NCBI RefSeq assembly: GCF_001294535.1
Contig: NZ_LGIC01000086.1
Location: 1-64,000 of the forward strand
Direction: 5' to 3'
From: Cypionkella psychrotolerans
GTDB lineage: Bacteria; Pseudomonadota; Alphaproteobacteria; Rhodobacterales; Rhodobacteraceae
Length of the DNA: 64,000 bases
A program made the position numbers and the translations under genes. Positions 1 through 64,000 of the stretch are shown one piece after another. The notes below the pieces were generated by a model. It was not told where the DNA came from, ran no database searches, and saw only the letters and a list, made by a program, of their open reading frames with translations. Positions within the stretch are counted from its first letter, which is position 1. Each line of letters begins with the position of its first letter.

Positions 1-35
1 TTCTCCCCATTTATCAAATGCCTCCTTTGAACTAG
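1..35 (-). pseudogene. Downstream remnant of the gene interrupted by the insertion sequence
   Basis: If the element and one CTAG are removed, the reading frame from 1138 runs on without a stop (…ADQL then VQRRHLINGE) to the left edge of the window. These bases are therefore the continuation of the interrupted gene. The length and end of the original gene lie outside the window. Confidence 0.6.
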
Positions 36-879
36 GCTCAGGACTCATTGATCATATCCAGAAGATGACGATGGCTGCTATGGCGATGGCTGACATGAAA
101 GTGTGGGCGCAGCGGTCGTAGCGGGTGTGGATACGCCTCCAGTCCTTGAGTTTGCCGAACATGTTTTCGATTTTGTGCCGCTTGCGGTAAAGCAGTCTGT
201 CGTGCGGTGTCTGGATTTTCCTGTTGGATTTTGATGGGATACAGGCCTCGATCTTCCGATCTGCAAGGGCGTCTCGCAGCCAGTCGGCATCGTAGCCCTT
301 GTCGGCAAGGAGCGCCTTCGTCGGGGGCAGGCTTGACAGCAAGGCCGCCGCCCCGGTGTAGTCACTGACTTGGCCTGCGGTCAGAAACAGGCTGCGCGGG
401 CGGCCTTCGCTGTCGCAGACAGCGTGCAGCTTCGAGTTCAACCCGCCTTTGGTGCGTCCGATATACCGGGGAAGAGCCCCTTTTTGAGCAGGCTGGCTGC
501 TGTGCGGTGCGCCTTCAGGTGAGTGGCATCGATCATCAACTCGGCTGTCTCGCCGCCGCCTTTTGCCAGTTCCAGGAAGATGCGTCCGAACACGCCCAAC
601 TCGCTCCAGCGGATGAAACGGTTGTAGATTGTCTTGTGTGGCCCGTAGCTTGGCGGAACGTCGCGCCACCGCAGGCCGTTGCGGATGACAAAGATGATGC
701 CGCTGATCACCCGCCGGTCATCCACCCGGGGGATGCCGTGAGACAATGGAAAGAACGGCGATATCCGCGCCATCTGAGCTTCGGAAAGCAGGATCATCTC
801 GGTCATGGCAGCACCCCCTTGGTGCCACCAGTGAATCAATGACTTGCCGCTACAGCAAGCGATTTAATAGGTCCAGAGC
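36..879 (-). mobile_element. IS5-family (IS427-type) insertion sequence, complete
   Basis: The element is 844 bp and bounded by imperfect inverted repeats: GCTCAGGACTCATT at the left end (36-49) and GCTCTGGACCTATT read inward from 879 at the right end. It is flanked by a direct CTAG at 32-35 and 880-883. CTAG fits the YTAR target preference known for the IS427 subgroup. It carries one transposase gene read by frameshift. Both ends and both frames look intact, so the copy may be active and could be recent. It sits inside a small AT-rich gene. Confidence 0.92.
52..806 (-). CDS. IS5/IS427-type transposase, expressed by programmed -1 frameshift
   Basis: DDE transposase that cuts and pastes the surrounding element. 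It is encoded in two overlapping frames. The first starts at ATG 806 behind an AAGGGGG ribosome site and covers the helical N-terminal domain. The second is entered by -1 slippage on A-AAG-GGG (plus positions 477-483), where both tRNAs can re-pair. The fused product would be 251 residues, with the catalytic triad at D93 (MIDATH), D169 (LLADKGYD) and E214 (KIENMFGKLKDWRR). Without slippage the first frame ends at 438 and loses the second D and the E. A sequencing error is the alternative, but the slippery site at exactly this place argues for programmed frameshifting. Confidence 0.88.
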
Positions 880-1138
880 CTAGCTGATCTGCTTGAGGTA
901 GAATAGCTTTTGCCTGATCCATCAAAGTTGAGTAGCACCCGTTATTTCCAATGGCTGAGTAATATAATGCAAGCCGGAGATATGTGGCCCCTAGCTCGTA
1001 CTTCAAATCTTCATCAAGCTCTGCACCAATAGTCGCAATCGTTTGTGACACAATATCAATACAGCCTTGATACTCAGCTGAACTTTCCAATTCGAAAAGT
1101 TTAGCTTCGTCGGCTCGATTTATGATGTGATTTACCAT
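880..1138 (-). pseudogene. Small AT-rich gene of unknown function, interrupted by the IS
   Basis: The reading frame begins MVNHIINRADEAKLF at ATG 1138 (a TTG at 1159 is also in frame). It encodes about 85 residues of predicted alpha helix, with the look of a TPR-type repeat (ELGATYLRLALYYSAIG). At the CTAG target site it enters the insertion sequence, which adds about 16 foreign residues and a stop. Its codon use is much more AT-rich than its neighbours, which suggests transfer from elsewhere. It lies about 60 bp downstream of, and on the same strand as, the 2OG-Fe(II) oxygenase, so the two may have been co-transcribed. I recognise no family. Confidence 0.55.
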
Positions 1139-1200
1139 TATTGATGCGCCTATGGCCAAGTCGAATTATTCAACTGATGAAAAGTGAAGCTTATTTCCCC

Positions 1201-1821
1201 TCACCCCCACCCATAATTAAAACTCACGCTGATCCGATCCTCCTCCGCCATATTCATCGGCACTTCATGGCGCAGCCAGCTTTCCCACAGCAAAATCTCC
1301 CCCGCCTCGGGTGCGCGATACACGAAGGTCCGCAACTCATCCCGCACCTTGGCTTTGCGCGGCGGGGCGGCCATCATCATCGGCAGCCGCGGGTCTTCAA
1401 ACTTGATCGCCGAAGTGCCCTTCGGCATCGTCACATAGCAGGTCCCCGAGATCACGCTGTGCGGATGGATGTGCGAGCTATGCACCCCGCCCTGCGGCAA
1501 GATATTGATCCACAACGAATCCAGCTTGATCTTCTTATTGCCCAGATCAAACTGCACATCCTTCACAAAGCCCTCAACATGCTTATCCAGCACCTTGACC
1601 AAGGCTTTGAAAATCGGGAACCGCCACGGCAGATCATCCAGCGAGGCATAGCTGGTATAGCCCGGATAGCCGTGCTTTTCGCACCAATTCTGCCCGGCTT
1701 CATCATCCTCGGCGATAGCGAGGCAAGAGTTTTCCAACTCCTCCAGATCAATCGGCTTGCCCTGCTCGGCCAAGGCCGCGCGATACAGCCGCGTGACAAA
1801 AAGCGATTCAATGTTCGACAT
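1201..1821 (-). CDS. TIGR02466-type putative 2OG-Fe(II) oxygenase
   Basis: The protein has about 206 residues from ATG 1821, which has GGAG nine bases upstream; this start is preferred over an upstream in-frame ATG. The C-terminal half has the double-stranded beta-helix pattern of Fe(II)/2-oxoglutarate dioxygenases: SSHIHPHSVISGTCYV contributes iron-binding histidines, and LLWESWLRHEVPMN the distal histidine and 2OG-side residues. Proteins of this family are uncharacterised and also occur in phages. Substrate is unknown. It is monocistronic or leads into the interrupted helical gene, and its base composition is nearer to the genome average than that gene's. Confidence 0.8.
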   Translation of the reverse strand: MSNIESLFVTRLYRAALAEQGKPIDLEELENSCLAIAEDDEAGQNWCEKHGYPGYTSYASLDDLPWRFPIFKALVKVLDKHVEGFVKDVQFDLGNKKIKLDSLWINILPQGGVHSSHIHPHSVISGTCYVTMPKGTSAIKFEDPRLPMMMAAPPRKAKVRDELRTFVYRAPEAGEILLWESWLRHEVPMNMAEEDRISVSFNYGWG

Positions 1822-1913
1822 GGCCTGATACTCCGCTATGGTCGAAGGGTTCAAAGGTTAACAAACCCTAAACGACCCCCTCCTAACCCCTTGATTTCAC
1901 ATATCCCAAAACC

Positions 1914-1929
1914 TGTCCACGCGTGGACA
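1914..1929. repeat. 16-bp perfect palindrome, copy 1 (after lpxK)
   Basis: TGTCCACGCGTGGACA is self-complementary over all 16 bases and begins two bases after the lpxK stop codon. An identical copy follows the 3-hydroxybutyryl-CoA dehydrogenase gene at 13870. It can form an 8-bp hairpin without a real loop or serve as a dimeric protein site. No T-run follows, so it is not a typical terminator. Confidence 0.7.
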
Positions 1930-1931
1930 AA

Positions 1932-2894
1932 TCAAATCCCCAACCGATCAAACGCCGCCTCCAACGGCCCCCAATCCTCAATCCGCAACCGCACCGGCAA
2001 AGTCAAAACCCGCGCCCGGAACGCCTCGGGCAGCCGGACCGCATCCTTTTCCGTCGTCACCAGCTGCGCCCCCTTGGCAAAAGCTTCCACTTCCAACCGG
2101 GTCAACAAAGCCTCTGACAGCGGCTGATGATCGTCTAACGCCTCGCCCCGCACCACCACCGCGCCCTCAGCCCGCAGCGTCGCGAAGAACTTCTCGGGCC
2201 GTCCGATCCCGGCGAAAGCCAGCACCCGCTCGCCCGCCCAGCCCATTCCCATCGCCAGCACCTCCAACCGCCCGCGCAGCAACGACACCCCTTCCACAGA
2301 AAACCCGGCATCCCCAATCGCCAACACAAAATCCGCCCGCGCCAACCCCACCGAGACAGGCTCCCGCAACGGCCCCGCAGGAAGACACCGCCCGTTGCCA
2401 AACCCTACCACCGCATCGACCACCACGATCGACAGATCCTTCATCACCGACGGATTCTGAAACCCGTCGTCCAGCAACACCACGTCAACCCCCGCCGCCT
2501 CCGCCGCCCGAACCCCCGCCGCGCGATCTTTCGAAACCCACACGTCACAAAACGCCGCCAGCAACAGCGGCTCATCCCCGACTTGTTCCGCCCGATGCTT
2601 TACCGGATCAACCTGCACTGGCCCCGCCAAAGACCCACCATGGCCCCGGCTGACCACCGCCACCCGCCGCCCGCGCGCCAGCAACCGCTCCACCAAAGCC
2701 ATCGCCATCGGCGTCTTCCCGGTCCCGCCCGCGTTGATATTGCCGATGCAAATCACTGGCACCGCAGCCCTATACCCCGCCCCCCGCAAACGCCGCGCCG
2801 TAGCCCAGCCATAGATCCACCCCAACGGAGCCAAAACCCGCGCCCAAACCCCCGGTCTTTCCGGCGCGTTAGACCAAAACCCCGGCGCGCGCAT
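1932..2894 (-). CDS. lpxK: Tetraacyldisaccharide 4'-kinase
   Basis: LpxK phosphorylates the 4' position of tetraacyldisaccharide-1-phosphate to make lipid IVA, at the inner face of the cytoplasmic membrane. The protein has 320 residues, the usual length. Its N-terminal hydrophobic stretch (about 20-32) precedes the P-loop [12 protein letters not shown] at residues 51-62, with the family pattern VVSRGHGG and [11 protein letters not shown] following. Its start codon overlaps the waaA stop (TGATG), so the two are translationally coupled. The DUF4170-waaA-lpxK order is familiar in this family of bacteria. Confidence 0.95.
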
Positions 2895-4084
2895 CAGCTT
2901 CCCCCATCCAGCACATCACGCGCAAACGCGACCACCCGATCCGTCACCTCAACCCCATCCGAGGCCAGGGTCCAAGCCGCCTGCGCCAGCCGTGCCGCCC
3001 GATCTGGGGCCAGCAGATCACTCAAAGCATCGCCCAGATCACCCGCAGACCCCACCGCTCGCGCCGCCTGCGCCGCGCCCAAACGCCCGAAAACCGAGCC
3101 ATAGCCGCCCGGCCTTGGCCCATAGACAATCGCCGATCCCAAAGCCGCTGGCTCCATTGGGTTGCGCGCGCAGCCCTCGCCCAGCAACGACCCGCCCATA
3201 TAACTGACCGGAGCCAAGCGATACCACAGCCCATATTCTGCAGCAGAATCAGGGATATAAACCTCGGTTTCCGCATCCGGTTCCTGATCCAGACTGCGCT
3301 GCGCCACGGTCCAGCCCTCCGATACCTCCATGAAAACCGCCAGTTCCGCCGCCCGCGACACATCCTGCGGCACCAAGATCAAGAGCAACCGATGCGCCAA
3401 CCTTAACGCCGCGCGATGCGCTGCAATCACCGCCGCTTCCTCTGCCGCAGGCACATCCACTGCCAGCCACACCGGGCGCGTCGCCATCAACCCGGCCAAC
3501 ATCGCGCGCTCGGGTTCATGATAAGGCAGCGCCGCCGAAGGCTCCTCCATCCGCCCCGCCACCGCGACCGCTGCCGCCCCGGCGCGCCGAAACGCCCGCG
3601 CCGCCGCCTCATCCACCGCCAAAAGTTGTGCGAAAGATTGCAGCGCCGACCGCATCAATCCCGGATACCAACCCTCGCGCCCCTTCATCAGATAGGGCGC
3701 GCGGGCATCCACCATGATCACCGGCAGGCCACGTTCGGCCGCCTCAAACAGCAGCGCGGGGCGCAATTCACCTTCCGCCATAATCACCAAAGCCGGGGCC
3801 CAATGCGACAGAAACGCGCGGGCCTCAGTGGGTGTGTCGAAAGGTGGCTGCTGATGCAGCATATCCGCGGTCAGTGGCACCGCTTCCGGGCAGGTCAACA
3901 GCACCGTGACGCCCAATTCCTCGACCAGTCGCAAAGCCAGTTGCCGCAACCCGCGCGAGCAGCCGATCTCTGCCGCATGCAGCCATATCAGATCGCCCGG
4001 TGGGCGGGCGGGTCGCGCAATATCGGGGCCAACCGCGCGCCGTCCGGTCAGATTGTAAAGCGTGCGGCCTAGGGATAGTGCCAT
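2894..4084 (-). CDS. waaA: WaaA/KdtA-like Kdo transferase, divergent at the active site
   Basis: WaaA moves Kdo from CMP-Kdo to lipid IVA. The 396-residue protein aligns with the whole family ([45 protein letters not shown]), and its position before lpxK supports the call. Two features are odd. The N-terminal SVGE motif, which holds the catalytic glutamate in characterised enzymes, reads AEIGC (residues 38-42). The canonical GGHNP motif reads GCARNP. The N-terminal membrane anchor is also short. It may be a Kdo transferase with a shifted base (E39) or a paralogue with a different job. The call by homology is firm; activity is not. Confidence 0.82.
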
Positions 4085-4096
4085 AAAAACGGTCGC

Positions 4097-4342
4097 TTAC
4101 GCGCCCATCTCCTCGGTCAGAGATCCTGGTACGCCTTCTTCGCGCAACCGGTGAATATGCGCGATGAAATAGCGCATATGAGCGTTGTCGACCGTGCGTT
4201 GCGCTTCCGCCTTCCATGCCGAAAACGCCGTCGCATAATCGGGATACATGCCGACGATGTGAATCTGGCTGACATCCTTGAAGACGTTCTTTTGCGGGCT
4301 GACAAGCTCGCCGCCAAACACAAGATGAAGACGCTGCGCCAT
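4097..4342 (-). CDS. DUF4170 family protein
   Basis: This is an 81-residue soluble protein of unknown function with the DUF4170 pattern: MAQRLHLVFGGEL at the start, then DVSQIHIVGMYPDY and the aromatic/His-rich YFIAHIHRL near the C-terminus. ATG 4342 is chosen because it opens the conserved domain and has AGGA about ten bases upstream. It lies 12 bases before waaA on the same strand and is a regular companion of the waaA-lpxK pair in Rhodobacteraceae, so a link to the cell envelope is likely by context only. Confidence 0.85.
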   Translation of the reverse strand: MAQRLHLVFGGELVSPQKNVFKDVSQIHIVGMYPDYATAFSAWKAEAQRTVDNAHMRYFIAHIHRLREEGVPGSLTEEMGA

Positions 4343-4463
4343 GCTGGATTTCCTACTGCTGCACCGTTGCACAGGGTAACGGGTGCGCGGGCGCGGTTCA
4401 AGGCTTGCCGCACTTGCACAGGCTGCGCTGGCCGATCATTCTGGTCTTGATATGGGGGATATG

Positions 4464-5372
4464 ATGGCAAGGCGGGTCTTGGCGATTGGCGAATGTATGG
4501 TGGAACTGTCGTCGGCCGGGGATGGTCTGCTGCGGCAGGGTTTTGCGGGGGATACGTTTAACACCGCTTGGTATCTGCGGCATTGCCTGCCTGCCGACTG
4601 GACGGTCGATTACCTGAGCGCCGTGGGGACGGATGCGCTGTCGGATCAGATGCTGGCGTTTATGCAAGCGTCAGGGATTGGCACCGCACATGTGGCGCAG
4701 CGGGCAGAGACGACGGTCGGCATCTATCTGATAAGCTTGCAGAATGGCGAACGCAGCTTCAGCTATTGGCGCGACAGTTCCGCCGCGCGGCGGCTGGCAG
4801 ATGATCCGGTTGCTTTGGCGCACGGCCTTGCGGGAGCGGCGCTGGTGGTGTTTTCCGGGATCACCTTGGCGATCCTGCCCGCCTCTGGGCGCGCGGCGTT
4901 GTTGGCGGCTGTGGCGCAAGCGCGGTCAAACGGGGCGCTGGTGGCCTTCGATCCAAATATGCGCGCACGGCTATGGCCAGAGGTGGCCGAGTTACGGCAC
5001 TGGGTGACGGCTGCCGCGCGGGGTGCCGACATCGTGCTGCCGTCCTTCGACGAAGACGCGCGGGTGTTCGGCGATGCCAGCCCCTCGGTGACGATTGCGC
5101 GCTATCGCGCGTTGGGCGTGGGGTGTGTGGTGGTGAAAAACGGCGGGGGCATGGTCGAGACTTGGGAGGGTTCCGCCTGTGAAATGCAGCCCGCGCCGCA
5201 GAGCGTCGTGGACAGCACCGCAGCAGGCGACAGCTTCAACGCGGGGTTTCTCGCGGCACGCATGCAGGGGGCTTCGATGCCCGAGAGTCTTCAGCAAGGG
5301 GCGGCTTTGGCCGCACAAGTGATCGCGGCACCAGGGGCTTTGATTGCACCGAAAAAGTTAACGCCACCCTAA
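4464..5372 (+). CDS. kdgK: 2-keto-3-deoxygluconate kinase, PfkB family
   Basis: The enzyme phosphorylates 2-keto-3-deoxygluconate to KDPG, feeding the Entner-Doudoroff aldolase. The 302-residue protein starts with the PfkB pattern ARRVLAIGECMVEL, has the sugar-site region AGDTFNTAWYLRHC, and ends with the second PfkB signature DSTAAGDSFNAGFLA, whose last Asp is the catalytic base. ATG 4461 or 4464 both follow a GGGGGA site; 4464 gives the better spacing. It is divergent from DUF4170 and convergent with parC. Another PfkB sugar kinase is possible, but the sequence pattern favours KdgK. Confidence 0.85.
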   Translation: MARRVLAIGECMVELSSAGDGLLRQGFAGDTFNTAWYLRHCLPADWTVDYLSAVGTDALSDQMLAFMQASGIGTAHVAQRAETTVGIYLISLQNGERSFSYWRDSSAARRLADDPVALAHGLAGAALVVFSGITLAILPASGRAALLAAVAQARSNGALVAFDPNMRARLWPEVAELRHWVTAAARGADIVLPSFDEDARVFGDASPSVTIARYRALGVGCVVVKNGGGMVETWEGSACEMQPAPQSVVDSTAAGDSFNAGFLAARMQGASMPESLQQGAALAAQVIAAPGALIAPKKLTPP

Positions 5373-5412
5373 CGCAAAAACATAAGCCTTTGAAATCATT
5401 TACTGGGGTGAA

Positions 5413-5430
5413 CGGTCCGCGCACGGACCG
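5413..5430. terminator. Hairpin between convergent kdgK and parC
   Basis: CGGTCCG and CGGACCG form a perfect 7-bp stem around CGCA, with GGGG and CCCC further out. It sits in the 63-bp gap between two genes that end towards each other, so it may stop transcription from both sides. There is no T-run on either side, hence only moderate confidence. Confidence 0.5.
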
Positions 5431-5435
5431 CCCCT

Positions 5436-7739
<2,304 letters not shown>

Positions 7740-7896
7740 GGATGTGGTGTAGTGCGGGCCCGGGGGCTGGTCCAGCCGGAAAACGCAAGGCGCGGTTGGG
7801 GGTGGCACGATTTGGGGGGAAGAATCGCTGTTTTTTCCACCCCAAAACGCGTAAGATCGTGCTATGGCTGCTGCTCTTCAGTGGAGTGCCTGTGCG

Positions 7897-8388
7897 ATGT
7901 TTAAACTAACTTTTTTCCTTTGTGCGGGGCTTTTTACAGCGATGTATTTCGGCGGCGCTGATCGCGGTCAGCAGCGCTTTGGTTTGGTTGAAAAGCCACG
8001 GGTTGTGGCAGCCCCTGTGGCTGATGCCCCGGTGGTTGGTGCGGATGCACCTGCAGTGGTTGCCGCGCCTGCGGTTATACCTGTGACAGAAGCGGCTTTC
8101 GTCCCCGAAGCGCCGCTGATGGTCACTCCGGCTGTGGAGGAAACCTCCTCTGCGCCCGTCGTGGCAGAGCCCATCGCAGCTGAACCGGGCGTGCTGATGG
8201 TGGTGAACGCGAAATCCGCCAATGTGCGATCCGGCCCCGGCAAGGATTATGATGTGGTCGGTCGGTTGATGCGCGGCGACTCTGTGCTGGTGGTGGCGCA
8301 AGGCGAAGGCGCGGATGGCTGGTCGCTGATCCGAATCGAGGGCGACGGCATTGAGGGCTATATCGCCACGCGTTTGCTGACCGAGTGA
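7897..8388 (+). CDS. Secreted or membrane-anchored SH3 domain protein
   Basis: This is a 163-residue protein. A signal peptide or anchor (residues 3-20, LTFFLCAGLFTAMYFGG) is followed by a long Ala/Pro/Val-rich linker (about 30-105), then a bacterial SH3 domain with the hallmark AKSANVRSGPGKDYDVVGRL and a closing GYIATRLL. Such SH3 domains bind cell-wall peptides or other ligands in the periplasm; the partner is unknown. ATG 7897 has GGAG ten bases upstream and places the signal peptide at the N-terminus. It is divergent from parC. Confidence 0.8.
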   Translation: MFKLTFFLCAGLFTAMYFGGADRGQQRFGLVEKPRVVAAPVADAPVVGADAPAVVAAPAVIPVTEAAFVPEAPLMVTPAVEETSSAPVVAEPIAAEPGVLMVVNAKSANVRSGPGKDYDVVGRLMRGDSVLVVAQGEGADGWSLIRIEGDGIEGYIATRLLTE

Positions 8389-8478
8389 TTTTGAACGGAA
8401 CGCTAATCCTGAACTGAATGATTGTCGAAACCTGCCGCAGCCCCTACGAAGGGGCAAACCCAAAAAGGGGCAGCAGGC

Positions 8479-9303
8479 ATGGAACGCACGATTCTGATCA
8501 CGGGATGCTCATCGGGCATCGGGCTGGACGCCGCGCGCGGTTTGAAGGCGCGGGGCTGGCGGGTGTTTGCCACTTGCAGGCAAGAACCTGATTGCGAGCG
8601 CTTGCGGGCTGAAGGGCTGGAAAGTTTCGTGCTGGATTATGCCGATGAGGCGAGTGTTGAGGCTGCGGTGGCCGAGGTGGTGACGCGCACCGAGGGCAAG
8701 CTGGACGCTTTGTACAACAACGGCGCCTTTGCCTGCCCCGGCGCTGTGGAAGACCTGCCGCGCGGGGCGTTGCGCGCAATCTTTGAGACCAATCTGTTTG
8801 GCTATCACGACCTGACGCGCCGGGTGATCCCCCTGATGCGCGCACAGGGCGGCGGGCGGATTATCAACTGTTCCTCGGTGCTTGGGCTGGTAGCGCTGAA
8901 ATGGCGCGGCGCTTATGTCGCGACGAAATTCGCGATGGAGGGGCTGACCGATGTGTTGCGCATCGAGATGGCCGATACCGGCATCAAGGTGATCCTGATC
9001 GAACCGGGGCCGATTGGCACCTCGATCCGCGAAAAGGCTATCCCGCATTTTGAGCGCTGGATTGATTGGCAAAACTCGGCACGCGCTGCGGAATATGCCA
9101 CGTTGCGGGGGCGGCTTTATCAGGCCGGCCCAAAGGATCGCTGGGAGTTGCCCGCCTCGGCTGTGACAGAAAAGCTGATCCATGCGCTGGAATCCGCCCG
9201 CCCCAAAGCGCGGTATTTTGTCACAACGCCGACGCATCTGATGGGATTTGCCCGGAGGATTCTGCCGACGCGGCTGCTGGATTGGGTGATTGCGAAGGGG
9301 TAG
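8479..9303 (+). CDS. SDR family NAD(P)-dependent oxidoreductase
   Basis: Short-chain dehydrogenase of 274 residues. It has the cofactor motif TGCSSGIG (about residues 7-14), the NNGAF stretch in place of NNAG, the active-site Ser in NCSSVLG and the YVATK catalytic Tyr-Lys pair. The extended C-terminus after the active site (HFERWIDWQNS…) resembles the group of SDRs related to retinol and 17-beta-hydroxysteroid dehydrogenases. Substrate is unknown. ATG 8479 opens the Rossmann fold directly (MERTILITG). Nothing in the neighbours points to a pathway. Confidence 0.85.
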   Translation: MERTILITGCSSGIGLDAARGLKARGWRVFATCRQEPDCERLRAEGLESFVLDYADEASVEAAVAEVVTRTEGKLDALYNNGAFACPGAVEDLPRGALRAIFETNLFGYHDLTRRVIPLMRAQGGGRIINCSSVLGLVALKWRGAYVATKFAMEGLTDVLRIEMADTGIKVILIEPGPIGTSIREKAIPHFERWIDWQNSARAAEYATLRGRLYQAGPKDRWELPASAVTEKLIHALESARPKARYFVTTPTHLMGFARRILPTRLLDWVIAKG

Positions 9304-9370
9304 GTTACGTTTTCCAGTTCGCTTTTTATTGGCAAACGCCTAAATCAAGGCAAAGCGAAAGGAGCTCACC

Positions 9371-9580
9371 ATGCTCAGCGACCCGATTTTCATCTTTGGC
9401 GTGCTTGCCTGTTTCGTCGTGCTGATCATCCTGATGATTGGTATCGGCAGCTTCGCCAAGGGCGGCGAATTTCACCGCAAACACTCTAACCGTTTGATGC
9501 GCTATCGGATTATCGCGCAGGCTGGCGCAGTGATCATCATCGTCGGCTACGCTTATTACCGCAGCAAAGGGGGCAACTGA
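9371..9580 (+). CDS. Twin transmembrane helix small protein (HIG1-like)
   Basis: A 69-residue membrane protein with two hydrophobic helices (about 6-27 and 46-62) and a short basic loop. The loop plus second helix carries SNRLMRYRIIAQAGAV, which resembles the R-x3-Q signature of HIG1 proteins, small factors that associate with cytochrome oxidase in mitochondria; that link is an inference here. It has a strong AAAGGAG site, and its stop overlaps the start of the adenosyltransferase (TGATG), so the two are co-translated. Confidence 0.8.
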   Translation: MLSDPIFIFGVLACFVVLIILMIGIGSFAKGGEFHRKHSNRLMRYRIIAQAGAVIIIVGYAYYRSKGGN

Positions 9581-10152
9581 TGGTTGTTCTGTCAAAAATT
9601 TATACCAAAACCGGCGACAAGGGTGAAACTGCTTTGGGTAATGGTGCGCGGGTGCCGAAGCACTCGGCGCGGGTCAGCGCTTATGGCACGGTGGATGAGA
9701 CGAATGCGACGGTGGGGCTGGCGCGGCAACATTCCAACGGCGATATCGACGCGGCATTGCAGCGGATTTCCAACGATCTGTTCGATCTGGGCGCTGACCT
9801 CTGCACCCCGGATATGGAGAACGATGCCGAAGCCCCCTACCCGCGTTTGCGGATGATCGCAGCACAAGTGGTGCGGCTGGAGGCTGAAATTGACACGATG
9901 AACGCGCGCCTGACGCCGTTGCGCAGCTTTATCCTGCCGGGGGGCAGCGCTTTGGCGGCGCAACTGCATTTGTGCCGGACGGTGTGTCGGCGGGCTGAGC
10001 GGTTGGTGGTGGAACTGGCGGCCTCCGAGGCGGTCAACCCGGAAGCGGTGAAATACCTCAACCGTCTGTCGGACTGGTTCTTTGTTGCGGGCCGGATCGC
10101 GAATAATGACGGTAAAGATGACGTGCTCTGGGTGCCCGGCCTCACGCGTTAG
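9580..10152 (+). CDS. PduO-type cob(I)alamin adenosyltransferase
   Basis: The enzyme transfers the adenosyl group of ATP to cob(I)alamin or cobyrinate diamide to form the coenzyme B12 form. The 190-residue protein has the PduO-type N-terminal ATP motif ([17 protein letters not shown], about 5-21), the VDETNATVG helix and the [10 protein letters not shown] and [12 protein letters not shown] regions. In an organism with the ethylmalonyl-CoA pathway, adenosylcobalamin would serve the methylmalonyl- and ethylmalonyl-CoA mutases. It is translationally coupled to the upstream twin-helix protein. Confidence 0.92.
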
Positions 10153-10269
10153 ACGCGACGTCTGACCGCGCTGTTTCGTCGGTTTTGGTCTGTTACCGAC
10201 GCGCTCAACCATATATGACAGCGGCGAGAGCTTGGGCGGCCTTCGGGCCATTGAACGGAGATATGCGCG

Positions 10270-11031
10270 ATGAAGGTTCTTGTACCTGTCAAACGTGTGA
10301 TCGACTACAACGTGAAAGTGCGCGTGAAAGCGGACGGTTCCGGGGTTGATCTGGCCAATGTGAAAATGTCGATGAACCCGTTTGACGAGATCGCTGTCGA
10401 AGAAGCGATCCGGCTGAAGGAAAAGGGCGTGGCGACCGAGGTTGTCGTGGTTTCCATCGGCGTCAAGCAAAGCCAGGAAACCCTGCGCACTGCTTTGGCG
10501 ATGGGCGCAGACCGCGCCATTCTGATCGAAGCCACCGATAACGTGCATACCGATATTGAGCCTTTGTCGGTTGCCAAGCTGCTGGCCGCCGTGGTGCGCG
10601 AAGAAGCACCGGGGATCGTGCTTTGCGGCAAGCAAGCCATTGATAACGATATGAATGCCACCGGGCAGATGCTGTCGGCACTGCTGGGCTGGAGCCAAGC
10701 GACGTTTGTGTCTGAACTGGCGATTGACGGCGACAAAGCCGTGGTCACCCGCGAAGTTGATGGCGGTTTGCAGACGATTTCGGTGAAAATGCCGACCATC
10801 GTTTCGGTCGATCTGCGTTTGAACGAGCCGCGCTATGCCTCGCTGCCAAACATCATGAAAGCCAAGGCCAAGCCGCTGGCGATTAAGACTCCGGCGGATT
10901 TCGGCGTTGATGTCACCCCGCGTCTGAACATCGTGAAAACGGTTGAACCCGCAGGCCGCAAGGCTGGCGTCAAAGTCGGCTCGGTCGACGAACTGATTGC
11001 TAAACTTAAAGACGAAGCGGGGGTGATCTGA
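10270..11031 (+). CDS. etfB: Electron transfer flavoprotein subunit beta
   Basis: The beta subunit (253 residues) of the ETF heterodimer, which takes electrons from acyl-CoA dehydrogenases and passes them to ETF-ubiquinone oxidoreductase. The start [16 protein letters not shown], the AMGADRAIL segment and the ETF-beta signature around [42 protein letters not shown] region are typical, here cited by position (about 160-200). Its stop overlaps the start of etfA. The methylsuccinyl-CoA dehydrogenase in this window would be one of its electron donors. Confidence 0.96.
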
Positions 11032-11957
11032 TGGCCGTACTGCTGATTGCTGATGTAAACGAAGGCGCTTTGGCGACGGATGCCGTGGCCAAAACCTTGG
11101 CCGCTGTAGCTTCGCTTGGCGACGTGCATGTGTTGGTTGCTGGCACGGGCGGCGATGCCGCCGCTGCTGAAGCTGCAAAATTATCCGGCGTTTCCAAAGT
11201 GTTGTTCGCCGATGATCACGCCTATTGCCACGGCATGGCGGAATCGACCGCCGCTTTGGTGGTGTCGCTGGCGGGGGGCTATAGCCATATCTGCGGCGCG
11301 GCCACCGCATTCAACAAAAACGTGCTGCCGCGTGTGGCGGCTTTGCTTGACGTGATGGTGATCTCGGACGCAACCGCCGTGATTGATGCGGATACGTTTG
11401 AGCGCCCGATCTATGCCGGCAACGCGGTACAGACCGTGAAGTCAGTGGATGCGAAGAAGGTTTTCACCGTCCGTACCGCAACTTTCACTGCTGTTGAGTC
11501 GAATGGTTCGGCGGCTGTTGAGAAAATCGGCGGGCCGGGTGAGGCTGGGCTATCGGCTTGGGTTGAGGACAAAACCGCGACTTCGGATCGCCCGGAACTA
11601 ACTTCCGCAGGCATCGTTGTTTCGGGTGGCCGTGGTGTTGGCTCGAAGGAAAGCTTCGATCTGATCGAGAAACTGGCCGACAAGCTGGGCGCGGCCGTTG
11701 GCGCTTCGCGCGCGGCGGTCGATTCTGGCTATGCGCCAAACGATTGGCAAGTTGGTCAAACCGGTAAAGTCGTGGCACCGCAGTTGTATGTGGCGGTCGG
11801 GATTTCCGGGGCTATTCAACACCTTGCCGGGATGAAAGATAGCAAAGTCATCGTCGCGATCAACAAGGACGAAGAAGCCCCGATCTTCCAAGTGGCGGAT
11901 TACGGTCTGGTGGGCGATCTGTTCACGATCGTGCCGGAATTGATCGAGAAGCTGTAA
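11031..11957 (+). CDS. etfA: Electron transfer flavoprotein subunit alpha
   Basis: The alpha subunit (308 residues) carries the FAD. The N-terminal nucleotide-like domain begins [14 protein letters not shown]. The C-terminal FAD domain has SGGRGVGSKESFDLIEKLA (about 200-218), AVGASRAAVDSG, VGQTGKVVAPQLYVAVG and the closing ISGAIQHLAGMKDSK loop, all in the expected order. It is coupled to etfB by a TGATG overlap and followed by a strong terminator. Confidence 0.96.
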   Translation: MAVLLIADVNEGALATDAVAKTLAAVASLGDVHVLVAGTGGDAAAAEAAKLSGVSKVLFADDHAYCHGMAESTAALVVSLAGGYSHICGAATAFNKNVLPRVAALLDVMVISDATAVIDADTFERPIYAGNAVQTVKSVDAKKVFTVRTATFTAVESNGSAAVEKIGGPGEAGLSAWVEDKTATSDRPELTSAGIVVSGGRGVGSKESFDLIEKLADKLGAAVGASRAAVDSGYAPNDWQVGQTGKVVAPQLYVAVGISGAIQHLAGMKDSKVIVAINKDEEAPIFQVADYGLVGDLFTIVPELIEKL

Positions 11958-11977
11958 ACTTTCGGAAACTGAATTGG

Positions 11978-12003
11978 AAAGGGCGCCGTTGGGCGCCCTT
12001 TTT
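11978..12003 (+). terminator. Rho-independent terminator after etfBA
   Basis: AAAGGGCGCC and GGCGCCCTTT pair over ten bases around a GTTG loop, and the descending arm runs into a stretch of T residues. It lies 21 bases after the etfA stop and just before the end of the convergent DUF6473 gene, so it closes the ETF operon and may work in both directions. Confidence 0.9.
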
Positions 12004-12830
12004 CATATCAGCCGGTGGATTTCAGGCATCAGCAAATCGGCAACCTCGCGGTGCGCGGCAGGCCCCGGCAGGCCCGCCGCCGCAGGAGCCTCCATTGGCG
12101 CGAAAGCCATGCCATCGACACCCTGCGACAGCGCCGCGTGGCTGATCACTGCCTGCACATAGGCGGCGGTGGGCGTGCGAATGGCGTTGATCATCTCACT
12201 GTCGATCAGCAAGGGATTGCGCGCCAGATCGACCCTGCGGGTGGGCGACGGTGGCGCTTGATCCGACACCCAGAGCAGAATCACCCGCCGCCCCAACCGC
12301 GACAGCAGCAGCTTCATCCGCGCCACCCATGCGGCGCGTAGTTCTTCTGCGACGACCTCAAACCGATCCGCCGAGGCATTTTGCAGTGACATCAGCATAT
12401 GCCGGGTGAAGTTAAACTCAGTGAAATCCACCCGTGGGAAGATCGCCCGCAGCAAGGGCGTCGCGCCGAGAAACCGATCATTGCGGCGCGGATGCACCGC
12501 GTAATAACGGTTCGACAGGTTCTGCGCACCGAGCAGCTGCATCACGGTCACCGAGGCTTGGGCTGCGATCTCTGTTACCGCCACCTCATTGATGAACACA
12601 TCCGGTCCCGCGTTCATGCAGCCAAGATTGGCCACTGGCAGCCCCAGTTCCAGCTCAATCAGATCCGGGTAAGGCGCAGGCACGAACTTGCCATAGGTTT
12701 CGGTTCCGCCCAAAACCGCGACATAGGCCCGCTCAATATCTCGCCTTGGCCCACGGAACAAAACCCGCGAGCTGCCATATCGGCATGGAAAATAGTCCAG
12801 CGACCCCTCGCCGGGAAACACATACGCCAT
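12003..12830 (-). CDS. DUF6473 family protein
   Basis: A 275-residue soluble protein of a family restricted largely to Rhodobacteraceae, without known function. Characteristic stretches are the start MAYVFPGEGSLDYFPCRYG, GSSRVLFRGPRR, VAVLGGTETYGKF and LPVANLGCMNAGPD. The GGTETYG and NLGCMNAGPD segments, with a late histidine-containing C-terminus, look like an SGNH/GDSL hydrolase-type layout, which is an inference. ATG 12830 is chosen over an upstream GTG because family members start with MAY. It is divergent from the hydroxybutyryl-CoA dehydrogenase. Confidence 0.8.
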   Translation of the reverse strand: MAYVFPGEGSLDYFPCRYGSSRVLFRGPRRDIERAYVAVLGGTETYGKFVPAPYPDLIELELGLPVANLGCMNAGPDVFINEVAVTEIAAQASVTVMQLLGAQNLSNRYYAVHPRRNDRFLGATPLLRAIFPRVDFTEFNFTRHMLMSLQNASADRFEVVAEELRAAWVARMKLLLSRLGRRVILLWVSDQAPPSPTRRVDLARNPLLIDSEMINAIRTPTAAYVQAVISHAALSQGVDGMAFAPMEAPAAAGLPGPAAHREVADLLMPEIHRLI

Positions 12831-12992
12831 AGCCCACCCATTCGTCTTAACACCCAACACCGACTTTGCCCGAATCGCCTTTCCAAATTGCTAATGCTGG
12901 CATTTGTGGCGAATTGTTCTGAACCGCCGCAGGGTTGCGCCTGCCCCCTTAGGCTGCGTATTGTGCCGCGAGCAGGTTAAAGGGGCGTTGGC

Positions 12993-13868
12993 ATGGAAAT
13001 CCGGTCGGTGGGCATCGTTGGGGCGGGGCAGATGGGCAATGGGATTGCGCATGTGTTCGCGATGGCCGGATATGATGTGCTGCTGAACGATGTGAACCCT
13101 GAGATGCTAGACAAGGCTATCGCCACCATCGACAAGAATATGGAGCGGCAGGTCTCGCGTGGCAAGCTGGCGGCCGAGGATAAAGCCGCCGCGATGGCGC
13201 GGATCAAGACCACAGCGGTGCTGGCCGATCTAGGGCCGTTGGATTTGGTGATTGAGGCGGCGACGGAAAAGGAAGCCATCAAGAACGCGATCTTTGACGG
13301 GCTGTTGCCGCATCTGGGGCCGGATACCATTCTGACCTCAAACACCTCATCTATTTCGATCACCCGACTGGCCAGCCGGACGGATCGGCCAGAAAAGTTC
13401 ATGGGGTTCCACTTTATGAACCCGGTGCCGGTGATGCAGCTGGTGGAGCTGATCCGGGGCATTGCGACCGATAAGCCGACCTATGATACCCTGCTGGCGG
13501 TGGTCGGCAAGCTGGGCAAGACGGCGGCGTCTGCTGAGGATTTCCCGGCCTTCATCGTCAACCGGATTTTGATGCCGATGATCAACGAGGCGGTTTATAC
13601 GCTCTATGAAGGCGTGGGCTCGGTGAAGTCGATTGATGAGAGCTTGAAACTGGGGGCCAATCATCCGATGGGGCCGCTGGAATTGGCGGATTTTATCGGG
13701 CTGGATACCTGCCTTGCGATCATGAATGTGCTGCATGAGGGGCTGGGGGATACGAAATATCGGCCCTGCCCGCTGCTGTCGAAATATGTTGAGGCGGGCT
13801 GGTTGGGGCGGAAGACTCAGCGCGGATTTTATGATTATCGCGGTGAGGTTCCGGTTCCGACGCGGTGA
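12993..13868 (+). CDS. 3-hydroxybutyryl-CoA dehydrogenase
   Basis: NAD(P)-dependent enzyme interconverting acetoacetyl-CoA and 3-hydroxybutyryl-CoA, used in polyhydroxybutyrate turnover and acetyl-CoA assimilation. The 291-residue protein has the Rossmann motif [10 protein letters not shown] (about 9-18), [12 protein letters not shown], the catalytic [13 protein letters not shown] (His near 140) and the C-terminal [18 protein letters not shown] signature. It lies close to etfBA but on a separate transcription unit. The gene symbol varies between species (hbd, hbdA, paaH), so none is assigned. Confidence 0.94.
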
Positions 13869-13869
13869 G

Positions 13870-13885
13870 TGTCCACGCGTGGACA
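13870..13885. repeat. 16-bp perfect palindrome, copy 2 (after 3-hydroxybutyryl-CoA dehydrogenase)
   Basis: TGTCCACGCGTGGACA, identical to the copy after lpxK, starts one base after the stop codon and is followed by AAA. The same sequence in the same position relative to two unrelated genes suggests a dispersed 3'-end element or a protein-binding site. Confidence 0.7.
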
Positions 13886-13983
13886 AAATGTCGGCCCAAC
13901 GAAATCAATGGGTTACAGGGGAGGCATTAAGGAAGTTTTAACACTTCCGCCGCCAAGCCCCCCGATTTAGCCTAAGCCAAACC

Positions 13984-14853
13984 TTACGGCTTTTTGCCCA
14001 AATCCAATGTGTGCTGGCGCAGCCACGCAAGGAAACCGCGCGGGTTGCCTTCCCATTTGTCCAACTCGGTTGCCGGAATAGGTGCCCCAATATAGGGGCG
14101 CTGCGGTTTGAACAAAGCCCGCTTGATCTCACACAACAGCAAGCCCTGTCGCAGCGTATCCGACAGCTTGTTGGCGATCAGGAAGCTGCGCGAATTCTGC
14201 CCGGTGAAGTGGATCGGCAGGATCGTTGCCCCCGAGCGTTGGATCATCTTATGGGTGAAAACGTTCCATTCGGCCTCAATCGCCGGGCCAAAGAAGCCTT
14301 CCGACATCGCCACTTTACCCGCCGGAAACACGATGATCACGCCGCCAGCCTTCAGATGCGCCATCGTCTCTATGCGCATCTCTAGGCCGAGTTGCCGGGC
14401 GTTTTCTTCATGCGGGAACGGCACCGGGATCATAAACTCGGCGACTTCGGGAATGCCCGTCAGCAGGCTGCGGGTCAGAATTTTGAAATCCGACCGCACC
14501 CGGTTGACCATTTCGGCCATGATCATGCCATCGACCAAGCCATGCGGATGGTTGGCGACCACCACCAACGGCCCGGTCGGGGGAATCAGCGCGATTTCTT
14601 CCGGCGGGGTATCAATGCGAATCCCCATCTGCTTGATCGCCTTGGGCCAGAACGGCGAGCCGAACGGTGCGCCAGAGCGTTCAAAATCGCGGATCAACCG
14701 CAGCAGGGTGATCTTTGCCGTCAGCCATTCAATCGCGCGAATCGCCCCAGCTTTGAACGGATTGCTGAAGGTGCCCGCATAGGACAGCCGCCGCATGTCA
14801 TATTCGCGCTTGGCCGTGGGCGGCGTCGCGTTGACGGTCTCTGTCTGTGGCAT
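13984..14853 (-). CDS. Lysophospholipid acyltransferase family protein
   Basis: A 289-residue PlsC-like acyltransferase. The glycerol-3-phosphate acyltransferase motif appears as VVANHPHGLVDG (about 93-104), followed by the second block FPAGKVAMSEG (about 155-165) typical of the family, and a C-terminal substrate-pocket region. A basic N-terminal extension of about 40 residues precedes the domain. ATG 14853 is preferred; an in-frame GTG lies three codons upstream. It is the last gene of the minus-strand regulatory PTS run, 37 bases after HPr, but its role there is unclear. Confidence 0.8.
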   Translation of the reverse strand: MPQTETVNATPPTAKREYDMRRLSYAGTFSNPFKAGAIRAIEWLTAKITLLRLIRDFERSGAPFGSPFWPKAIKQMGIRIDTPPEEIALIPPTGPLVVVANHPHGLVDGMIMAEMVNRVRSDFKILTRSLLTGIPEVAEFMIPVPFPHEENARQLGLEMRIETMAHLKAGGVIIVFPAGKVAMSEGFFGPAIEAEWNVFTHKMIQRSGATILPIHFTGQNSRSFLIANKLSDTLRQGLLLCEIKRALFKPQRPYIGAPIPATELDKWEGNPRGFLAWLRQHTLDLGKKP

Positions 14854-14890
14854 GTCTGTCACGAAGCCTAAGCCTTCCCCGAACCGCGCT

Positions 14891-15160
14891 TCAGAACTCT
14901 TCCCCGAAGCGATTGGCCACCAGAGCCGCCAGAGCCTCGGCAAGCGCCGCAGCGGCTGGCCCACTGGTAGAGACCTCAATAGAGGTTCCGCGTGAGGCTG
15001 CCAACATCAAAAGCCCCATGATGCTGTCGCCGGACACCGTCATTCCGTCTTTGGTGACCTGTGCCGTTGCGTCAAATTCCTCAACCACCTCGACGAATTT
15101 GGCAGAAGCGCGGGCGTGCAGGCCCTTTTCATTGACGATTTGCAGGGTTTCTGCGGCCAT
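14891..15160 (-). CDS. HPr phosphocarrier protein
   Basis: An 89-residue HPr. It takes a phosphate from PTS enzyme I on His15 (GLHARAS) and passes it to EIIA. Ser46 is present in the DSIMGLLML helix at exactly the position phosphorylated by HPr kinase, and hprK lies three genes upstream. Both regulatory sites are therefore intact. No PTS permease is nearby, in keeping with a purely regulatory PTS in alphaproteobacteria that reports carbon or nitrogen state to other proteins. Confidence 0.93.
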   Translation of the reverse strand: MAAETLQIVNEKGLHARASAKFVEVVEEFDATAQVTKDGMTVSGDSIMGLLMLAASRGTSIEVSTSGPAAAALAEALAALVANRFGEEF

Positions 15161-15164
15161 ATTC

Positions 15165-15560
15165 TTAGGCCCCCCCGCCCAAATCCAGCGAATTGATGTA
15201 TTTGCGGCCCGCTTCGAGCGCCGCCGCGACGGCCTCGGTGACAGGGAGTTCGCGGGATTTTGCCAGCTTGATCAGCATCGGCAGGTTTGCGCCGTAGATG
15301 ATCCGGCGTTCAGAGGCCGCACAGGCCATCAGCGACAGATTCGACGGCGAGCCGCCAAACATATCGGTCACCATCACCACGCCCTGCCCCTGATCGACCG
15401 CATCGGCGGCGTCACAAATCTCGCGCTGTTTGGCGGCGCGGTCATGGTCATCCTCAATCGCTATCGCCCGCATGGAGGTCTGCGGACCAACCACGTGTTC
15501 GACAGCGGAAAGATATTCCCGCGCCAAGCCGCCATGTGCCACGATCACGATACCGATCAC
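15165..15560 (-). CDS. PTS EIIA component, mannose-type (regulatory)
   Basis: A 131-residue EIIA-Man domain protein without its own IIB or IIC. The phospho-accepting histidine is His9 (IVIVAHGGLA), and DMFGGSPSNLSL around residue 70 is the second signature of the fold. It is separated from rapZ by five bases and from HPr by four, so the cluster is one operon. It likely receives phosphate from HPr and acts as a signal carrier; in related bacteria it has been connected to ChvG/ChvI output. Confidence 0.92.
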   Translation of the reverse strand: MIGIVIVAHGGLAREYLSAVEHVVGPQTSMRAIAIEDDHDRAAKQREICDAADAVDQGQGVVMVTDMFGGSPSNLSLMACAASERRIIYGANLPMLIKLAKSRELPVTEAVAAALEAGRKYINSLDLGGGA

Positions 15561-15565
15561 GCGTC

Positions 15566-16501
15566 TTACCTCAATCCCACGGCAGGTAAAGTTGCTGCCC
15601 TGCGTTCCAATTCACGATGCCGTTTTGACACCGGCCAGCCCGCTTCTGCAAGCACCTTGCCTAGTTTTTCTGCAACTGCAACAGAGCGATGTTGCCCGCC
15701 AGTGCAGCCAAAGCCAATCGACAGATGCGCTTTACCCTCTGCAAGATGGGCTGGAAGCAGCATCAGAACAAGACCCTGCAACCTTTGGAAGAAATCCGCA
15801 AAGCGCGGATCGGTTTCGATATGGGCGGCTACGGCAGAATCGCGGCCATCTTTGTCGCGCAAATCAGCTTGCCAATAAGGATTTGTCAAAAAGCGACAAT
15901 CGAACACCATATCAAGACCGCGCGGCAGTCCACGCTTGTAGCTGAAAGATTGCACCGAAACCGCCATATGTGCCGTCGCGTCACGGTTAAACCATTGACC
16001 GATTTCAGCTTTCAGATCGTGCGGTGACATCTCGGTGGTGTCGATCAGATGATCGGCGCGCACCCGCACCGGGGTCAGCAGATCAATCTCCCGCGCGATG
16101 CCTTCGGTCGGGGTCTCCATCGGGGCCAGCGGATGGCGGCGGCGGGTTTGCGAATAGCGCCGGATCAGTTCATTCGGATCGCAATCGAGATAGATCAGCT
16201 CAAGGCCGACGCGGGGGTCGCGGGTGAGGGTGTCGATCAGCTCTATCAACGCCGTGGTATTAAAGTCACGGTTGCGCACATCTAGACCCAGCGCGATGGG
16301 GCGGCCAAGGCTGGGGCCGTCGATCAGCCGGGGGACAAGCGAGAGCGGAAGGTTGTCGATCACCTCAAAGCCCAGATCCTCCAGCGCATGAATCGCCGTG
16401 GTTCGCCCCGCACCCGAGGGGCCAGTGATCAGCACCAGTTGATGCTCTGGTCCGGGTTCGGTATAGCCCACCGTTTGGCCAAGTTCGGTATTCACTGTCA
16501 C
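15566..16501 (-). CDS. rapZ: RNase adapter protein RapZ (P-loop nucleotide-binding)
   Basis: A 311-residue YvcJ/RapZ family protein. The N-terminal P-loop [21 protein letters not shown] (Walker A about 27-34, with R in place of the usual K) is followed by DNLP and DVRNRDF. The C-terminal domain has [24 protein letters not shown] and [17 protein letters not shown], the pocket that senses glucosamine-6-phosphate in E. coli. In Rhodobacteraceae its target is not established. GAGRTT instead of GAGKS is common in alphaproteobacterial members. It lies between hprK and EIIA in the same operon. Confidence 0.93.
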
Positions 16502-16508
16502 GCCTGCC

Positions 16509-16928
16509 TCACTCCAGCCTTGCCCCCTTCAGATAGCACAAGACCGAAGCTGGAAAATGGTTGCTTTCTGCGCCGAGGACAAGGGGAAGCGACACGCCCA
16601 GCAAAGTTGTGATGCGTTTGGGCGGCAGGCGGTGGGTTTCGGTTTGGTCAAGGTCGACGACGAGGCTGATTGGGGCGCTGGGGTGGGGGGGAGAGTGCAG
16701 CAGGCCCACGCCGCGGGCTTCGATCATGCCCGACAGCTGCGGTGGGCAGGTGGCGATAAGCTGTTGGTGTTGCAGGGTGATCTGGGTTTGATCATCGGAT
16801 ATAAGTGCCGCCCCATAGGCGATCAGTTGCAGCGCCAGCGCGGATTTGCCCGTACCCGAGGCACCGATGATCAACACGCCATGCCCGTTCACTGCCACGC
16901 AACTGGCGTGCATCAACTGGCTGGTCAC
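16509..16928 (-). CDS. hprK: HPr kinase/phosphorylase, short alphaproteobacterial form
   Basis: A 139-residue protein containing only the C-terminal catalytic domain of HprK; the N-terminal domain found in Firmicutes is absent, as is usual in this class. It has Walker A GASGTGKS (22-29), [10 protein letters not shown], and the HprK signature [10 protein letters not shown] (about 67-76). It would phosphorylate and dephosphorylate Ser46 of the HPr encoded downstream. Its ATG overlaps the chvG stop (ATGA), coupling kinase synthesis to the sensor. Confidence 0.92.
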
Positions 16929-18616
16929 ACCGGCAGACCGACCACAAACCGCGCGCCGAGCGGGTCAGAGGTGGGATCGGCGTTGGTGGGCCGGATGTTT
17001 TCAGCCCAGATCACGCCGCCATGGGCTTCAACGATCTGCTTGGAGATCGACAGGCCAAGGCCGGAATTGTTGCCGAAATGCGTCGGCGGGCGGTCGGAGT
17101 AGAAGCGCTTGAACACCTTGGTCAGCGCCTGTTCCGGGATGCCCGGCCCGGTGTCTTCGACCACGATCAGCACACGGTTTTCGCGCCTGCGCGCCCAAAC
17201 CCGCACCGCATCGCCATCGTCGCAGAACGACACGGCATTGGTGATCAGATTGACGAAGACTTGCGCGAGGCGGCCTTCCAGCCCGTGGATCTTGATGGCT
17301 TCTGTGGGGAAATCGGTAATGAATTCAACGTTCTTCTCGCGTGCTTGGTCGCCGAGATATTCGGTGAGATTGGCGAGGGTTTTGACCAGGTTGAACTCCT
17401 CCTCCTCCTCTTTCACCAATTCGCTGTCGAGGCGCGAGGCGTTGGAGATGTCCGACACCAGTCGATCCAGACGCCGCACGTCATGTTCTATGACGTTCAG
17501 CAGCTTCTCGCGGTGTTCTTCTTTCTTGACCATCCGCATCGAGCCGACAGCCGAGCGCAGGGATGCGAGGGGATTCTTGATCTCATGCGCGACATCCGCT
17601 GCGAACTGCTCATTGGCGTCGATCCGGTCATACAGCGCCGCCACCATGCCGCGCATCGCCACCGACAGACGGCCAATTTCGTCTGGGCGGGCGGCGAGAT
17701 CGGGGATACGCACCCGGCCGGGGGACATTTTGCGTGCATCGCGGTCGCGGCCCAGTTCCGCTGCGGCTGCGAGATCCGACAGCGGGTTGGCGATGGTTGA
17801 CGCCAGCACCAGCGACAGGCCGATGGACACCAACAGCGCGATGACGAACATCTGTAGGATCTGCTCGCGCTCATAGCGGACCAGACGGTCAATCTCGCCC
17901 TCAGCCGAGGTCAGCACCACGGCCCCAATCACCGCGCCGCCAAACCGCACGGGGCTTGCCACGGAGAACTGCGCGCCACCGTCCACGCCGCGCCCGGTGT
18001 TCACCGCCACATCGCCCGTCAACGCGCGGGCATAGAGATCACGCGCCATCGCCTCGCCATTGGCGGCGGAGGGAACGTGGTTTCCGGCGCCCAAAAGGCC
18101 GGAGACAGCCTCCCAAATACCATTGAGAAAGTCGGTGATGATGGTCTTGCGCTCATCGCGCAACGCATCACCGGGGCGGGCCTGACCGATGCTGTGCGTC
18201 ACCAGCAGGCCTTTGGGATCAAATACAAAAACCTCAACGCCCGGCGCCACGGCCAAGCCTGCCAAACTCACAGGCAGGCTGCCATTTGCGTTAATCGCGA
18301 CCGATTCCACCACGTTGGAAATCAACTGCGCTTCGGTCACCAAGGCCTTTTCGCGCTGCAACACCAGACTATCGCGGAACGGGTTCATGAATAGAACGCC
18401 TGCTACCAAAATCACCAACGCCATCAGGTTGAACACGATGATCTTGCGCGCCAAAGGTGAGCGGTTCAGCGAGACGATGCCACGCCGCCCGCGGCCTTCG
18501 GACAAAGCACTATCGGCCACAACCTCGGGTGAGACCCAGTCTTCGCCCAACAGCAACTCTCCCGGCTTTTTCGCCGGGGTCGCGTCTTTCATGGATATGT
18601 TTTGCGCCGCTGTCAT
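16925..18616 (-). CDS. chvG: Sensor histidine kinase ChvG
   Basis: A 563-residue membrane sensor kinase of the ChvG/ExoS group, which in related bacteria responds to acid or cell-envelope stress. It has two membrane helices (about 59-78 and 255-275) enclosing a periplasmic sensor domain, a HAMP linker, the H-box FAADVAHEIKNPLASLRSA with phospho-accepting His344, an N-box (NLITNAVSF) and the ATP-binding DTGPGIPE and GLGLSISKQIVEAHGG. It is ten bases downstream of chvI and coupled to hprK, so sensing and PTS phosphorylation are expressed together. Confidence 0.94.
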   Translation of the reverse strand: MTAAQNISMKDATPAKKPGELLLGEDWVSPEVVADSALSEGRGRRGIVSLNRSPLARKIIVFNLMALVILVAGVLFMNPFRDSLVLQREKALVTEAQLISNVVESVAINANGSLPVSLAGLAVAPGVEVFVFDPKGLLVTHSIGQARPGDALRDERKTIITDFLNGIWEAVSGLLGAGNHVPSAANGEAMARDLYARALTGDVAVNTGRGVDGGAQFSVASPVRFGGAVIGAVVLTSAEGEIDRLVRYEREQILQMFVIALLVSIGLSLVLASTIANPLSDLAAAAELGRDRDARKMSPGRVRIPDLAARPDEIGRLSVAMRGMVAALYDRIDANEQFAADVAHEIKNPLASLRSAVGSMRMVKKEEHREKLLNVIEHDVRRLDRLVSDISNASRLDSELVKEEEEEFNLVKTLANLTEYLGDQAREKNVEFITDFPTEAIKIHGLEGRLAQVFVNLITNAVSFCDDGDAVRVWARRRENRVLIVVEDTGPGIPEQALTKVFKRFYSDRPPTHFGNNSGLGLSISKQIVEAHGGVIWAENIRPTNADPTSDPLGARFVVGLPV

Positions 18617-18626
18617 GGCCTAGCGG

Positions 18627-19328
18627 TCACTCTTCGTTGTAGCGATAGCCAATGCCATACAGCGTCTCAATCGCCGCGAAGTCATCGTCAACCGAGCGCA
18701 TTTTCTTGCGCAAGCGCTTGATATGGCTGTCGATGGTGCGGTCGTCGACATAGACCTGATCGTCGTAGGCCACATCCATCAACTGATCGCGGCTTTTCAC
18801 GAAACCGGGGCGCTGTGCGAGGGCTTGCAGCAGCATGAACTCGGTCACGGTCAGCGAGACATCGCGGCCTTTCCAAGCCACGGAATGCCGCAGCGGGTCC
18901 ATCCGCAGGTGACCACGTTCCATAATCTTGGTTTCTTCGGTGACGGCAACTTCGCCCGTTGCAATCGCATCGTTGCGGCGCAGCAAGGCCCGGATACGTT
19001 CGACCAACAGCCGCTGGCTGAACGGCTTCTTGACGTAATCGTCAGCCCCCATCCGCAGCCCAAGCACTTCGTCAATCTCATCATCTTTTGAGGTCAGGAA
19101 GATCACTGGCATGGTGGATTTCTGCCGCAGACGCTGCAACAAATCCATGCCATCCATCCGCGGCATTTTGATGTCGAGCACCGCCATATCGGGCATCCGG
19201 CGGTTGAAGGCATCCAACGCAGACTGGCCATCATTGTAGGTTTCGACCTCAAACCCCTCGGCTTCAAGAGTCATAGAAACCGACGTCAGGATGTTCCTGT
19301 CGTCGTCTACAAGGGCGATCCTTGCCAT
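18627..19328 (-). CDS. chvI: Response regulator ChvI (OmpR/PhoB type)
   Basis: A 233-residue DNA-binding response regulator. The receiver domain has the acidic pocket DDD at 8-10, phospho-accepting Asp52 (VLDIKMP) and Lys101 (DDYVKKPF). The winged-helix output domain ends with the recognition helix in [18 protein letters not shown]. It is the first gene of the chvI-chvG-hprK-rapZ-EIIA-HPr operon. The divergent control region towards pckA contains repeated GCTAAC half-sites that are candidates for its own binding, though this is inference. Confidence 0.94.
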
Positions 19329-19406
19329 GTTTGGGCTTCCCTATACTGCTCGGCTTGCCTAATTTGCTTGCCTGATTTTTGACACATATTCCGTTTTCCG
19401 CGCCTC

Positions 19407-19422
19407 GTTAGCAACTGCTAAC
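19407..19422. promoter_or_regulatory. Palindromic operator candidate GTTAGCA-AC-TGCTAAC
   Basis: A perfect 7-bp inverted repeat with a 2-bp spacer, 79 bases upstream of the chvI start. Its half-site GCTAAC recurs in the two direct repeats nearer pckA. It could be a ChvI autoregulatory site or an operator for a LacI-type carbon regulator. Confidence 0.6.
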
Positions 19423-19509
19423 TGCGAATCACCCATGGCTTGAGACTCCATCAGGCGCTAAATTTCCAAATGAATGACTAATATGACGCAGTTTTCCTAT
19501 CGGCTCCAT

Positions 19510-19544
19510 TTTGGTTGCGCTAACCCGAATTTGGTTGCGCTAAC
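19510..19544 (+). promoter_or_regulatory. Tandem direct repeat TTTGGTTGCGCTAAC (two copies, 20-bp period)
   Basis: The 15-base unit occurs at 19510-19524 and 19530-19544, two helical turns apart, so bound proteins would lie on the same face. The unit can also be read as a degenerate palindrome GGTTGC/GCTAAC with a central CG, like LacI-family sites. They lie roughly 40-75 bases upstream of the proposed pckA -10, a usual place for an activator. Confidence 0.65.
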
Positions 19545-19599
19545 TGTGACCTCGCGTCCTATTCCGTGCAAAATCCGTATGTTATAGCAAAGGGACGAG

Positions 19600-19644
19600 A
19601 CCCAAATCTTGGGTTTTCGCAGAAATGCCCAAGCTTTGGGCATT
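19600..19644 (+). promoter_or_regulatory. Two leader hairpins sharing CCCAA-n3-TTGGG, upstream of pckA
   Basis: ACCCAA-ATC-TTGGGT (19600-19614, followed by TTT) and AATGCCCAA-GCT-TTGGGCATT (19624-19644) are perfect inverted repeats with the same core, 27 bases apart, just downstream of the proposed pckA promoter. They may be paired operators for a repressor or RNA hairpins in the leader. The first is followed by a short T-run, so weak attenuation is also possible. Confidence 0.55.
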
Positions 19645-19695
19645 ACGGGTTGGAAACTATACCGCCCTAGCTTGGCGGGAACGGGAGCTTGCAGG

Positions 19696-21294
19696 ATGAC
19701 GAATGGACGCGTGAACCCATCGCAACGGTTGGAAAATCAAGGCATCAGCGGGCTGGGGCGCGTCTATTATAACTATATCGAGCCTGCATTGGTCGAAGCT
19801 GCCGTGGCGCGCGGTGAGGGGAAACTGGGCAAGGGTGGGGCGTTTTTGTGCACCACCGGGCAGTTTACCGGGCGTTCGCCGAAGGATAAATTCGTGGTCC
19901 GCACCGCCGGGGTCGAGGATTCGATCTGGTGGGAAAACAACGCGGCCATGGCGCCCGAGGCGTTTGATCGGCTGTACGCGGATATGTTGGCGCATATGCA
20001 GGGGCGCGAGTATTTCGTGCAGGACCTGTTCGGCGGAGCCGACCCCGTTTACCGTCTGGATGTGCGGATGGTGACGGAACTGGCGTGGCACGGGCTGTTC
20101 ATCCGCCACATGCTGCGTCGCCCTGAGCGGGCGGAGTTGGACGCTTTCGTGCCGGAATGGACAGTGATCAACTGCCCGTCGTTTGAGGCTGATCCTAAGC
20201 TGCATGGCTGCCGGACCTCTACCGTGATCGCGCTGAATTTTGAGCGCAAGATCATCCTGATCGGCGGCACCGCCTATGCGGGCGAGAATAAGAAAGCGGT
20301 GTTCACGCTGCTGAACTATCTGCTGCCAGAAAAAGGCGTGATGCCGATGCATTGCTCGGCCAACCATGCGATCGGCAATCCGGTGGATTCGGCGGTGTTC
20401 TTTGGGCTTTCGGGCACGGGCAAGACCACGCTTTCGGCCGACCCGTCGCGGATTCTGATCGGCGATGATGAGCACGGCTGGTCGGATCGCGGCACCTTCA
20501 ACTTTGAGGGCGGCTGCTATGCCAAAACGATCAACCTGTCGGCGGAAGCCGAGCCGGAAATTTACGGCACGACTTCGAAGTTTGGCACCGTGGTCGAGAA
20601 TATGGTGTTCGATCCCGAAACGCTGGAGTTGGATTTCACCGACAGCAGCCTGACCGAGAACATGCGCTGCGCTTATCCGTTGGAGTACATCTCGAACGCG
20701 TCGGAAACCGGGATGGGCGGGCATCCGAAGAATGTGATCATGCTGACCTGCGATGCTTATGGGGTGCTGCCGCCGATCGCCCGGCTGACCCCGGCGCAGG
20801 CGATGTATCACTTCCTGTCCGGCTTCACCTCGAAAACGCCGGGGACGGAGCGCGGGATTGTCGAGCCGACGCCGACGTTCTCGACCTGCTTTGGCGCACC
20901 CTTCATGCCGCGCCGGCCGGAGGTGTATGGCAAGCTGTTGCAGGCGAAGATTGCGAAGTTTGGCGCATCGTGCTGGCTGGTGAATACCGGCTGGACCGGG
21001 GGCAAATTTGGCGAGGGCAAGCGGATGCCGATCAAGGCGACGCGGGCTTTGTTGACGGCGGCGCTGGATGGTTCGCTTTCGGCCGGGGAGTTCCGCCGCG
21101 ATCCGAACTTTGGCTTTGAGGTTCCCGTTTCTGTGCCGGGGGTCGATGCGACCCTGCTGGACCCGCGCGCGACTTGGAGCGACAAGGCGGCTTATGATGC
21201 GCAGGCGCAGAAATTGGTGGGCATGTTCGCCGATAATTTCGCGCAGTATGTGCCGTTCATTGATGCTGACGTGAAAGCAGCGGCGATTGGCTGA
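19696..21294 (+). CDS. pckA: Phosphoenolpyruvate carboxykinase (ATP)
   Basis: The enzyme converts oxaloacetate and ATP to phosphoenolpyruvate, the entry to gluconeogenesis during growth on organic acids. The 532-residue protein has the oxaloacetate/phosphate region, P-loop GLSGTGKTT (237-245), the metal-binding GDDEHGW (256-262), and the C-terminal adenine-site regions of the ATP-dependent family (not the GTP type). ATG 19696 is preferred over an upstream in-frame ATG at 19609 that would add a tail encoded by the leader hairpins. It is divergent from chvI, an arrangement shared with other alphaproteobacteria in which ChvG/ChvI affects pckA. Confidence 0.96.
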
Positions 21295-21302
21295 AACGGG
21301 AG

Positions 21303-21324
21303 GGTCCCGCGTTGGGACCTTTTT
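21303..21324 (+). terminator. Rho-independent terminator after pckA
   Basis: GGTCCC and GGGACC pair around GCGTT and are followed by TTTTT, eight bases after the pckA stop. This is a standard intrinsic terminator. Confidence 0.88.
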
Positions 21325-21397
21325 CAAATACTTTGAGTTCAAAGACTTACAGGTTGCTGTTCAGGTTCTGTTAAGCTTTGGCTTGCTGCATGGGCGG

Positions 21398-21451
21398 CTG
21401 GGGGTTTCACACCCCCAGACCCCTGTGGGATATTTGAGCCAAGATGAAAGC
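21398..21451 (+). repeat. Hairpin plus GATATTTGAGCCAAGATGAA box, dispersed-repeat type
   Basis: CTGGGGGT-TTCAC-ACCCCCAG is a perfect 8-bp hairpin, followed by ACCCCTGTGGGATATTTG and AGCCAAGATGAAAGC. I recall very similar hairpin-plus-box sequences at gene ends across Rhodobacteraceae genomes, so I read this as a dispersed intergenic repeat. It lies between the pckA terminator and the end of the convergent exporter gene. Confidence 0.55.
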
Positions 21452-21482
21452 AAATTTTAGATAAATTTTAGGGAAACTGGGG

Positions 21483-22253
21483 TTAGAGGCCGACCGCCCG
21501 CCGCATCAGGTTGAGGCCAGTCAGCACCAGCAGGATTTGCGTCCATCGGCGGAATTTTGACTGATCGAGGCGGTCTTGGATCGCGACTCCCAGAGATTGG
21601 CCGAGCATGGCGGGCAGCACCAACGCCGCGGAGAAGCTCATCGTGCTGGCGGTCATCACGCCGGAGTGCAGATGGGCGGCCAGCAGGACCGCGGCGCCGA
21701 TCAGGAACACCACACCTTGCACGCGGACGGTCTCCAGTTTGTCGGCTTTGATCGACAGCAGGTAGACCAGCAGCGGCGGCCCCCAGACGCCAGAGACCCC
21801 GCCATAGAGCCCACCGATGGCACCCAGAATCCACTCGGCGCGATTGCGATGCTCTAGCCGCAGGGCGAGGCCGACCCCGGCGAGTTGCAGCGCGGCGAAG
21901 GCGGTGATCGGCAGGCCGAGCAGCAGCAGGAACAGGTCTTGCGGGATCACGCGAACGAACTGGGCTGAAATCACGATGAAAATCACGGTGGCAATCAGCA
22001 TCCGGCGATAGCTGATCACGGTTTCCCAAGCCGGGGCAAAGCCTTGGCGGAAGGCTTGGGTGAGGTTGGAGATCAGGGTGGGCAGGATCAGGCCCGCGAG
22101 GGCAGTCTCGGGCGGCAGGAAGCTGGAGAAGGCGGAAATCATGATCATCGGCATCGCGAAGCCAACCGCGCCTTTGACGAAGCCCGCGAAACAGGTGATG
22201 GCCAGCGCCGCCAGAAAAGCCAGTGGCGTCAGGCCAGCCATAAGATATTCCAT
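21483..22253 (-). CDS. TauE/SafE family sulfite/sulfonate exporter-like protein
   Basis: A 256-residue membrane protein with about eight hydrophobic helices in two related halves, as in TauE/SafE (DUF81) transporters. FAGFVKGAVGFAMPM in the first half and IGGLYGGVSGVWGPPLLVYLL in the second are the family's paired glycine-rich motifs. Members export sulfite, sulfoacetate or other organic anions; the substrate here is unknown. ATG 22253 has an ideal AAGGAG site and is chosen over the longer frame. It is divergent from mcd. Confidence 0.88.
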   Translation of the reverse strand: MEYLMAGLTPLAFLAALAITCFAGFVKGAVGFAMPMIMISAFSSFLPPETALAGLILPTLISNLTQAFRQGFAPAWETVISYRRMLIATVIFIVISAQFVRVIPQDLFLLLLGLPITAFAALQLAGVGLALRLEHRNRAEWILGAIGGLYGGVSGVWGPPLLVYLLSIKADKLETVRVQGVVFLIGAAVLLAAHLHSGVMTASTMSFSAALVLPAMLGQSLGVAIQDRLDQSKFRRWTQILLVLTGLNLMRRAVGL

Positions 22254-22370
22254 GCGGTTTTCTCCTTGCAGGCTTTGTCTAATGCAGGGGGGGACGGATC
22301 GCACGTCAAAATTACATGCGACATTTTAAATCAATTTATGGCATCTTATCGAATTAATGTTGCGCTGCGG

Positions 22371-22396
22371 CTGCGAAGAGATTACCCCTTTCGCAG
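22371..22396. promoter_or_regulatory. Inverted repeat CTGCGAA-n12-TTCGCAG upstream of mcd
   Basis: The arms are perfect over seven bases and end 24 bases before the mcd start codon. It could be an operator or a leader hairpin. The arm CTTTCGCAG resembles, without matching, the CTTTGCAAA-type sites of short-chain acyl-CoA regulators (ScfR/RamB/PccR group), so a link to acetate metabolism is only a guess. Confidence 0.4.
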
Positions 22397-22420
22397 ATGC
22401 AGCATGTGCGGAGAACGGGG

Positions 22421-24073
22421 ATGGCTTTGGATCAGAACTCTGGTGTTATGACCGATCTGCTGGGGCTGACCGCCGAAGCTTTGCCGGAAGTTGAGGCACT
22501 GTTTGAACGCGGGCGTGAAGCTCTGCGCGGGCTGGTGACGGTAGCGGGCAAGGTCTCTGCCACCGCGATGGAAGAGCATCAGTTTGCGGCGCACAGCCTG
22601 TCTTGGCTGGCGACCTACACCGAAGCTTTGCGGCAGTTGCGGGCTTGGGCGGGGCGGTTGGCTGAGGACGGTCGCTTCGGCGAGATGGAGGGGCTGATCC
22701 TTCAGATCGGCTTTGGCGAGTATCTGAGCCAGATACATGGCGGGATTCCGATATCGCAGGGCGAGATGGCGCGGCTGGGGGATTTGGGGATTTCTGCTGT
22801 GCCGGGGCTTGCTGCGGCTGTGTTGATGGCCGAGGGGAATAGTCCTGCGGCGCGGATGCGGCTGGTGGCGTTGATGCGCGGCAATCACGGTCGGGCGACA
22901 TTTGGGGTCACTGGGCTGGATGATGAGTTAGAGATGATCCGCGACCAGTTCCGCCGCTTTGCCGATGAGAAAGTGGTGCCGTTCGCGCATGGCTGGCATC
23001 TGCGCGATGAATTGATCCCGATGGAGATCATCACGGCTTTGGCCGAGATGGGGGTGTTTGGGCTGACGATCCCGGAGGAATTTGGCGGCTTTGGACTGTC
23101 GAAAGCCTCGATGGTGGTGGTGTCTGAGGAGTTGTCGCGGGGCTATATTGGGGTTGGGTCGTTGGGGACGCGCTCTGAGATTGCCGCTGAGTTGATCTTG
23201 TGCGGTGGCACCGAGGCGCAGAAGGCGCAGTGGTTGCCGAAGCTGGCCTCTGGGGAGATTTTGCCGACAGCCGTGTTTACCGAGCCGAATACGGGCAGCG
23301 ATCTGGGGTCGTTGCGCACCCGCGCGGTTGCGGTGGATGGGGCTTGGGAGGTCACGGGGAACAAGACTTGGATCACCCATGCAGCGCGGACTCATGTGAT
23401 GACCTTGCTCGCGCGCACTGACCCGGAGACGACAGATTATCGCGGCTTGTCGATGTTTCTGGCCGAGAAAGTGCCGGGGACGGATGCCGAGCCGTTTCCG
23501 ACTCCGGGGATGACCGGGGGCGAGATTGAGGTGCTCGGTTATCGCGGCATGAAGGAATACGAGCTGGCGTTTGATGGCTTTAAGGTGAAGACCGAGAACC
23601 TGTTGGGCGAAGTGCCGGGGCAAGGCTTCAAGCAGTTGATGCAGACCTTTGAAAGTGCGCGCATCCAGACGGCGGCGCGGGCGATTGGCGTGGCGCAGAA
23701 TGCTTTGGAAGTGGGCATGGCTTATGCGACGGATCGCAAGCAGTTCGGAAAGGCGCTGATCGAATTTCCACGCGTGGCGGGGAAGCTGGCGATGATGGCG
23801 GTTGAGGTGATGATCACCCGGCAACTGACCTATTTCAGCGCATGGCAGAAGGATCACGGCAAGCGTTGCGATCTGGAGGCTGGGATGGCGAAGCTATTGG
23901 GCGCGCGGGTGGCTTGGGCCAGCGCAGACAATGCGTTGCAGATCCATGGTGGCAATGGCTTTGCGCTGGAGTATCAGATTTCGCGGATTCTGTGCGATGC
24001 GCGGATTTTGAACATCTTTGAGGGGGCTGCGGAAATTCAGGCGCAGGTGATTGCGCGGCGGTTGTTGGATTAG
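22421..24073 (+). CDS. mcd: (2S)-methylsuccinyl-CoA dehydrogenase, ethylmalonyl-CoA pathway
   Basis: A 550-residue acyl-CoA dehydrogenase with an extra N-terminal domain of about 160 residues (HSLSWLATYTEALRQL, EYLSQIHGGIPISQGE) that ordinary acyl-CoA dehydrogenases lack. This extension is characteristic of Mcd, which oxidises methylsuccinyl-CoA to mesaconyl-CoA. The catalytic part has FTEPNTGSDLGSLRTRA, WITHAARTH, and the C-terminal QIHGGNGFALEYQISR with the base in IFEGAAEIQ. ATG 22421 follows GGAG. ETF, encoded in this window, would accept its electrons. The main alternative is another long acyl-CoA dehydrogenase, which I think unlikely. Confidence 0.87.
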   Translation: MALDQNSGVMTDLLGLTAEALPEVEALFERGREALRGLVTVAGKVSATAMEEHQFAAHSLSWLATYTEALRQLRAWAGRLAEDGRFGEMEGLILQIGFGEYLSQIHGGIPISQGEMARLGDLGISAVPGLAAAVLMAEGNSPAARMRLVALMRGNHGRATFGVTGLDDELEMIRDQFRRFADEKVVPFAHGWHLRDELIPMEIITALAEMGVFGLTIPEEFGGFGLSKASMVVVSEELSRGYIGVGSLGTRSEIAAELILCGGTEAQKAQWLPKLASGEILPTAVFTEPNTGSDLGSLRTRAVAVDGAWEVTGNKTWITHAARTHVMTLLARTDPETTDYRGLSMFLAEKVPGTDAEPFPTPGMTGGEIEVLGYRGMKEYELAFDGFKVKTENLLGEVPGQGFKQLMQTFESARIQTAARAIGVAQNALEVGMAYATDRKQFGKALIEFPRVAGKLAMMAVEVMITRQLTYFSAWQKDHGKRCDLEAGMAKLLGARVAWASADNALQIHGGNGFALEYQISRILCDARILNIFEGAAEIQAQVIARRLLD

Positions 24074-25287
24074 GGGCGGCCACGCGAGGGGCGTAGGATG
24101 CCTAGGCGGGGGTGCAGGCTGCTGGCGATGACATAGGCGGCGGCGAAGGCCAGCCCCGAGGCGGCGAAGATGAAGTTCAACGGGGCGACCCACAGCACCA
24201 GCCACGCCATGCCGGGGGTGGCGATGCCCGAGACATCGCGGAAGCTGGAATAGACGGCGGCCATCTCGGCGCGTTCCGAGGGTTTGACGGACATCATGAA
24301 CGGCAGACCTCCGGCGACATCGAGCATCACAAGCCCGAATGAGCCGAGGAACAAGCAGGCAATGGTGAGCGTGGGGGCAAAGGCGAAGATGGTGGCGGCG
24401 CAAAACAGGATGGCGCAATAGGCCAAGGCGCGGCGCAGGGCGACTCGGACCGAGCGTTTGCGCACCCATGCGGCCATGAACGGCGACAGCAGCAGCGTGG
24501 CGTTCGACACCGACAGCATGAAGCCGCCGAGTTTGTCCCCCAAGCCGGATTCGATGCAGAACACTGGGACATAGACGACATAGACCCACCAGCCACAGCT
24601 GCGGATCACCGCGAACAGCCAGCCGGCGATCAGCCTCGGTTGACGGAAGAAACGGCCCAAATAGGCTAAGGGATTGACCGCAGGGCCTTTGGCGCGGGTG
24701 ATTTGTTTGCCCGACCCAAGCCGTAGATACCAGAACACCCCGAACAGGATCACCGCAAAGATGGCGGCGACGATGAACGGCAACGGCGCCCAAAGCGCGC
24801 GCATATAGACGCCCGCCATCGGGCCAATCGCCCAAGGCGCTGCGGCATAGACCATTTGCAGGCTTTGGGTGCGGCCGAGATCGGCGCGCGGCACATAATC
24901 CAGCACATAGGCGTTGAAGCAGACAAAGCAGGTCACCGTGGCCATCGACATGATCAGGATGCCCAGTTGCACCGACCATTGTGTGCCCAGAACGAACAGC
25001 ACCATCGCGATCAGATAAAACACGCAGCCCGCCGAATAGACCCAGCGGCGCGGCCAGATCTGGGTCAGGCGCGGCACCATCAGGCCCCAGAACAGGGTGA
25101 TGATGCCTGCGGTCAAATAGACCGTGGACAGGTTCTGCGCCGAGCCGAACGCGTCATAGATTGCAATCGGAATGGTGGAAATCAGCGTGCCGCGCACCGC
25201 AGCCTCAAGCCCCGCAAGCAAAGCGAAATGCTGGAGTTTTGGGCTGGAGGAGTGTTTCAACTCCAAAGACTGATACCGCAGGGCCAT
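24070..25287 (-). CDS. MFS transporter, substrate unknown
   Basis: A 405-residue protein with about twelve membrane helices in two halves. Features of the major facilitator fold include the loop after helix 2 (MVPRLTQIWPRRW), a glycine-poor helix 4/5 (LGRTQSLQMVYAAAPWAIGP) and the corresponding loop in the second half (AAWVRKRSVRVALRR). The substrate cannot be told. It ends tail to tail with mcd, the two stop codons overlapping by four bases, so there is no room for a terminator between them. Confidence 0.85.
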   Translation of the reverse strand: MALRYQSLELKHSSSPKLQHFALLAGLEAAVRGTLISTIPIAIYDAFGSAQNLSTVYLTAGIITLFWGLMVPRLTQIWPRRWVYSAGCVFYLIAMVLFVLGTQWSVQLGILIMSMATVTCFVCFNAYVLDYVPRADLGRTQSLQMVYAAAPWAIGPMAGVYMRALWAPLPFIVAAIFAVILFGVFWYLRLGSGKQITRAKGPAVNPLAYLGRFFRQPRLIAGWLFAVIRSCGWWVYVVYVPVFCIESGLGDKLGGFMLSVSNATLLLSPFMAAWVRKRSVRVALRRALAYCAILFCAATIFAFAPTLTIACLFLGSFGLVMLDVAGGLPFMMSVKPSERAEMAAVYSSFRDVSGIATPGMAWLVLWVAPLNFIFAASGLAFAAAYVIASSLHPRLGILRPSRGRP

Positions 25288-25355
25288 GCGGGTATTTGGC
25301 TTGGTCTGGCGGCGGAGGTCTGTGCTGCTGGCGACGGCGGTTAGGCTGTCCGCGA

Positions 25356-26072
25356 CTATTGTTGCGCCAAGATGGCTAATAATCGCGCACGCGCTTCGGG
25401 CAGTGATTTGCCGTTCAATGTGGGTTCCAAAGCGCGGTTCAGGAAATGCCCGGTCAGCGCAAGGCCTTGGGCAATTTCAACCGGGCTGGCGGGCCCCTGC
25501 CCCAGCAAAACCGGCGGCAAAGGCAACAGCCGTCCCGCCCATTCGCCAGCAGCATCGCGGTTCACCGCGCGTCCGGTTTTCGGGCTGACATAGGCCAGAT
25601 CCTCGCGGCTGCCAGTGATGGCGCATTGGCTGAAATCGAGGGCAAAGCCGAGTTCCTCCAACAGGTTTAGCTCCCATCGCAGATAATCAGGCGGCCAGCC
25701 GGGGGTTTGCAGTGCATCCAGCAAGGCGATGGAGCGGGCGTAAAGTGCCGGATGCGATTCGCGGTCGGGCAAAGCGATGTGCAGCATGGCGCAGATCGCG
25801 TTGAGGCCCGCAAGGTTCAACCGATCCGCCAGCACCCCGGCCCGGCTGCGCAGCGGCTCAACCTTGAAACTGCCGATCTGTTCCGAAAGCCGCGCCTGCC
25901 AGACCACATCGACTTGGCTGCCGGGTTGCAACACCGCCGCCATCCGGCGCGAGGCACCGCCGCGCACCACGCCGGCATGACGCCCATGCGCCGCCGTGAA
26001 TACCTCGATGATCGCCGATGTCTCGCCATGCGGCCGCACCGAGATCACCGCCCCCTGATCGCGCCATTCCAT
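25356..26072 (-). CDS. recO: DNA repair protein RecO
   Basis: RecO loads RecA on gaps with RecF and RecR. The 238-residue protein has the N-terminal OB fold ([26 protein letters not shown]), the [17 protein letters not shown] strand, and the C-terminal block with [25 protein letters not shown], where the usual zinc-finger cysteines are mostly absent as in other alphaproteobacterial forms. It belongs to the conserved rnc-era-DUF1491-recO neighbourhood, here with one plus-strand gene between. Confidence 0.92.
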
Positions 26073-26144
26073 CGCCGCAGTATCGACGCAGCGTCACGGC
26101 AGAGCAAGGCTTGCCATCCTTGGGTTTTGCGGCAGATTGCGCGG

Positions 26145-26741
26145 ATGCTGGCCCGATTGACCGCCTTTGCCCTTGCCATAGTTGGCCTTGCCGCCCTGCG
26201 CGCGCAGTTTGATGCGCTGACCGGGCTTAGCTTGGCGGTGGACAGAATTTGGGCGATGGCCGCCTATTTCACCATTCTAACCAATGCCTTGCTGGTGGCG
26301 CATCTTTTGGCAATCACCAAGGGCTGGCAGATTTCCGCCTCGCGCGCGGCGGGGCTGATGGTGGCGATTACAACGGTGGGGATTCTGTATCACGCACTGC
26401 TGGCCAGCCAATTTCCGACCGAAGGTCTTGGCTGGTGGGCGGATCTGGGGCTGCATACGGTGATGCCTTTGGGCTTTGCCGCGTGGTGGTTGGGCTTTGC
26501 CCCCAAGAATGTGCACTGGCGCGACGTGCCGCAGTGGCTGATTTGGCCCGCGATATATGCGGCTTATGCGATGATCCGGGGGCAAAAGACCGGGGCTTGG
26601 GCCTATCCGTTCCTGAACGCGGACGCCTTGGGCTGGCCACATGTTGTGCGCAACATCGGTGCGCTGGTGGTGGCGTTGGTGCTGCTCAGCCTCGCCGTCG
26701 CGGCACTGGCGCGCATCCTTCACTCGGCCAAACCCGGCTGA
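26145..26741 (+). CDS. Pr6Pr family membrane protein
   Basis: A 198-residue membrane protein with six predicted helices, of the Pr6Pr (FAR-17a/AIG1-like) group. Recognisable stretches are YFTILTNALLVAHLL (about 42-56), HTVMPLGFAAWWLGF and the C-terminal IRGQKTGAWAYPFLNADALGWPHVVRN, whose tyrosine-proline and asparagine residues are conserved in the group. Function in bacteria is unknown. ATG 26145 is chosen because the first helix starts there. It lies on the opposite strand between recO and DUF1491, overlapping the latter's 3' end by 22 bases. Confidence 0.78.
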   Translation: MLARLTAFALAIVGLAALRAQFDALTGLSLAVDRIWAMAAYFTILTNALLVAHLLAITKGWQISASRAAGLMVAITTVGILYHALLASQFPTEGLGWWADLGLHTVMPLGFAAWWLGFAPKNVHWRDVPQWLIWPAIYAAYAMIRGQKTGAWAYPFLNADALGWPHVVRNIGALVVALVLLSLAVAALARILHSAKPG

Positions 26742-27055
26742 TCCAGCAGGGTGCGGCCTTGGCGATCCTCAAGTTCAATCACCCAAAGATCAGGGTCGCG
26801 GCTGCGCTGACGCGAGAGCAGGGCATCCACCTCTGGCTCGGGACCATCCGCCAGAACCACCCAGACCCGGGTATCGGCCATCAGATCAAACGAGCGCTGA
26901 TAGGCGCGGGCTTGGCCGCTCAGCAGGGCGACTTTCACAATCACCGCCCCTGCCGTCGGGTCGCCTTTGGCGGTGACATAGACCGGAATATCCGCCAGCC
27001 GCAGCCGGGTCAGATAGGCGGAAACCCATAGATCAGAGGTGAGACGCGCACTCAT
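26720..27055 (-). CDS. DUF1491 family protein
   Basis: A 111-residue protein with the DUF1491 layout: RLTSDLWVSAYLTRLRLADIPVYVTAKGD, then AGAVIVKVAL and a conserved aspartate-arginine region RSRDPDLWVIELEDRQGRTLLDQ at the C-terminus (quoted in parts). Function unknown. It stands between era and recO, as in other Rhodobacteraceae. The start at 27055 is supported by AAAGAG five bases upstream, which belongs to the GGAGTATTTCAGAAAGAG box described separately. Confidence 0.82.
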   Translation of the reverse strand: MSARLTSDLWVSAYLTRLRLADIPVYVTAKGDPTAGAVIVKVALLSGQARAYQRSFDLMADTRVWVVLADGPEPEVDALLSRQRSRDPDLWVIELEDRQGRTLLDQPGLAE

Positions 27056-27060
27056 CGTTG

Positions 27061-27078
27061 CTCTTTCTGAAATACTCC
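27061..27078 (-). repeat. GGAGTATTTCAGAAAGAG box before DUF1491
   Basis: On the minus strand CCTCCGGGGGGAGTATTT runs into CAGAAAGAG, ending five bases before the DUF1491 start. I recall this kind of box from many intergenic sites in Rhodobacteraceae; that it is a dispersed repeat here is inference. It appears to supply the ribosome-binding site. Confidence 0.45.
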
Positions 27079-27128
27079 CCCCGGAGGGTTCAACGGATCA
27101 ACCAACGCCCGCTTTCAAACCACGAAAC

Positions 27129-27149
27129 CGAAATTTGCGACAAATTTCG
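27129..27149. repeat. Perfect hairpin CGAAATTTG-CGA-CAAATTTCG
   Basis: Nine-base arms with a three-base loop, the second of two hairpins downstream of era. No T-run follows. Confidence 0.7.
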
Positions 27150-27152
27150 TGC

Positions 27153-27174
27153 CGGAATTCGACTGCGAATTCCG
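27153..27174. repeat. Perfect hairpin CGGAATTCG-ACTG-CGAATTCCG
   Basis: Nine-base arms with a four-base loop, starting seven bases after the era stop codon and separated from the next hairpin by three bases. Together they could fold at the 3' end of the era message or within an era-DUF1491 transcript. Confidence 0.7.
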
Positions 27175-27180
27175 CCTACG

Positions 27181-28134
27181 TCACGCCTCGCCGTCTTTGA
27201 AATCCAGACCCATTTCGGAATAACGCTCGGGTTCATCCTGCCAGTTTTCCCGTACTTTCACCTGTAGGAACAGATGCACGGTGCGGCCGAGGAATTCCGA
27301 GATATCGGCACGGGCGGCTTGGCCGATGGATTTGATCGTCTCACCCTTGTTGCCCAGCACGATGCCTTTGTGGCCATCGCGCGAGACATAGATGATCTGG
27401 TCAATCCGGGTGCTGCCGTCGGGCTTGTCTTCCCATTTCTCGGTCTCGACGGTCAGCTGATACGGCAGCTCTTCGTGCAGCCGCAGCGTCAGCTTCTCGC
27501 GGGTCATTTCCGAGGCGATCATCCGCATCGGCAGATCGGCGATCTGGTCTTCGGGGTAGAACCACGGGCCATCGGGGATCTGCTCGCCCAACCATTCGCG
27601 CAAGTCTTTGACGCCGTAGCCTTTTTCAGCCGAGATCATGAAGGTTTTCGCAAACGGGAAGGCTTCGTTCATTTTCTCGGCCAAAGCCAGCAGCACCTCG
27701 GCTTTCACCTTGTCGATCTTGTTGATCGCCAAAGCCACGGCCTGACCTTGCGGGACTTGGTCTTTCATGCGGTCGATGATGGTGGCCACACCTTCGGTGA
27801 GGCCCCGGTTGGCTTCGATCAACAGCACGATCAGATCGGCATCAGCGGCACCGCCCCAAGCCGCTTTGACCATGGCGCGATCCAAACGGCGGCGAGGCCG
27901 GAACAGGCCCGGTGTGTCGACAAACACGATCTGTGCGACACCCTCCATCGCCACGCCGCGAATACGAGTGCGAGTGGTTTGCACTTTATGGGTGACGATT
28001 GACACTTTCGCGCCGACCATGCGGTTCAGCAGGGTGGATTTGCCGGCATTTGGTTCGCCAATCAGCGCCACGAAACCTGCGCGGGTGCCGGGACCATCGG
28101 GCATCCGGCCAGTGAGTTTGCTGTCTTCAGTCAT
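27181..28134 (-). CDS. era: GTPase Era
   Basis: Era binds 16S rRNA and helps assemble the 30S subunit. The 317-residue protein has the G1 motif GEPNAGKST (26-34), G3 DTPG (FVDTPGLF), G4 NKID and a C-terminal KH domain with [23 protein letters not shown]-type sequence near residue 255-275. ATG 28134 overlaps the rnc end by eight bases; the longer frame upstream lies inside rnc. The order lepB-rnc-era is widely conserved. Confidence 0.95.
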
Positions 28135-28816
28135 CAGAAGTCTCCATCCGGGCCAGAAGGGCGCGGGCTGCGGCTTGTTCGGCCACACGTTTCGATCCGG
28201 CGCGGGCAAGTTCAGCCTCGCCACTTTCCAGTCGGACTTCAACGGTGAAGATCGGCTGGTGGTCTGGGCCTTCGCGGCCCTGTTCGGTGTAAATCGGTGG
28301 CGGCATGGCGCGGGCTTGCGCCCATTCTTGCAGCGATGTTTTGGGATCGCGGGCGTCTTGTTCGACAGCGCCGATCCGGGCCCCCCAAAGCCGCAGGATC
28401 AGGGCGCGGGCGGCGTCAAAGCCGCTGTCTTGGTAAACGGCGGCGATCACCGCCTCCATCGCATCACCGAGCAGGGCTTCTTTGCGGCGACCACCGGAGA
28501 GCATTTCCGAGCGGCCAAGTTTCAGCACATCGCCGAGGCCCACCTCGCGGGCGACCTCCGCGCAGGCCTCTTTGCGGACCAGAGCGTTGAAGCGGGGGGC
28601 GAGTTGGCCTTCGGAGGCGGCGATGTCGGCACCCAGCAAGGCTTCGGCCATCACAAGGCCAAGCACTCGATCGCCAAGAAATTCAAGGCGTTGGTTGTCG
28701 GGGCGGGTGGTCGAGGAGATCGAGGCGTGCGTCACGGCGCGCAGCAGCAGGTCTGGCTGGCGGAAAGTGTGCCCAATGCGCGCCTCGAAGGCTTTGAGAT
28801 CGGCTGCGAGCTTCAC
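28127..28816 (-). CDS. rnc: Ribonuclease III
   Basis: Processes rRNA precursors and double-stranded RNA. The 229-residue protein has the RNase III signature [14 protein letters not shown] (about 42-55), the second metal-binding segment [14 protein letters not shown] (about 113-126) and a C-terminal double-stranded RNA-binding domain that ends [17 protein letters not shown]. Its start overlaps the lepB stop by four bases and its end overlaps era, so the three are translated together. Confidence 0.95.
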
Positions 28817-29592
28817 TCCACCGCCTTGAAGAAACGATCAGAACGCCAGGTCCAGAAGAACAGCATCGAGGTGCCTGCGGAGGAGAAGATCACCCGGTCG
28901 GCGCGGCCGATCAGGTTTTCGGCGGGCACGAAGCCGACGCCACCGACGGCTTGGGCAAAGCGGCTGTCTTGGGAGTTATCGCGGTTGTCGCCCATGAAGA
29001 AATACTCGCCCTCGGGCACGGTGAAGACATCGGTGTTGTCGGCGTAGCCATCATTTTCGATGTTCATCACGTCATGCACGACGCCATTTGGCAGGGTTTC
29101 GCGGAAGCGCTCTTTTTGACAGATCGCACCGTCGCCCACCGCGCCATTGCTGCAGCGCGGGCGGGATTTCATCGGACCTTGCGGCTCCATCACTTCTTCA
29201 AAGGTGCCATCGGGCACTTGCGGCACGACCGCGCCGTTGATGTAGAGCACGCCTTGCTTCATCTGGATCTTGTCACCCGGCAGACCAATCAGGCGTTTGA
29301 CGAAATCAGAGCCATTGACCGGATGGCGGAACACCACCACGTCGCCGCGCTCGGGCTCGGACGCGAAGATGCGGCCTGAGATTGGGCACAAAGCGAAGGG
29401 GCAAGAGTATTTGGAATAGCCATAGGCCATCTTGTTGACGAAAACGAAATCGCCGACCAGCAGGGTGTCTTTCATCGACTCGGACGGAATCCAGAACGGC
29501 TGGAACAGCAGGGTGCGGAAAGCGCCTGCGATCAGCAATGCGTAGACGACGGTTTTGATCGTCTCGACAATGCCGCTTTCGTTTTTCGCCAT
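28813..29592 (-). CDS. lepB: Signal peptidase I
   Basis: Cleaves signal peptides at the outer face of the inner membrane. The 259-residue protein has one N-terminal membrane helix (about 10-30), the serine nucleophile in [19 protein letters not shown] (about 36-54, quoted in part), the catalytic lysine in [14 protein letters not shown], and the late motif [14 protein letters not shown]. These are boxes B to E in order. It heads the lepB-rnc-era group, 53 bases after acpS. Confidence 0.95.
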
Positions 29593-29645
29593 GATGTTCG
29601 TCTTCCTTCAGATTTGCCGCTACATGCGCGCCGGGGGGGCCGGAG

Positions 29646-30059
29646 TCAAGTTGGCGCGGGGCCGGGGCGGGCTTCGATCACCACGAAAGCCTGCGCCCAA
29701 GGGTGATCGTCAGTCAAAGTGACGTGAATGATCGCGTGATGATCGGGCGGGGTCATTTGCGCGAGGCGTTCAGCGGCCCATCCGGTGAGGTGCATCACCG
29801 GCTGGCCCGAGCGCAGGTTTGACACCGCCATGTCTTTCCAAGAGATGCCCATGCGCAGGCCGGTGCCGAGCGCCTTGGAACAGGCCTCTTTCGCGGCCCA
29901 GCGTTTGGCATAGGTGGCGGCTATGGCGCGGGGGCGGCTTTCGGCCTTTTTCTGCTCGCGTTCGGTGAAGACGCGGGTTTTGAAACGGTCGCCGTGACGG
30001 GCGAGGGCGGCCTCGATCCGGTCGATGTTTGCAAGGTCAGAACCGATGCCAAGGATCAT
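29646..30059 (-). CDS. acpS: Holo-[acyl-carrier-protein] synthase
   Basis: Transfers the 4'-phosphopantetheine arm from CoA to acyl carrier protein. The 137-residue protein has the magnesium ligands D8 ([16 protein letters not shown]) and the glutamate of [13 protein letters not shown] (about 54-66). ATG 30059 is the conserved start; the longer upstream frame has no family similarity. In many relatives pdxJ lies directly upstream; here a blue-copper gene on the other strand separates them. Confidence 0.93.
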
Positions 30060-30197
30060 CTTTGCCCCTCGGGCCCGGCGTACAACTGCTTCAACGCGAC
30101 AGATCCCTGATGAAAATGAACTCTGAAGGTAGAGCCGCAAGCCCGCGCTGTCCAGTCGACAGCACAGGCGCCGGCAGCAATGTGGTAAAGATAGGGG

Positions 30198-30211
30198 CTG
30201 ATTCAGATCAA
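30198..30211. promoter_or_regulatory. Candidate FnrL/CRP-FNR box upstream of the cupredoxin gene
   Basis: CTGAT-TCAG-ATCAA matches the FNR consensus TTGAT-n4-ATCAA at nine of ten fixed bases. It is centred about 76 bases upstream of the cupredoxin start. FnrL or NnrR-type regulators would make the gene respond to oxygen or nitric oxide. Confidence 0.5.
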
Positions 30212-30280
30212 TGCGCCGCGCCGGGATCAGGCGGAGAATAAGCGGGGGCCGTTTGACCCTTTGCACAGAAGGATTGAGTG

Positions 30281-30793
30281 ATGAGAGTCTCCAGACGCAC
30301 TGCTTTTACCCTCGCTGCCGCGCTGTTCACGGCGTTCGGCGGAACGACCGCTTTCGCTGCCGATAGCACGGTGCATGTCTCGCTGTGGGACAAAGGACCG
30401 GACTCGGCAATGATGAACGGTAAAATGATGTTGGGCATGGGAAAAGCCATGTCCGGCGGCGATATGGCGATGGCCATGATGGGGATAAAGATCGACACAG
30501 CAACGATTGCTCCCGGAAGGATCACCTTTGAGGTCGTCAATGATTCAAAGGACATCATCCACGAAATGATCGTCTCGCCGATAAAGTCGACCGATGTCGA
30601 CCTGCCCTATCTTGCCGATGAGAACCGGGTCGATGAAGAAACCGCCGGGCATCTGGGCGAGGTTGCCGAGCTTGATCCAGGCAAAAGCGGTGCGTTGACG
30701 GTTGATCTGACACCGGGGCTGTATTTGCTTTATTGCAACATTCCCAACCACTTTGTCGGTGGGATGTGGACGGTTCTGACCGTCACCGAGTGA
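30281..30793 (+). CDS. Periplasmic cupredoxin-domain (blue copper) protein
   Basis: A 170-residue exported protein. A signal peptide ([17 protein letters not shown], cleavage after AFA-A near residue 27) is followed by a methionine-rich stretch (about ten Met between residues 44 and 67) and a cupredoxin domain. The type 1 copper ligands are visible: His94 (IIHEMIV), then C152-x4-H157-x4-M162 ([12 protein letters not shown]). It could carry electrons or store copper. It stands alone on the plus strand, splitting pdxJ from acpS, so it is probably an insertion in a conserved operon. ATG 30281 follows GAAGGA. Confidence 0.88.
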
Positions 30794-30815
30794 CCGCAGC
30801 AGCGCGTCCCGGCCT

Positions 30816-31574
30816 TCAGGCCGGGATTGCGCGCGCCGCATCCATCAGACGGCGCATTTCTTTGATAGCGGCTTCAAGCCCGACATAGATCGCCTCGCCG
30901 ATCAGGAAATGGCCGATGTTCAGCTCGGCCACTTCGGGGATGGCGGCGATGGGGGTGACGTTATCATAGGTCAGACCGTGGCCGGCGTGGACTTCGAGGC
31001 CAAGGCTGTGGGCATAGGCGGCCCCTTTGCGCAGGGCGTCGAGTTCGGCTTCGGCCTCGGTCATGCGGCCTTCGGCTTGCAGGTCGGAATAGTGGCCGGT
31101 GTGGAGTTCAACCACGGCGGCACCGATGCGGGCGGAGGCCTCGATCTGGGCGGGCGCGTGGCCGATGAACATCGACACCCGACAGCCCGCTTCGCGCAGG
31201 GGAGTGATGAAATCAGTCAGCCGGTTGGCGTCGGAGGCCACATCAAGGCCGCCTTCGGTGGTGCGTTCGGCGCGGTTTTCCGGCACGAGGCAGACGGCGT
31301 GGGGTTTCAGGCGTAGGATGATCGCGGCCATCTCGTCGGTTGCGGCACATTCGAAGTTCAGCGGGATGCCGATGCCTGCGGCAAGTGCGTCCATATCTGC
31401 GTCGCGGATGTGGCGGCGGTCTTCGCGCAGATGGGCGGTGATGCCATCGGCCCCGGCGGCTTCGGCAAGCAAAGCGGCGCGCAGAGGGTCGGGCCAAGCC
31501 GAGCCACGGGCGTTGCGCACGGTGGCGACGTGATCAATGTTGATGCCAAGCCGTTGCCGCGCGAGATGTGCCAT
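30816..31574 (-). CDS. pdxJ: Pyridoxine 5'-phosphate synthase
   Basis: Condenses 1-deoxyxylulose 5-phosphate with 3-amino-2-oxopropyl phosphate in vitamin B6 synthesis. The 252-residue TIM-barrel protein begins LGINIDHVATVRNARG (about 8-23) and has GITAHLREDRRHI, LNFECAATDEM, the histidine of ELHTGHYSD and HAGHGLTYDNV, all conserved in the family. It was probably once continuous with acpS in one operon; the cupredoxin gene now lies between. Confidence 0.96.
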   Translation of the reverse strand: MAHLARQRLGINIDHVATVRNARGSAWPDPLRAALLAEAAGADGITAHLREDRRHIRDADMDALAAGIGIPLNFECAATDEMAAIILRLKPHAVCLVPENRAERTTEGGLDVASDANRLTDFITPLREAGCRVSMFIGHAPAQIEASARIGAAVVELHTGHYSDLQAEGRMTEAEAELDALRKGAAYAHSLGLEVHAGHGLTYDNVTPIAAIPEVAELNIGHFLIGEAIYVGLEAAIKEMRRLMDAARAIPA

Positions 31575-31603
31575 CGCCTGCGTCCTTTGTGGTTTTGATC
31601 AGA

Positions 31604-32320
31604 TTACTTTGCGCCCGTGCTGCTGTCATCTCCGAGAACGCGGCTTTCACCGTCTTTCTCGGTGCGGTGCAGCAGGCGGTTTTTGGCTTCAGACACCGCG
31701 AGTTTCAGACGGTGGCGACGCTCGCGCCGATCGTCGGCCTTGGCCGCACGAGCTTTTTGGTAGGTCATCACGATTGGGATCGTAAGATAATAAGCGATGG
31801 CCGATATCACGATGCCGGGCAGCAACGCACCGATGAAATACGGCACATAAATCTCATGCCAAAAGCGGATCAAGCCGCCCCAATGCATGGTTTCCGGGGT
31901 GAAGATCGCGACCATGTTGCGCCACAGATCGCCACCGGCATGAGCAAAAGCGCCGCCAATGGCCTCGGCCGTGAGTGGCTCTTGCACGCCCATGATCCAA
32001 TGGCCGAAGGTCATCGCAAAGACCGCGAAGAAGGGCGTGGTCAAGGGGTTGGTGTTGAATGTGCCAAGCAAGGCGGCCAACAGGTTGCCGCGCACAAGGC
32101 GGGCAGCGGCCCAAGCGGCGACGAATTGCAGGCCGGGGAGTGGCAGAAAGCCAATCAGAAAGCCCGCAAACACGCCGCGGGCGATGCGGTGGGGGTCATC
32201 GGGCAATCGGCTCATCCGGTGGATGACGTAGCGGGTCGCGCGTTTGAAGCCACCCTTCGGGTAGACCATCTCGCGCATCCAAGCGAGCCATCCCAGCGGT
32301 TGCCGACGTTTGAAAACCAT
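31604..32320 (-). CDS. DUF2062 domain-containing membrane protein
   Basis: A 238-residue protein with a basic N-terminus and three or four membrane helices. The DUF2062 core runs from residue 45 on: DPHRIARGVFAGFLIGFLPLPGLQ, then LLGTFNTNPLTTPFFAVFAMTFGHWIMG and a late helix LPGIVISAIAYYLTIPIV (quoted in parts). Function is unknown. It sits between rsh and pdxJ, as in many Rhodobacteraceae, which is conserved order rather than evidence of function. Confidence 0.85.
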   Translation of the reverse strand: MVFKRRQPLGWLAWMREMVYPKGGFKRATRYVIHRMSRLPDDPHRIARGVFAGFLIGFLPLPGLQFVAAWAAARLVRGNLLAALLGTFNTNPLTTPFFAVFAMTFGHWIMGVQEPLTAEAIGGAFAHAGGDLWRNMVAIFTPETMHWGGLIRFWHEIYVPYFIGALLPGIVISAIAYYLTIPIVMTYQKARAAKADDRRERRHRLKLAVSEAKNRLLHRTEKDGESRVLGDDSSTGAK

Positions 32321-32366
32321 AGAGCGGCCCGATTCCTTCTTGCCCAGTGACCCTGCGGATAGCCCG

Positions 32367-34484
32367 TCAGGGTTTGCGTGTCATATCACGATGCCGCGAC
32401 ACTTGTGCGACATCGGTTTCCGCCTCGAGGGCTGTCATCACCATGTGCAAGTGTTCAACATCGCGCAAGTCCACGTCAATGATAAGTCTGTAAAAATCCG
32501 GTTTACGTTCTGTGAACCGCAGATCGGATATGTTGGCTTTCTGCTCGCCAATCAAGGTGCAGATCCGACCCAAAACGCCTTGGTCGTTGGAGATGGCGAC
32601 ATCCAGCGCAACGGTGTTGACGGCGGCGTGGCGGCCTGCGTGCCATTGCAGATCAACCCAGCGGTTGGGCTGTTCTTCAAACTCTTCCAGTGCCGGACAA
32701 TCAATCGCGTGGATCAACACACCTTGGCCGCGATAGGTGATGCCGACGATACGTTCGCCCGGAAGCGGTTGGCAGCACGGTGCGCGGCGGAAGGTCTGAT
32801 CATCGGGCATACCGATCACGGCGCGGGCGGATTCAACCTCATCCGGGCCATGCTGGATGAGTTCAGGGTAGAGGGTTTCAACGACCTTGCGAGCGGTCAA
32901 TTCTGCCGAACCGAGGGCTGCGAGAAGCTCCGCCTCATCCGGCATTCCCAGCATTTTTGCAGCCGTGCGGAGGGCTTTATCTGTGGCCTTTTTGCCAACA
33001 TGTTCAAAGGCAGCGCGGGCAAGTTCTTGACCAAGCCGTACAAAACGGCCGCGATCTTCTTCGCGCAGGGATTTGCGAATCGCCGCCTTGGCGCGGCCTG
33101 TGGTGACAATGTCGATCCAAGACGCTTGGGGGCGTTGGCCTTCGGCGGTGATGATTTCCACCGATTGGCCGTTTTTCAGCCGGGTCCACAAAGGCACGCG
33201 GATGCCGTCAATCTTGGCCGAGACGCAGGAATTGCCGATGCGGGTGTGGATCGAATAGGCGTAGTCTAGGGGCGTCGCCCCACGCGGCAGTTGCACCACA
33301 TCACCCTTCGGGGTGAAGCAGAACACCTGATCGGAATACATCTCAAGCTTGACGTTTTCGAGGAATTCGTCGTGATCGCCCTCATCCAGCCGTTCGGTCA
33401 TCGCGGCGATCCATTTGGCGGGATCGACGGCAAACGGGTTCTTGGCGCGCACACCTTCGCGGTAGGACCAGTGGGCGGCCACACCCGCCTCGTTGACCTC
33501 GTGCATCTCACGGGTGCGGATTTGCACTTCGACGCGCTTGCCGTCGCGGCCCGACACCGTGGTGTGGATTGAGCGGTAGCCGTTGGTTTTCGGCTGGCTG
33601 AGATAATCTTTGAATCGGCCCGGCACCGCGCGCCAGCGCTGGTGGATCACACCAAGGATGCGGTAGCAGTCAGCGACCGAGGCGCAGATGACGCGAAAGC
33701 CGTAGATGTCAGACAGGCGGCTGAACGCCAGATCCTTTTCCTGCATCTTGCGCCAGATCGAATAGGGTTTTTTGGCGCGGCCATAGACATCGGCGTCGAT
33801 CTGCACCTTTTCCAGCACGGCGCGGATGTCGGCGGTGATCTGATGCACCACATCGCCAGATTCGCGTTGCAGGGTCAGGAAGCGACGGATGATCGAATTG
33901 CGGGCCTCTGGGTTCAGAACGCGGAAGCTGAGGTCTTCAAGTTCTTCGCGCATCCACTGCATCCCCATGCGACCCGCGAGCGGTGCATAGATTTCCATGG
34001 TTTCGCGGGCCTTTTTGGCCTGCTTTTCCGGGTTCATCGACTTGATGGTGCGCATGTTGTGCAGGCGGTCGGCCAGCTTGACCAAAATCACCCGCAAGTC
34101 TTTCGACATCGCCATGAACAGCTTGCGGAAGTTTTCCGCCTGCTGCGATTCGGTGTTGGAAAGCTGTAGATTGGTCAGCTTGGTGACGCCATCGACCAAT
34201 TCCGCCACTTCCTCGCCAAACAGCTTGGCGACCTCGGCATAGGTGGATTTGGTGTCCTCAATCGTGTCGTGCAACAGCGCCGTGATGATGGTGGCATCAT
34301 CCAACTGCTGTTCGGTGAGGATGGCTGCGACGGCGACCGGATGGGTGAAGTACGGCTCACCCGATTTGCGCATCTGACCTTCGTGCATGGCAGCGCCGTA
34401 GGCATAAGCCCGGCGGATCAGCTCGGCATTGCAACGCGGATTGTAGTTTTTAACCAGGGCGATGAGGTCTTCAACGTCAATCAT
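32367..34484 (-). CDS. rsh: Bifunctional (p)ppGpp synthetase/hydrolase (Rsh)
   Basis: The single long RelA/SpoT homologue of alphaproteobacteria makes and degrades the stringent-response alarmone. The 705-residue protein has an HD hydrolase domain (ALLHDTIEDT around 68-77 and LADRLHNMRT), the synthetase domain (YRSIHTTVSGRDGKRVEVQIRT region, near 305-325), a TGS domain (VFCFTPKGDVVQLPRGATPLDYAYSIH region) and a C-terminal ACT domain. Both active sites look intact. ATG 34484 is used; a GTG one codon earlier is also possible. It follows rpoZ on the same strand. Confidence 0.94.
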   Translation of the reverse strand: MIDVEDLIALVKNYNPRCNAELIRRAYAYGAAMHEGQMRKSGEPYFTHPVAVAAILTEQQLDDATIITALLHDTIEDTKSTYAEVAKLFGEEVAELVDGVTKLTNLQLSNTESQQAENFRKLFMAMSKDLRVILVKLADRLHNMRTIKSMNPEKQAKKARETMEIYAPLAGRMGMQWMREELEDLSFRVLNPEARNSIIRRFLTLQRESGDVVHQITADIRAVLEKVQIDADVYGRAKKPYSIWRKMQEKDLAFSRLSDIYGFRVICASVADCYRILGVIHQRWRAVPGRFKDYLSQPKTNGYRSIHTTVSGRDGKRVEVQIRTREMHEVNEAGVAAHWSYREGVRAKNPFAVDPAKWIAAMTERLDEGDHDEFLENVKLEMYSDQVFCFTPKGDVVQLPRGATPLDYAYSIHTRIGNSCVSAKIDGIRVPLWTRLKNGQSVEIITAEGQRPQASWIDIVTTGRAKAAIRKSLREEDRGRFVRLGQELARAAFEHVGKKATDKALRTAAKMLGMPDEAELLAALGSAELTARKVVETLYPELIQHGPDEVESARAVIGMPDDQTFRRAPCCQPLPGERIVGITYRGQGVLIHAIDCPALEEFEEQPNRWVDLQWHAGRHAAVNTVALDVAISNDQGVLGRICTLIGEQKANISDLRFTERKPDFYRLIIDVDLRDVEHLHMVMTALEAETDVAQVSRHRDMTRKP

Positions 34485-34514
34485 CACCGCCCCGCAATTC
34501 GGGAATTCCCGTAA

Positions 34515-34868
34515 TTAAAGCTCGCCTTGCGCTTCCATAAGTGCGCGCAGCAGCTTTTCTTCTGACATATCGTCCTGCATCGGGCGATCAATTTCGCCGG
34601 ACATCAAGAGAGCCATCTGATCTTCTTCCGGCTCGTCAACTTCGATCTGGGTCTGGTGACCTTCAATCATCCGCTCACGCAGGGCATCGGCCAACTGGGT
34701 TTCCTCGGCGATTTCGCGCAGGGCCACCACCGGATTCTTATCGTTGTCACGATCCACAGTCGCGGCAGAGCCGGCCTGGATTTCGCGGGCCCGATGGGCC
34801 GCAAGCAAGACAAGTTCGAACCGGTTCGGAACTTTATCGACGCAATCTTCAACCGTCACGCGGGCCAT
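34515..34868 (-). CDS. rpoZ: DNA-directed RNA polymerase subunit omega
   Basis: Omega helps fold the beta' subunit and takes part in ppGpp binding. The 117-residue protein has the conserved start [20 protein letters not shown], the LAAHRAREI helix and the [17 protein letters not shown] turn, followed by an acidic alphaproteobacterial tail. The rpoZ-rsh pairing, with 30 bases between them, puts both partners of the stringent response in one unit. Confidence 0.95.
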
Positions 34869-34958
34869 GAAAGACTCCAGTAGGGGAGGGGCTTTGAAGC
34901 GGTCTATTTAGGCGCGATGCTGCGGCTTGACAAGTGGATAATCAAGCGGATGCCCAGA

Positions 34959-35540
34959 TCAGTCTAAAGGCAGGGGGATAACTTCGGCACGATCTTTCGC
35001 GGGAAGGGCTGCCAGCATCTGCGCCACGGTCAGGCCGGTGACCGGATGCTGCCAGTCGGCGGCCACATCGGCAAGCGGCACCAGAACGAAAGCGCGCTCG
35101 GCCAGACGCGGATGCGGCAGAATCAACTGATCGGGCGCAAGGCTCCGTTGATCGTCGGGAAGAAGATTTTTCCATTTCAGATAGGTTTCGGCATCCGGCA
35201 AAACTGATTCGCCCAAGGCCAGTAGATCAATATCAAGGCTGCGCATCCCCCAACGCTGCACGCGCTCGCGGCCGAATTTTGCTTCTACCGTATGCAAACA
35301 AGCTAATATGTCGGACGCTGACATGAAATGACGCAACGTCACGACGGCTGCGGCGTTCACATAGTCCGGCCCTGCCCCGGCGGGGAAACATGGCGTTTGA
35401 TACAGGGTACTCAGCCGCGTCACGGGCAGCCCCACACGGTCAAGTTCCGCTATAGCGGCAAGAATTGTTGACTTTGGCGACATCTCGCCGAAATTCAGGT
35501 TTGCGCCAAATGCAACCAGAGCGTGCTTTTCTGTTAACAT
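34959..35540 (-). CDS. folK: 2-amino-4-hydroxy-6-hydroxymethyldihydropteridine pyrophosphokinase
   Basis: HPPK transfers pyrophosphate from ATP to the pterin in folate synthesis. The 193-residue protein begins with the conserved [11 protein letters not shown], has [20 protein letters not shown] and the signature [17 protein letters not shown] with the two metal-binding aspartates (about 94-110), then [19 protein letters not shown] 35540 is chosen because upstream sequence lies in the divergent gene. It is divergent from the NYN protein. Confidence 0.94.
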
Positions 35541-35681
35541 GGTTGCTGCTATCCTCACAACAGATTGGCTTGCTCGTCGGTTGGCGACCCTGCTATTCAA
35601 TCTTATTCGCCGCCGACCATCTACATTAGGTAGACCACTCACGATAGCGCGATAGGCGATTTGTTTTCGAGGGGAAGACTT

Positions 35682-36254
35682 ATGTTTTACAAGGACGAAC
35701 GGCTTGCGCTGTTCATAGATGGATCGAACCTTTATGCGGCCGCCAAGGCGCTTGGGTTTGACATCGACTACAAGCTGCTGCGTCAAGAGTTCATGCGGCG
35801 CGGCAAGTTGCTGCGGGCGTTCTATTACACCGCCCTGCTGGAGAATGACGATTACTCGCCGATCCGCCCGCTGGTCGACTGGCTGCACTACAATGGCTTC
35901 ACCATGGTCACCAAACCGGCCAAGGAATACACCGACAGCCAAGGTCGCCGCAAAGTCAAAGGCAACATGGACATCGAGCTGACAGTCGATGCGATGGAGC
36001 TGGCACCGCGCGTGGATCATGTGGTGATCTTTTCGGGTGACGGCGATTTCCGGCCCTTGGTGGAAAGTCTGCAGCGCCAAGGCGTGCGGGTTTCGGTGGT
36101 CTCGACCATCCGCAGCCAACCGCCAATGATTGCCGATGAGTTGCGCCGCCAGGCCGACAATTTCATCGAGCTGGATGAGTTGCGCGACGTGATCGGCCGC
36201 CCACCGCGCGAGCCGCGGCTTGAGCGTGACGAAGTGGCGGTTGACGTGAAGTGA
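35682..36254 (+). CDS. NYN (LabA/DUF88) domain protein
   Basis: A 190-residue PIN-like NYN domain, a fold found in predicted RNases. Catalytic-type acidic residues are visible: [12 protein letters not shown] (about 12-23), the [13 protein letters not shown] stretch and [15 protein letters not shown] (about 107-121). The function is not known; LabA relatives act in circadian output in cyanobacteria, which need not apply. ATG 35682 follows GAGGGGAAG. The next gene begins two bases after the stop, so they form an operon. Confidence 0.88.
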
Positions 36255-36255
36255 A

Positions 36256-36888
36256 GTGACGGAAGTTCCCCAGACTTCTGGTGTGGTTGATGAAAAGCCG
36301 GGGCGGGAAACTGCCTCGGCTTTCGCTATGCGGCCAAGCCGGGATTTCGATGGCGGGCTGTTGGAGCGGTGGACCTACACGCTGAGTGCAGCGGATGCTT
36401 TGGCCTATCTGCGGTTAAAGCGGGAATGGTCGGGCCGGGCGAAATGGGCGTTGGGGGCGTGGTTTATCGCGGGTGGGGCGGTGTTTGGCCTGCTGCCGGA
36501 AGGAATCAAAGGCGTTGAGGCGTCTTGGCGATCTTGGACGGTATTTCTCGCTGTGATGGCACTGCAATGGGCGCTGGTTTTGCTGGGGATAAACCTGTGG
36601 CAGCACAGGCGGGCACGGCGGATGGTGCCCGCGCCAATGCAGGCAGAGTTTGAGGAATGGATAGATTGCGTCGCGGGCACCGATCTTTTGACGCTTGAGT
36701 GCTGGTATCTGTCGCCCGAGTTGATCGGGCAGGTGTTGGAAACCCCGACGCATCTGTTCGTGCTGAACTTTGACTCCGCGATTGTGGTTCCGGTCCGGGC
36801 CTTCGCCGACCGGGCGGAAGCGGCGCGGATGGCGCAACATCTGCGCGATCTTGCGGCGGGGCCGTATTACTTTGAGGCGCAAGACTAG
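36256..36888 (+). CDS. YcxB-like membrane protein
   Basis: A 210-residue protein, with GTG 36256 as the likely start directly after the NYN gene (an internal ATG at 36328 is the alternative). It has an N-terminal segment ([20 protein letters not shown]), two membrane helices (about 66-84 and 94-116) and a C-terminal beta-rich YcxB-like domain ([29 protein letters not shown]). Function unknown. Coupling to the NYN protein suggests a joint role but does not show one. Confidence 0.7.
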
Positions 36889-36924
36889 ACGAGGCCCGCG
36901 TGGCAGCTTAGGTCTAGCCCAAAC

Positions 36925-37887
36925 ATGAGTAGCCCGATGACCCTGCCGCCGTTAACCCTCTACCTCGCCGCCCCGCGCGGCTTTTGCGCTGGTGTTGACC
37001 GCGCCATCAAGATTGTCGAACTCGCGCTGCAAAAATGGGGCGCGCCAGTCTATGTGCGGCATGAAATTGTGCATAACAAATTCGTCGTCGATGCGCTGCG
37101 GGCGCAGGGCGCGGTGTTTGTCGAGGAACTGGATGACTGCCCGGTCGACCGCCCGGTGATCTTCTCGGCGCATGGTGTGCCAAAATCGGTGCCAGCGGCA
37201 GCAGAAGCCCGTCAGATGATCGCGGTGGATGCCACCTGCCCTCTGGTGACGAAAGTGCATAACGAGGCGCAGCGTCATTCCGAGGCGGGCCTGCAAATGG
37301 TGATGATTGGCCATCAAGGCCACCCGGAAACCATTGGCACGATGGGACAACTCCCGGACGGCGAGGTTCTGCTGGTGGAAACCGCCGGGGATGTGGCGGG
37401 GCTGATGGTGCGCGATCCGGCGCGGTTGGCCTATATCACCCAGACCACTTTGTCGGTCGATGACACGGCGGGGATTGTCGCGGCCTTGCAGGCACGGTTC
37501 CCGGCAATCGTCGGGCCGCATAAGGAAGACATCTGTTACGCCACCACCAATCGGCAAGCGGCGGTGAAGGCGATTGCGGGCAAAATTGACGCGCTTTTGG
37601 TGATTGGCGCGCCGAATTCGTCGAACTCGCGCAGGTTGGTGGAGGTGGGGCGCTCGGCAGGCTGTGGCTATGCGCAACTCGTGCAGCGGGCGTCTGAGAT
37701 TGACTGGCGGGCGTTGGAAGGTGTGACTTCGGTGGGCGTCACAGCGGGGGCATCTGCGCCGGAAGTCTTGGTAAACGAGGTGATCGATGCCTTCCGTTTA
37801 CGGTTTGACACCACCGTTGAACTGATTGAAACCGCACAAGAAAACATCGAATTCAAAGTGCCGCGCATCTTGCGGGAAAGTGTCTGA
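36925..37887 (+). CDS. ispH: 4-hydroxy-3-methylbut-2-enyl diphosphate reductase
   Basis: The iron-sulfur enzyme of the last step of the MEP pathway, making IPP and DMAPP. The 320-residue protein has the three cluster cysteines C21 (GFCAGVDRA), C105 (VDATCPLV) and C204 (CYATTNRQ), plus [15 protein letters not shown] and [16 protein letters not shown] 36925 or 36937 could be the start; both precede the conserved core. rnhA follows at once. Confidence 0.95.
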
Positions 37888-37888
37888 C

Positions 37889-38350
37889 ATGCCGGATTTG
37901 TTTGCCTATACCGATGGGGCCTGTTCGGGCAACCCCGGCCCCGGCGGCTGGGGTGTTTTGATGCTGGCGCGTGAAGGCGGCGCTGTGATCAAGGAACGCA
38001 CGCTGTCGGGCGGCGAGGCGCATACCACCAACAACCGGATGGAATTGCTGGCTGCGATCTCGGCCCTAGAGGCTTTGACGCGGGTGTCCGAGCTGACGAT
38101 TGTGACCGATTCTGCCTATGTGAAGAACGGCGTGACCGAATGGATTCACGGCTGGAAGCGTAACGGCTGGAAAACCTCCGGCAAAGATCCGGTGAAAAAT
38201 GTCGATCTGTGGCAACGGCTTGACGCGGCGCAAGCCAAGCACAAAGTGGTCTGGCGCTGGATCAAAGGCCATGCCGGACATGCCGAGAATGAGCGCGCGG
38301 ATGAATTGGCGCGGGCTGGGATGGCACCGTTCAAGCCAGTGAAACTATAG
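37889..38350 (+). CDS. rnhA: Ribonuclease HI
   Basis: Removes RNA from RNA-DNA hybrids. The 153-residue protein has the catalytic acidic residues at D9 ([16 protein letters not shown]), the glutamate of NNRMELLAA (about 48-56), the aspartate of [10 protein letters not shown] and the late D in [11 protein letters not shown], with the basic protrusion [18 protein letters not shown] 37889 lies one base after the ispH stop. It ends tail to tail with the glycosyltransferase gene, overlapping by six bases. Confidence 0.95.
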
Positions 38351-39172
38351 CGCCGGCAGATAGGGAAACCGGGCGCGCACATCGGCATCCTGCCGCCAAT
38401 CGGGCACTGCGCGCCATTTCGCGCTGACCTCAACGCGGGAATCATTCGCCTCATGCACCGAGCGCACAAACATCGGCTGACCGCCGATCAGGCGATGCGG
38501 ATAGTCCAGCGGTGTCTTGCGGTGGCGGATTGCAAAGATATTGCGGCCCTTACGATCCCCCGCCATCGTCAGGCCCAAATTGATGAACGGATAGCGATGA
38601 TGGTAAAGCGCATAGGTCTCCGCACGTTTCGATGACAGATCAAGGCCATAGCCTCGACTGAACGAGACGAAACGCAGATCGTCGGGATCAATGAGCGGCG
38701 GCAATTCTGCCATCCCACGCCGCGCTGTGGCGATCAGATCGGTGGAAAATCCGTCATCATCATCCAGAACGGTTTGCAGCACCGCAGTCGGCTGATCCGA
38801 ACCTGCCGGATAACGCGCCGCGATAAACTGCGCGAGATGCTTGTGGGCGACACCAAATCGGCGCGGGGTGATGGTATACTGGCCAGCGGGCAGAGTTTCG
38901 GCGCAAATCTCGGCCAGACTGCGCTGCGCCCAACGCGGCATGGCGTAACTCGACAGTATCATCAGGTGAAAATTCTGATCCGTCTGCGCCGCAAGCGCGG
39001 GCAGGGGCAGACTTTGCAACAGGCCCAGCCGCATGATCAGCCTATCCTGATCAAACAGCAGCGCCTTATCTTTTGAAAAATCGCTTTTCCAGCCCGAAGT
39101 GCCGAAATAAGAAAACCGCAGGGCCACCAGCACTTCTTGACGCGCAACGAAGTTTTGCCAAGCCGTCTGCAT
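38345..39172 (-). CDS. Putative rhamnosyltransferase-type glycosyltransferase
   Basis: A 275-residue protein resembling the Rhamno_transf family (PF11316 type). It has the N-terminal [19 protein letters not shown] and [28 protein letters not shown], and an acidic cluster [14 protein letters not shown] (about 134-147) that probably binds the metal and nucleotide sugar. The later block [14 protein letters not shown] and the PFINLGLTM stretch also fit. The sugar and acceptor are unknown. It is the last of four minus-strand glycan genes, 63 bases after the FkbM gene. Confidence 0.75.
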
Positions 39173-39235
39173 CCCAGCCTAATACCTTGAAATCATTTTA
39201 ACATCTACCGAACTTTGAAGGTGCTTTTCTTGCGG

Positions 39236-39970
39236 CTAAATCCAGTCGAGATTGACTTTCCCCGCCGGATACTTCGCAGCCACTACCTCGCGCAGGGCTT
39301 TGTAGCGGTCGCGCAGGTCCTTGAACTTGCGCTCATGGGTTTCCGCCACCAGCGCGCGGATGTTTGTGAACAAATCTTCACGATCCAGCGTTTCGAGGAT
39401 GTCGAGTTCTGCGCCCTCAATATCCATCTTGATGAAAGCAATCTCGCCACGCGCCGCTACATGCTCTCGCACCAGCGTCGGGAAGTCGAGCAAAGTCACC
39501 TCCACCGCGTTTTCCGTATCAATCCGCCGCCCACCGTCCAGAATCGTGCTTTTTACCGAAGCACCATCGGGATTGTCGCCGAAATTATCCGCCCGCATCA
39601 GGCGAATGGTGCCCGCCCCCACCCCAACAGCGGCATTGATCAAAGTGACGTTCGGGGTGTTTCCGAATTTTTGTTCAAGAACAGAAAACGCATAGGGATC
39701 AGGCTCATAGGCCAGAACATCCGCCCCTGTCGCCGCCAGCACTGCCGTCACCACCCCCATATTCGCACCGCAATCCATCACCAGATCGCCGGGCCGCAAC
39801 ATCGCGGTGATCGCGGTCATATAGCCTTCCGCCCAAGCCTTGCGCTGGTTACGTTTTTGACGGCGGATCAGCGCCTCAATCTCATCGGGGGTTGAAGGTA
39901 AGGGCTTGACCGCTTTGTCTTTTTTGCCCTTCTTGACCTGCGGCTCTAGCGCTTCATCCGCCTCGCTCAT
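39236..39970 (-). CDS. FkbM family methyltransferase
   Basis: A 244-residue SAM-dependent methyltransferase. An unusual lysine-rich N-terminal segment (QVKKGKKDKAVK) precedes the domain. Motif I is LVMDCGANMGVVTAVL (about 63-78), the second acidic residue lies in VLAYEPDPYAF, and IAFIKMDIEGAELDIL (about 175-190) is the FkbM signature. FkbM enzymes O-methylate sugars or polyketides, so glycan methylation is likely here. Its ATG overlaps the stop of the upstream galactosyltransferase-like gene (ATGA). Confidence 0.88.
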   Translation of the reverse strand: MSEADEALEPQVKKGKKDKAVKPLPSTPDEIEALIRRQKRNQRKAWAEGYMTAITAMLRPGDLVMDCGANMGVVTAVLAATGADVLAYEPDPYAFSVLEQKFGNTPNVTLINAAVGVGAGTIRLMRADNFGDNPDGASVKSTILDGGRRIDTENAVEVTLLDFPTLVREHVAARGEIAFIKMDIEGAELDILETLDREDLFTNIRALVAETHERKFKDLRDRYKALREVVAAKYPAGKVNLDWI

Positions 39971-40782
39971 TCCTCCAGCGCCTTGGATGCATCGACGCCA
40001 ATCTGCGCACACATCCGCGCCGCATAAGAGTTCGGCATCGGCGGATTTTTCCGCCAATAGGGCTTGGTGCCATTGGTATAGAGATGCACCGACAGCGTGT
40101 TGTCGGTGAAATGCCCCTCAACCCGACCGTAGGGGTCGTAGAACACGTCGTTCAACTGGAACGGCACCGGGTAAAGGTAATCCGACGTCAACGCCTTTTC
40201 AAAATCGCCGGTCTGTTGCGCGAAATAGGTGAAGGCCTGCGGGCCAAAAGCGGTGCGCTCGACATTATAAATCCGCACGGCTTGCGGCAGGCTGCTGTCT
40301 TGCTTTTCGATCCGCTTGCGCTGCTGTTTGTTGAACCACGCCGGGGCGGCGGGCAGGTTTTCGTAGTAATCCAGCAACTGCTTGATCAGTTTGCCTTGCG
40401 GTGGAATATAGACAACGCCACAGTTCAAAGCCCCCCTAAAGCCATGCCCTGCATAAATATTCTGCATCTCATCCGGGAATGGCTTGTGGCAAAACGCATC
40501 GCAATCAATCCAGACCGCGTCGGTTTTCTCGATCATCTTGTAGCGAAACACGTTCGACAAAAAACTTTCCGAGGTCTGCCGCACAATATCCATGTCAATC
40601 GCCATGATATCTGTCGCAGGCTTGACGATGATGCCATCGGGCACATTCGTCACCTTATCGGTGCAATAAAGCGTGGTCGGATGGCCTTGTGCGACATGGC
40701 TGAGCAGGCAAAGCTGGTTCAGATAATGCAGCTTTTCGCCAATCCAAAGCGAGGCGACGGGTCTGCGAACGTGGGTGGACAT
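39967..40782 (-). CDS. GT32-like glycosyltransferase
   Basis: A 271-residue GT-A-type glycosyltransferase resembling bacterial galactosyl/mannosyl transferases with a DXD motif. The motif is WIDCDAFCHKPF, with D93 and D95. SLWIGEKLHYLNQLCLLSHVAQGH (about 11-34, quoted in part) is the usual N-terminal start of the fold, and GALNCGVVYIPP and SVHLYTNGTKPYWRKNPP follow. Sugar specificity is unknown. It is coupled to the FkbM gene downstream and lies 74 bases after the large glycosyltransferase. Confidence 0.78.
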   Translation of the reverse strand: MSTHVRRPVASLWIGEKLHYLNQLCLLSHVAQGHPTTLYCTDKVTNVPDGIIVKPATDIMAIDMDIVRQTSESFLSNVFRYKMIEKTDAVWIDCDAFCHKPFPDEMQNIYAGHGFRGALNCGVVYIPPQGKLIKQLLDYYENLPAAPAWFNKQQRKRIEKQDSSLPQAVRIYNVERTAFGPQAFTYFAQQTGDFEKALTSDYLYPVPFQLNDVFYDPYGRVEGHFTDNTLSVHLYTNGTKPYWRKNPPMPNSYAARMCAQIGVDASKALEE

Positions 40783-40856
40783 GGGTACTGCCTCGTTTGT
40801 TTCGTTTTATGGAACAATGCCGCAGGGTCGCGCCTCTGTCCAGCGGCGGGCGTTGG

Positions 40857-42737
40857 TTAACTTGGGTCGTCTGGATCGACTGGTGCGCCGAGCCGGAAAC
40901 CGCGCGCGATATTGGCATCAAATCCGTAGTCCGGCACATAGCCAAGTGCCGCCAGCACGGCCTCTACTTCCAGCAAACGCGCGTGATGTTGCTCCAACAG
41001 CCGCCCGTAGAGAAAGATTTGCGTCGGGGCCGGAACCGGCAACATCGGCAGCAATTTTTGCAGCACTTCTGTGCCGAGTTGCGAGTCTGAAAGCAACAAA
41101 GCATCCGGGCGCAACGCCGTGATCAGCGCCAGTGCGCCTACCACCGGATCAGAACCAAGGCCTTGTTCCATCAAGACAAAGCGATTGCTGAAAGTGCGGT
41201 TACTCAGCGCGCAAACCACACCCAGCATCTGCCGCAGGCCATCGTTATCCTCTTGCAGATAGAGGCTCAGGTCTGGCCTTATGTTGGCGCAATGCCCGGC
41301 CAGAAAGCCCACCGCAGAGCCAATCTCCAACACCTTGGCCTGCTCAGCCAAGACCTGTGGCATCCGGCGCGCAAGACCGCGCTCAAACTTGCCGGACTGG
41401 ATCAGAGCCAGCGCCGAATCCGTGAAGACCCGCCGATCCGAGGGCAGCTTCATGCTGTGATTAGGGTAAACTTCGGCGCTCGCACCTTGCGAAAGATCAA
41501 TCCTTCCCGACCGATACGATCCCATCGGCACCGCCTCAACCGGGTCTTTCGGGACGGCCTGCCGTTCGGTCTTCGCCTTGGCACCGCGTCGCTTTTCCAC
41601 ATCCGACATCAGGGCTGCGATCTTTTCCTTGTCGCGTGCCTGCGGCGGTTTCGCGACGATCTGGCTGATCGGCACGTCAGAGGCTTTGGCCAGATCGACA
41701 ACCAGTTGGTGATAGGCCTCGGTCTGGCGCAGCTCGGCCAAACGCCCTTCGGCCCGGGCAATCGCCGCGTGGTGCAACCGGTTCAGCACCGGATCTTGCA
41801 GCAGTTGCGTGATGATATCATTGCGCTGTTCGGTGTAGCGCAGCATCGTGTCATCGCGCACTTCATTGCGATCTTGCAGCGACCAATAGTCGGAATTGTA
41901 CTTATCCGCCTTATTGTTCACATTGCCGCGCATCTTGCGAATGGCATAGCTGTCCACCGATTTCACCGCGTAATGATTGAGCTGGACCCAGTCATAACCG
42001 ACAGTCCGGGTGATCGAACGCCAGCCGCGAAATTTGAAGTAATCCTCCATCTCGCGGCCCGAGCCGTTCAGCCATTTCACCTCGTCCGGAAACGCGGTTT
42101 CATGCCATTTCGTCTTCATTTTCGGGCGGTGGATGCCCAGTTTCCACTTATCGGCGCTGAAAGTGAACAGCGTCTTCACCCCCCAGCCCTTGTTCCATTC
42201 CTGCGGTGCTGCCCATAGATATTGTTCCGTCACCGGGGCGCGCGACCAATCCACCACCCCTCCAGAGCCGAATATTCGCCAGGTCACCACGATACCATTG
42301 GCCCCCTGAGCTTTGGTGGCCGCCAGCAGGCTGTCGAGGGTGCCATCGCCGTATCTGATCGACAGAAACTCATCGGCGTCAAACACCATCACCCAGTCGG
42401 ATTGCTGCACAACGGGTTCGTCCTGCGCATAGTTCAGCGCCGAGGGTTGCGGGCGGATGCCTTCGGGAATCACGTTACGGCGATGGTGGCAGAGCCCCAA
42501 TTCCTCCAGCCGGATCAGCATGTCGTCGGTGCCATCTGAACAATCGTTCGTATAGACCACCAGATCAGAAAACCCGACCGCCAGATGATGCGCAACCCAT
42601 TCGATCACATAAGCGCCCTCGTCCTTCATCATCGAAACTGCGGTCACTTGACCATGCGGGCTGTCATGGCGTTTCAGCGGAAATTCAACACTGCCCCAGC
42701 GCGCACCAGCCCCCTTCGGACGCCCGGCGAGCGGCAT
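40857..42737 (-). CDS. Two-domain protein: family 2-type glycosyltransferase plus methyltransferase-like domain
   Basis: A 626-residue protein. The N-terminal part is a GT2-type domain (Glyco_tranf_2_4 pattern): AVSMMKDEGAYVIEWVAHHLAVGF (about 33-56, quoted in part), YTNDCSDGTDDM and the metal-binding WVMVFDADEF (D120, D122), followed by WGVKTLF and the LNHYAVKS block. A charged linker near 390-420 leads to a C-terminal Rossmann-like domain with VLEIGSAVGFLAGHCA at about 470, similar to SAM methyltransferase motif I. ATG 42737 has AGAAGG seven bases upstream. It may build and modify the same glycan. It is the first gene of the minus-strand group. Confidence 0.78.
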   Translation of the reverse strand: MPLAGRPKGAGARWGSVEFPLKRHDSPHGQVTAVSMMKDEGAYVIEWVAHHLAVGFSDLVVYTNDCSDGTDDMLIRLEELGLCHHRRNVIPEGIRPQPSALNYAQDEPVVQQSDWVMVFDADEFLSIRYGDGTLDSLLAATKAQGANGIVVTWRIFGSGGVVDWSRAPVTEQYLWAAPQEWNKGWGVKTLFTFSADKWKLGIHRPKMKTKWHETAFPDEVKWLNGSGREMEDYFKFRGWRSITRTVGYDWVQLNHYAVKSVDSYAIRKMRGNVNNKADKYNSDYWSLQDRNEVRDDTMLRYTEQRNDIITQLLQDPVLNRLHHAAIARAEGRLAELRQTEAYHQLVVDLAKASDVPISQIVAKPPQARDKEKIAALMSDVEKRRGAKAKTERQAVPKDPVEAVPMGSYRSGRIDLSQGASAEVYPNHSMKLPSDRRVFTDSALALIQSGKFERGLARRMPQVLAEQAKVLEIGSAVGFLAGHCANIRPDLSLYLQEDNDGLRQMLGVVCALSNRTFSNRFVLMEQGLGSDPVVGALALITALRPDALLLSDSQLGTEVLQKLLPMLPVPAPTQIFLYGRLLEQHHARLLEVEAVLAALGYVPDYGFDANIARGFRLGAPVDPDDPS

Positions 42738-43032
42738 AATGCCTTCTGGCTGTTTAGCTTGTTTCGACGTCACGCCCTGCCCTGCCGCTACGCGGCGAAG
42801 CCTCTGGCCCGCCGCTCCTCTCCGATTGCAGATCACCATAGGTCAAGCCGGAATCTGCCAGCAAGGCCAATGCAGAAAACTGCGTAGAACTGTGTCTTAG
42901 CAGACAATTGTTTCCATCTTAGCAACGAAACCCGAGGAATTTGCAGCAAAACTCAGCTCAAACGCGTGACTTTGCGATGTGATGCGGCTTAATCTGCCAA
43001 AACCGTCGCATTCTCACCCGCAGAGCAGGTAT
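42738..43032. promoter_or_regulatory. 295-bp divergent region between glycan genes
   Basis: No convincing gene is seen. The part next to the minus-strand glycosyltransferase is GC-rich (CGCCCTGCCCTGCC). The stretch 42880-42960 is clearly more AT-rich and probably holds the promoters of both directions, but I see no clear -35/-10 pair or operator. Confidence 0.4.
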
Positions 43033-43920
43033 ATGACCCCGAAACTGACCGTATTTTTCATCGTTGAGCCACCCGACTATGAGGTGATGGCATGTTATCT
43101 TGCGGCGTCACTGCGCGAACAGTTTGGCGATCAGATCGCGCTGGTCGGCTATTGCCCTGATGTTAAGCTTGATCAAGTCTCGCCGAATGTCAAAGAAGTG
43201 CTGCGCCGGATGGGTTGCGAGGTGCGCCCCTTCGTGGTCGAGGGGCGATTTTCCCCGGCCTATCCGCATGGCAACAAAATCCTCGCTACGATGGAACCGC
43301 GCGATACCGAGTTTTCGGCGTTCTTCGACAGCGATATTCTTTGCCTGCGCCCGAACCGGGTTGAGAATATCACCCTAGCGGGATCGGTTTCTCTGACGCC
43401 CGCAGCTTCGATGAACTGGGGGAAAACCGACGATTGGAACCTGATCTATTCGGTTTGCGGCATGGCAATTCCAGAGGAGCGTATCAAATTGATGCGACAA
43501 TCCGGGGAGCGTCAGCGCATACCGTATTTTAGTTCTGGTTTGTTCAGCTTCCCCGAACAACATCGCAGTCCAGATGGCCGCAGTTTTCCGCAGGTCTGGA
43601 TGGACATCGCGCAGACCATCGACGCGCATCCCGATGTGCCGGGAAAGCGGCCCTATCTTGACCAAATCTCGATGCCGCTCGCGATCCAGCAATCGGGGTT
43701 GAAATGGAATATTCTACCAGAAGAACAACACTTTATCCTTGGCGGAAAGCTACGAGGTGACGCCCTTCCTGAGGATCGTGAGATTTTCACGGTGCATTAT
43801 CGCCAGTTGAAGGTCCTGAAGGAAACCGGATTGACCGCGACAAGCCGGAAGATGTTGAAGCGACAAGCTGGGGTGAAGCGGATCGACAAAGCGGGGGAAG
43901 ACCCGAACGATGATGAATAG
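43033..43920 (+). CDS. Putative GT-A glycosyltransferase (GT8-like)
   Basis: A 295-residue protein starting MTPKLTVFFIVEPPDYEVMA at ATG 43033 behind AGCAGG. It has FSAFFDSDILCLRP with a DXD-type motif (D99, D101), preceded by NKILATMEP and followed by GSVSLTPAASMNWGK and YFSSGLFSFPE, the layout of GT-A transferases that copy a lipid- or protein-linked glycan. The C-terminus is basic. Sugar and acceptor are unknown. It is divergent from the four-gene minus-strand group and likely belongs to the same glycan system. Confidence 0.68.
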   Translation: MTPKLTVFFIVEPPDYEVMACYLAASLREQFGDQIALVGYCPDVKLDQVSPNVKEVLRRMGCEVRPFVVEGRFSPAYPHGNKILATMEPRDTEFSAFFDSDILCLRPNRVENITLAGSVSLTPAASMNWGKTDDWNLIYSVCGMAIPEERIKLMRQSGERQRIPYFSSGLFSFPEQHRSPDGRSFPQVWMDIAQTIDAHPDVPGKRPYLDQISMPLAIQQSGLKWNILPEEQHFILGGKLRGDALPEDREIFTVHYRQLKVLKETGLTATSRKMLKRQAGVKRIDKAGEDPNDDE

Positions 43921-43969
43921 CCATTCGCGTTTCACTTGCAATTCATGATGTCTGAGTCATATTGAGATT

Positions 43970-44482
43970 ATGGCACGCACAAAGCTGATATCGGACCGAG
44001 ATGTTTTCCAGCAGGTACTGACCCTGTTGCTGCAAAATGGCGAAAAGGCGGTGACGTTTTCGACAGTTTCTGCGGCGACCGGGCTTGCGCCAACCACTTT
44101 GGTGCAACGTTTTGGCAGTTGCAATGAGATGATCTTAAGCGCGATTGCTCAAGCTTGGCAGGAGTTAGATGGCTTGGTTGAAGCCGCAACTCTGGATGCC
44201 GCAGCCTTAAACAAAGGTCTGCCGGGCCTGCTGAAATCACTTGTCGGTCCGATTGATCCGGGCGCGTTGCTGACGCTGAGCTTGCGCGATCCGGACCTGA
44301 TCGGGCGTGCAAAAGCGTGGCGCTATAAGGTTGAGCAGGCGATTGCAGCGCGTCTGGACGTCAGCGCCAAGGCGAAAGAAACGGCGGCGCTGATCTTTGC
44401 GGCGTGGCAGGGTCGGATGTTGTGGGATGCAGGCGGCGGCAAGGGCTTTCGGTTGGGCGAGGCGATCAAGCGACTTGGCTAA
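43970..44482 (+). CDS. TetR-like transcriptional regulator
   Basis: A 170-residue all-helical protein. The N-terminal helix-turn-helix reads AVTFSTVSAATGLAPTTLVQRFGSCNEMI (about 26-54, quoted in part), which has the TetR spacing with an unusual VQRFGS in place of the YxHFxS core. The rest is a short ligand-binding domain. It lies 49 bases after the glycosyltransferase gene on the same strand, so it may regulate the glycan genes or the divergent stress protein. This is context only. Confidence 0.72.
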   Translation: MARTKLISDRDVFQQVLTLLLQNGEKAVTFSTVSAATGLAPTTLVQRFGSCNEMILSAIAQAWQELDGLVEAATLDAAALNKGLPGLLKSLVGPIDPGALLTLSLRDPDLIGRAKAWRYKVEQAIAARLDVSAKAKETAALIFAAWQGRMLWDAGGGKGFRLGEAIKRLG

Positions 44483-44719
44483 CTATTTCACGATATAGGT
44501 TTTATAAAGCCATATCAGCACGATAGCGACAAGGATCGCCCCAACAAACCCTGCCAACCAGCCGGTGATCACCACCAGACTGCGCAACAAAAATCCACCA
44601 ATCAATGCGCCTGCGATGCCAATCACCACCGTCGTCGGCACATCCGCATCAATACGCATCATCCGGGTTGCCAAAAAACCAGCAGCCGTTCCGATGATCA
44701 GCAAGAACACCAAACCCAT
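44483..44719 (-). CDS. GlsB/YeaQ/YmgE family stress-response membrane protein
   Basis: A 78-residue membrane protein with three hydrophobic helices (about 3-18, 31-47, 53-73) and the family's glycine motifs: FLLIIGTAAGFLATRMM, VVIGIAGALIGGFLLRSL and GWLAGFVGAILVAIVLIWLYK (quoted in parts). Members are induced under general stress; their job is unknown. Its end abuts the TetR-like gene on the other strand with no gap. Confidence 0.85.
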   Translation of the reverse strand: MGLVFLLIIGTAAGFLATRMMRIDADVPTTVVIGIAGALIGGFLLRSLVVITGWLAGFVGAILVAIVLIWLYKTYIVK

Positions 44720-44743
44720 ACCCGCCTCCTTCGCCCATACCGT

Positions 44744-45211
44744 CTATATGGGGACGATTGGCGAAAATGGAATGGCTTGTTCTGCCGGAACCATCGCACG
44801 GGCGATCTGCACAAAATCCGCGCGGCTGCACGCGACCAGACCATAGCGAAACACCATGCCCCAACTCGGCTGGTTGCGCGTCAGTTCCAGATGACCGAGC
44901 AGCGGACGAATGGGCTGGATCTTTGCGGCAGGTTGCCACTGCACACCGCGTCGCCACGCCACAAAGCCGCCCGGCATCTCATAGGGATAGGGCATATCAC
45001 CCGTCACCCGGCCGATCGCTGTGAATGCCATCAGGCTTTCGCCGCCATGAAATTTGGTTCTGGGGGAATAGATCACCACGCCATCAGCGGTCGCCATCCG
45101 TCGCAGAGGTGCCGATTTACCATGACAGGCCTGAACGATCCCCCAGTTCATACCATTTTCAGCATGATCCGCCGAGACTGTGACGATCCAGAATTTTTGT
45201 TCATGATCCAT
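44744..45211 (-). CDS. EVE domain-containing protein
   Basis: A 155-residue EVE/PUA-like protein: FWIVTVSADHAENG (about 6-19), QACHGKSAPLRRMATADGVVIYSPRTKF and the aromatic cage region AFTAIGRVTGDMPYPYEM (quoted in parts), with PLLGHLELTRNQPSWGMVFRYGL near the end. EVE domains bind modified bases in DNA or RNA; the physiological target is unknown. ATG 45211 has a GGGGAG site. It is a single gene between the stress protein and fmt. Confidence 0.85.
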   Translation of the reverse strand: MDHEQKFWIVTVSADHAENGMNWGIVQACHGKSAPLRRMATADGVVIYSPRTKFHGGESLMAFTAIGRVTGDMPYPYEMPGGFVAWRRGVQWQPAAKIQPIRPLLGHLELTRNQPSWGMVFRYGLVACSRADFVQIARAMVPAEQAIPFSPIVPI

Positions 45212-45268
45212 AGCAAGCTCCCCTGTCTCGCCAGCATAAACCAAGGCTCCCGCCAGTTTCTGTCAGGA

Positions 45269-46162
45269 TCAGGTGAGCGTTTCGGGCATTTTTAGCCCAT
45301 TCAGGATGTCAGCTGCCGACATCGGTCGTTTGCCCTCGCGCTGCGCCAGAGTGATTTCGACGGCTCCATCACCGCAAGCGATCCGCAGCCGGTCCAGCAC
45401 CTGCCCAGCTCCGCCCGAACCTGTGGTGAGGCGTGAGCGCAGCAGCTTGATCCGCTCGCCATTGATCTCACACCAAGCGCCGGGGAACGGCGACAGACCG
45501 CGGATTTGGCGATCAACCATTGCGGCGGGCTTAGACCAATCAACCCGTGCTTCGGCCTTGTCGATCTTGGTCGCGTATGTGACTCCCTGTTCGGATTGCG
45601 GGATGCCCTGCAGGGGCAGCTGATCAATCGCGGCTTCAATCAGCTTGGCTCCGATCATTGACAGGCGATCATGCAGATCTGCGGTCGTCTCCTCTGTACC
45701 GATTGCGGTTGCTTCGCGCGCGAGAACAGGGCCTGTGTCAAGACCAGCCTCCATCTGCATGATGCAAACCCCGGTCTCGGTGTCACCTGCCATAATTGCG
45801 CGGTGAATAGGGGCGGCCCCGCGCCAGCGTGGTAGCAGTGAGGCATGGATATTCAGACAACCAAGGCGCGGCTGATCGAGTACAGTTTGCGGCAGGATCA
45901 GCCCATAAGCGACAACGACGGCGAGGTCCGCATCTAACGCGGCAAAGGCCTGTTGCGCCTCGGCAGAGCGCAACGATACGGGGTGGAAAACCGGCAGCCC
46001 CAAGGCTTCGGCGCATTGCTGCACTGGGCTCGCACGGTCGGCTTTGCCACGTCCAGCAGGTCTGGGTGGCTGGCAATATACCGCAATGATTTGATGGTGT
46101 AGGTATAGTGCCTTTAGGATCGGCACGGAGAACTCTGGTGTGCCCATGAAGATGATTTTCAT
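45269..46162 (-). CDS. fmt: Methionyl-tRNA formyltransferase
   Basis: Formylates the initiator Met-tRNA. The 297-residue protein has [12 protein letters not shown] at the start, the catalytic asparagine-histidine-aspartate set in [21 protein letters not shown] (about 106-126, quoted in part) and [22 protein letters not shown], and a C-terminal tRNA-binding domain. It is the last gene of a four-gene minus-strand array with three deformylase homologues; every junction overlaps by one to four bases, so expression is coupled. Confidence 0.95.
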
Positions 46163-46662
46163 GAGCGTTTCCGCAGCTTTTCGGCCCGCGCGATCAGCAT
46201 TTTGCGCTTCACTACGGAGAGGTGGTCAAAGAACATTTTGCCCGCCAAATGGTCGATCTGATGCTGCACCGAAGTCGCCCAAAGGTTGACGAAATCACGA
46301 ACTTCCAGCTGATTTTCCGCGTTGAGAAACCGCACCGTCACGGCGCGCGGGCGGCGCACAACAGCCGATACACCGGGCAGATTTGGCGAGGCTTCTTCAT
46401 GCTCACGGAATTGTCCTGAGGCGTGTAAAATTTGCGGGTTTGCCATCAGAATGGCCTGGCCACGCTGCTCGGAACAATCAACCACGGCCAAGCTGTGCGG
46501 CATGCCAATCTGCACCGCAGCCAGCCCGTAACCGGGCATCGTATCCATCGTATCCACCATATCGGCCCAGATCGCGCGGATCTCATCGGTGATCTCGGCG
46601 ACGGGATGGGCTGGTGTGCGCAGGCAGGGATGCGGGTATGGTAGGCAGGCTCGAGCCGTCAT
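46159..46662 (-). CDS. Peptide deformylase homologue lacking catalytic residues
   Basis: A 167-residue deformylase-fold protein. Motif 1 is kept ([10 protein letters not shown], 44-53). Motif 2, normally EGCLS, reads EASPN (90-94), so the metal-binding cysteine is a serine. Motif 3, normally HExDH, reads HQIDH (134-138), so the catalytic glutamate is a glutamine. Deformylase activity is therefore not expected. The frame is intact and its start and stop overlap its neighbours, which suggests a retained non-catalytic or altered function, perhaps binding nascent chains or the ribosome. Confidence 0.88.
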
Positions 46663-47141
46663 GTCAGGGCACTTTCAGCTAAGGCGCGGGCGGCTGGATC
46701 GAGGTGATCCAGCGTTAAAACACCGTTCAGATGGTCCAGCTCATGCTGAGCACAGATCGCCGCAAAGCCTATGAACGTTTCTTCACAAACGACATCGGCA
46801 AGGTCAAGCCAGCGCATCCGCACCGAAGTTGGTCGTGAAATTTGGCTGGTGATGCCCGGCAAAGACAGACAACCTTCGGGCCCAATTGTAGTTTCCGGCG
46901 AGGTCCAGAGCCGTTCCGGATTAATGAGAACACGCGGGGCGTAGGTGCCGTCTTTCCATGTGCTATCCATCACGAAAAGCCGCAGTAATACTCCGACTTG
47001 CGGTGCCGCCAGCCCACGACCGGGTGCGGCATACATGGTTTCCAACATATCAGCAGCCAAAGCCGATACATCGCCGTTAATTTCTGAACAAACAGTCGTT
47101 AACCGTGCATCTGGCCAGCAAATGATTGGCAGCACCGCCAT
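46659..47141 (-). CDS. Peptide deformylase (second copy, short form)
   Basis: A 160-residue deformylase with all three motifs intact: GRGLAAPQVG, EGCLSLPG and QHELDHLNG. It is shorter at the C-terminus than the neighbouring canonical enzyme (ends [10 protein letters not shown]), lacking the basic tail. It probably removes formyl groups from nascent proteins, possibly with different substrate range. Its start overlaps the stop of the upstream def by one base. Confidence 0.92.
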   Translation of the reverse strand: MAVLPIICWPDARLTTVCSEINGDVSALAADMLETMYAAPGRGLAAPQVGVLLRLFVMDSTWKDGTYAPRVLINPERLWTSPETTIGPEGCLSLPGITSQISRPTSVRMRWLDLADVVCEETFIGFAAICAQHELDHLNGVLTLDHLDPAARALAESALT

Positions 47142-47665
47142 CAGTACTCCGAACCTGACCGCGCGCGTTCTCTTTTCAACTTTTCCATCTTACGGGTGAT
47201 CATCTGTCGCTTCAGCGGACCAAGATAGTCAATGAACAGTTTGCCATTCAGGTGATCAATTTCGTGCTGCACACAGGTTGCCCATAGGCCGGTAAACAAC
47301 CGTTCCTGCGGGACGCCATCAAGGTCCATCCAGCCGACTTTCACCGAACTCGGTCGCTTCACCTCGGCATATTGATCGGGGATCGACAGACAGCCTTCCT
47401 CGTAACTGCCAAGGTCTTCCGACGACCATAAAACCTGCGGATTGAGCAGCGCCATCGGCTCGGGCGGGCCATCTTTGATGCAATCCATCACAATCAGACG
47501 CTTCATCACGCCAATTTGCGGTGCGGCCAAACCAATTCCCGGCGCCTCATACATGGTTTCAAACATGTCCGACGCAAGCGCAGAAATCTCGGCACTCACC
47601 GCTGCGATTGGCTCGCAGGGCTTCTTCAGACGCGGATCGGGATGGATCAGGATATCGCGGATCAT
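47141..47665 (-). CDS. def: Peptide deformylase (canonical)
   Basis: The canonical 174-residue enzyme: GIGLAAPQIG (about 43-52), EGCLSIPDQYAEV (about 92-104) with the metal-binding cysteine, and QHEIDHLNGKLFIDYL with the HExxH-type ligands and catalytic glutamate, then a basic C-terminal tail KRQMITRKMEKLKRERAR. It heads the array def-def2-def-like-fmt, which couples formylation and deformylation of initiator methionine. Confidence 0.95.
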   Translation of the reverse strand: MIRDILIHPDPRLKKPCEPIAAVSAEISALASDMFETMYEAPGIGLAAPQIGVMKRLIVMDCIKDGPPEPMALLNPQVLWSSEDLGSYEEGCLSIPDQYAEVKRPSSVKVGWMDLDGVPQERLFTGLWATCVQHEIDHLNGKLFIDYLGPLKRQMITRKMEKLKRERARSGSEY

Positions 47666-47871
47666 CTTTGGGATTTACGGCGCGGGGGCAAATCGTGCAA
47701 GAGGGCGGTGGGGATTCATTGAAAATGGCATCCAAGCCTATGCAGTGGTAATTTTTCCCGATAAATTATGATTTATTGGCATATATTTCCGATTTATACC
47801 AACAAGTAGGGATGATTTTCTGATTAGTTTAATTTAACTAGAACGAAATACCGAAACGCAGCAGGATAGCC
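47666..47871. promoter_or_regulatory. AT-rich divergent region between def and patB-type gene
   Basis: A 206-bp gap. The half near patB is strikingly AT-rich for this genome and contains the hairpin ATAAAT-TATG-ATTTAT (47761-47776) plus a further GATTTATA at 47790-47797. These look like an operator and promoter for the C-S lyase gene. Confidence 0.5.
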
Positions 47872-49041
47872 ATGACCTTCGACACCCCAATCAATCGCTT
47901 TGGAACACATTCTGTCAAATGGGATTCGATGGAGGCCTTCTACGGCGTGCCGGCCAAGGACGGCATCGCCATGTGGGTGGCGGATATGGATTTCCGTCCG
48001 CCGACCTGCGTGCAAACGGCCCTCGAAGGCATGATGGCGCATGGCGTCTACGGATATTACGGTGATGATGCAGCCTATCTTGATGCGATTCGCTGGTGGA
48101 TGCAGACCCGGCACGGCTGGTCGGTGGAGCGGGATCAGATTTTCACCACGCATGGATTGGTGAATGGCACCGCGATGTGCGTCGATGCCTTTACAAAACC
48201 GGGCGACGGCGTGGTGCTGTTCACCCCGATTTATCACGCCTTCGCGCGGGTGATCAAAGGCGCGGGGCGGCAGGTGGTTGAGTGCAAGCTCGCCAATGTG
48301 AACGGGCGTTATGAAATGGATTTCGCCGCCTGGGATGCCCAGATGACCGGCGCTGAAACCATGCTGATCTTGTGCTCGCCGCATAATCCGGGCGGGCGGG
48401 TTTGGACTTTGGCCGAATTGCAAGGCGTGGCGAACTTTTGTATTCGCCACAACTTGTTGTTGGTGTCGGATGAGATTCACCATGATCTTGTGATGCCGGG
48501 GCAGAAACACACGGTGATGACAGCAATACCGGAGATAAGTGAACGTTTGGTCATGATGACGGCGACCACTAAGACCTTCAACATCGCGGGCGCACATTCT
48601 GGCAACGTGATCATCGCAGACCCGAAACTGCGCGCCCGCTTTGCCGAGCGGATGAACGCGATGGGGATCTCGCCTAACTCGTTCGGGATGTTCATGGCGA
48701 CGGCCGCCTACTCGCCCGAAGGTGCGGCCTGGGTGGACGAACTTTGTGCTTACCTTGACGGCAATGCCAAGATTTTCAACGAGGGTATTAACCAGATCCC
48801 CGGCCTGAATTCGATGCCGCTGGAGGCGACCTATCTGGCTTGGGTGGATTTTGCCGGCACCGGCATGGCGCAATCTGAATTCATTGATCGGGTGCAAAAG
48901 CAGGCAAAAATCGCCAGCAATCATGGCACGCCCTTCGGTGCCGGCGGTGAGTCGTTTCTGCGCTTTAACCTCGCCACCCCGCGCGCGGTGGTGGTTGAGG
49001 CGGTGCAGCGGTTGCAAGCGGCCTTTGCCGATCTGCAATAG
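47872..49041 (+). CDS. PatB/MalY-type PLP-dependent C-S lyase (cystathionine beta-lyase type)
   Basis: A 389-residue fold-type I PLP enzyme. MALY/PatB features are the start FDTPINRFGTHSVKWDSM, MWVADMDFRPP (about 34-44), SPHNPGGRVW, VSDEIHHDLVMPGQKH and the cofactor lysine K234 in TATTKTFNIAG. Such enzymes cleave cystathionine or cysteine-sulfur compounds to pyruvate, ammonia and a thiol. It is alone on the plus strand with an AT-rich promoter region, suggesting it is separately regulated, perhaps by sulfur supply. Confidence 0.9.
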   Translation: MTFDTPINRFGTHSVKWDSMEAFYGVPAKDGIAMWVADMDFRPPTCVQTALEGMMAHGVYGYYGDDAAYLDAIRWWMQTRHGWSVERDQIFTTHGLVNGTAMCVDAFTKPGDGVVLFTPIYHAFARVIKGAGRQVVECKLANVNGRYEMDFAAWDAQMTGAETMLILCSPHNPGGRVWTLAELQGVANFCIRHNLLLVSDEIHHDLVMPGQKHTVMTAIPEISERLVMMTATTKTFNIAGAHSGNVIIADPKLRARFAERMNAMGISPNSFGMFMATAAYSPEGAAWVDELCAYLDGNAKIFNEGINQIPGLNSMPLEATYLAWVDFAGTGMAQSEFIDRVQKQAKIASNHGTPFGAGGESFLRFNLATPRAVVVEAVQRLQAAFADLQ

Positions 49042-49059
49042 CGGAACTGTCACGCAAAG

Positions 49060-49081
49060 GGTGCGGCGGCTGCGCCGCACC
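49060..49081. terminator. Hairpin between convergent genes after the C-S lyase
   Basis: GGTGCGGCG and CGCCGCACC form a perfect nine-base stem around GCTG. It lies in the 45-bp gap between two genes that face each other and could stop both transcripts, although no T-run follows. Confidence 0.6.
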
Positions 49082-49086
49082 AGACC

Positions 49087-49437
49087 TCAGGCCCTTGGCA
49101 GCAGGGCCACGGGTGCGTTTTCCTCGCGATAGTAATCCAGTGGGGCGCGATCTGACACCAAGGTCATTCTCTTGAAATCGCAGACTAAATCACCATTCTC
49201 GACCAGTGAAGCCACGATCAGGCATTGGAAAATATGCCGCGAGCCATCGTAGACATCGACCAGACCGCGCAGATGCGGGGTGAGGGCTGCATCCAAGGCG
49301 AAACCGTCATGCCAGAAGCGCGTAACCGGAAATACCGCCTCGCCGACCTGCACGCGCAGGCGCGATTTCCGGGCAAACTCACGTTTGCGGGCTGCATCCA
49401 ACCCGTCCCGAATATCCTGCGGCAAGAACTCCAGCAT
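49087..49437 (-). CDS. Hypothetical protein, Rhodobacteraceae-type
   Basis: A 116-residue soluble protein I do not recognise. It begins MLEFLPQDIRDGLDAARKRE and has a mixed basic start, then VQVGEAVFPVTRFWHDGFALDA and a C-terminal region rich in beta strands (GLVDVYDGSRHIFQCLIVAS, quoted in part). The VYDGSRHIFQ layout and size recall small PilZ-like domains, but the defining RxxxR and DxSxxG motifs are not clearly present. ATG 49437 has a GGAGG site at the right spacing. It is a single gene. Confidence 0.6.
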   Translation of the reverse strand: MLEFLPQDIRDGLDAARKREFARKSRLRVQVGEAVFPVTRFWHDGFALDAALTPHLRGLVDVYDGSRHIFQCLIVASLVENGDLVCDFKRMTLVSDRAPLDYYREENAPVALLPRA

Positions 49438-49613
49438 CATCGCCTCCATCACTGCTGTTAAGATTGCCTGCGAACTGCTTAATTTTGTGACACGCTGAGA
49501 ATACGATGTAGAAATGCCCCGCTTACGTTGCGAAAATGTCGCAAACGGCAGGCCGATAGGACGAAAAGAGCCCTACACGCGGGACTTCGGGGCGCAGAGA
49601 TATGGAGCATCGC

Positions 49614-50150
49614 ATGATTACTTTGACCGAATTGCAGGATGCTCTGCCGCACGTGCAGGCGGCACCGAAGACCGATGCCCCGATTCGCGGCCTTTGTCTG
49701 CGGCCTGCGCTTGGCCAGCGGACTTTTCCGGATCGGATCCGCATGACCAAAGCCGATGGCATTCCGGGCGAACGCTGGATGACGACGCCCTGGATGCGGA
49801 TGGCGGATGGCAGCCCCGATCCGCGGATTCAGGTCTCGATTCTGCAAAGCCGGGTGATGGATCTGGTCTGGCAGGACCGCAACCAGCCGCATCCGGGCGA
49901 TCCGATTGTGGCGGATCTGGAGATGTCAGAGGCCAATCTGCCGGTTGGGACGCTTATTCGGGCGGGCACGGCGGTGCTGCGGGTCTCGGATGTGTGGAAC
50001 GATTCTTGCGCGAAGTGGAAGGTGCGCTACGGCACCGATGCCTATGATTGGGTGCGCGCCAGCCCGACCCTGCGGTTGCGCGGGATTCTGTGTTCGGTTG
50101 AGGTCGATGGCGAGGTGGCTTTGGGGGATCGTTTGCAGGTGCTGCGTTAA
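49614..50150 (+). CDS. MOSC-like domain protein
   Basis: A 178-residue protein. The middle resembles a MOSC domain: IRGLCLRPALGQR, MTKADGIPGERWM (like the GIPGD turn of the family), IQVSILQSRVMDLVW, and a cysteine in WNDSCAKWKVRYG, the residue that carries sulfur or metal in MOSC proteins. The C-terminus VDGEVALGDRLQVL also fits. The family helps molybdenum cofactor enzymes, but the substrate here is unknown. ATG 49614 has GGAG upstream. Confidence 0.65.
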   Translation: MITLTELQDALPHVQAAPKTDAPIRGLCLRPALGQRTFPDRIRMTKADGIPGERWMTTPWMRMADGSPDPRIQVSILQSRVMDLVWQDRNQPHPGDPIVADLEMSEANLPVGTLIRAGTAVLRVSDVWNDSCAKWKVRYGTDAYDWVRASPTLRLRGILCSVEVDGEVALGDRLQVLR

Positions 50151-50159
50151 CCTTTAGCG

Positions 50160-50501
50160 CTACATGCCCTCATCGCGTTGGCGGGTGGCGCGCCGCCATG
50201 CGACACATTGAGCGACCATGGCGCGGGTCAGATCGGCCCAAAGTGTGAGGTTTTCTGGGGTTGCGCGGAGGGTAATCCGGGTCTCGCCTTGGTAAATATC
50301 CATCGGTGCATCGGGGTGCTGGGCGGTCCATTGCGCGATTTGCGCAGGCGTTGCGCGCAGCGGCCACGCCTGCGCAAACAGCCAATCGCGACCGCTCTGC
50401 GTGGCGGTAAATTCGGGAAACGTCGGGTCGCTGCGGGCGTAAATCACGCCGTCCACCACCTCTACCCCGGTAAAACCAGCCTCGCGCAGCAGCTGTTCCA
50501 T
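50160..50501 (-). CDS. Hypothetical protein translationally coupled to smc
   Basis: A 113-residue protein with no family I recognise. It starts MEQLLREAGFTGVEVVDGVIY, has a strand-helix pattern with FPEFTATQSGRDWLFAQAWP and a C-terminal helix rich in arginine. Its start codon overlaps the smc stop (TGATG), so it is made with SMC. A small partner of SMC such as the ScpB-like factors would be a guess; the sequence does not show it. Confidence 0.65.
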   Translation of the reverse strand: MEQLLREAGFTGVEVVDGVIYARSDPTFPEFTATQSGRDWLFAQAWPLRATPAQIAQWTAQHPDAPMDIYQGETRITLRATPENLTLWADLTRAMVAQCVAWRRATRQRDEGM

Positions 50502-53500
50502 CAGGCGACCAATGCCTCGGCACGCTTCAGATCGACCGAAACCAACTGGCTAACACCTTGTTCTGCCATGGTAACACCAAATAAGCGGTCCATCCGCGCC
50601 ATCGTCACCGCATGGTGGGTGATGATCAGGAAGCGGGTTTCGGTGCGCCGCGTCATCTCATCCAGCAGATCGCAGAACCGGGTGACATTGGCGTCGTCCA
50701 ACGGCGCGTCAACCTCATCGAGCACGCAGATCGGCGCGGGATTGGCGAGGAAGACGCCGAATATCAGGGCCAAAGCGGTCAAGGTTTGCTCGCCCCCCGA
50801 CAGCAGCGACAGGGTAGCGAGTTTCTTGCCGGGCGGTTGGCACATAATCTCCAGCCCAGCCTCTAGTGGGTCGTCGGATTCAACCAGAACCAGCCGCGCT
50901 TCACCGCCATTGAACAGATGGGTGAACAAAGTCGCGAAGTTGGCGTTAACCTGTTCGAACGCGGTCAGCAGGCGTTCGCGGCCTTCACGGTTCAGGCCCG
51001 CGATGCCAGAGCGCAGTTTTTTGATCGCTTCTTCGAGGTCAATTTTTTCCTGCGCCAGCGCGTCGTATTCATCGGAAACCGATTTCGCATCTTCTTCGGC
51101 GCGCAGGTTGACCGCGCCCAAAGCCTCGCGTTGCCGCTTCAGGCGTTGCACGTCGGTATCCAAAATCTCGGCATCCGGCATCTTGTCGGGGTCGACTTTC
51201 AGCGTGTCGAGAAGCTGATCGGGGGTAGCGCCCTGTTCTTCTGCGATACGTTCGGCGGCAAGGTTAACGGTTTCACGCGCGGCTTCGGTGCGCGCCTCGG
51301 CGCGGGCGCGGGCTTCGCGGGCGTCCCCTGACAACCGCTCGCCCTCGCGTTCGGTGTCGCGGGCGCTGCGCAGGGCGGCCTCGGCACTGGACAACGCATC
51401 GGCGGCCACCGCGCGACGCACCTCGGCCTCGGTGATCGCATCGCTGAGTTCTTCACGCTTGATGGCGATTTCTTCCGGCGCGGCAGAGGCCTCTGACAGC
51501 TCCTCTTGCGTCTCGGCTTTGCGTTCGGCCAACTCCGCGATGCGCTTCGCCGCTGTGTCCAGCCGATGTTTCCAGCCTGACAGTTCCTTCACCGCTTCCT
51601 GACGCCGACGCACGCGCGCCTCGCCTTCGCGGCGCAACTCATCATGAGCAGAGCGGCGCGACATCATGGTGATGCGGGCGGCCTCCACCGCCAGCTTGGC
51701 GGCCTCGACGCCCTCACGAGCGGTGTCGAGATCGGGCAGGTCTTCCTCGGCAGCCACCGCGGATTCCAACCGTTCGCGCGCCTCAGCGACCTCACCTTCA
51801 TAGCGATCCACTGACAGGCGGGCGGCGTCTAGCTTACCGCCAGAAATGGATTTGTCGGCTTCGGCGCGGGCGGCCATGCGGTTGGCCTCGGACACCCGGG
51901 TATCGGCGGTGCGGCGGGCATCACGGGCGGTCTGGTCGGCACGGGCGAGGTCGGCGAGGCGAGTTTGCAGCAGGGCGTGGGCCTGCGATGCCCCTTCCGC
52001 ACGCGCAGCAACTTCCTCCAGATCGCGTTTCAAGGCGGTCAACCGGTTCAGCTGTTGCAGGCGCAAAGCGGCGGCGGAGGGCGCATCTTCGGCTCCCGCT
52101 CGAAAGCCATCCCAGCGCCAGAGGTCACCTTCGCGGGAAACGAGGCGCTGGCCCGGTTGCAGATCGGCTTGCAAACGCGGGCCGTCGGCGCGGTTCACAA
52201 GGCCGATTTGCCCCATACGACGGGCGAGAACATCAGGGGCCTGCACATGGTTTGACAGCGGCGCACTGCCCACGGGCAGGCTTTGCGGCGTGGCGTAATC
52301 GGGCAGAGCAACCCAGCCCGAGGGTTTATCGGCCGCCACTTCCGGTGCGCGCAGATCATCTGCCAAAGCCGCCCCGATGGCCTTTTCCAAGCCCGCTTCG
52401 ACCACCAGCAGATCGAGCAGTTGATGCCCCGCTTGTGCTTCGCGCTGCACCAGACGAGTCAGGGCCGCAACTTCAGCGCGCAGAGCAGACGCCTCACCCT
52501 CGGCCTCGGAGCGCGCCGCACGGGCCTCGGCCTCGCGACCCTGCACCTCACCCCGCGCATCTTCGGCGGCAAGCAGAGCTTCCTCGGCAGCTTCAGCGGC
52601 TTCAGCGGCGGAAACCTGCGATTCCTCCGCCGCTTCAAAGGCTTCCGTGGCTGCTTCCAACGCGGCTTCTGCCGCCAGAACCGCCTCTGCCGCCCGCGCG
52701 GCCTCGTGTTCGGCCTTCTGCACCGTGGCTTTGCTGTCCGCCAACATCCGCTGTATCGACTGATGCCGCGCCGCCAACCGCGCAGCATCCTCGGTGGCCT
52801 GAGACAAAACGCCTTCGCGGTCGGTCAGAATCGCCGAAGCCTCGCGCGCCACCTCAGCGGCTTCGGTCAGCCGATCCTCATGGCCGTCATGCACGCGCAA
52901 AAGCTGCTCGATTTCCCAGTCCAGCCGCCCGATCGTCTCACCTGCGTCGCGGTTCAGGCTGGATTCGCGCTCGGCATCGCGGTCAAGTTCGGCGATGCGG
53001 CCTCGCAGCGTTTCGATCATCGCGCGGGCGCGGGCCTCTTGGTCGCCCAACTGGTCGCGCTGCACCATAAGCCGTTGCAGGATGGCGGCGGCAATCGCCT
53101 CCTCCTCACGCAACGGCGGCAGCGCATCCTCGGCGGCCTCGCGCTGCTTGGCGGCCAGACGCGCGGCGGCCTCGGCTTGGGCAGCTTGGGTCAAGCGCTG
53201 GCGCAGCAGGCCATCGGCCTCGGCGCGGGCGAGTTCAGCCTCACGCCAGCGGCGGTAGAGCAGTTGGCCTTCGGCGCGGCGCAGTTCTTCGCCGATCTCG
53301 CGATAGCGCGCGGCCTGTTTGGCCTGGCGGGTCAGCTGCGACAACTGCTGGGCCATCGATTCCAGTACGTCATCGACACGCAGAAGATTGGCTTCTGCAC
53401 CGGCCAGCTTCAGTTCCGCCTCATGCCTGCGGGCATAAAGGCCCGAGATTCCAGCGGCTTCCTCCAGAATCCGCCGCCGGGCTTTCGGCTTGGCGTTGAT

Positions 53501-53956
53501 CAGTTCAGAAATCTGCCCCTGCCGCACCAAAGCAGGCGAGTGGGACCCCGTCGAGGCATCAGCAAACAACATCTGCACGTCGCGCGCGCGCACTTCCTTG
53601 GTGTTCAGCTTATAGGCCGAGCCTGCATCGCGGGTGATCCGGCGGGTGATCTCAACCGTGTCGGCATCGTTGAAACCCGAGGGCGCGAGGCGGTCGGAAT
53701 TGTCCAGCACCAGCGCCACTTCGGCAAAATGCCGCGCCCCCCGGGTGGCGGCACCATTGAAAATCACATCCTCCATCCCGCCGCCGCGCATCGCCGAGGG
53801 GCGGTTTTCGCCCATCACCCAGCGCATCGCTTCCAAGAGATTGGATTTGCCACAGCCGTTCGGGCCGACCACCCCGGTCAGCCCGTCGTGGATGACCAGA
53901 TCGGTCGGGTCCACAAAACTTTTGAAGCCATTCAGCCGCAGCTTGGTAAAGCGCAA
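50501..53956 (-). CDS. smc: Chromosome segregation ATPase SMC
   Basis: SMC compacts and separates chromosomes as an ATP-driven coiled-coil dimer. The 1151-residue protein has the Walker A GPNGCGKSN (about 32-40), long coiled coils with heptads rich in Ala, Glu and Arg (about 170-490 and 650-990), a hinge (about 500-620), and the C-terminal LSLLSGGEQTLTALAL signature with Walker B VLDEVDAPLDD. A TTG at 53956 is the start that gives the conserved MRFTKLRLNGFKSF. It lies between a GFA gene and the small coupled gene. Confidence 0.95.
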   Translation of the reverse strand: MRFTKLRLNGFKSFVDPTDLVIHDGLTGVVGPNGCGKSNLLEAMRWVMGENRPSAMRGGGMEDVIFNGAATRGARHFAEVALVLDNSDRLAPSGFNDADTVEITRRITRDAGSAYKLNTKEVRARDVQMLFADASTGSHSPALVRQGQISELINAKPKARRRILEEAAGISGLYARRHEAELKLAGAEANLLRVDDVLESMAQQLSQLTRQAKQAARYREIGEELRRAEGQLLYRRWREAELARAEADGLLRQRLTQAAQAEAAARLAAKQREAAEDALPPLREEEAIAAAILQRLMVQRDQLGDQEARARAMIETLRGRIAELDRDAERESSLNRDAGETIGRLDWEIEQLLRVHDGHEDRLTEAAEVAREASAILTDREGVLSQATEDAARLAARHQSIQRMLADSKATVQKAEHEAARAAEAVLAAEAALEAATEAFEAAEESQVSAAEAAEAAEEALLAAEDARGEVQGREAEARAARSEAEGEASALRAEVAALTRLVQREAQAGHQLLDLLVVEAGLEKAIGAALADDLRAPEVAADKPSGWVALPDYATPQSLPVGSAPLSNHVQAPDVLARRMGQIGLVNRADGPRLQADLQPGQRLVSREGDLWRWDGFRAGAEDAPSAAALRLQQLNRLTALKRDLEEVAARAEGASQAHALLQTRLADLARADQTARDARRTADTRVSEANRMAARAEADKSISGGKLDAARLSVDRYEGEVAEARERLESAVAAEEDLPDLDTAREGVEAAKLAVEAARITMMSRRSAHDELRREGEARVRRRQEAVKELSGWKHRLDTAAKRIAELAERKAETQEELSEASAAPEEIAIKREELSDAITEAEVRRAVAADALSSAEAALRSARDTEREGERLSGDAREARARAEARTEAARETVNLAAERIAEEQGATPDQLLDTLKVDPDKMPDAEILDTDVQRLKRQREALGAVNLRAEEDAKSVSDEYDALAQEKIDLEEAIKKLRSGIAGLNREGRERLLTAFEQVNANFATLFTHLFNGGEARLVLVESDDPLEAGLEIMCQPPGKKLATLSLLSGGEQTLTALALIFGVFLANPAPICVLDEVDAPLDDANVTRFCDLLDEMTRRTETRFLIITHHAVTMARMDRLFGVTMAEQGVSQLVSVDLKRAEALVA

Positions 53957-54140
53957 AGGCGTTTGTCCTGATTCCGTTGGAGGGGCAGTTTCGGGCCGGG
54001 GATGCTGCGTGTCAACTTGTGGCCGCTGGATATGGCATAGGATGGGCGCTTATCCCCAAGATATTGGTCGACGAGATCAACTCTGCGCCATTGACCCGTG
54101 CGCGGTGAGACGGAATAATTCATCGTGAAGGAGCCTGCCC

Positions 54141-54527
54141 ATGACCCCGCCCTATTCCGGCCATTGCCTTTGCGGTGCCACGCGGTTTCGCTGCACCGCC
54201 GCGCCGTTGTGGCAAAGCCACTGTCATTGTGAAAGCTGCAGGCGGGCGTGTTCCTCGGCGTTCACCTCATTCTTTGGCGTGGCGCATGGGGCTTGGGCAT
54301 GGACAGGGGCCGCGCCCGCCACCTATGCCTCATCGTCCGGCGTGTGGCGGGATTTCTGCGCGACCTGCGGCTCCCAAGTGGCCTATCGGTCGGATCGCTA
54401 CCCGGGAGAGATTCATTTCTATGCCGCTTTGCTGGACGACCCCACGATCTATGCCGCTAAAAGCCACGTCCACACCGATGAGATGCTGCCGTGGCTGCAT
54501 CTGGCCGATGGATTGCCGCGCAAATGA
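54141..54527 (+). CDS. GFA family (glutathione-dependent formaldehyde-activating type) zinc protein
   Basis: A 128-residue zinc-binding protein with the GFA pattern of cysteines: GHCLCGATRFRC (about 6-17), CHCESCRRACSSAFTSFFG (about 31-49) and FCATCGSQVAYRSDRYPG (about 74-91). Family members may bind glutathione; the real substrate is uncertain. ATG 54141 follows GAAGGAG. Its stop overlaps the start of the GNAT gene, so the two are co-translated. Confidence 0.88.
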   Translation: MTPPYSGHCLCGATRFRCTAAPLWQSHCHCESCRRACSSAFTSFFGVAHGAWAWTGAAPATYASSSGVWRDFCATCGSQVAYRSDRYPGEIHFYAALLDDPTIYAAKSHVHTDEMLPWLHLADGLPRK

Positions 54528-54982
54528 CACCCTACCGTGCGACAGCGCCCTTTGATTGGGCCGCCATCCTGCGCCTGATCCGCGCTGAATTCGCCTATAT
54601 GGAGGCGCGGATTGATCCGCCATCTTCGATGCAGCGGCTGACCGAAGCCGACATCGCCACAAAGGCCGAAAGCGGTGAGGTATGGGTGATCGGCAGCCCG
54701 CCCGTTGCCTGCATGTTCCTGACCTTGCAGGCGGAGTCGCTGTACCTTGGCAAGCTGGCGGTCAGTGCCAGCCAGCGTGGCAAGGGCTTGGCGCGGGCGT
54801 TGGTCGGTGTGGCTGAGGCGCGGGCGCGGGCTTTGGGGCTGGCGGCGGTGGAGTTGGAAACGCGAGTGGAACTTGTGGAGAACCACGCCATCTTTCAGGC
54901 CATGGGCTTTCAGGAAATCAACCGTACCGCCCATCCCGGCTATGTGCAGCCGACCTCGATCACCTTTCGCAAACCGGTTTAG
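54524..54982 (+). CDS. GNAT family N-acetyltransferase
   Basis: A 152-residue GCN5-related acetyltransferase. The acetyl-CoA-binding loop is [22 protein letters not shown] (about 84-105), preceded by [14 protein letters not shown] and followed by [19 protein letters not shown], the usual C-terminal pattern. The acceptor is unknown. It overlaps the GFA gene by four bases and ends four bases past the end of the convergent rppH. Confidence 0.88.
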
Positions 54983-55461
54983 GCCAGATAGGCGCGGAAG
55001 GCCTGCACGACTTCCTGATAAACCTTACGCTTGAACGGCACGATCGAGGCCACCATCTCCTCGGCACCGATCCAGCGCCATTTTGAGAATTCGGGATGGT
55101 CGGAAGCGATATTGACCTGCGCATCTGTCCCCAAAAACCGGAACAAGAACCACTTCTGCCGCTGGCCGCGAAACTTGCCGCCCCAGACTTTACCCAACAA
55201 CTCGGGCGGCAGATCATAGGTCACCCAATGGTGGGTTTTGCCGACAAACTCCACCAGATCGGCGGTGACGCCGGTTTCTTCCCACAACTCACGCAAAGCC
55301 GCAGCACGAGGCTTTTCGCCATCGTCAATGCCACCCTGCGGCATCTGCCAAGCCGGCACCGGGTTGTCCAACCGCTGACCCGCAAAGATCAAGCCCTCGG
55401 CGTTGATCAACACAACGCCAACGCAGGGACGATACGGCAGGCTTTCAGGATCGACGGTCAT
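54979..55461 (-). CDS. rppH: RNA pyrophosphohydrolase
   Basis: RppH trims the 5' triphosphate of mRNAs, starting their decay. The 160-residue Nudix protein has the complete Nudix box [23 protein letters not shown] (about 42-64, quoted in part), start [38 protein letters not shown], and [12 protein letters not shown], consistent with the alphaproteobacterial RppH. It is the last gene of the minus-strand gpmI-envC-ctpA-rppH run but follows a terminator, so it probably has its own promoter. Confidence 0.94.
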
Positions 55462-55477
55462 ATGCGCCTCAAATAAG

Positions 55478-55511
55478 AACTGCCGCGCCCAAAACCCAAG
55501 GCGCGGCAGTT
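55478..55511 (-). terminator. Strong terminator after ctpA
   Basis: AACTGCCGCGCC and GGCGCGGCAGTT pair perfectly over twelve bases around a ten-base loop, 15 bases after the ctpA stop. Read on the minus strand it is followed by CTTATTT. It separates ctpA from rppH. Confidence 0.85.
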
Positions 55512-55525
55512 GGTTAGCTTTGCAC

Positions 55526-56872
55526 TTACGGCTTGGTCGCCACAGCGTTCAATCCGCGCAGAATATCCACCGCATAGGCCAGTTGATAATCCTCATCGCG
55601 CAGCTTGGCGGCTTCTTCGGTGCGCGCCCGCTCGTCTTCCAACAATTTTTTCTCATCGTCGGTCATCGAATCATTGGTGATAGCACCCCGCAAGCTGGCT
55701 TCGGTGCGCTGTTTGGTTTGATCCTCCGCCGCTTTCGCCTCGGTGCCTTCTGCCGCTGGATCAACGACAGGTTGGTTCACCACGATATCCGGCATCACGC
55801 CCAAAGATTGGATCGAGCGCCCCGACGGGGTGTAATACCGCGCCGTGGTCAGCCGCATCGCGCCCTCACCCTTCAGCGGGATCAGCGTTTGCACCGAGCC
55901 TTTGCCGAAGCTCTTGGTCCCCACCACAATCGCGCGGCGGTGATCTTGCAACGCACCTGCGACGATTTCCGAGGCCGAAGCCGAGCCACCGTTGATCAGC
56001 ACCACAATCGGCTTGCCATCGGCCAGATCGCCCGGCGTTGCATTCTCGCGTGAGCTGTCTTGCGCATTGCGGCCACGGGTCGAGACGATCTCACCTTCGT
56101 TCAGAAACGCGTCTGAGGTCAGGATCGCCTGTTTCAGCAAACCGCCGGGGTTGTTGCGCAGATCAATCACGAAGCCTTTCAGCTTGTCCGCGCCGCCCGC
56201 TTCTTCGGTCAGCTTCTTGATACCGTCTTGGATGCCCGGATAGGTTTGATCGTTGAACGACGACACCCGCAGCACGCCGATATTGCCGACCAACCGCGCT
56301 TTCACCGCTGCGACTTTGATGGTGTCGCGGATGATGGAGACATCGAACGGCTCTTTCACGCCTTCACGCACCACGGTGATCACGATTTCTGACCCAATCG
56401 GGCCGCGCATCTTATCGACCGCCTCATCCAGCGTCAGGCCCTGCACCGCTTCGCCATCGACCGTGGTGATGAAATCACCCGGCTTGATGCCCGCTTTATC
56501 GGCAGGCGTGCCATCCATCGGCGACACGACCTTGATATAGCCTTCTTCCATCGTCACTTCGATGCCCAAGCCGCCGAACTCGCCCCGCGTTTGGGTGTTC
56601 ATATCGTCAAACGCCTTGGCATCCATATAGCTGGAATGCGGGTCCAGCGAGGTGAGCATGCCGTTGATCGCCGCCTCGACGAGCTTTTTGCTGTCGACAT
56701 CCTCGACATATTGCGCGCGGATCCGTTCAAACACATCGCCGAACAGATCCAGCTGTTCATAGACCGAGGCGTTTTTCGTCGCATCCTGCGCGATCAACGG
56801 GCCCGCCACCTGCGTTGTTATAACGCCGCCAGCAATCGAGCCGCACAGTGCCGCGATAATCATCTTCTTCAT
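55526..56872 (-). CDS. ctpA: Carboxy-terminal processing protease CtpA (S41)
   Basis: A periplasmic protease of 448 residues. It has an N-terminal signal anchor ([16 protein letters not shown]), a PDZ domain ([19 protein letters not shown] to IVITVVREG, about 100-180), and the S41 active site with the serine in [16 protein letters not shown] and the lysine about 25 residues later in [11 protein letters not shown]. The C-terminal tail is acidic. In alphaproteobacteria CtpA is needed for envelope integrity. It lies nine bases after envC. Confidence 0.93.
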
Positions 56873-56881
56873 CGGCTCGTC

Positions 56882-57997
56882 CTATTCCTCTGCTTTGGCG
56901 GTTGCCGCGAACCACTGCATTGGGTCCACTGGTTTCGCACCTTGCCTCAACTCTATGTAAAGCGTTTCCGTCTCGCGTCCGCCACTGCCTTCTTTCGCAG
57001 GCGCGAGAAGATCACCACTTCCCGCCGCCGCTCCGCCCATCAGGCCCAGCGCAGCACCTTTTGCGATCACTTCGCCCACTTCGCCATACACCTGATCGAG
57101 CCCGCCCATAACCATAAGATAGCCGCCGCCGGGTTCAATGATCATCACGTTTCCGTAGTCGAGCAGCGGACCGCGGTAGCGGATGGTCGCCGCCCAAGGG
57201 CTGGTGACTAGGGCTGCGGGCCGGGTGGCCAGCGTCATGCCGGGGCGGGTCACGCCGCGCACATCGGTTTCATTGGGTTTCAAAAGCAAAGTGCCCAGCG
57301 CGGGCAGATCGAGTTTACCCTGCTGATCGGCAAAGCTGGCGTTGCCGGTATCATCCAGCGCAAGGCCCGCCGCGAAGGCCTCTAGCGTATCCGCCGATTC
57401 CAGCAGGCCCCGCAGCACATTGGGGTCTTCGGTGAAACGCTTGGGCAATTTGGTGCGGTCTGACATGGCTTGGCTCAGGTCTGATCGCGCCACCTGTGCC
57501 GCAGCCAGCCCCTGCCCCAAGGTTTCCCCCGCCGCCTTCTGCAAGCGGCGCAGATCGGAGAGTTCTTGTAATTGCCCTTTCAGACCATTGACCTCTGCCT
57601 GCAACGCCGGGGTGACATCGGCCAGCATCATGCCAGAGCGCACCGTGCCCAGCGGCCCAGTCGGGTGCAGCAACAGCAGCGGCCCCGGTTCGGCATCAAT
57701 GCGGGAAAGCACCCCCAAAAGCTGCGCAATCCGGTCGCGTTTGGTCTGAAATTGTAGGGTCAGCGCGGTTTCGCGCAGTTCCGCCTGCCGCAAAGCTTCG
57801 CGCAATGCCGCCAGCCCCTCCTCATAAGCCTTGATGGTTTGGGTCAGCGCCGCAACCCGATCCTTCGCGCCTTCTGCCGCTTGCAACGCCGCCACCGCTT
57901 GCTGCAGCTCTGCACTCGCCTCAGCCGCATCCTCGGCCACGCCGCCCGCTGCCGCCGAGGCGGTCAGCATCACCAGCAGGGCAGCGATCCGGATCAT
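56882..57997 (-). CDS. envC: Murein hydrolase activator EnvC-like protein (degenerate LytM)
   Basis: A 371-residue exported protein: signal peptide (MIRIAALLVMLTASAAAGG), long coiled coil (about 25-210, Ala/Glu/Gln-rich), and a C-terminal LytM-like domain. The zinc ligands of active LytM enzymes are missing: the GxxHxGxD site reads GVTRPGMTLA, and the late HxH site reads VMGGL. This matches EnvC, which does not cut peptidoglycan itself but activates amidases at division. Its start overlaps the gpmI stop (ATGA). Confidence 0.85.
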   Translation of the reverse strand: MIRIAALLVMLTASAAAGGVAEDAAEASAELQQAVAALQAAEGAKDRVAALTQTIKAYEEGLAALREALRQAELRETALTLQFQTKRDRIAQLLGVLSRIDAEPGPLLLLHPTGPLGTVRSGMMLADVTPALQAEVNGLKGQLQELSDLRRLQKAAGETLGQGLAAAQVARSDLSQAMSDRTKLPKRFTEDPNVLRGLLESADTLEAFAAGLALDDTGNASFADQQGKLDLPALGTLLLKPNETDVRGVTRPGMTLATRPAALVTSPWAATIRYRGPLLDYGNVMIIEPGGGYLMVMGGLDQVYGEVGEVIAKGAALGLMGGAAAGSGDLLAPAKEGSGGRETETLYIELRQGAKPVDPMQWFAATAKAEE

Positions 57998-59514
57998 GCC
58001 AGCATAAGGCTCCGCCCGGTCATCTCAGGCGGCTGCGGCAGTTCCATCAACGCCAGAATCGTCGGGGCCAGATCGCCCAACCGTCCGCCATCACGCAACA
58101 CCGCCCCCGCAGGGCCGCCAACCAGCACAACCGGCACCGGATTGACGGTGTGCGAGGTGTGCGGGCCGCCCGTCACCGGATCAACCATCATCTCGCAGTT
58201 GCCATGATCGGCGGTGACGATCATGGCCCCACCCTTGGCTTCAAGCGCCACCAGCGCGCGACCCAGCCCAATATCCACCGCCTCGCAAGCCTTGATGGCT
58301 GCCGTCAAACTGCCGGTATGCCCGACCATATCCGGGTTGGCGAAGTTGACCACGATCAGATCATAGCCCTTCTCAATCGCCATCACGAGGTTATCGGACA
58401 CCTCAACCGAGGACATTTCCGGCTGCAAATCATAGGTTGCCACCTTCGGCGATTTCGGCATCGCGCGGTCTTCGCCCTCAAACGGCACCTCGCGACCGCC
58501 GTTCAGAAAGAAGGTGACATGCGGGTATTTCTCGGTCTCAGCGAGGCGAAACTGCGTCAGCCCCTGCTTGGCCACCCATTCGCCCAAGGTGTTGGAAATA
58601 CTGCGCTTCGGATAGGCCGTTGCCATATAAGCATTATGGTCTTCGGAATACTCCACCATCCCCAGCATCGCCGCCCATTCAGGCCTGTCGCCAGTGGCAA
58701 AGCCCGCAAACCCCGGAGCCGCCAGCGCCCCCAAAATCTCACGCGAGCGGTCCGAGCGGAAGTTCAGGCAAAACACCCCATCGCCATCAATCGCGCCTTC
58801 GTAGCCGTCGATCACCGTGGGCGCGATAAACTCGTCCATCTCACCCTTGGCATAAGACTGCGCCACCGCCTGCGCCGGGGTTTCAGCCCGTTCGCCATTG
58901 GCCATCACCATCGCATCATAGGCGCGCTGCACCCGTTCCCAGCGATTGTCGCGGTCCATAGCCCAATAGCGCCCGATCACCGTGGCAACCTTGGCGCCCG
59001 CTGGCAGTTGCACCATCAGCATGTCGATGAATTCCGCAGCCGACGAAGGCGACACATCGCGGCCATCGGTGATCGCATGCAGCGCGACAGGCACGCCCAA
59101 AGCCGTGATCGTGCGGCAGGCCGCAATCACATGGGTGATGTGGCCATGCACGCCGCCATCCGACACCATCCCGATCAGATGCGCTGTCCCCCCGCTGGCT
59201 TTCAGCTTGGCAACAAACTCCAACAGCGAAGGATTGGTGGCAAACGTGCCATCCTCCACCGCCAGATCAATCGCGCCCAGATCCATCGCCACCACCCGCC
59301 CCGCGCCGATATTGGTGTGCCCGACTTCCGAATTCCCCATCTGCCCGGTCGGCAAGCCCACATCCGGGCCAAAAGTGATCAGCGTCGAGTGCGGACACGT
59401 CGCCCAAATCCGGTTGAAGTTCGGCACATTGGCCTGCGCAGGCGCGCTAGAGGTCGGGTCAGCATTGATCCCCCAGCCATCCAAAATGCACAGAACAACG
59501 GGTTTGCGAGACAT
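57994..59514 (-). CDS. gpmI: 2,3-bisphosphoglycerate-independent phosphoglycerate mutase
   Basis: Interconverts 3- and 2-phosphoglycerate in glycolysis and gluconeogenesis. The 506-residue manganese enzyme begins KPVVLCILDGWGIN, has the phosphoserine motif GNSEVGHTNIGAGR (about 61-74), DGRDVSPSS, and the later HTGSLTAAIKACEAVD and TADHGNCEMM metal sites. ATG 59514 fits the family start; the longer frame is not conserved. It heads the gpmI-envC-ctpA run, each pair overlapping or close. Confidence 0.95.
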   Translation of the reverse strand: MSRKPVVLCILDGWGINADPTSSAPAQANVPNFNRIWATCPHSTLITFGPDVGLPTGQMGNSEVGHTNIGAGRVVAMDLGAIDLAVEDGTFATNPSLLEFVAKLKASGGTAHLIGMVSDGGVHGHITHVIAACRTITALGVPVALHAITDGRDVSPSSAAEFIDMLMVQLPAGAKVATVIGRYWAMDRDNRWERVQRAYDAMVMANGERAETPAQAVAQSYAKGEMDEFIAPTVIDGYEGAIDGDGVFCLNFRSDRSREILGALAAPGFAGFATGDRPEWAAMLGMVEYSEDHNAYMATAYPKRSISNTLGEWVAKQGLTQFRLAETEKYPHVTFFLNGGREVPFEGEDRAMPKSPKVATYDLQPEMSSVEVSDNLVMAIEKGYDLIVVNFANPDMVGHTGSLTAAIKACEAVDIGLGRALVALEAKGGAMIVTADHGNCEMMVDPVTGGPHTSHTVNPVPVVLVGGPAGAVLRDGGRLGDLAPTILALMELPQPPEMTGRSLMLA

Positions 59515-59588
59515 GAGGCGGCCTTTCCAATGCGTCAAACGCTTCTAGCGCTGCGATTGGCGCAGAGCAACGGTTGCGCGCTTTCCGA

Positions 59589-60503
59589 TTACAAGAGATC
59601 GTCAACGACGGGGATCGTGGCACCTTCGCCAAGTCGCCCCGACAGATTGACCACTTCCATGCACAAGAAATTAGCATCGGTTTCATAGATATGCCTGATT
59701 CCCGCAAGAATAGGGTCGCGGGTTGAAGGCCGCAGCGCGCAATAAGCCGCGCCATGAAGCGGCCAGCGAAAATCAAACCAGCCTGTGCGATCGCCATGCG
59801 CCATAGCGTTCAGCAACAAAATCGCAGTGCAGCCCTCAAAACCGGGGGAATTTGGGACATTTGCAGTAAGTTCGATGACCTCAGACGGATACCAGACTTC
59901 GCCTTCGGGAAATATCCCGTCACGCTTGCCGATTACATCCATCAGCGCAGCAAAGTGCTTTTCAATATCACACCCATGATCAGCCCCCGCCACCGCATGC
60001 AATTCATCCCGCCGCATGGATCGCGCGATGCGTAGCAACGACTCGGCAATCTCCGCAGGTTGGTGGGTCTGGCAGTCCGCATCAGTTGGCGGCATTTGCA
60101 ACTTGATAGCGCTCAGTTCGACGGCCCGCCTCAGTCCATTCGCCACCGCCGCCCGTAAAGTCGCAGGCCAATCGCGCAAGCGGTTGCAGGCGTCTTCCCA
60201 AGCCTCGGTCAACAATCCCGACACTCGCCGCCGTTGCAAAATATCCGTCAGCAGGACCACAACCGCCAGATCAAACCCCTCGGCTTGGGAGATCGCAATC
60301 GTCTCAAGCCCATCCAGCAAAGCCAAAGTCTCATCACACTGAAACCGAAACCCATCATCCCGCAGCCGTGCAAATGCCTCACCCGTCTCGCGCAGACCCA
60401 AACCCGAAGCCTCGGCGACAACAGCCAAATGCTGCGCCAGCAAAGGTTTCACATGATGCACAAGATCGCTGACCGCCTGCATGGTGCGAAAACTGTCGCT
60501 CAT
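59589..60503 (-). CDS. Hypothetical protein, 304 residues, unknown family
   Basis: A soluble, mainly helical protein I do not recognise. It begins MSDSFRTMQAVSDLVHHV and has a C-terminal part with many aromatic and His/Cys residues (HAVAGADHGCDIEKHF, GWFDFRWPLHGAAYCAL, NFLCMEVVNLSG). No signal peptide or membrane segment is visible. It separates gpmI from rlmH, a pair that is close together in relatives, so it is likely a lineage-specific insertion. Gap to rlmH is nine bases, so it is probably transcribed with it. Confidence 0.65.
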   Translation of the reverse strand: MSDSFRTMQAVSDLVHHVKPLLAQHLAVVAEASGLGLRETGEAFARLRDDGFRFQCDETLALLDGLETIAISQAEGFDLAVVVLLTDILQRRRVSGLLTEAWEDACNRLRDWPATLRAAVANGLRRAVELSAIKLQMPPTDADCQTHQPAEIAESLLRIARSMRRDELHAVAGADHGCDIEKHFAALMDVIGKRDGIFPEGEVWYPSEVIELTANVPNSPGFEGCTAILLLNAMAHGDRTGWFDFRWPLHGAAYCALRPSTRDPILAGIRHIYETDANFLCMEVVNLSGRLGEGATIPVVDDLL

Positions 60504-60512
60504 CCCCGCCCC

Positions 60513-60983
60513 CTATGCCCGATGATACGGCCCGCCGCCGAGAATCGTTGCAGCCCGATACAACTGCTCTGCCAGCATAACCCGCACCAGCATATGCGGC
60601 CAAACCATCCGCCCAAAGCTAAGGGAAAACCCCGCCTTCGCGCGCAGGCTGGGATCAATCCCATCCGCGCCGCCGATCACAAAGGCCACATCTTGCCGCC
60701 CGCCATCACGCCAGCCTGCGAGCATTTCGGCAAACTCCGGCGACGACAAAACCCGTCCCCGCTCATCAAGCGTCACAATCAGCGCGCCGCTCGGAATAGC
60801 GCGCTCCAGCAAAACCGCCTCTGCCGCCATGCCAAGGTTCTTCTTATCCTCAACCTCAAGCTCCGCCACCGGGCCAAGCCCCAAGGGCCGCCCGGTGCGG
60901 TCCAGCCGCGTGTAATAATCATCCACCAGATCGCGCTCAGGCCCAGCCCTCAGCCGCCCCACAGCACAAACATGCAGCCGCAA
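60513..60983 (-). CDS. rlmH: 23S rRNA pseudouridine-1915 N3-methyltransferase
   Basis: RlmH methylates pseudouridine 1915 in helix 69 of 23S rRNA, using the SPOUT fold. The 156-residue protein has LRLHVCAVGRLRAGPE-like start (TTG 60983, MRLHVCAVGRLRAG), LDERGRVLSSPEFAEML, the SAM knot region VAFVIGGADGIDPSLRAKA and the C-terminal SFGRMVWPHMLVRVMLAEQLYRA. The TTG start is three bases after the rsfS stop; no in-frame ATG fits the conserved N-terminus. Confidence 0.95.
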   Translation of the reverse strand: MRLHVCAVGRLRAGPERDLVDDYYTRLDRTGRPLGLGPVAELEVEDKKNLGMAAEAVLLERAIPSGALIVTLDERGRVLSSPEFAEMLAGWRDGGRQDVAFVIGGADGIDPSLRAKAGFSLSFGRMVWPHMLVRVMLAEQLYRAATILGGGPYHRA

Positions 60984-60986
60984 GGC

Positions 60987-61409
60987 TTATGCCCCGCGAT
61001 GCGCGCTTCCCGGAAGCCACATCTTTTCAAGATCATAGAACTCGCGCACTTCGGGGCGGAAGACATGGACGATCACATCGCCCGCATCAATCAGCACCCA
61101 ATCGCCGGTTTCCTTGCCTTCCATCTTGGCCGACAGGTGGAACTGCTCTTTCAAGCGATCCGCCAGCTTTTCAGAAATCGACGCCACTTGCCGCGACGAG
61201 CGACCCGAGCAGATCACCATGTAATCGGCCACATCCGAGCGGCCGCGCAGATCAATCTGCACGATGTCTTCGGCTTTATCGTCATCGACCGAGGCCAGCA
61301 CGGATGCCAGCAGATCTTCGGCGGTGTAATCATCAGAGGCGCGGGTGGCGCGCGGGCCAACCGGAAGGCCGGTGGCAGGATCAGAATGCGACAGGACAAC
61401 GTCCTCCAA
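60987..61409 (-). CDS. rsfS: Ribosomal silencing factor RsfS
   Basis: RsfS binds ribosomal protein L14 and blocks subunit joining in stationary phase or starvation. The 140-residue protein has an alphaproteobacterial N-terminal extension, then LASVLASVDDDKAEDIVQIDLRG, DYMVICSGRSSRQVASISEKLADRL and the close GDWVLIDAGDVIVHVFRPEVREFYDLEKMW (quoted in parts). TTG 61409 is the only convenient start in frame. Next is rlmH, so the two ribosome factors are co-expressed. Confidence 0.93.
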   Translation of the reverse strand: MEDVVLSHSDPATGLPVGPRATRASDDYTAEDLLASVLASVDDDKAEDIVQIDLRGRSDVADYMVICSGRSSRQVASISEKLADRLKEQFHLSAKMEGKETGDWVLIDAGDVIVHVFRPEVREFYDLEKMWLPGSAHRGA

Positions 61410-61439
61410 ATAGCGCGCCGATGCGGCCCCGGCACAGGG

Positions 61440-61541
61440 CTAATGCCAACCTATCATTGCAGGGCAACAATCTCAACGGCAGGCGAAGGCGCGCGTCTAT
61501 CCTGCCAAACGACGTTTCGCAAGGGCTTGGCTTGGCATTAG
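61440..61541. promoter_or_regulatory. Nested inverted repeats upstream of rsfS
   Basis: CTAATGCCAA (61440-61449) and TTGGCATTAG (61532-61541) are perfect 10-base arms 82 bases apart. Inside them GGCAGG (61478-61483) and CCTGCC (61501-61506) form a second pair. The whole could fold as one structured RNA of about 102 nt or act as two operator halves. On the minus strand TTGAGA and TAGGTT with 17 bases between look like a promoter for rsfS overlapping the left arm. Confidence 0.5.
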
Positions 61542-61623
61542 GGCAGCAGAGCTGACCAAAAAACAAGCAGTGAGCCATGCGCGTAACGCATGACGGCAAT
61601 ACTTCTCGCATACCTACACATCC

Positions 61624-61640
61624 ATGCTGCGATGCAGCAT
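61624..61640 (+). promoter_or_regulatory. Perfect hairpin before the DUF3563 gene
   Basis: ATGCTGC-GAT-GCAGCAT, seven-base arms and three-base loop, ends 35 bases before the start codon. It could be an operator or a leader hairpin. ATGCG-CGTAA-CGCAT at about 61577-61591 is a weaker pair further upstream. Confidence 0.45.
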
Positions 61641-61675
61641 ATTACCGTCAGGGAGGGAACAACGGAGTAAACACC

Positions 61676-61816
61676 ATGAATAAGTTCCTTAAACTGCTGC
61701 CGCGTCGCAAAACCCGCCATGAGGCAGAACTTGAATACCTAAACGACGCTGTCAGCATCTATGATCTGGAATGCCGTGAGCGCGAGATCGAACGCGGCCG
61801 TTTCGCGCAGTTCTGA
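61676..61816 (+). CDS. DUF3563 family micro-protein
   Basis: A 46-residue basic-acidic helical protein. It has the DUF3563 pattern: a short basic start (NKFLKLLPRRKTRHEAE), then YLNDAVSIYDLECREREIERG, the conserved D-L-E-x-R core, and ends FAQF. Function is unknown. ATG 61676 has CGGAG nine bases upstream; longer frames are unlikely. It has its own upstream hairpin and is followed by a stable hairpin, so it is a stand-alone gene. Confidence 0.8.
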   Translation: MNKFLKLLPRRKTRHEAELEYLNDAVSIYDLECREREIERGRFAQF

Positions 61817-62132
61817 TCGCCCCATTCTGACCGACGCTACCGACGACAAGCTAAATCTGCATCGGGGGCGCACCCGCCCCCGGATGCCCGAGTTGGCCGC
61901 TCAATCTCGGCTACACCCCTATATATGTCTCTGCCTCGACCCTTGCTTGCAAGGCGCGATGGGCGTATATGCCCCACATGATCCGGTTTTTTGACATCGC
62001 TGACCATGACCGCCTGCCGTGGCGGTTTTACGGGGCCACCCGCGCCATTCTTGCGCACGTCTGATCGGTTTTGAGGGGCACGCGCCCCCGCCTCACGCAT
62101 TCCCCCTTTCCAAACCCGAGGATGAGCCAGCC
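61817..62132 (+). promoter_or_regulatory. 316-bp leuC upstream region with a possible small leader ORF
   Basis: This gap holds a GC-rich hairpin at 61859-61887, a CCTTGC-TT-GCAAGG palindrome near 61950, and an open frame of 28 codons at 61978-62064 starting ATGATCCGG and ending TGA before a GGGGC-ACGC-GCCCC hairpin. The frame has only two leucine codons, so it does not look like a classic leu attenuator peptide. Nothing else is seen. Confidence 0.4.
61859..61887 (+). terminator. GC-rich hairpin after the DUF3563 gene
   Basis: GCATC-G-GGGGCG pairs with CGCCCC-C-GGATGC apart from one bulge, 42 bases after the DUF3563 stop. It lacks a T-run, so it may pause or protect the RNA rather than terminate. 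Confidence 0.5.
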
Positions 62133-63551
62133 ATGACCGCTCGCACGCTCTATGACAAAATCTGGGACGATCACGTCGTCCATCAGGCCGATGACGGCAC
62201 CTGTCTGCTGTATATCGACCGCCATCTGGTGCATGAAGTCACCTCGCCGCAAGCCTTTGAAGGCCTGCGGATGACGGGTCGCAAAGTGCGCGCGCCGGAA
62301 AAAACCATTGCCGTGCCGGACCATAACGTGCCGACCACTTTGGACCGCGCCAATGCCGCGACGATGACCGAAGACAGCCGGATTCAGGTGCAAGCTTTGG
62401 ACCAGAATGCCAAGGATTTCGGCATTCACTACTACCCGGTGTCAGACGTGCGCCAAGGCATCGTGCATATCGTCGGACCGGAGCAGGGTTGGACGCTGCC
62501 CGGTATGACCGTGGTCTGTGGCGATTCGCACACCGCCACCCATGGCGCGTTCGGCTCGTTGGCGCATGGCATCGGCACTTCGGAAGTCGAGCACGTGCTG
62601 GCGACGCAAACGCTGATCCAGCGCAAGGCCAAGAACTTCAAGGTCGAAATCACCGGATCCCTGCGCCCCGGCGTCACCGCCAAAGACATCACCATGGCGG
62701 TGATCGGGGAAACTGGCACCGCAGGCGGCACTGGCTATGTCATTGAATACTGTGGCCAAGCCATCCGCGAGCTGTCAATGGAAGGCCGCATGACGGTCTG
62801 TAACATGGCGATTGAGGGCGGCGCGCGCGCTGGCCTGATCGCGCCGGATGAGAAAACCTACGCCTATTGCATGGGCCGCCCGCACGCGCCGAAAGGCGCT
62901 GCGTGGGAGGCGGCTTTGGCCTATTGGAAGACGCTTTTCACCGACGAAGGCGCGTTTTTCGACAAGGTGGTGACGATCAAGGCCGAAGATATTGCGCCCT
63001 TGGTGACGTGGGGCACCTCGCCCGAAGACGTGCTGCCGATCACAGCCGTGGTGCCCTCGCCCAGCGATTTCACCGGCGGCAAGGTCGAAGCCGTCCAGCG
63101 CGCCTTGGACTATATGGGCCTCGTTCCCGGCCAAAAACTGTCGGACATCAAGATCGACACCGTGTTCATCGGCTCTTGCACCAATGGCCGGATCGAAGAT
63201 CTTCGGGCGGCTGCGGCGATCCTGAAGGGCAAGAAGAAGAAAGACGGCCTCCGCGCGATGGTCGTTCCGGGTTCGGGCCTTGTGCGGGCGCAGGCAGAGG
63301 CCGAAGGTCTGGCGCAGATTTTCATCGACGCGGGCTTTGAATGGCGTCTGGCGGGCTGCTCAATGTGCCTCGCGATGAACCCCGACCAACTGGCACCGGG
63401 CGAGCGGTGTGCCGCCACCTCCAACCGCAACTTCGAAGGCCGTCAGGGTCGCGGAGGCCGCACCCACCTGCTCTCCCCCGGCATGGCCGCCGCCGCCGCA
63501 ATCACCGGTCATCTGACCGATGTGCGCGAGATGATGGCAGAGACGGTTTAA
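62133..63551 (+). CDS. leuC: 3-isopropylmalate dehydratase large subunit
   Basis: With LeuD it isomerises 2- to 3-isopropylmalate in leucine synthesis. The 472-residue aconitase-type protein begins [16 protein letters not shown] and has [27 protein letters not shown], and the iron-sulfur cluster cysteines in FIGSCTNGR and in SMCLAMN near the C-terminus, with the usual NRNFEGRQG closing motif. ATG 62133 matches the family start. leuD follows with a 12-base gap. Confidence 0.96.
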
Positions 63552-63563
63552 GGAGCTATAAAG

Positions 63564-64000
63564 ATGGATAAATTCACCACCCTCACCGGGATCGCGGCAC
63601 CGATGCCCTTGGTTAATATCGACACCGATATGATCATCCCCAAGCAGTTCCTGAAAACCATCAAGCGCTCGGGCCTTGGCGTCAATCTGTTCGACGAGAT
63701 GCGCTACAATCTCGACGGCAGCGAGATCGCCGATTTCGTGCTGAACCAGCCCGCCTATCGTAAGGCCGAGATCATCGTGGCGGGCGATAACTTCGGTTGC
63801 GGCTCTTCGCGCGAACATGCGCCTTGGGCTTTGCTGGATTTCGGCATCCGCTGCGTCATCGCCACCTCTTTCGCCGATATCTTCTACAACAACTGCTTCA
63901 AGAACGGCATCCTGCCGATCGTGATGCCGCAAGAGGTTGTCGACATCCTGATGGCCGATGCCAAAAAGGGCGCCAATGCGCGGCAGACCATTGACCTGAT
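63564..64000 (+). CDS. leuD: 3-isopropylmalate dehydratase small subunit (cut by the window end)
   Basis: The first 145 codons of LeuD are present; the rest lies beyond 64000. It starts [18 protein letters not shown] at ATG 63564, with AAGGAG nine bases upstream, and shows [35 protein letters not shown] (the substrate-binding swivel loop) and [16 protein letters not shown]. It forms the heterodimer with LeuC. Confidence 0.95.

Follow-up and report, generated by a model that had tools for sequence, protein, structure and literature searches.

The repeats between chvI and pckA in Cypionkella psychrotolerans: a predicted tandem CceR operator, a hairpin-bearing pckA leader and an unconserved palindrome

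Gluconeogenesis is entered through PEP carboxykinase, and in the stretch of Cypionkella psychrotolerans (Rhodobacteraceae) DNA analysed here (the window, 64,000 nucleotides) the gene of this enzyme, pckA, lies divergent from a chvI-like response regulator gene, with a gap of 367 bp between them. This gap is rich in repeats, which raises the question of whether they form one switch that reads both genes, as a first-pass annotation had proposed, or whether they serve different ends. The calls of chvI and pckA made in that annotation are borne out by the open reading frames and by NCBIfam (Table 1), and a ChvG-like kinase gene lies 3' of chvI; neither protein reached an equivalog cut-off, and the names ChvI and ChvG are given by nearest similarity and synteny. 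As described below, the repeats are three different things, namely a tandem operator, an unconserved palindrome and a set of leader hairpins. The explanation that we favour, and hold as a whole to be probable, is that the gap consists of two back-to-back promoters, with a tandem operator for the LacI-family regulator CceR (GapR) at pckA, a hairpin-bearing leader on the pckA message and a chance palindrome on the chvI side.

Table 1. Genes, putative promoters, predicted sites and leader elements of the chvI–pckA locus (positions in the window)
Feature	Position	Strand	Basis or remark
chvI-like response regulator gene	18627..19328	-	ORF; OmpR/PhoB-type response regulator by NCBIfam; divergent from pckA
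Putative chvI promoter	19386..19414	-	-35 TTGCTA 19414-19409, -10 GAATAT 19391-19386; deduced from conserved columns
Palindrome of the first-pass annotation, GTTAGCAACTGCTAAC	19407..19422	.	unconserved; judged a lineage-specific coincidence
Conserved GAATCA	19426..19431	.	upstream of the putative chvI -35; CGAATCA in 60 of 76 gaps
CceR site 1 (predicted), TTTGGTTGCGCTAACCC	19510..19526	+	conservation in the family alignment; variant of GTTAGCGCTAAC
CceR site 2 (predicted), TTTGGTTGCGCTAACTG	19530..19546	+	20 bp downstream of site 1; highest conservation in the gap
Putative pckA core promoter, GTCCTATTC + ATGTTATAG	19556..19587	+	conserved columns; -10 approximately TTATAG, 19582-19587
Leader hairpin H1, ACCCAA-atc-TTGGGT	19600..19614	+	two-sided changes keep pairing in the genus; weak family enrichment
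Leader hairpin H2, AATGCCCAA-gct-TTGGGCATT	19624..19644	+	loop UUGGCCC in many relatives
Leader hairpin H3, CCGCC-ctagctt-GGCGG	19662..19678	+	ends 18 nt before the ATG; missed in the first-pass annotation
pckA ribosome-binding site, GGGAG	19683..19687	+	GGGAGC/AGGAGC before the ATG conserved
pckA, PEP carboxykinase (ATP)	19696..21294 (ATG 19696)	+	NCBIfam TIGR00224 and NF006822 above cut-off

All of the repeats that the first-pass annotation had named were found in the sequence where it had placed them, including the perfect palindrome GTTAGCA-AC-TGCTAAC on the chvI side and the identical 15-bp direct repeats TTTGGTTGCGCTAAC on the pckA side (19510-19524 and 19530-19544; period 20 bp). To judge their standing against chance, bases 19407-19644 (238 in all) were put through 2000 dinucleotide shuffles. 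No direct repeat longer than 12 arose in any of them, which places the 15-bp direct repeat far outside chance, while 11% of the shuffles had one or more perfect inverted repeats with arms of at least 7, so that the GTTAGCA palindrome is weak evidence on its own. Inverted repeats with arms of at least 9 were rare, as in the 9-bp hairpin, and occurred in fewer than 1% of the shuffles.

For the comparison with relatives, 80 pckA loci were taken from genomes of other species, and 76 gaps in which a chvI homologue is divergent to pckA were retained from the family set and aligned, the window's own included; the palindrome was checked in 15 gaps at the genus level, and the leader hairpin counts given below use 96 gaps. 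Three records titled Exiguobacterium profundum (L010), Enemella evansiae (L042) and Nocardioides marinus (L043) carry a chvI–pckA locus of the Rhodobacteraceae type, and these look mislabelled or contaminated.

In the family alignment that the first-pass annotation had called for, the two 15-bp repeats before pckA proved to be conserved, and the pair of GGTTGCGCTAA sites forms the strongest block of all 76 gaps, followed by the two elements assigned to the pckA core promoter. The geometry is likewise fixed: the GCGCTAA cores are spaced by 20 in 40 gaps and by 21 in 15, and in 40 of the 76 ATGNTA stands at exactly 43 nt from where the second core starts. When the tandem pattern was searched for in 120 family genomes (one per genus), it was found at 49 places in 47 genomes, as against none for the reversed control, and within the window's own genome it matches at pckA only. 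At two Paracoccus loci, pckA has no detectable chvI neighbour and the tandem sites are still present, which argues that these sites serve pckA.

The identity of the factor is suggested by the company that the motif keeps. The pckA repeats resemble a CG-centred palindrome, TGTTAGCGCTAACA, and in the same genome GTTAGCGCTAAC, with one mismatch allowed, is found 15-166 nt upstream of edd, zwf, a xylulokinase gene, a fructokinase gene, two GAPDH genes and sucC, and also in the region where the coding sequence of a GntR-like LacI gene starts. Degenerate palindromes are not above the control genome-wide (91, as against 352 for the reversed control), and the coherent gene set is seen among the best palindrome matches only. 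In the Rhodobacteraceae, GapR/CceR has been described as controlling zwf, edd, gapA, gapB, scrK and pckA, and often itself, through a 20-bp palindrome, with pckA a predicted target (PMC4052901). Because the gene set that bears the palindrome is the published GapR/CceR set, the pckA repeats are read as CceR sites. The GntR-like LacI gene (L112/L177; contig C86 near 158.2 kb) is the candidate for CceR by resemblance and conservation, and its NCBIfam GntR-like assignment is below cut-off; homologues with 71-93% identity were found in four out of six further genomes, namely R. capsulatus, HIMB11 and two genus mates. The genome thus holds a LacI-family GntR-like regulator that is conserved in the family, an even, CG-centred palindromic motif that precedes central-carbon genes, and matching sites upstream of pckA that are conserved in the family and depart from the consensus in their left half. 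It is in this form, with motif regulon, regulator gene and conservation all agreeing with CceR/GapR, that the earlier suggestion of a LacI-type central-carbon regulator acting on the pckA-side GCTAAC repeats is upheld.

The pckA repeats are a fresh instance of an operator kind that is already known, and the sequence predicts that CceR would bind them. The sites fit the consensus in their right half only (left half GGTT, as against GTTA), which points to sites that are weaker or special, and the tandem form seems particular to pckA. With a pckA transcription start that probably lies near 19594, judging from the conserved promoter columns, the centres of the two sites, 20 bp apart, would lie about 76 and 56 bp before it, a placing that suits an activator. 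Both the binding of CceR here and the activation of pckA would follow from this position taken together with the literature. In Paracoccus, proteomics of a cceR deletion found PckA down and glycolytic enzymes up (PMC11323563), and 6-phosphogluconate has been reported as the signal sensed by CceR (PMC5507952). If this published behaviour holds here, CceR would be bound when 6-phosphogluconate is low, as in gluconeogenic growth, and bound CceR would turn pckA on and sugar-catabolic genes off, while sugar use would release it.

On the chvI side, the GCTAAC half-site is common to the palindrome and the pckA repeats, and it was on this likeness that the first-pass annotation had based a single factor, ChvI or a LacI-type central-carbon regulator, reading both genes and coupling envelope stress to carbon flow. 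The exact palindrome is found in one of the 76 family gaps, the window itself, and is lost even inside the genus, where only the window and one mate (L087) among 15 gaps carry it. A scan of the window's own genome for GTTAGC-n4-GCTAAC, as had been recommended, gave no further site at up to one mismatch. As a CceR site the palindrome is ill suited, with a spacer of 4 as opposed to 0 in the CG-centred consensus, and the Paracoccus sites stay with pckA where chvI is not its detectable neighbour. Conservation, spacing and the Paracoccus loci all speak against a shared GCTAAC switch for both genes, which is therefore rejected, and we regard one factor working through this half-site as improbable. 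In most relatives, the place of the palindrome is taken by GAATCAA, which lies over the putative -35 of chvI (TTGATT on the chvI strand in most, with a GATAAT-like -10 about 17 nt further on), and the palindrome would be a chance product of drift over this -35 region.

Control of both genes by ChvI itself is a separate matter. The Brucella orthologue of ChvI, BvrR, binds upstream of bvrR and of pckA (PMC9491525), and induction of ExoS-ChvI through JspA raises the activity of a pckA reporter in S. meliloti (PMC10659215); on this evidence joint ChvI control is real in relatives. Given that BvrR occupies both promoters in Brucella, ChvI may act on both genes here too, and the repeats named in the first-pass annotation give no argument for it.

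Two further conserved elements lie in this part of the gap. Many relatives carry two GAATCA copies 18 bp apart (19408-19431; of the 76 gaps, 60 have CGAATCA and 39 have GAATCAA), of which the window retains the one listed in Table 1. GAATCA contains GANTC, the CcrM methylation site. The CenR motif TGA-N8-TGA (PMC9275681) was considered for this pair and does not match the 18-bp spacing. Between the two promoters, at 19475-19487, there is a further conserved block, which reads TGGCTAAnTTGCC in relatives and TGACTAATATGAC here.

Downstream of the pckA promoter, the two CCCAA-n3-TTGGG repeats had been ascribed to a separate repressor or to leader control. Their place beyond the conserved -10 box makes it probable that they are transcribed. 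As two similar palindromes 27 bp apart, directly downstream of the promoter, they could be taken for a twin operator at which a separate repressor binds; against this, CCCAA-n3-TTGGG is found in no family gap other than the window's own (1/76) and once only in the nearest relative. Because the pairing survives with different letters, the repeats are taken to act as RNA and not as an operator. An operator, whose sequence would be retained in relatives, is rejected, and we give the repressor reading almost no weight. The other half of the earlier suggestion, that something separate and possibly a leader control sits at these repeats, is sustained by conserved hairpin positions and pairing downstream of the putative promoter.

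The first 100 nt or so of the pckA message would form a leader that holds H1, H2 and H3, with H3 adjoining the ribosome-binding site. Perfect hairpins ending at -20 to -16 of the pckA ATG, the place of H3, were found in 43 of 96 gaps, compared with none on the chvI side and about 4 in shuffles, and hairpins ending at -62 to -42 in 43 of 96 leaders, compared with 14 in shuffles. For hairpins ending at -95 to -75 (H1), the count of 21 against 14 is inside the shuffle range, and H1 is the weakest part since it is not enriched across the family. When 11 genus leaders were aligned, pairing was kept through two-sided changes at 10 of the 18 pairs of H1-H3, a number reached in none of 500 shuffles, with a covariation score of 0.298 as opposed to 0.193 for shuffled and 0.069-0.156 for slid structures; these pair-change counts are inflated by related sequences, and relatedness is incompletely controlled. 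By this measure the leader has the mark of a conserved structured RNA. UGGCCC stands in a hairpin loop in 20 of 96 leaders, where 0.5 would be expected in shuffled ones, while the stems vary freely. As a conserved arrangement the leader hairpins are real.

Several more specific forms of leader control were considered. A hidden or freed ribosome-binding site was rejected, as its exposure does not differ from that in shuffled leaders. A transcription attenuator was rejected too: on the pckA strand the leader showed no terminator hairpin followed by a T run, and the only terminator-like site found is on the minus strand. The folding energy of the leader as a whole is unexceptional (mean z -0.45, as in a control stretch), so that the claim for an RNA rests on hairpin positions, loop and pairing, and no Rfam family matches the region of the window or nine relatives (covariance models, gathering threshold). 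A covariance model of the UGGCCC-loop hairpin, for whose seed one loop base was trimmed from two rows to hold the stems in register, gave mostly one match per genome tested, and the hairpin as a genome-wide element was set aside. Its best match is the pckA leader in genus mates and several relatives, and lies elsewhere in L155, L162 and L163. The one in L162, near 1501, is a terminator-like hairpin away from pckA, CGCCGCCCC-CTTGGCC-CGGGGCGGCG followed by TTTCG. A kissing contact between the H1 and H2 loops is conceivable, as by eye GGCC is self-complementary and the window's two loops (AAAUCUU and AAGCUUU) are complementary save one base. A leader reading frame at 19625-19699 (ATG 19625; 24 residues) ends over the pckA ATG; it is intact only in the window and its two closest relatives, L085 and L086, and by eye its ATG is absent in other genus mates.

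What the hairpins do can be read in two ways. They may be generic stabilisers of a GC-rich 5' end with no regulatory partner, a reading to which we give nearly even chances, and one with which the ordinary mean folding energy, the unaffected exposure of the ribosome-binding site, the lack of an Rfam family and the variation of stems and loops between subgroups are consistent. It accounts less well for the UGGCCC loop, retained in one large subgroup despite changing stems, and for H3, which keeps to one exact place. More tentatively, the Rhodobacteraceae pckA leader could be an undescribed cis-regulatory RNA, whose UUGGCCC loop would be read by a small RNA or a protein or make a loop-loop contact; if so, it would add a post-transcriptional layer to the control of gluconeogenesis by CceR. 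Within the explanation favoured here, of a CceR operator followed by a hairpin-bearing leader, the leader would most likely affect message stability or the start of translation, perhaps with the involvement of a partner that reads the H2 loop.

The operator part of this account is known biology, and it ties the pckA locus to a known global carbon switch, while the tempting link between envelope stress and carbon through a common half-site is removed as false. The leader is the sole element that is possibly new, as an indication of a leader RNA in the Rhodobacteraceae, a bacterial family that is both large and of ecological importance.

Among described systems, the structured 5' leaders collected in Rfam likewise have hairpins of conserved position and pairing before a ribosome-binding site; the pckA leader differs from them in matching no family and in showing no switch, terminator or hidden ribosome-binding site. 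The BvrR/ChvI system at the divergent bvrR-pckA locus of Brucella and rhizobia has the same gene order, and both genes are targets there, whereas the shared GCTAAC half-site here marks no ChvI site. PckR of the Rhizobiales is, like CceR, a LacI-family dual regulator with pckA among its targets, and has been published as non-orthologous to CceR/GapR and as having a different motif (PMC4052901). The closest counterpart is CceR/GapR itself (LacI family; R. sphaeroides RSP_1663), which has the same targets (zwf, edd, the gap genes, fructokinase, pckA and often itself), even-length CG-centred palindromic sites and a regulator gene away from its targets, and from which the locus described here differs in that its pckA sites are two asymmetric copies in tandem.
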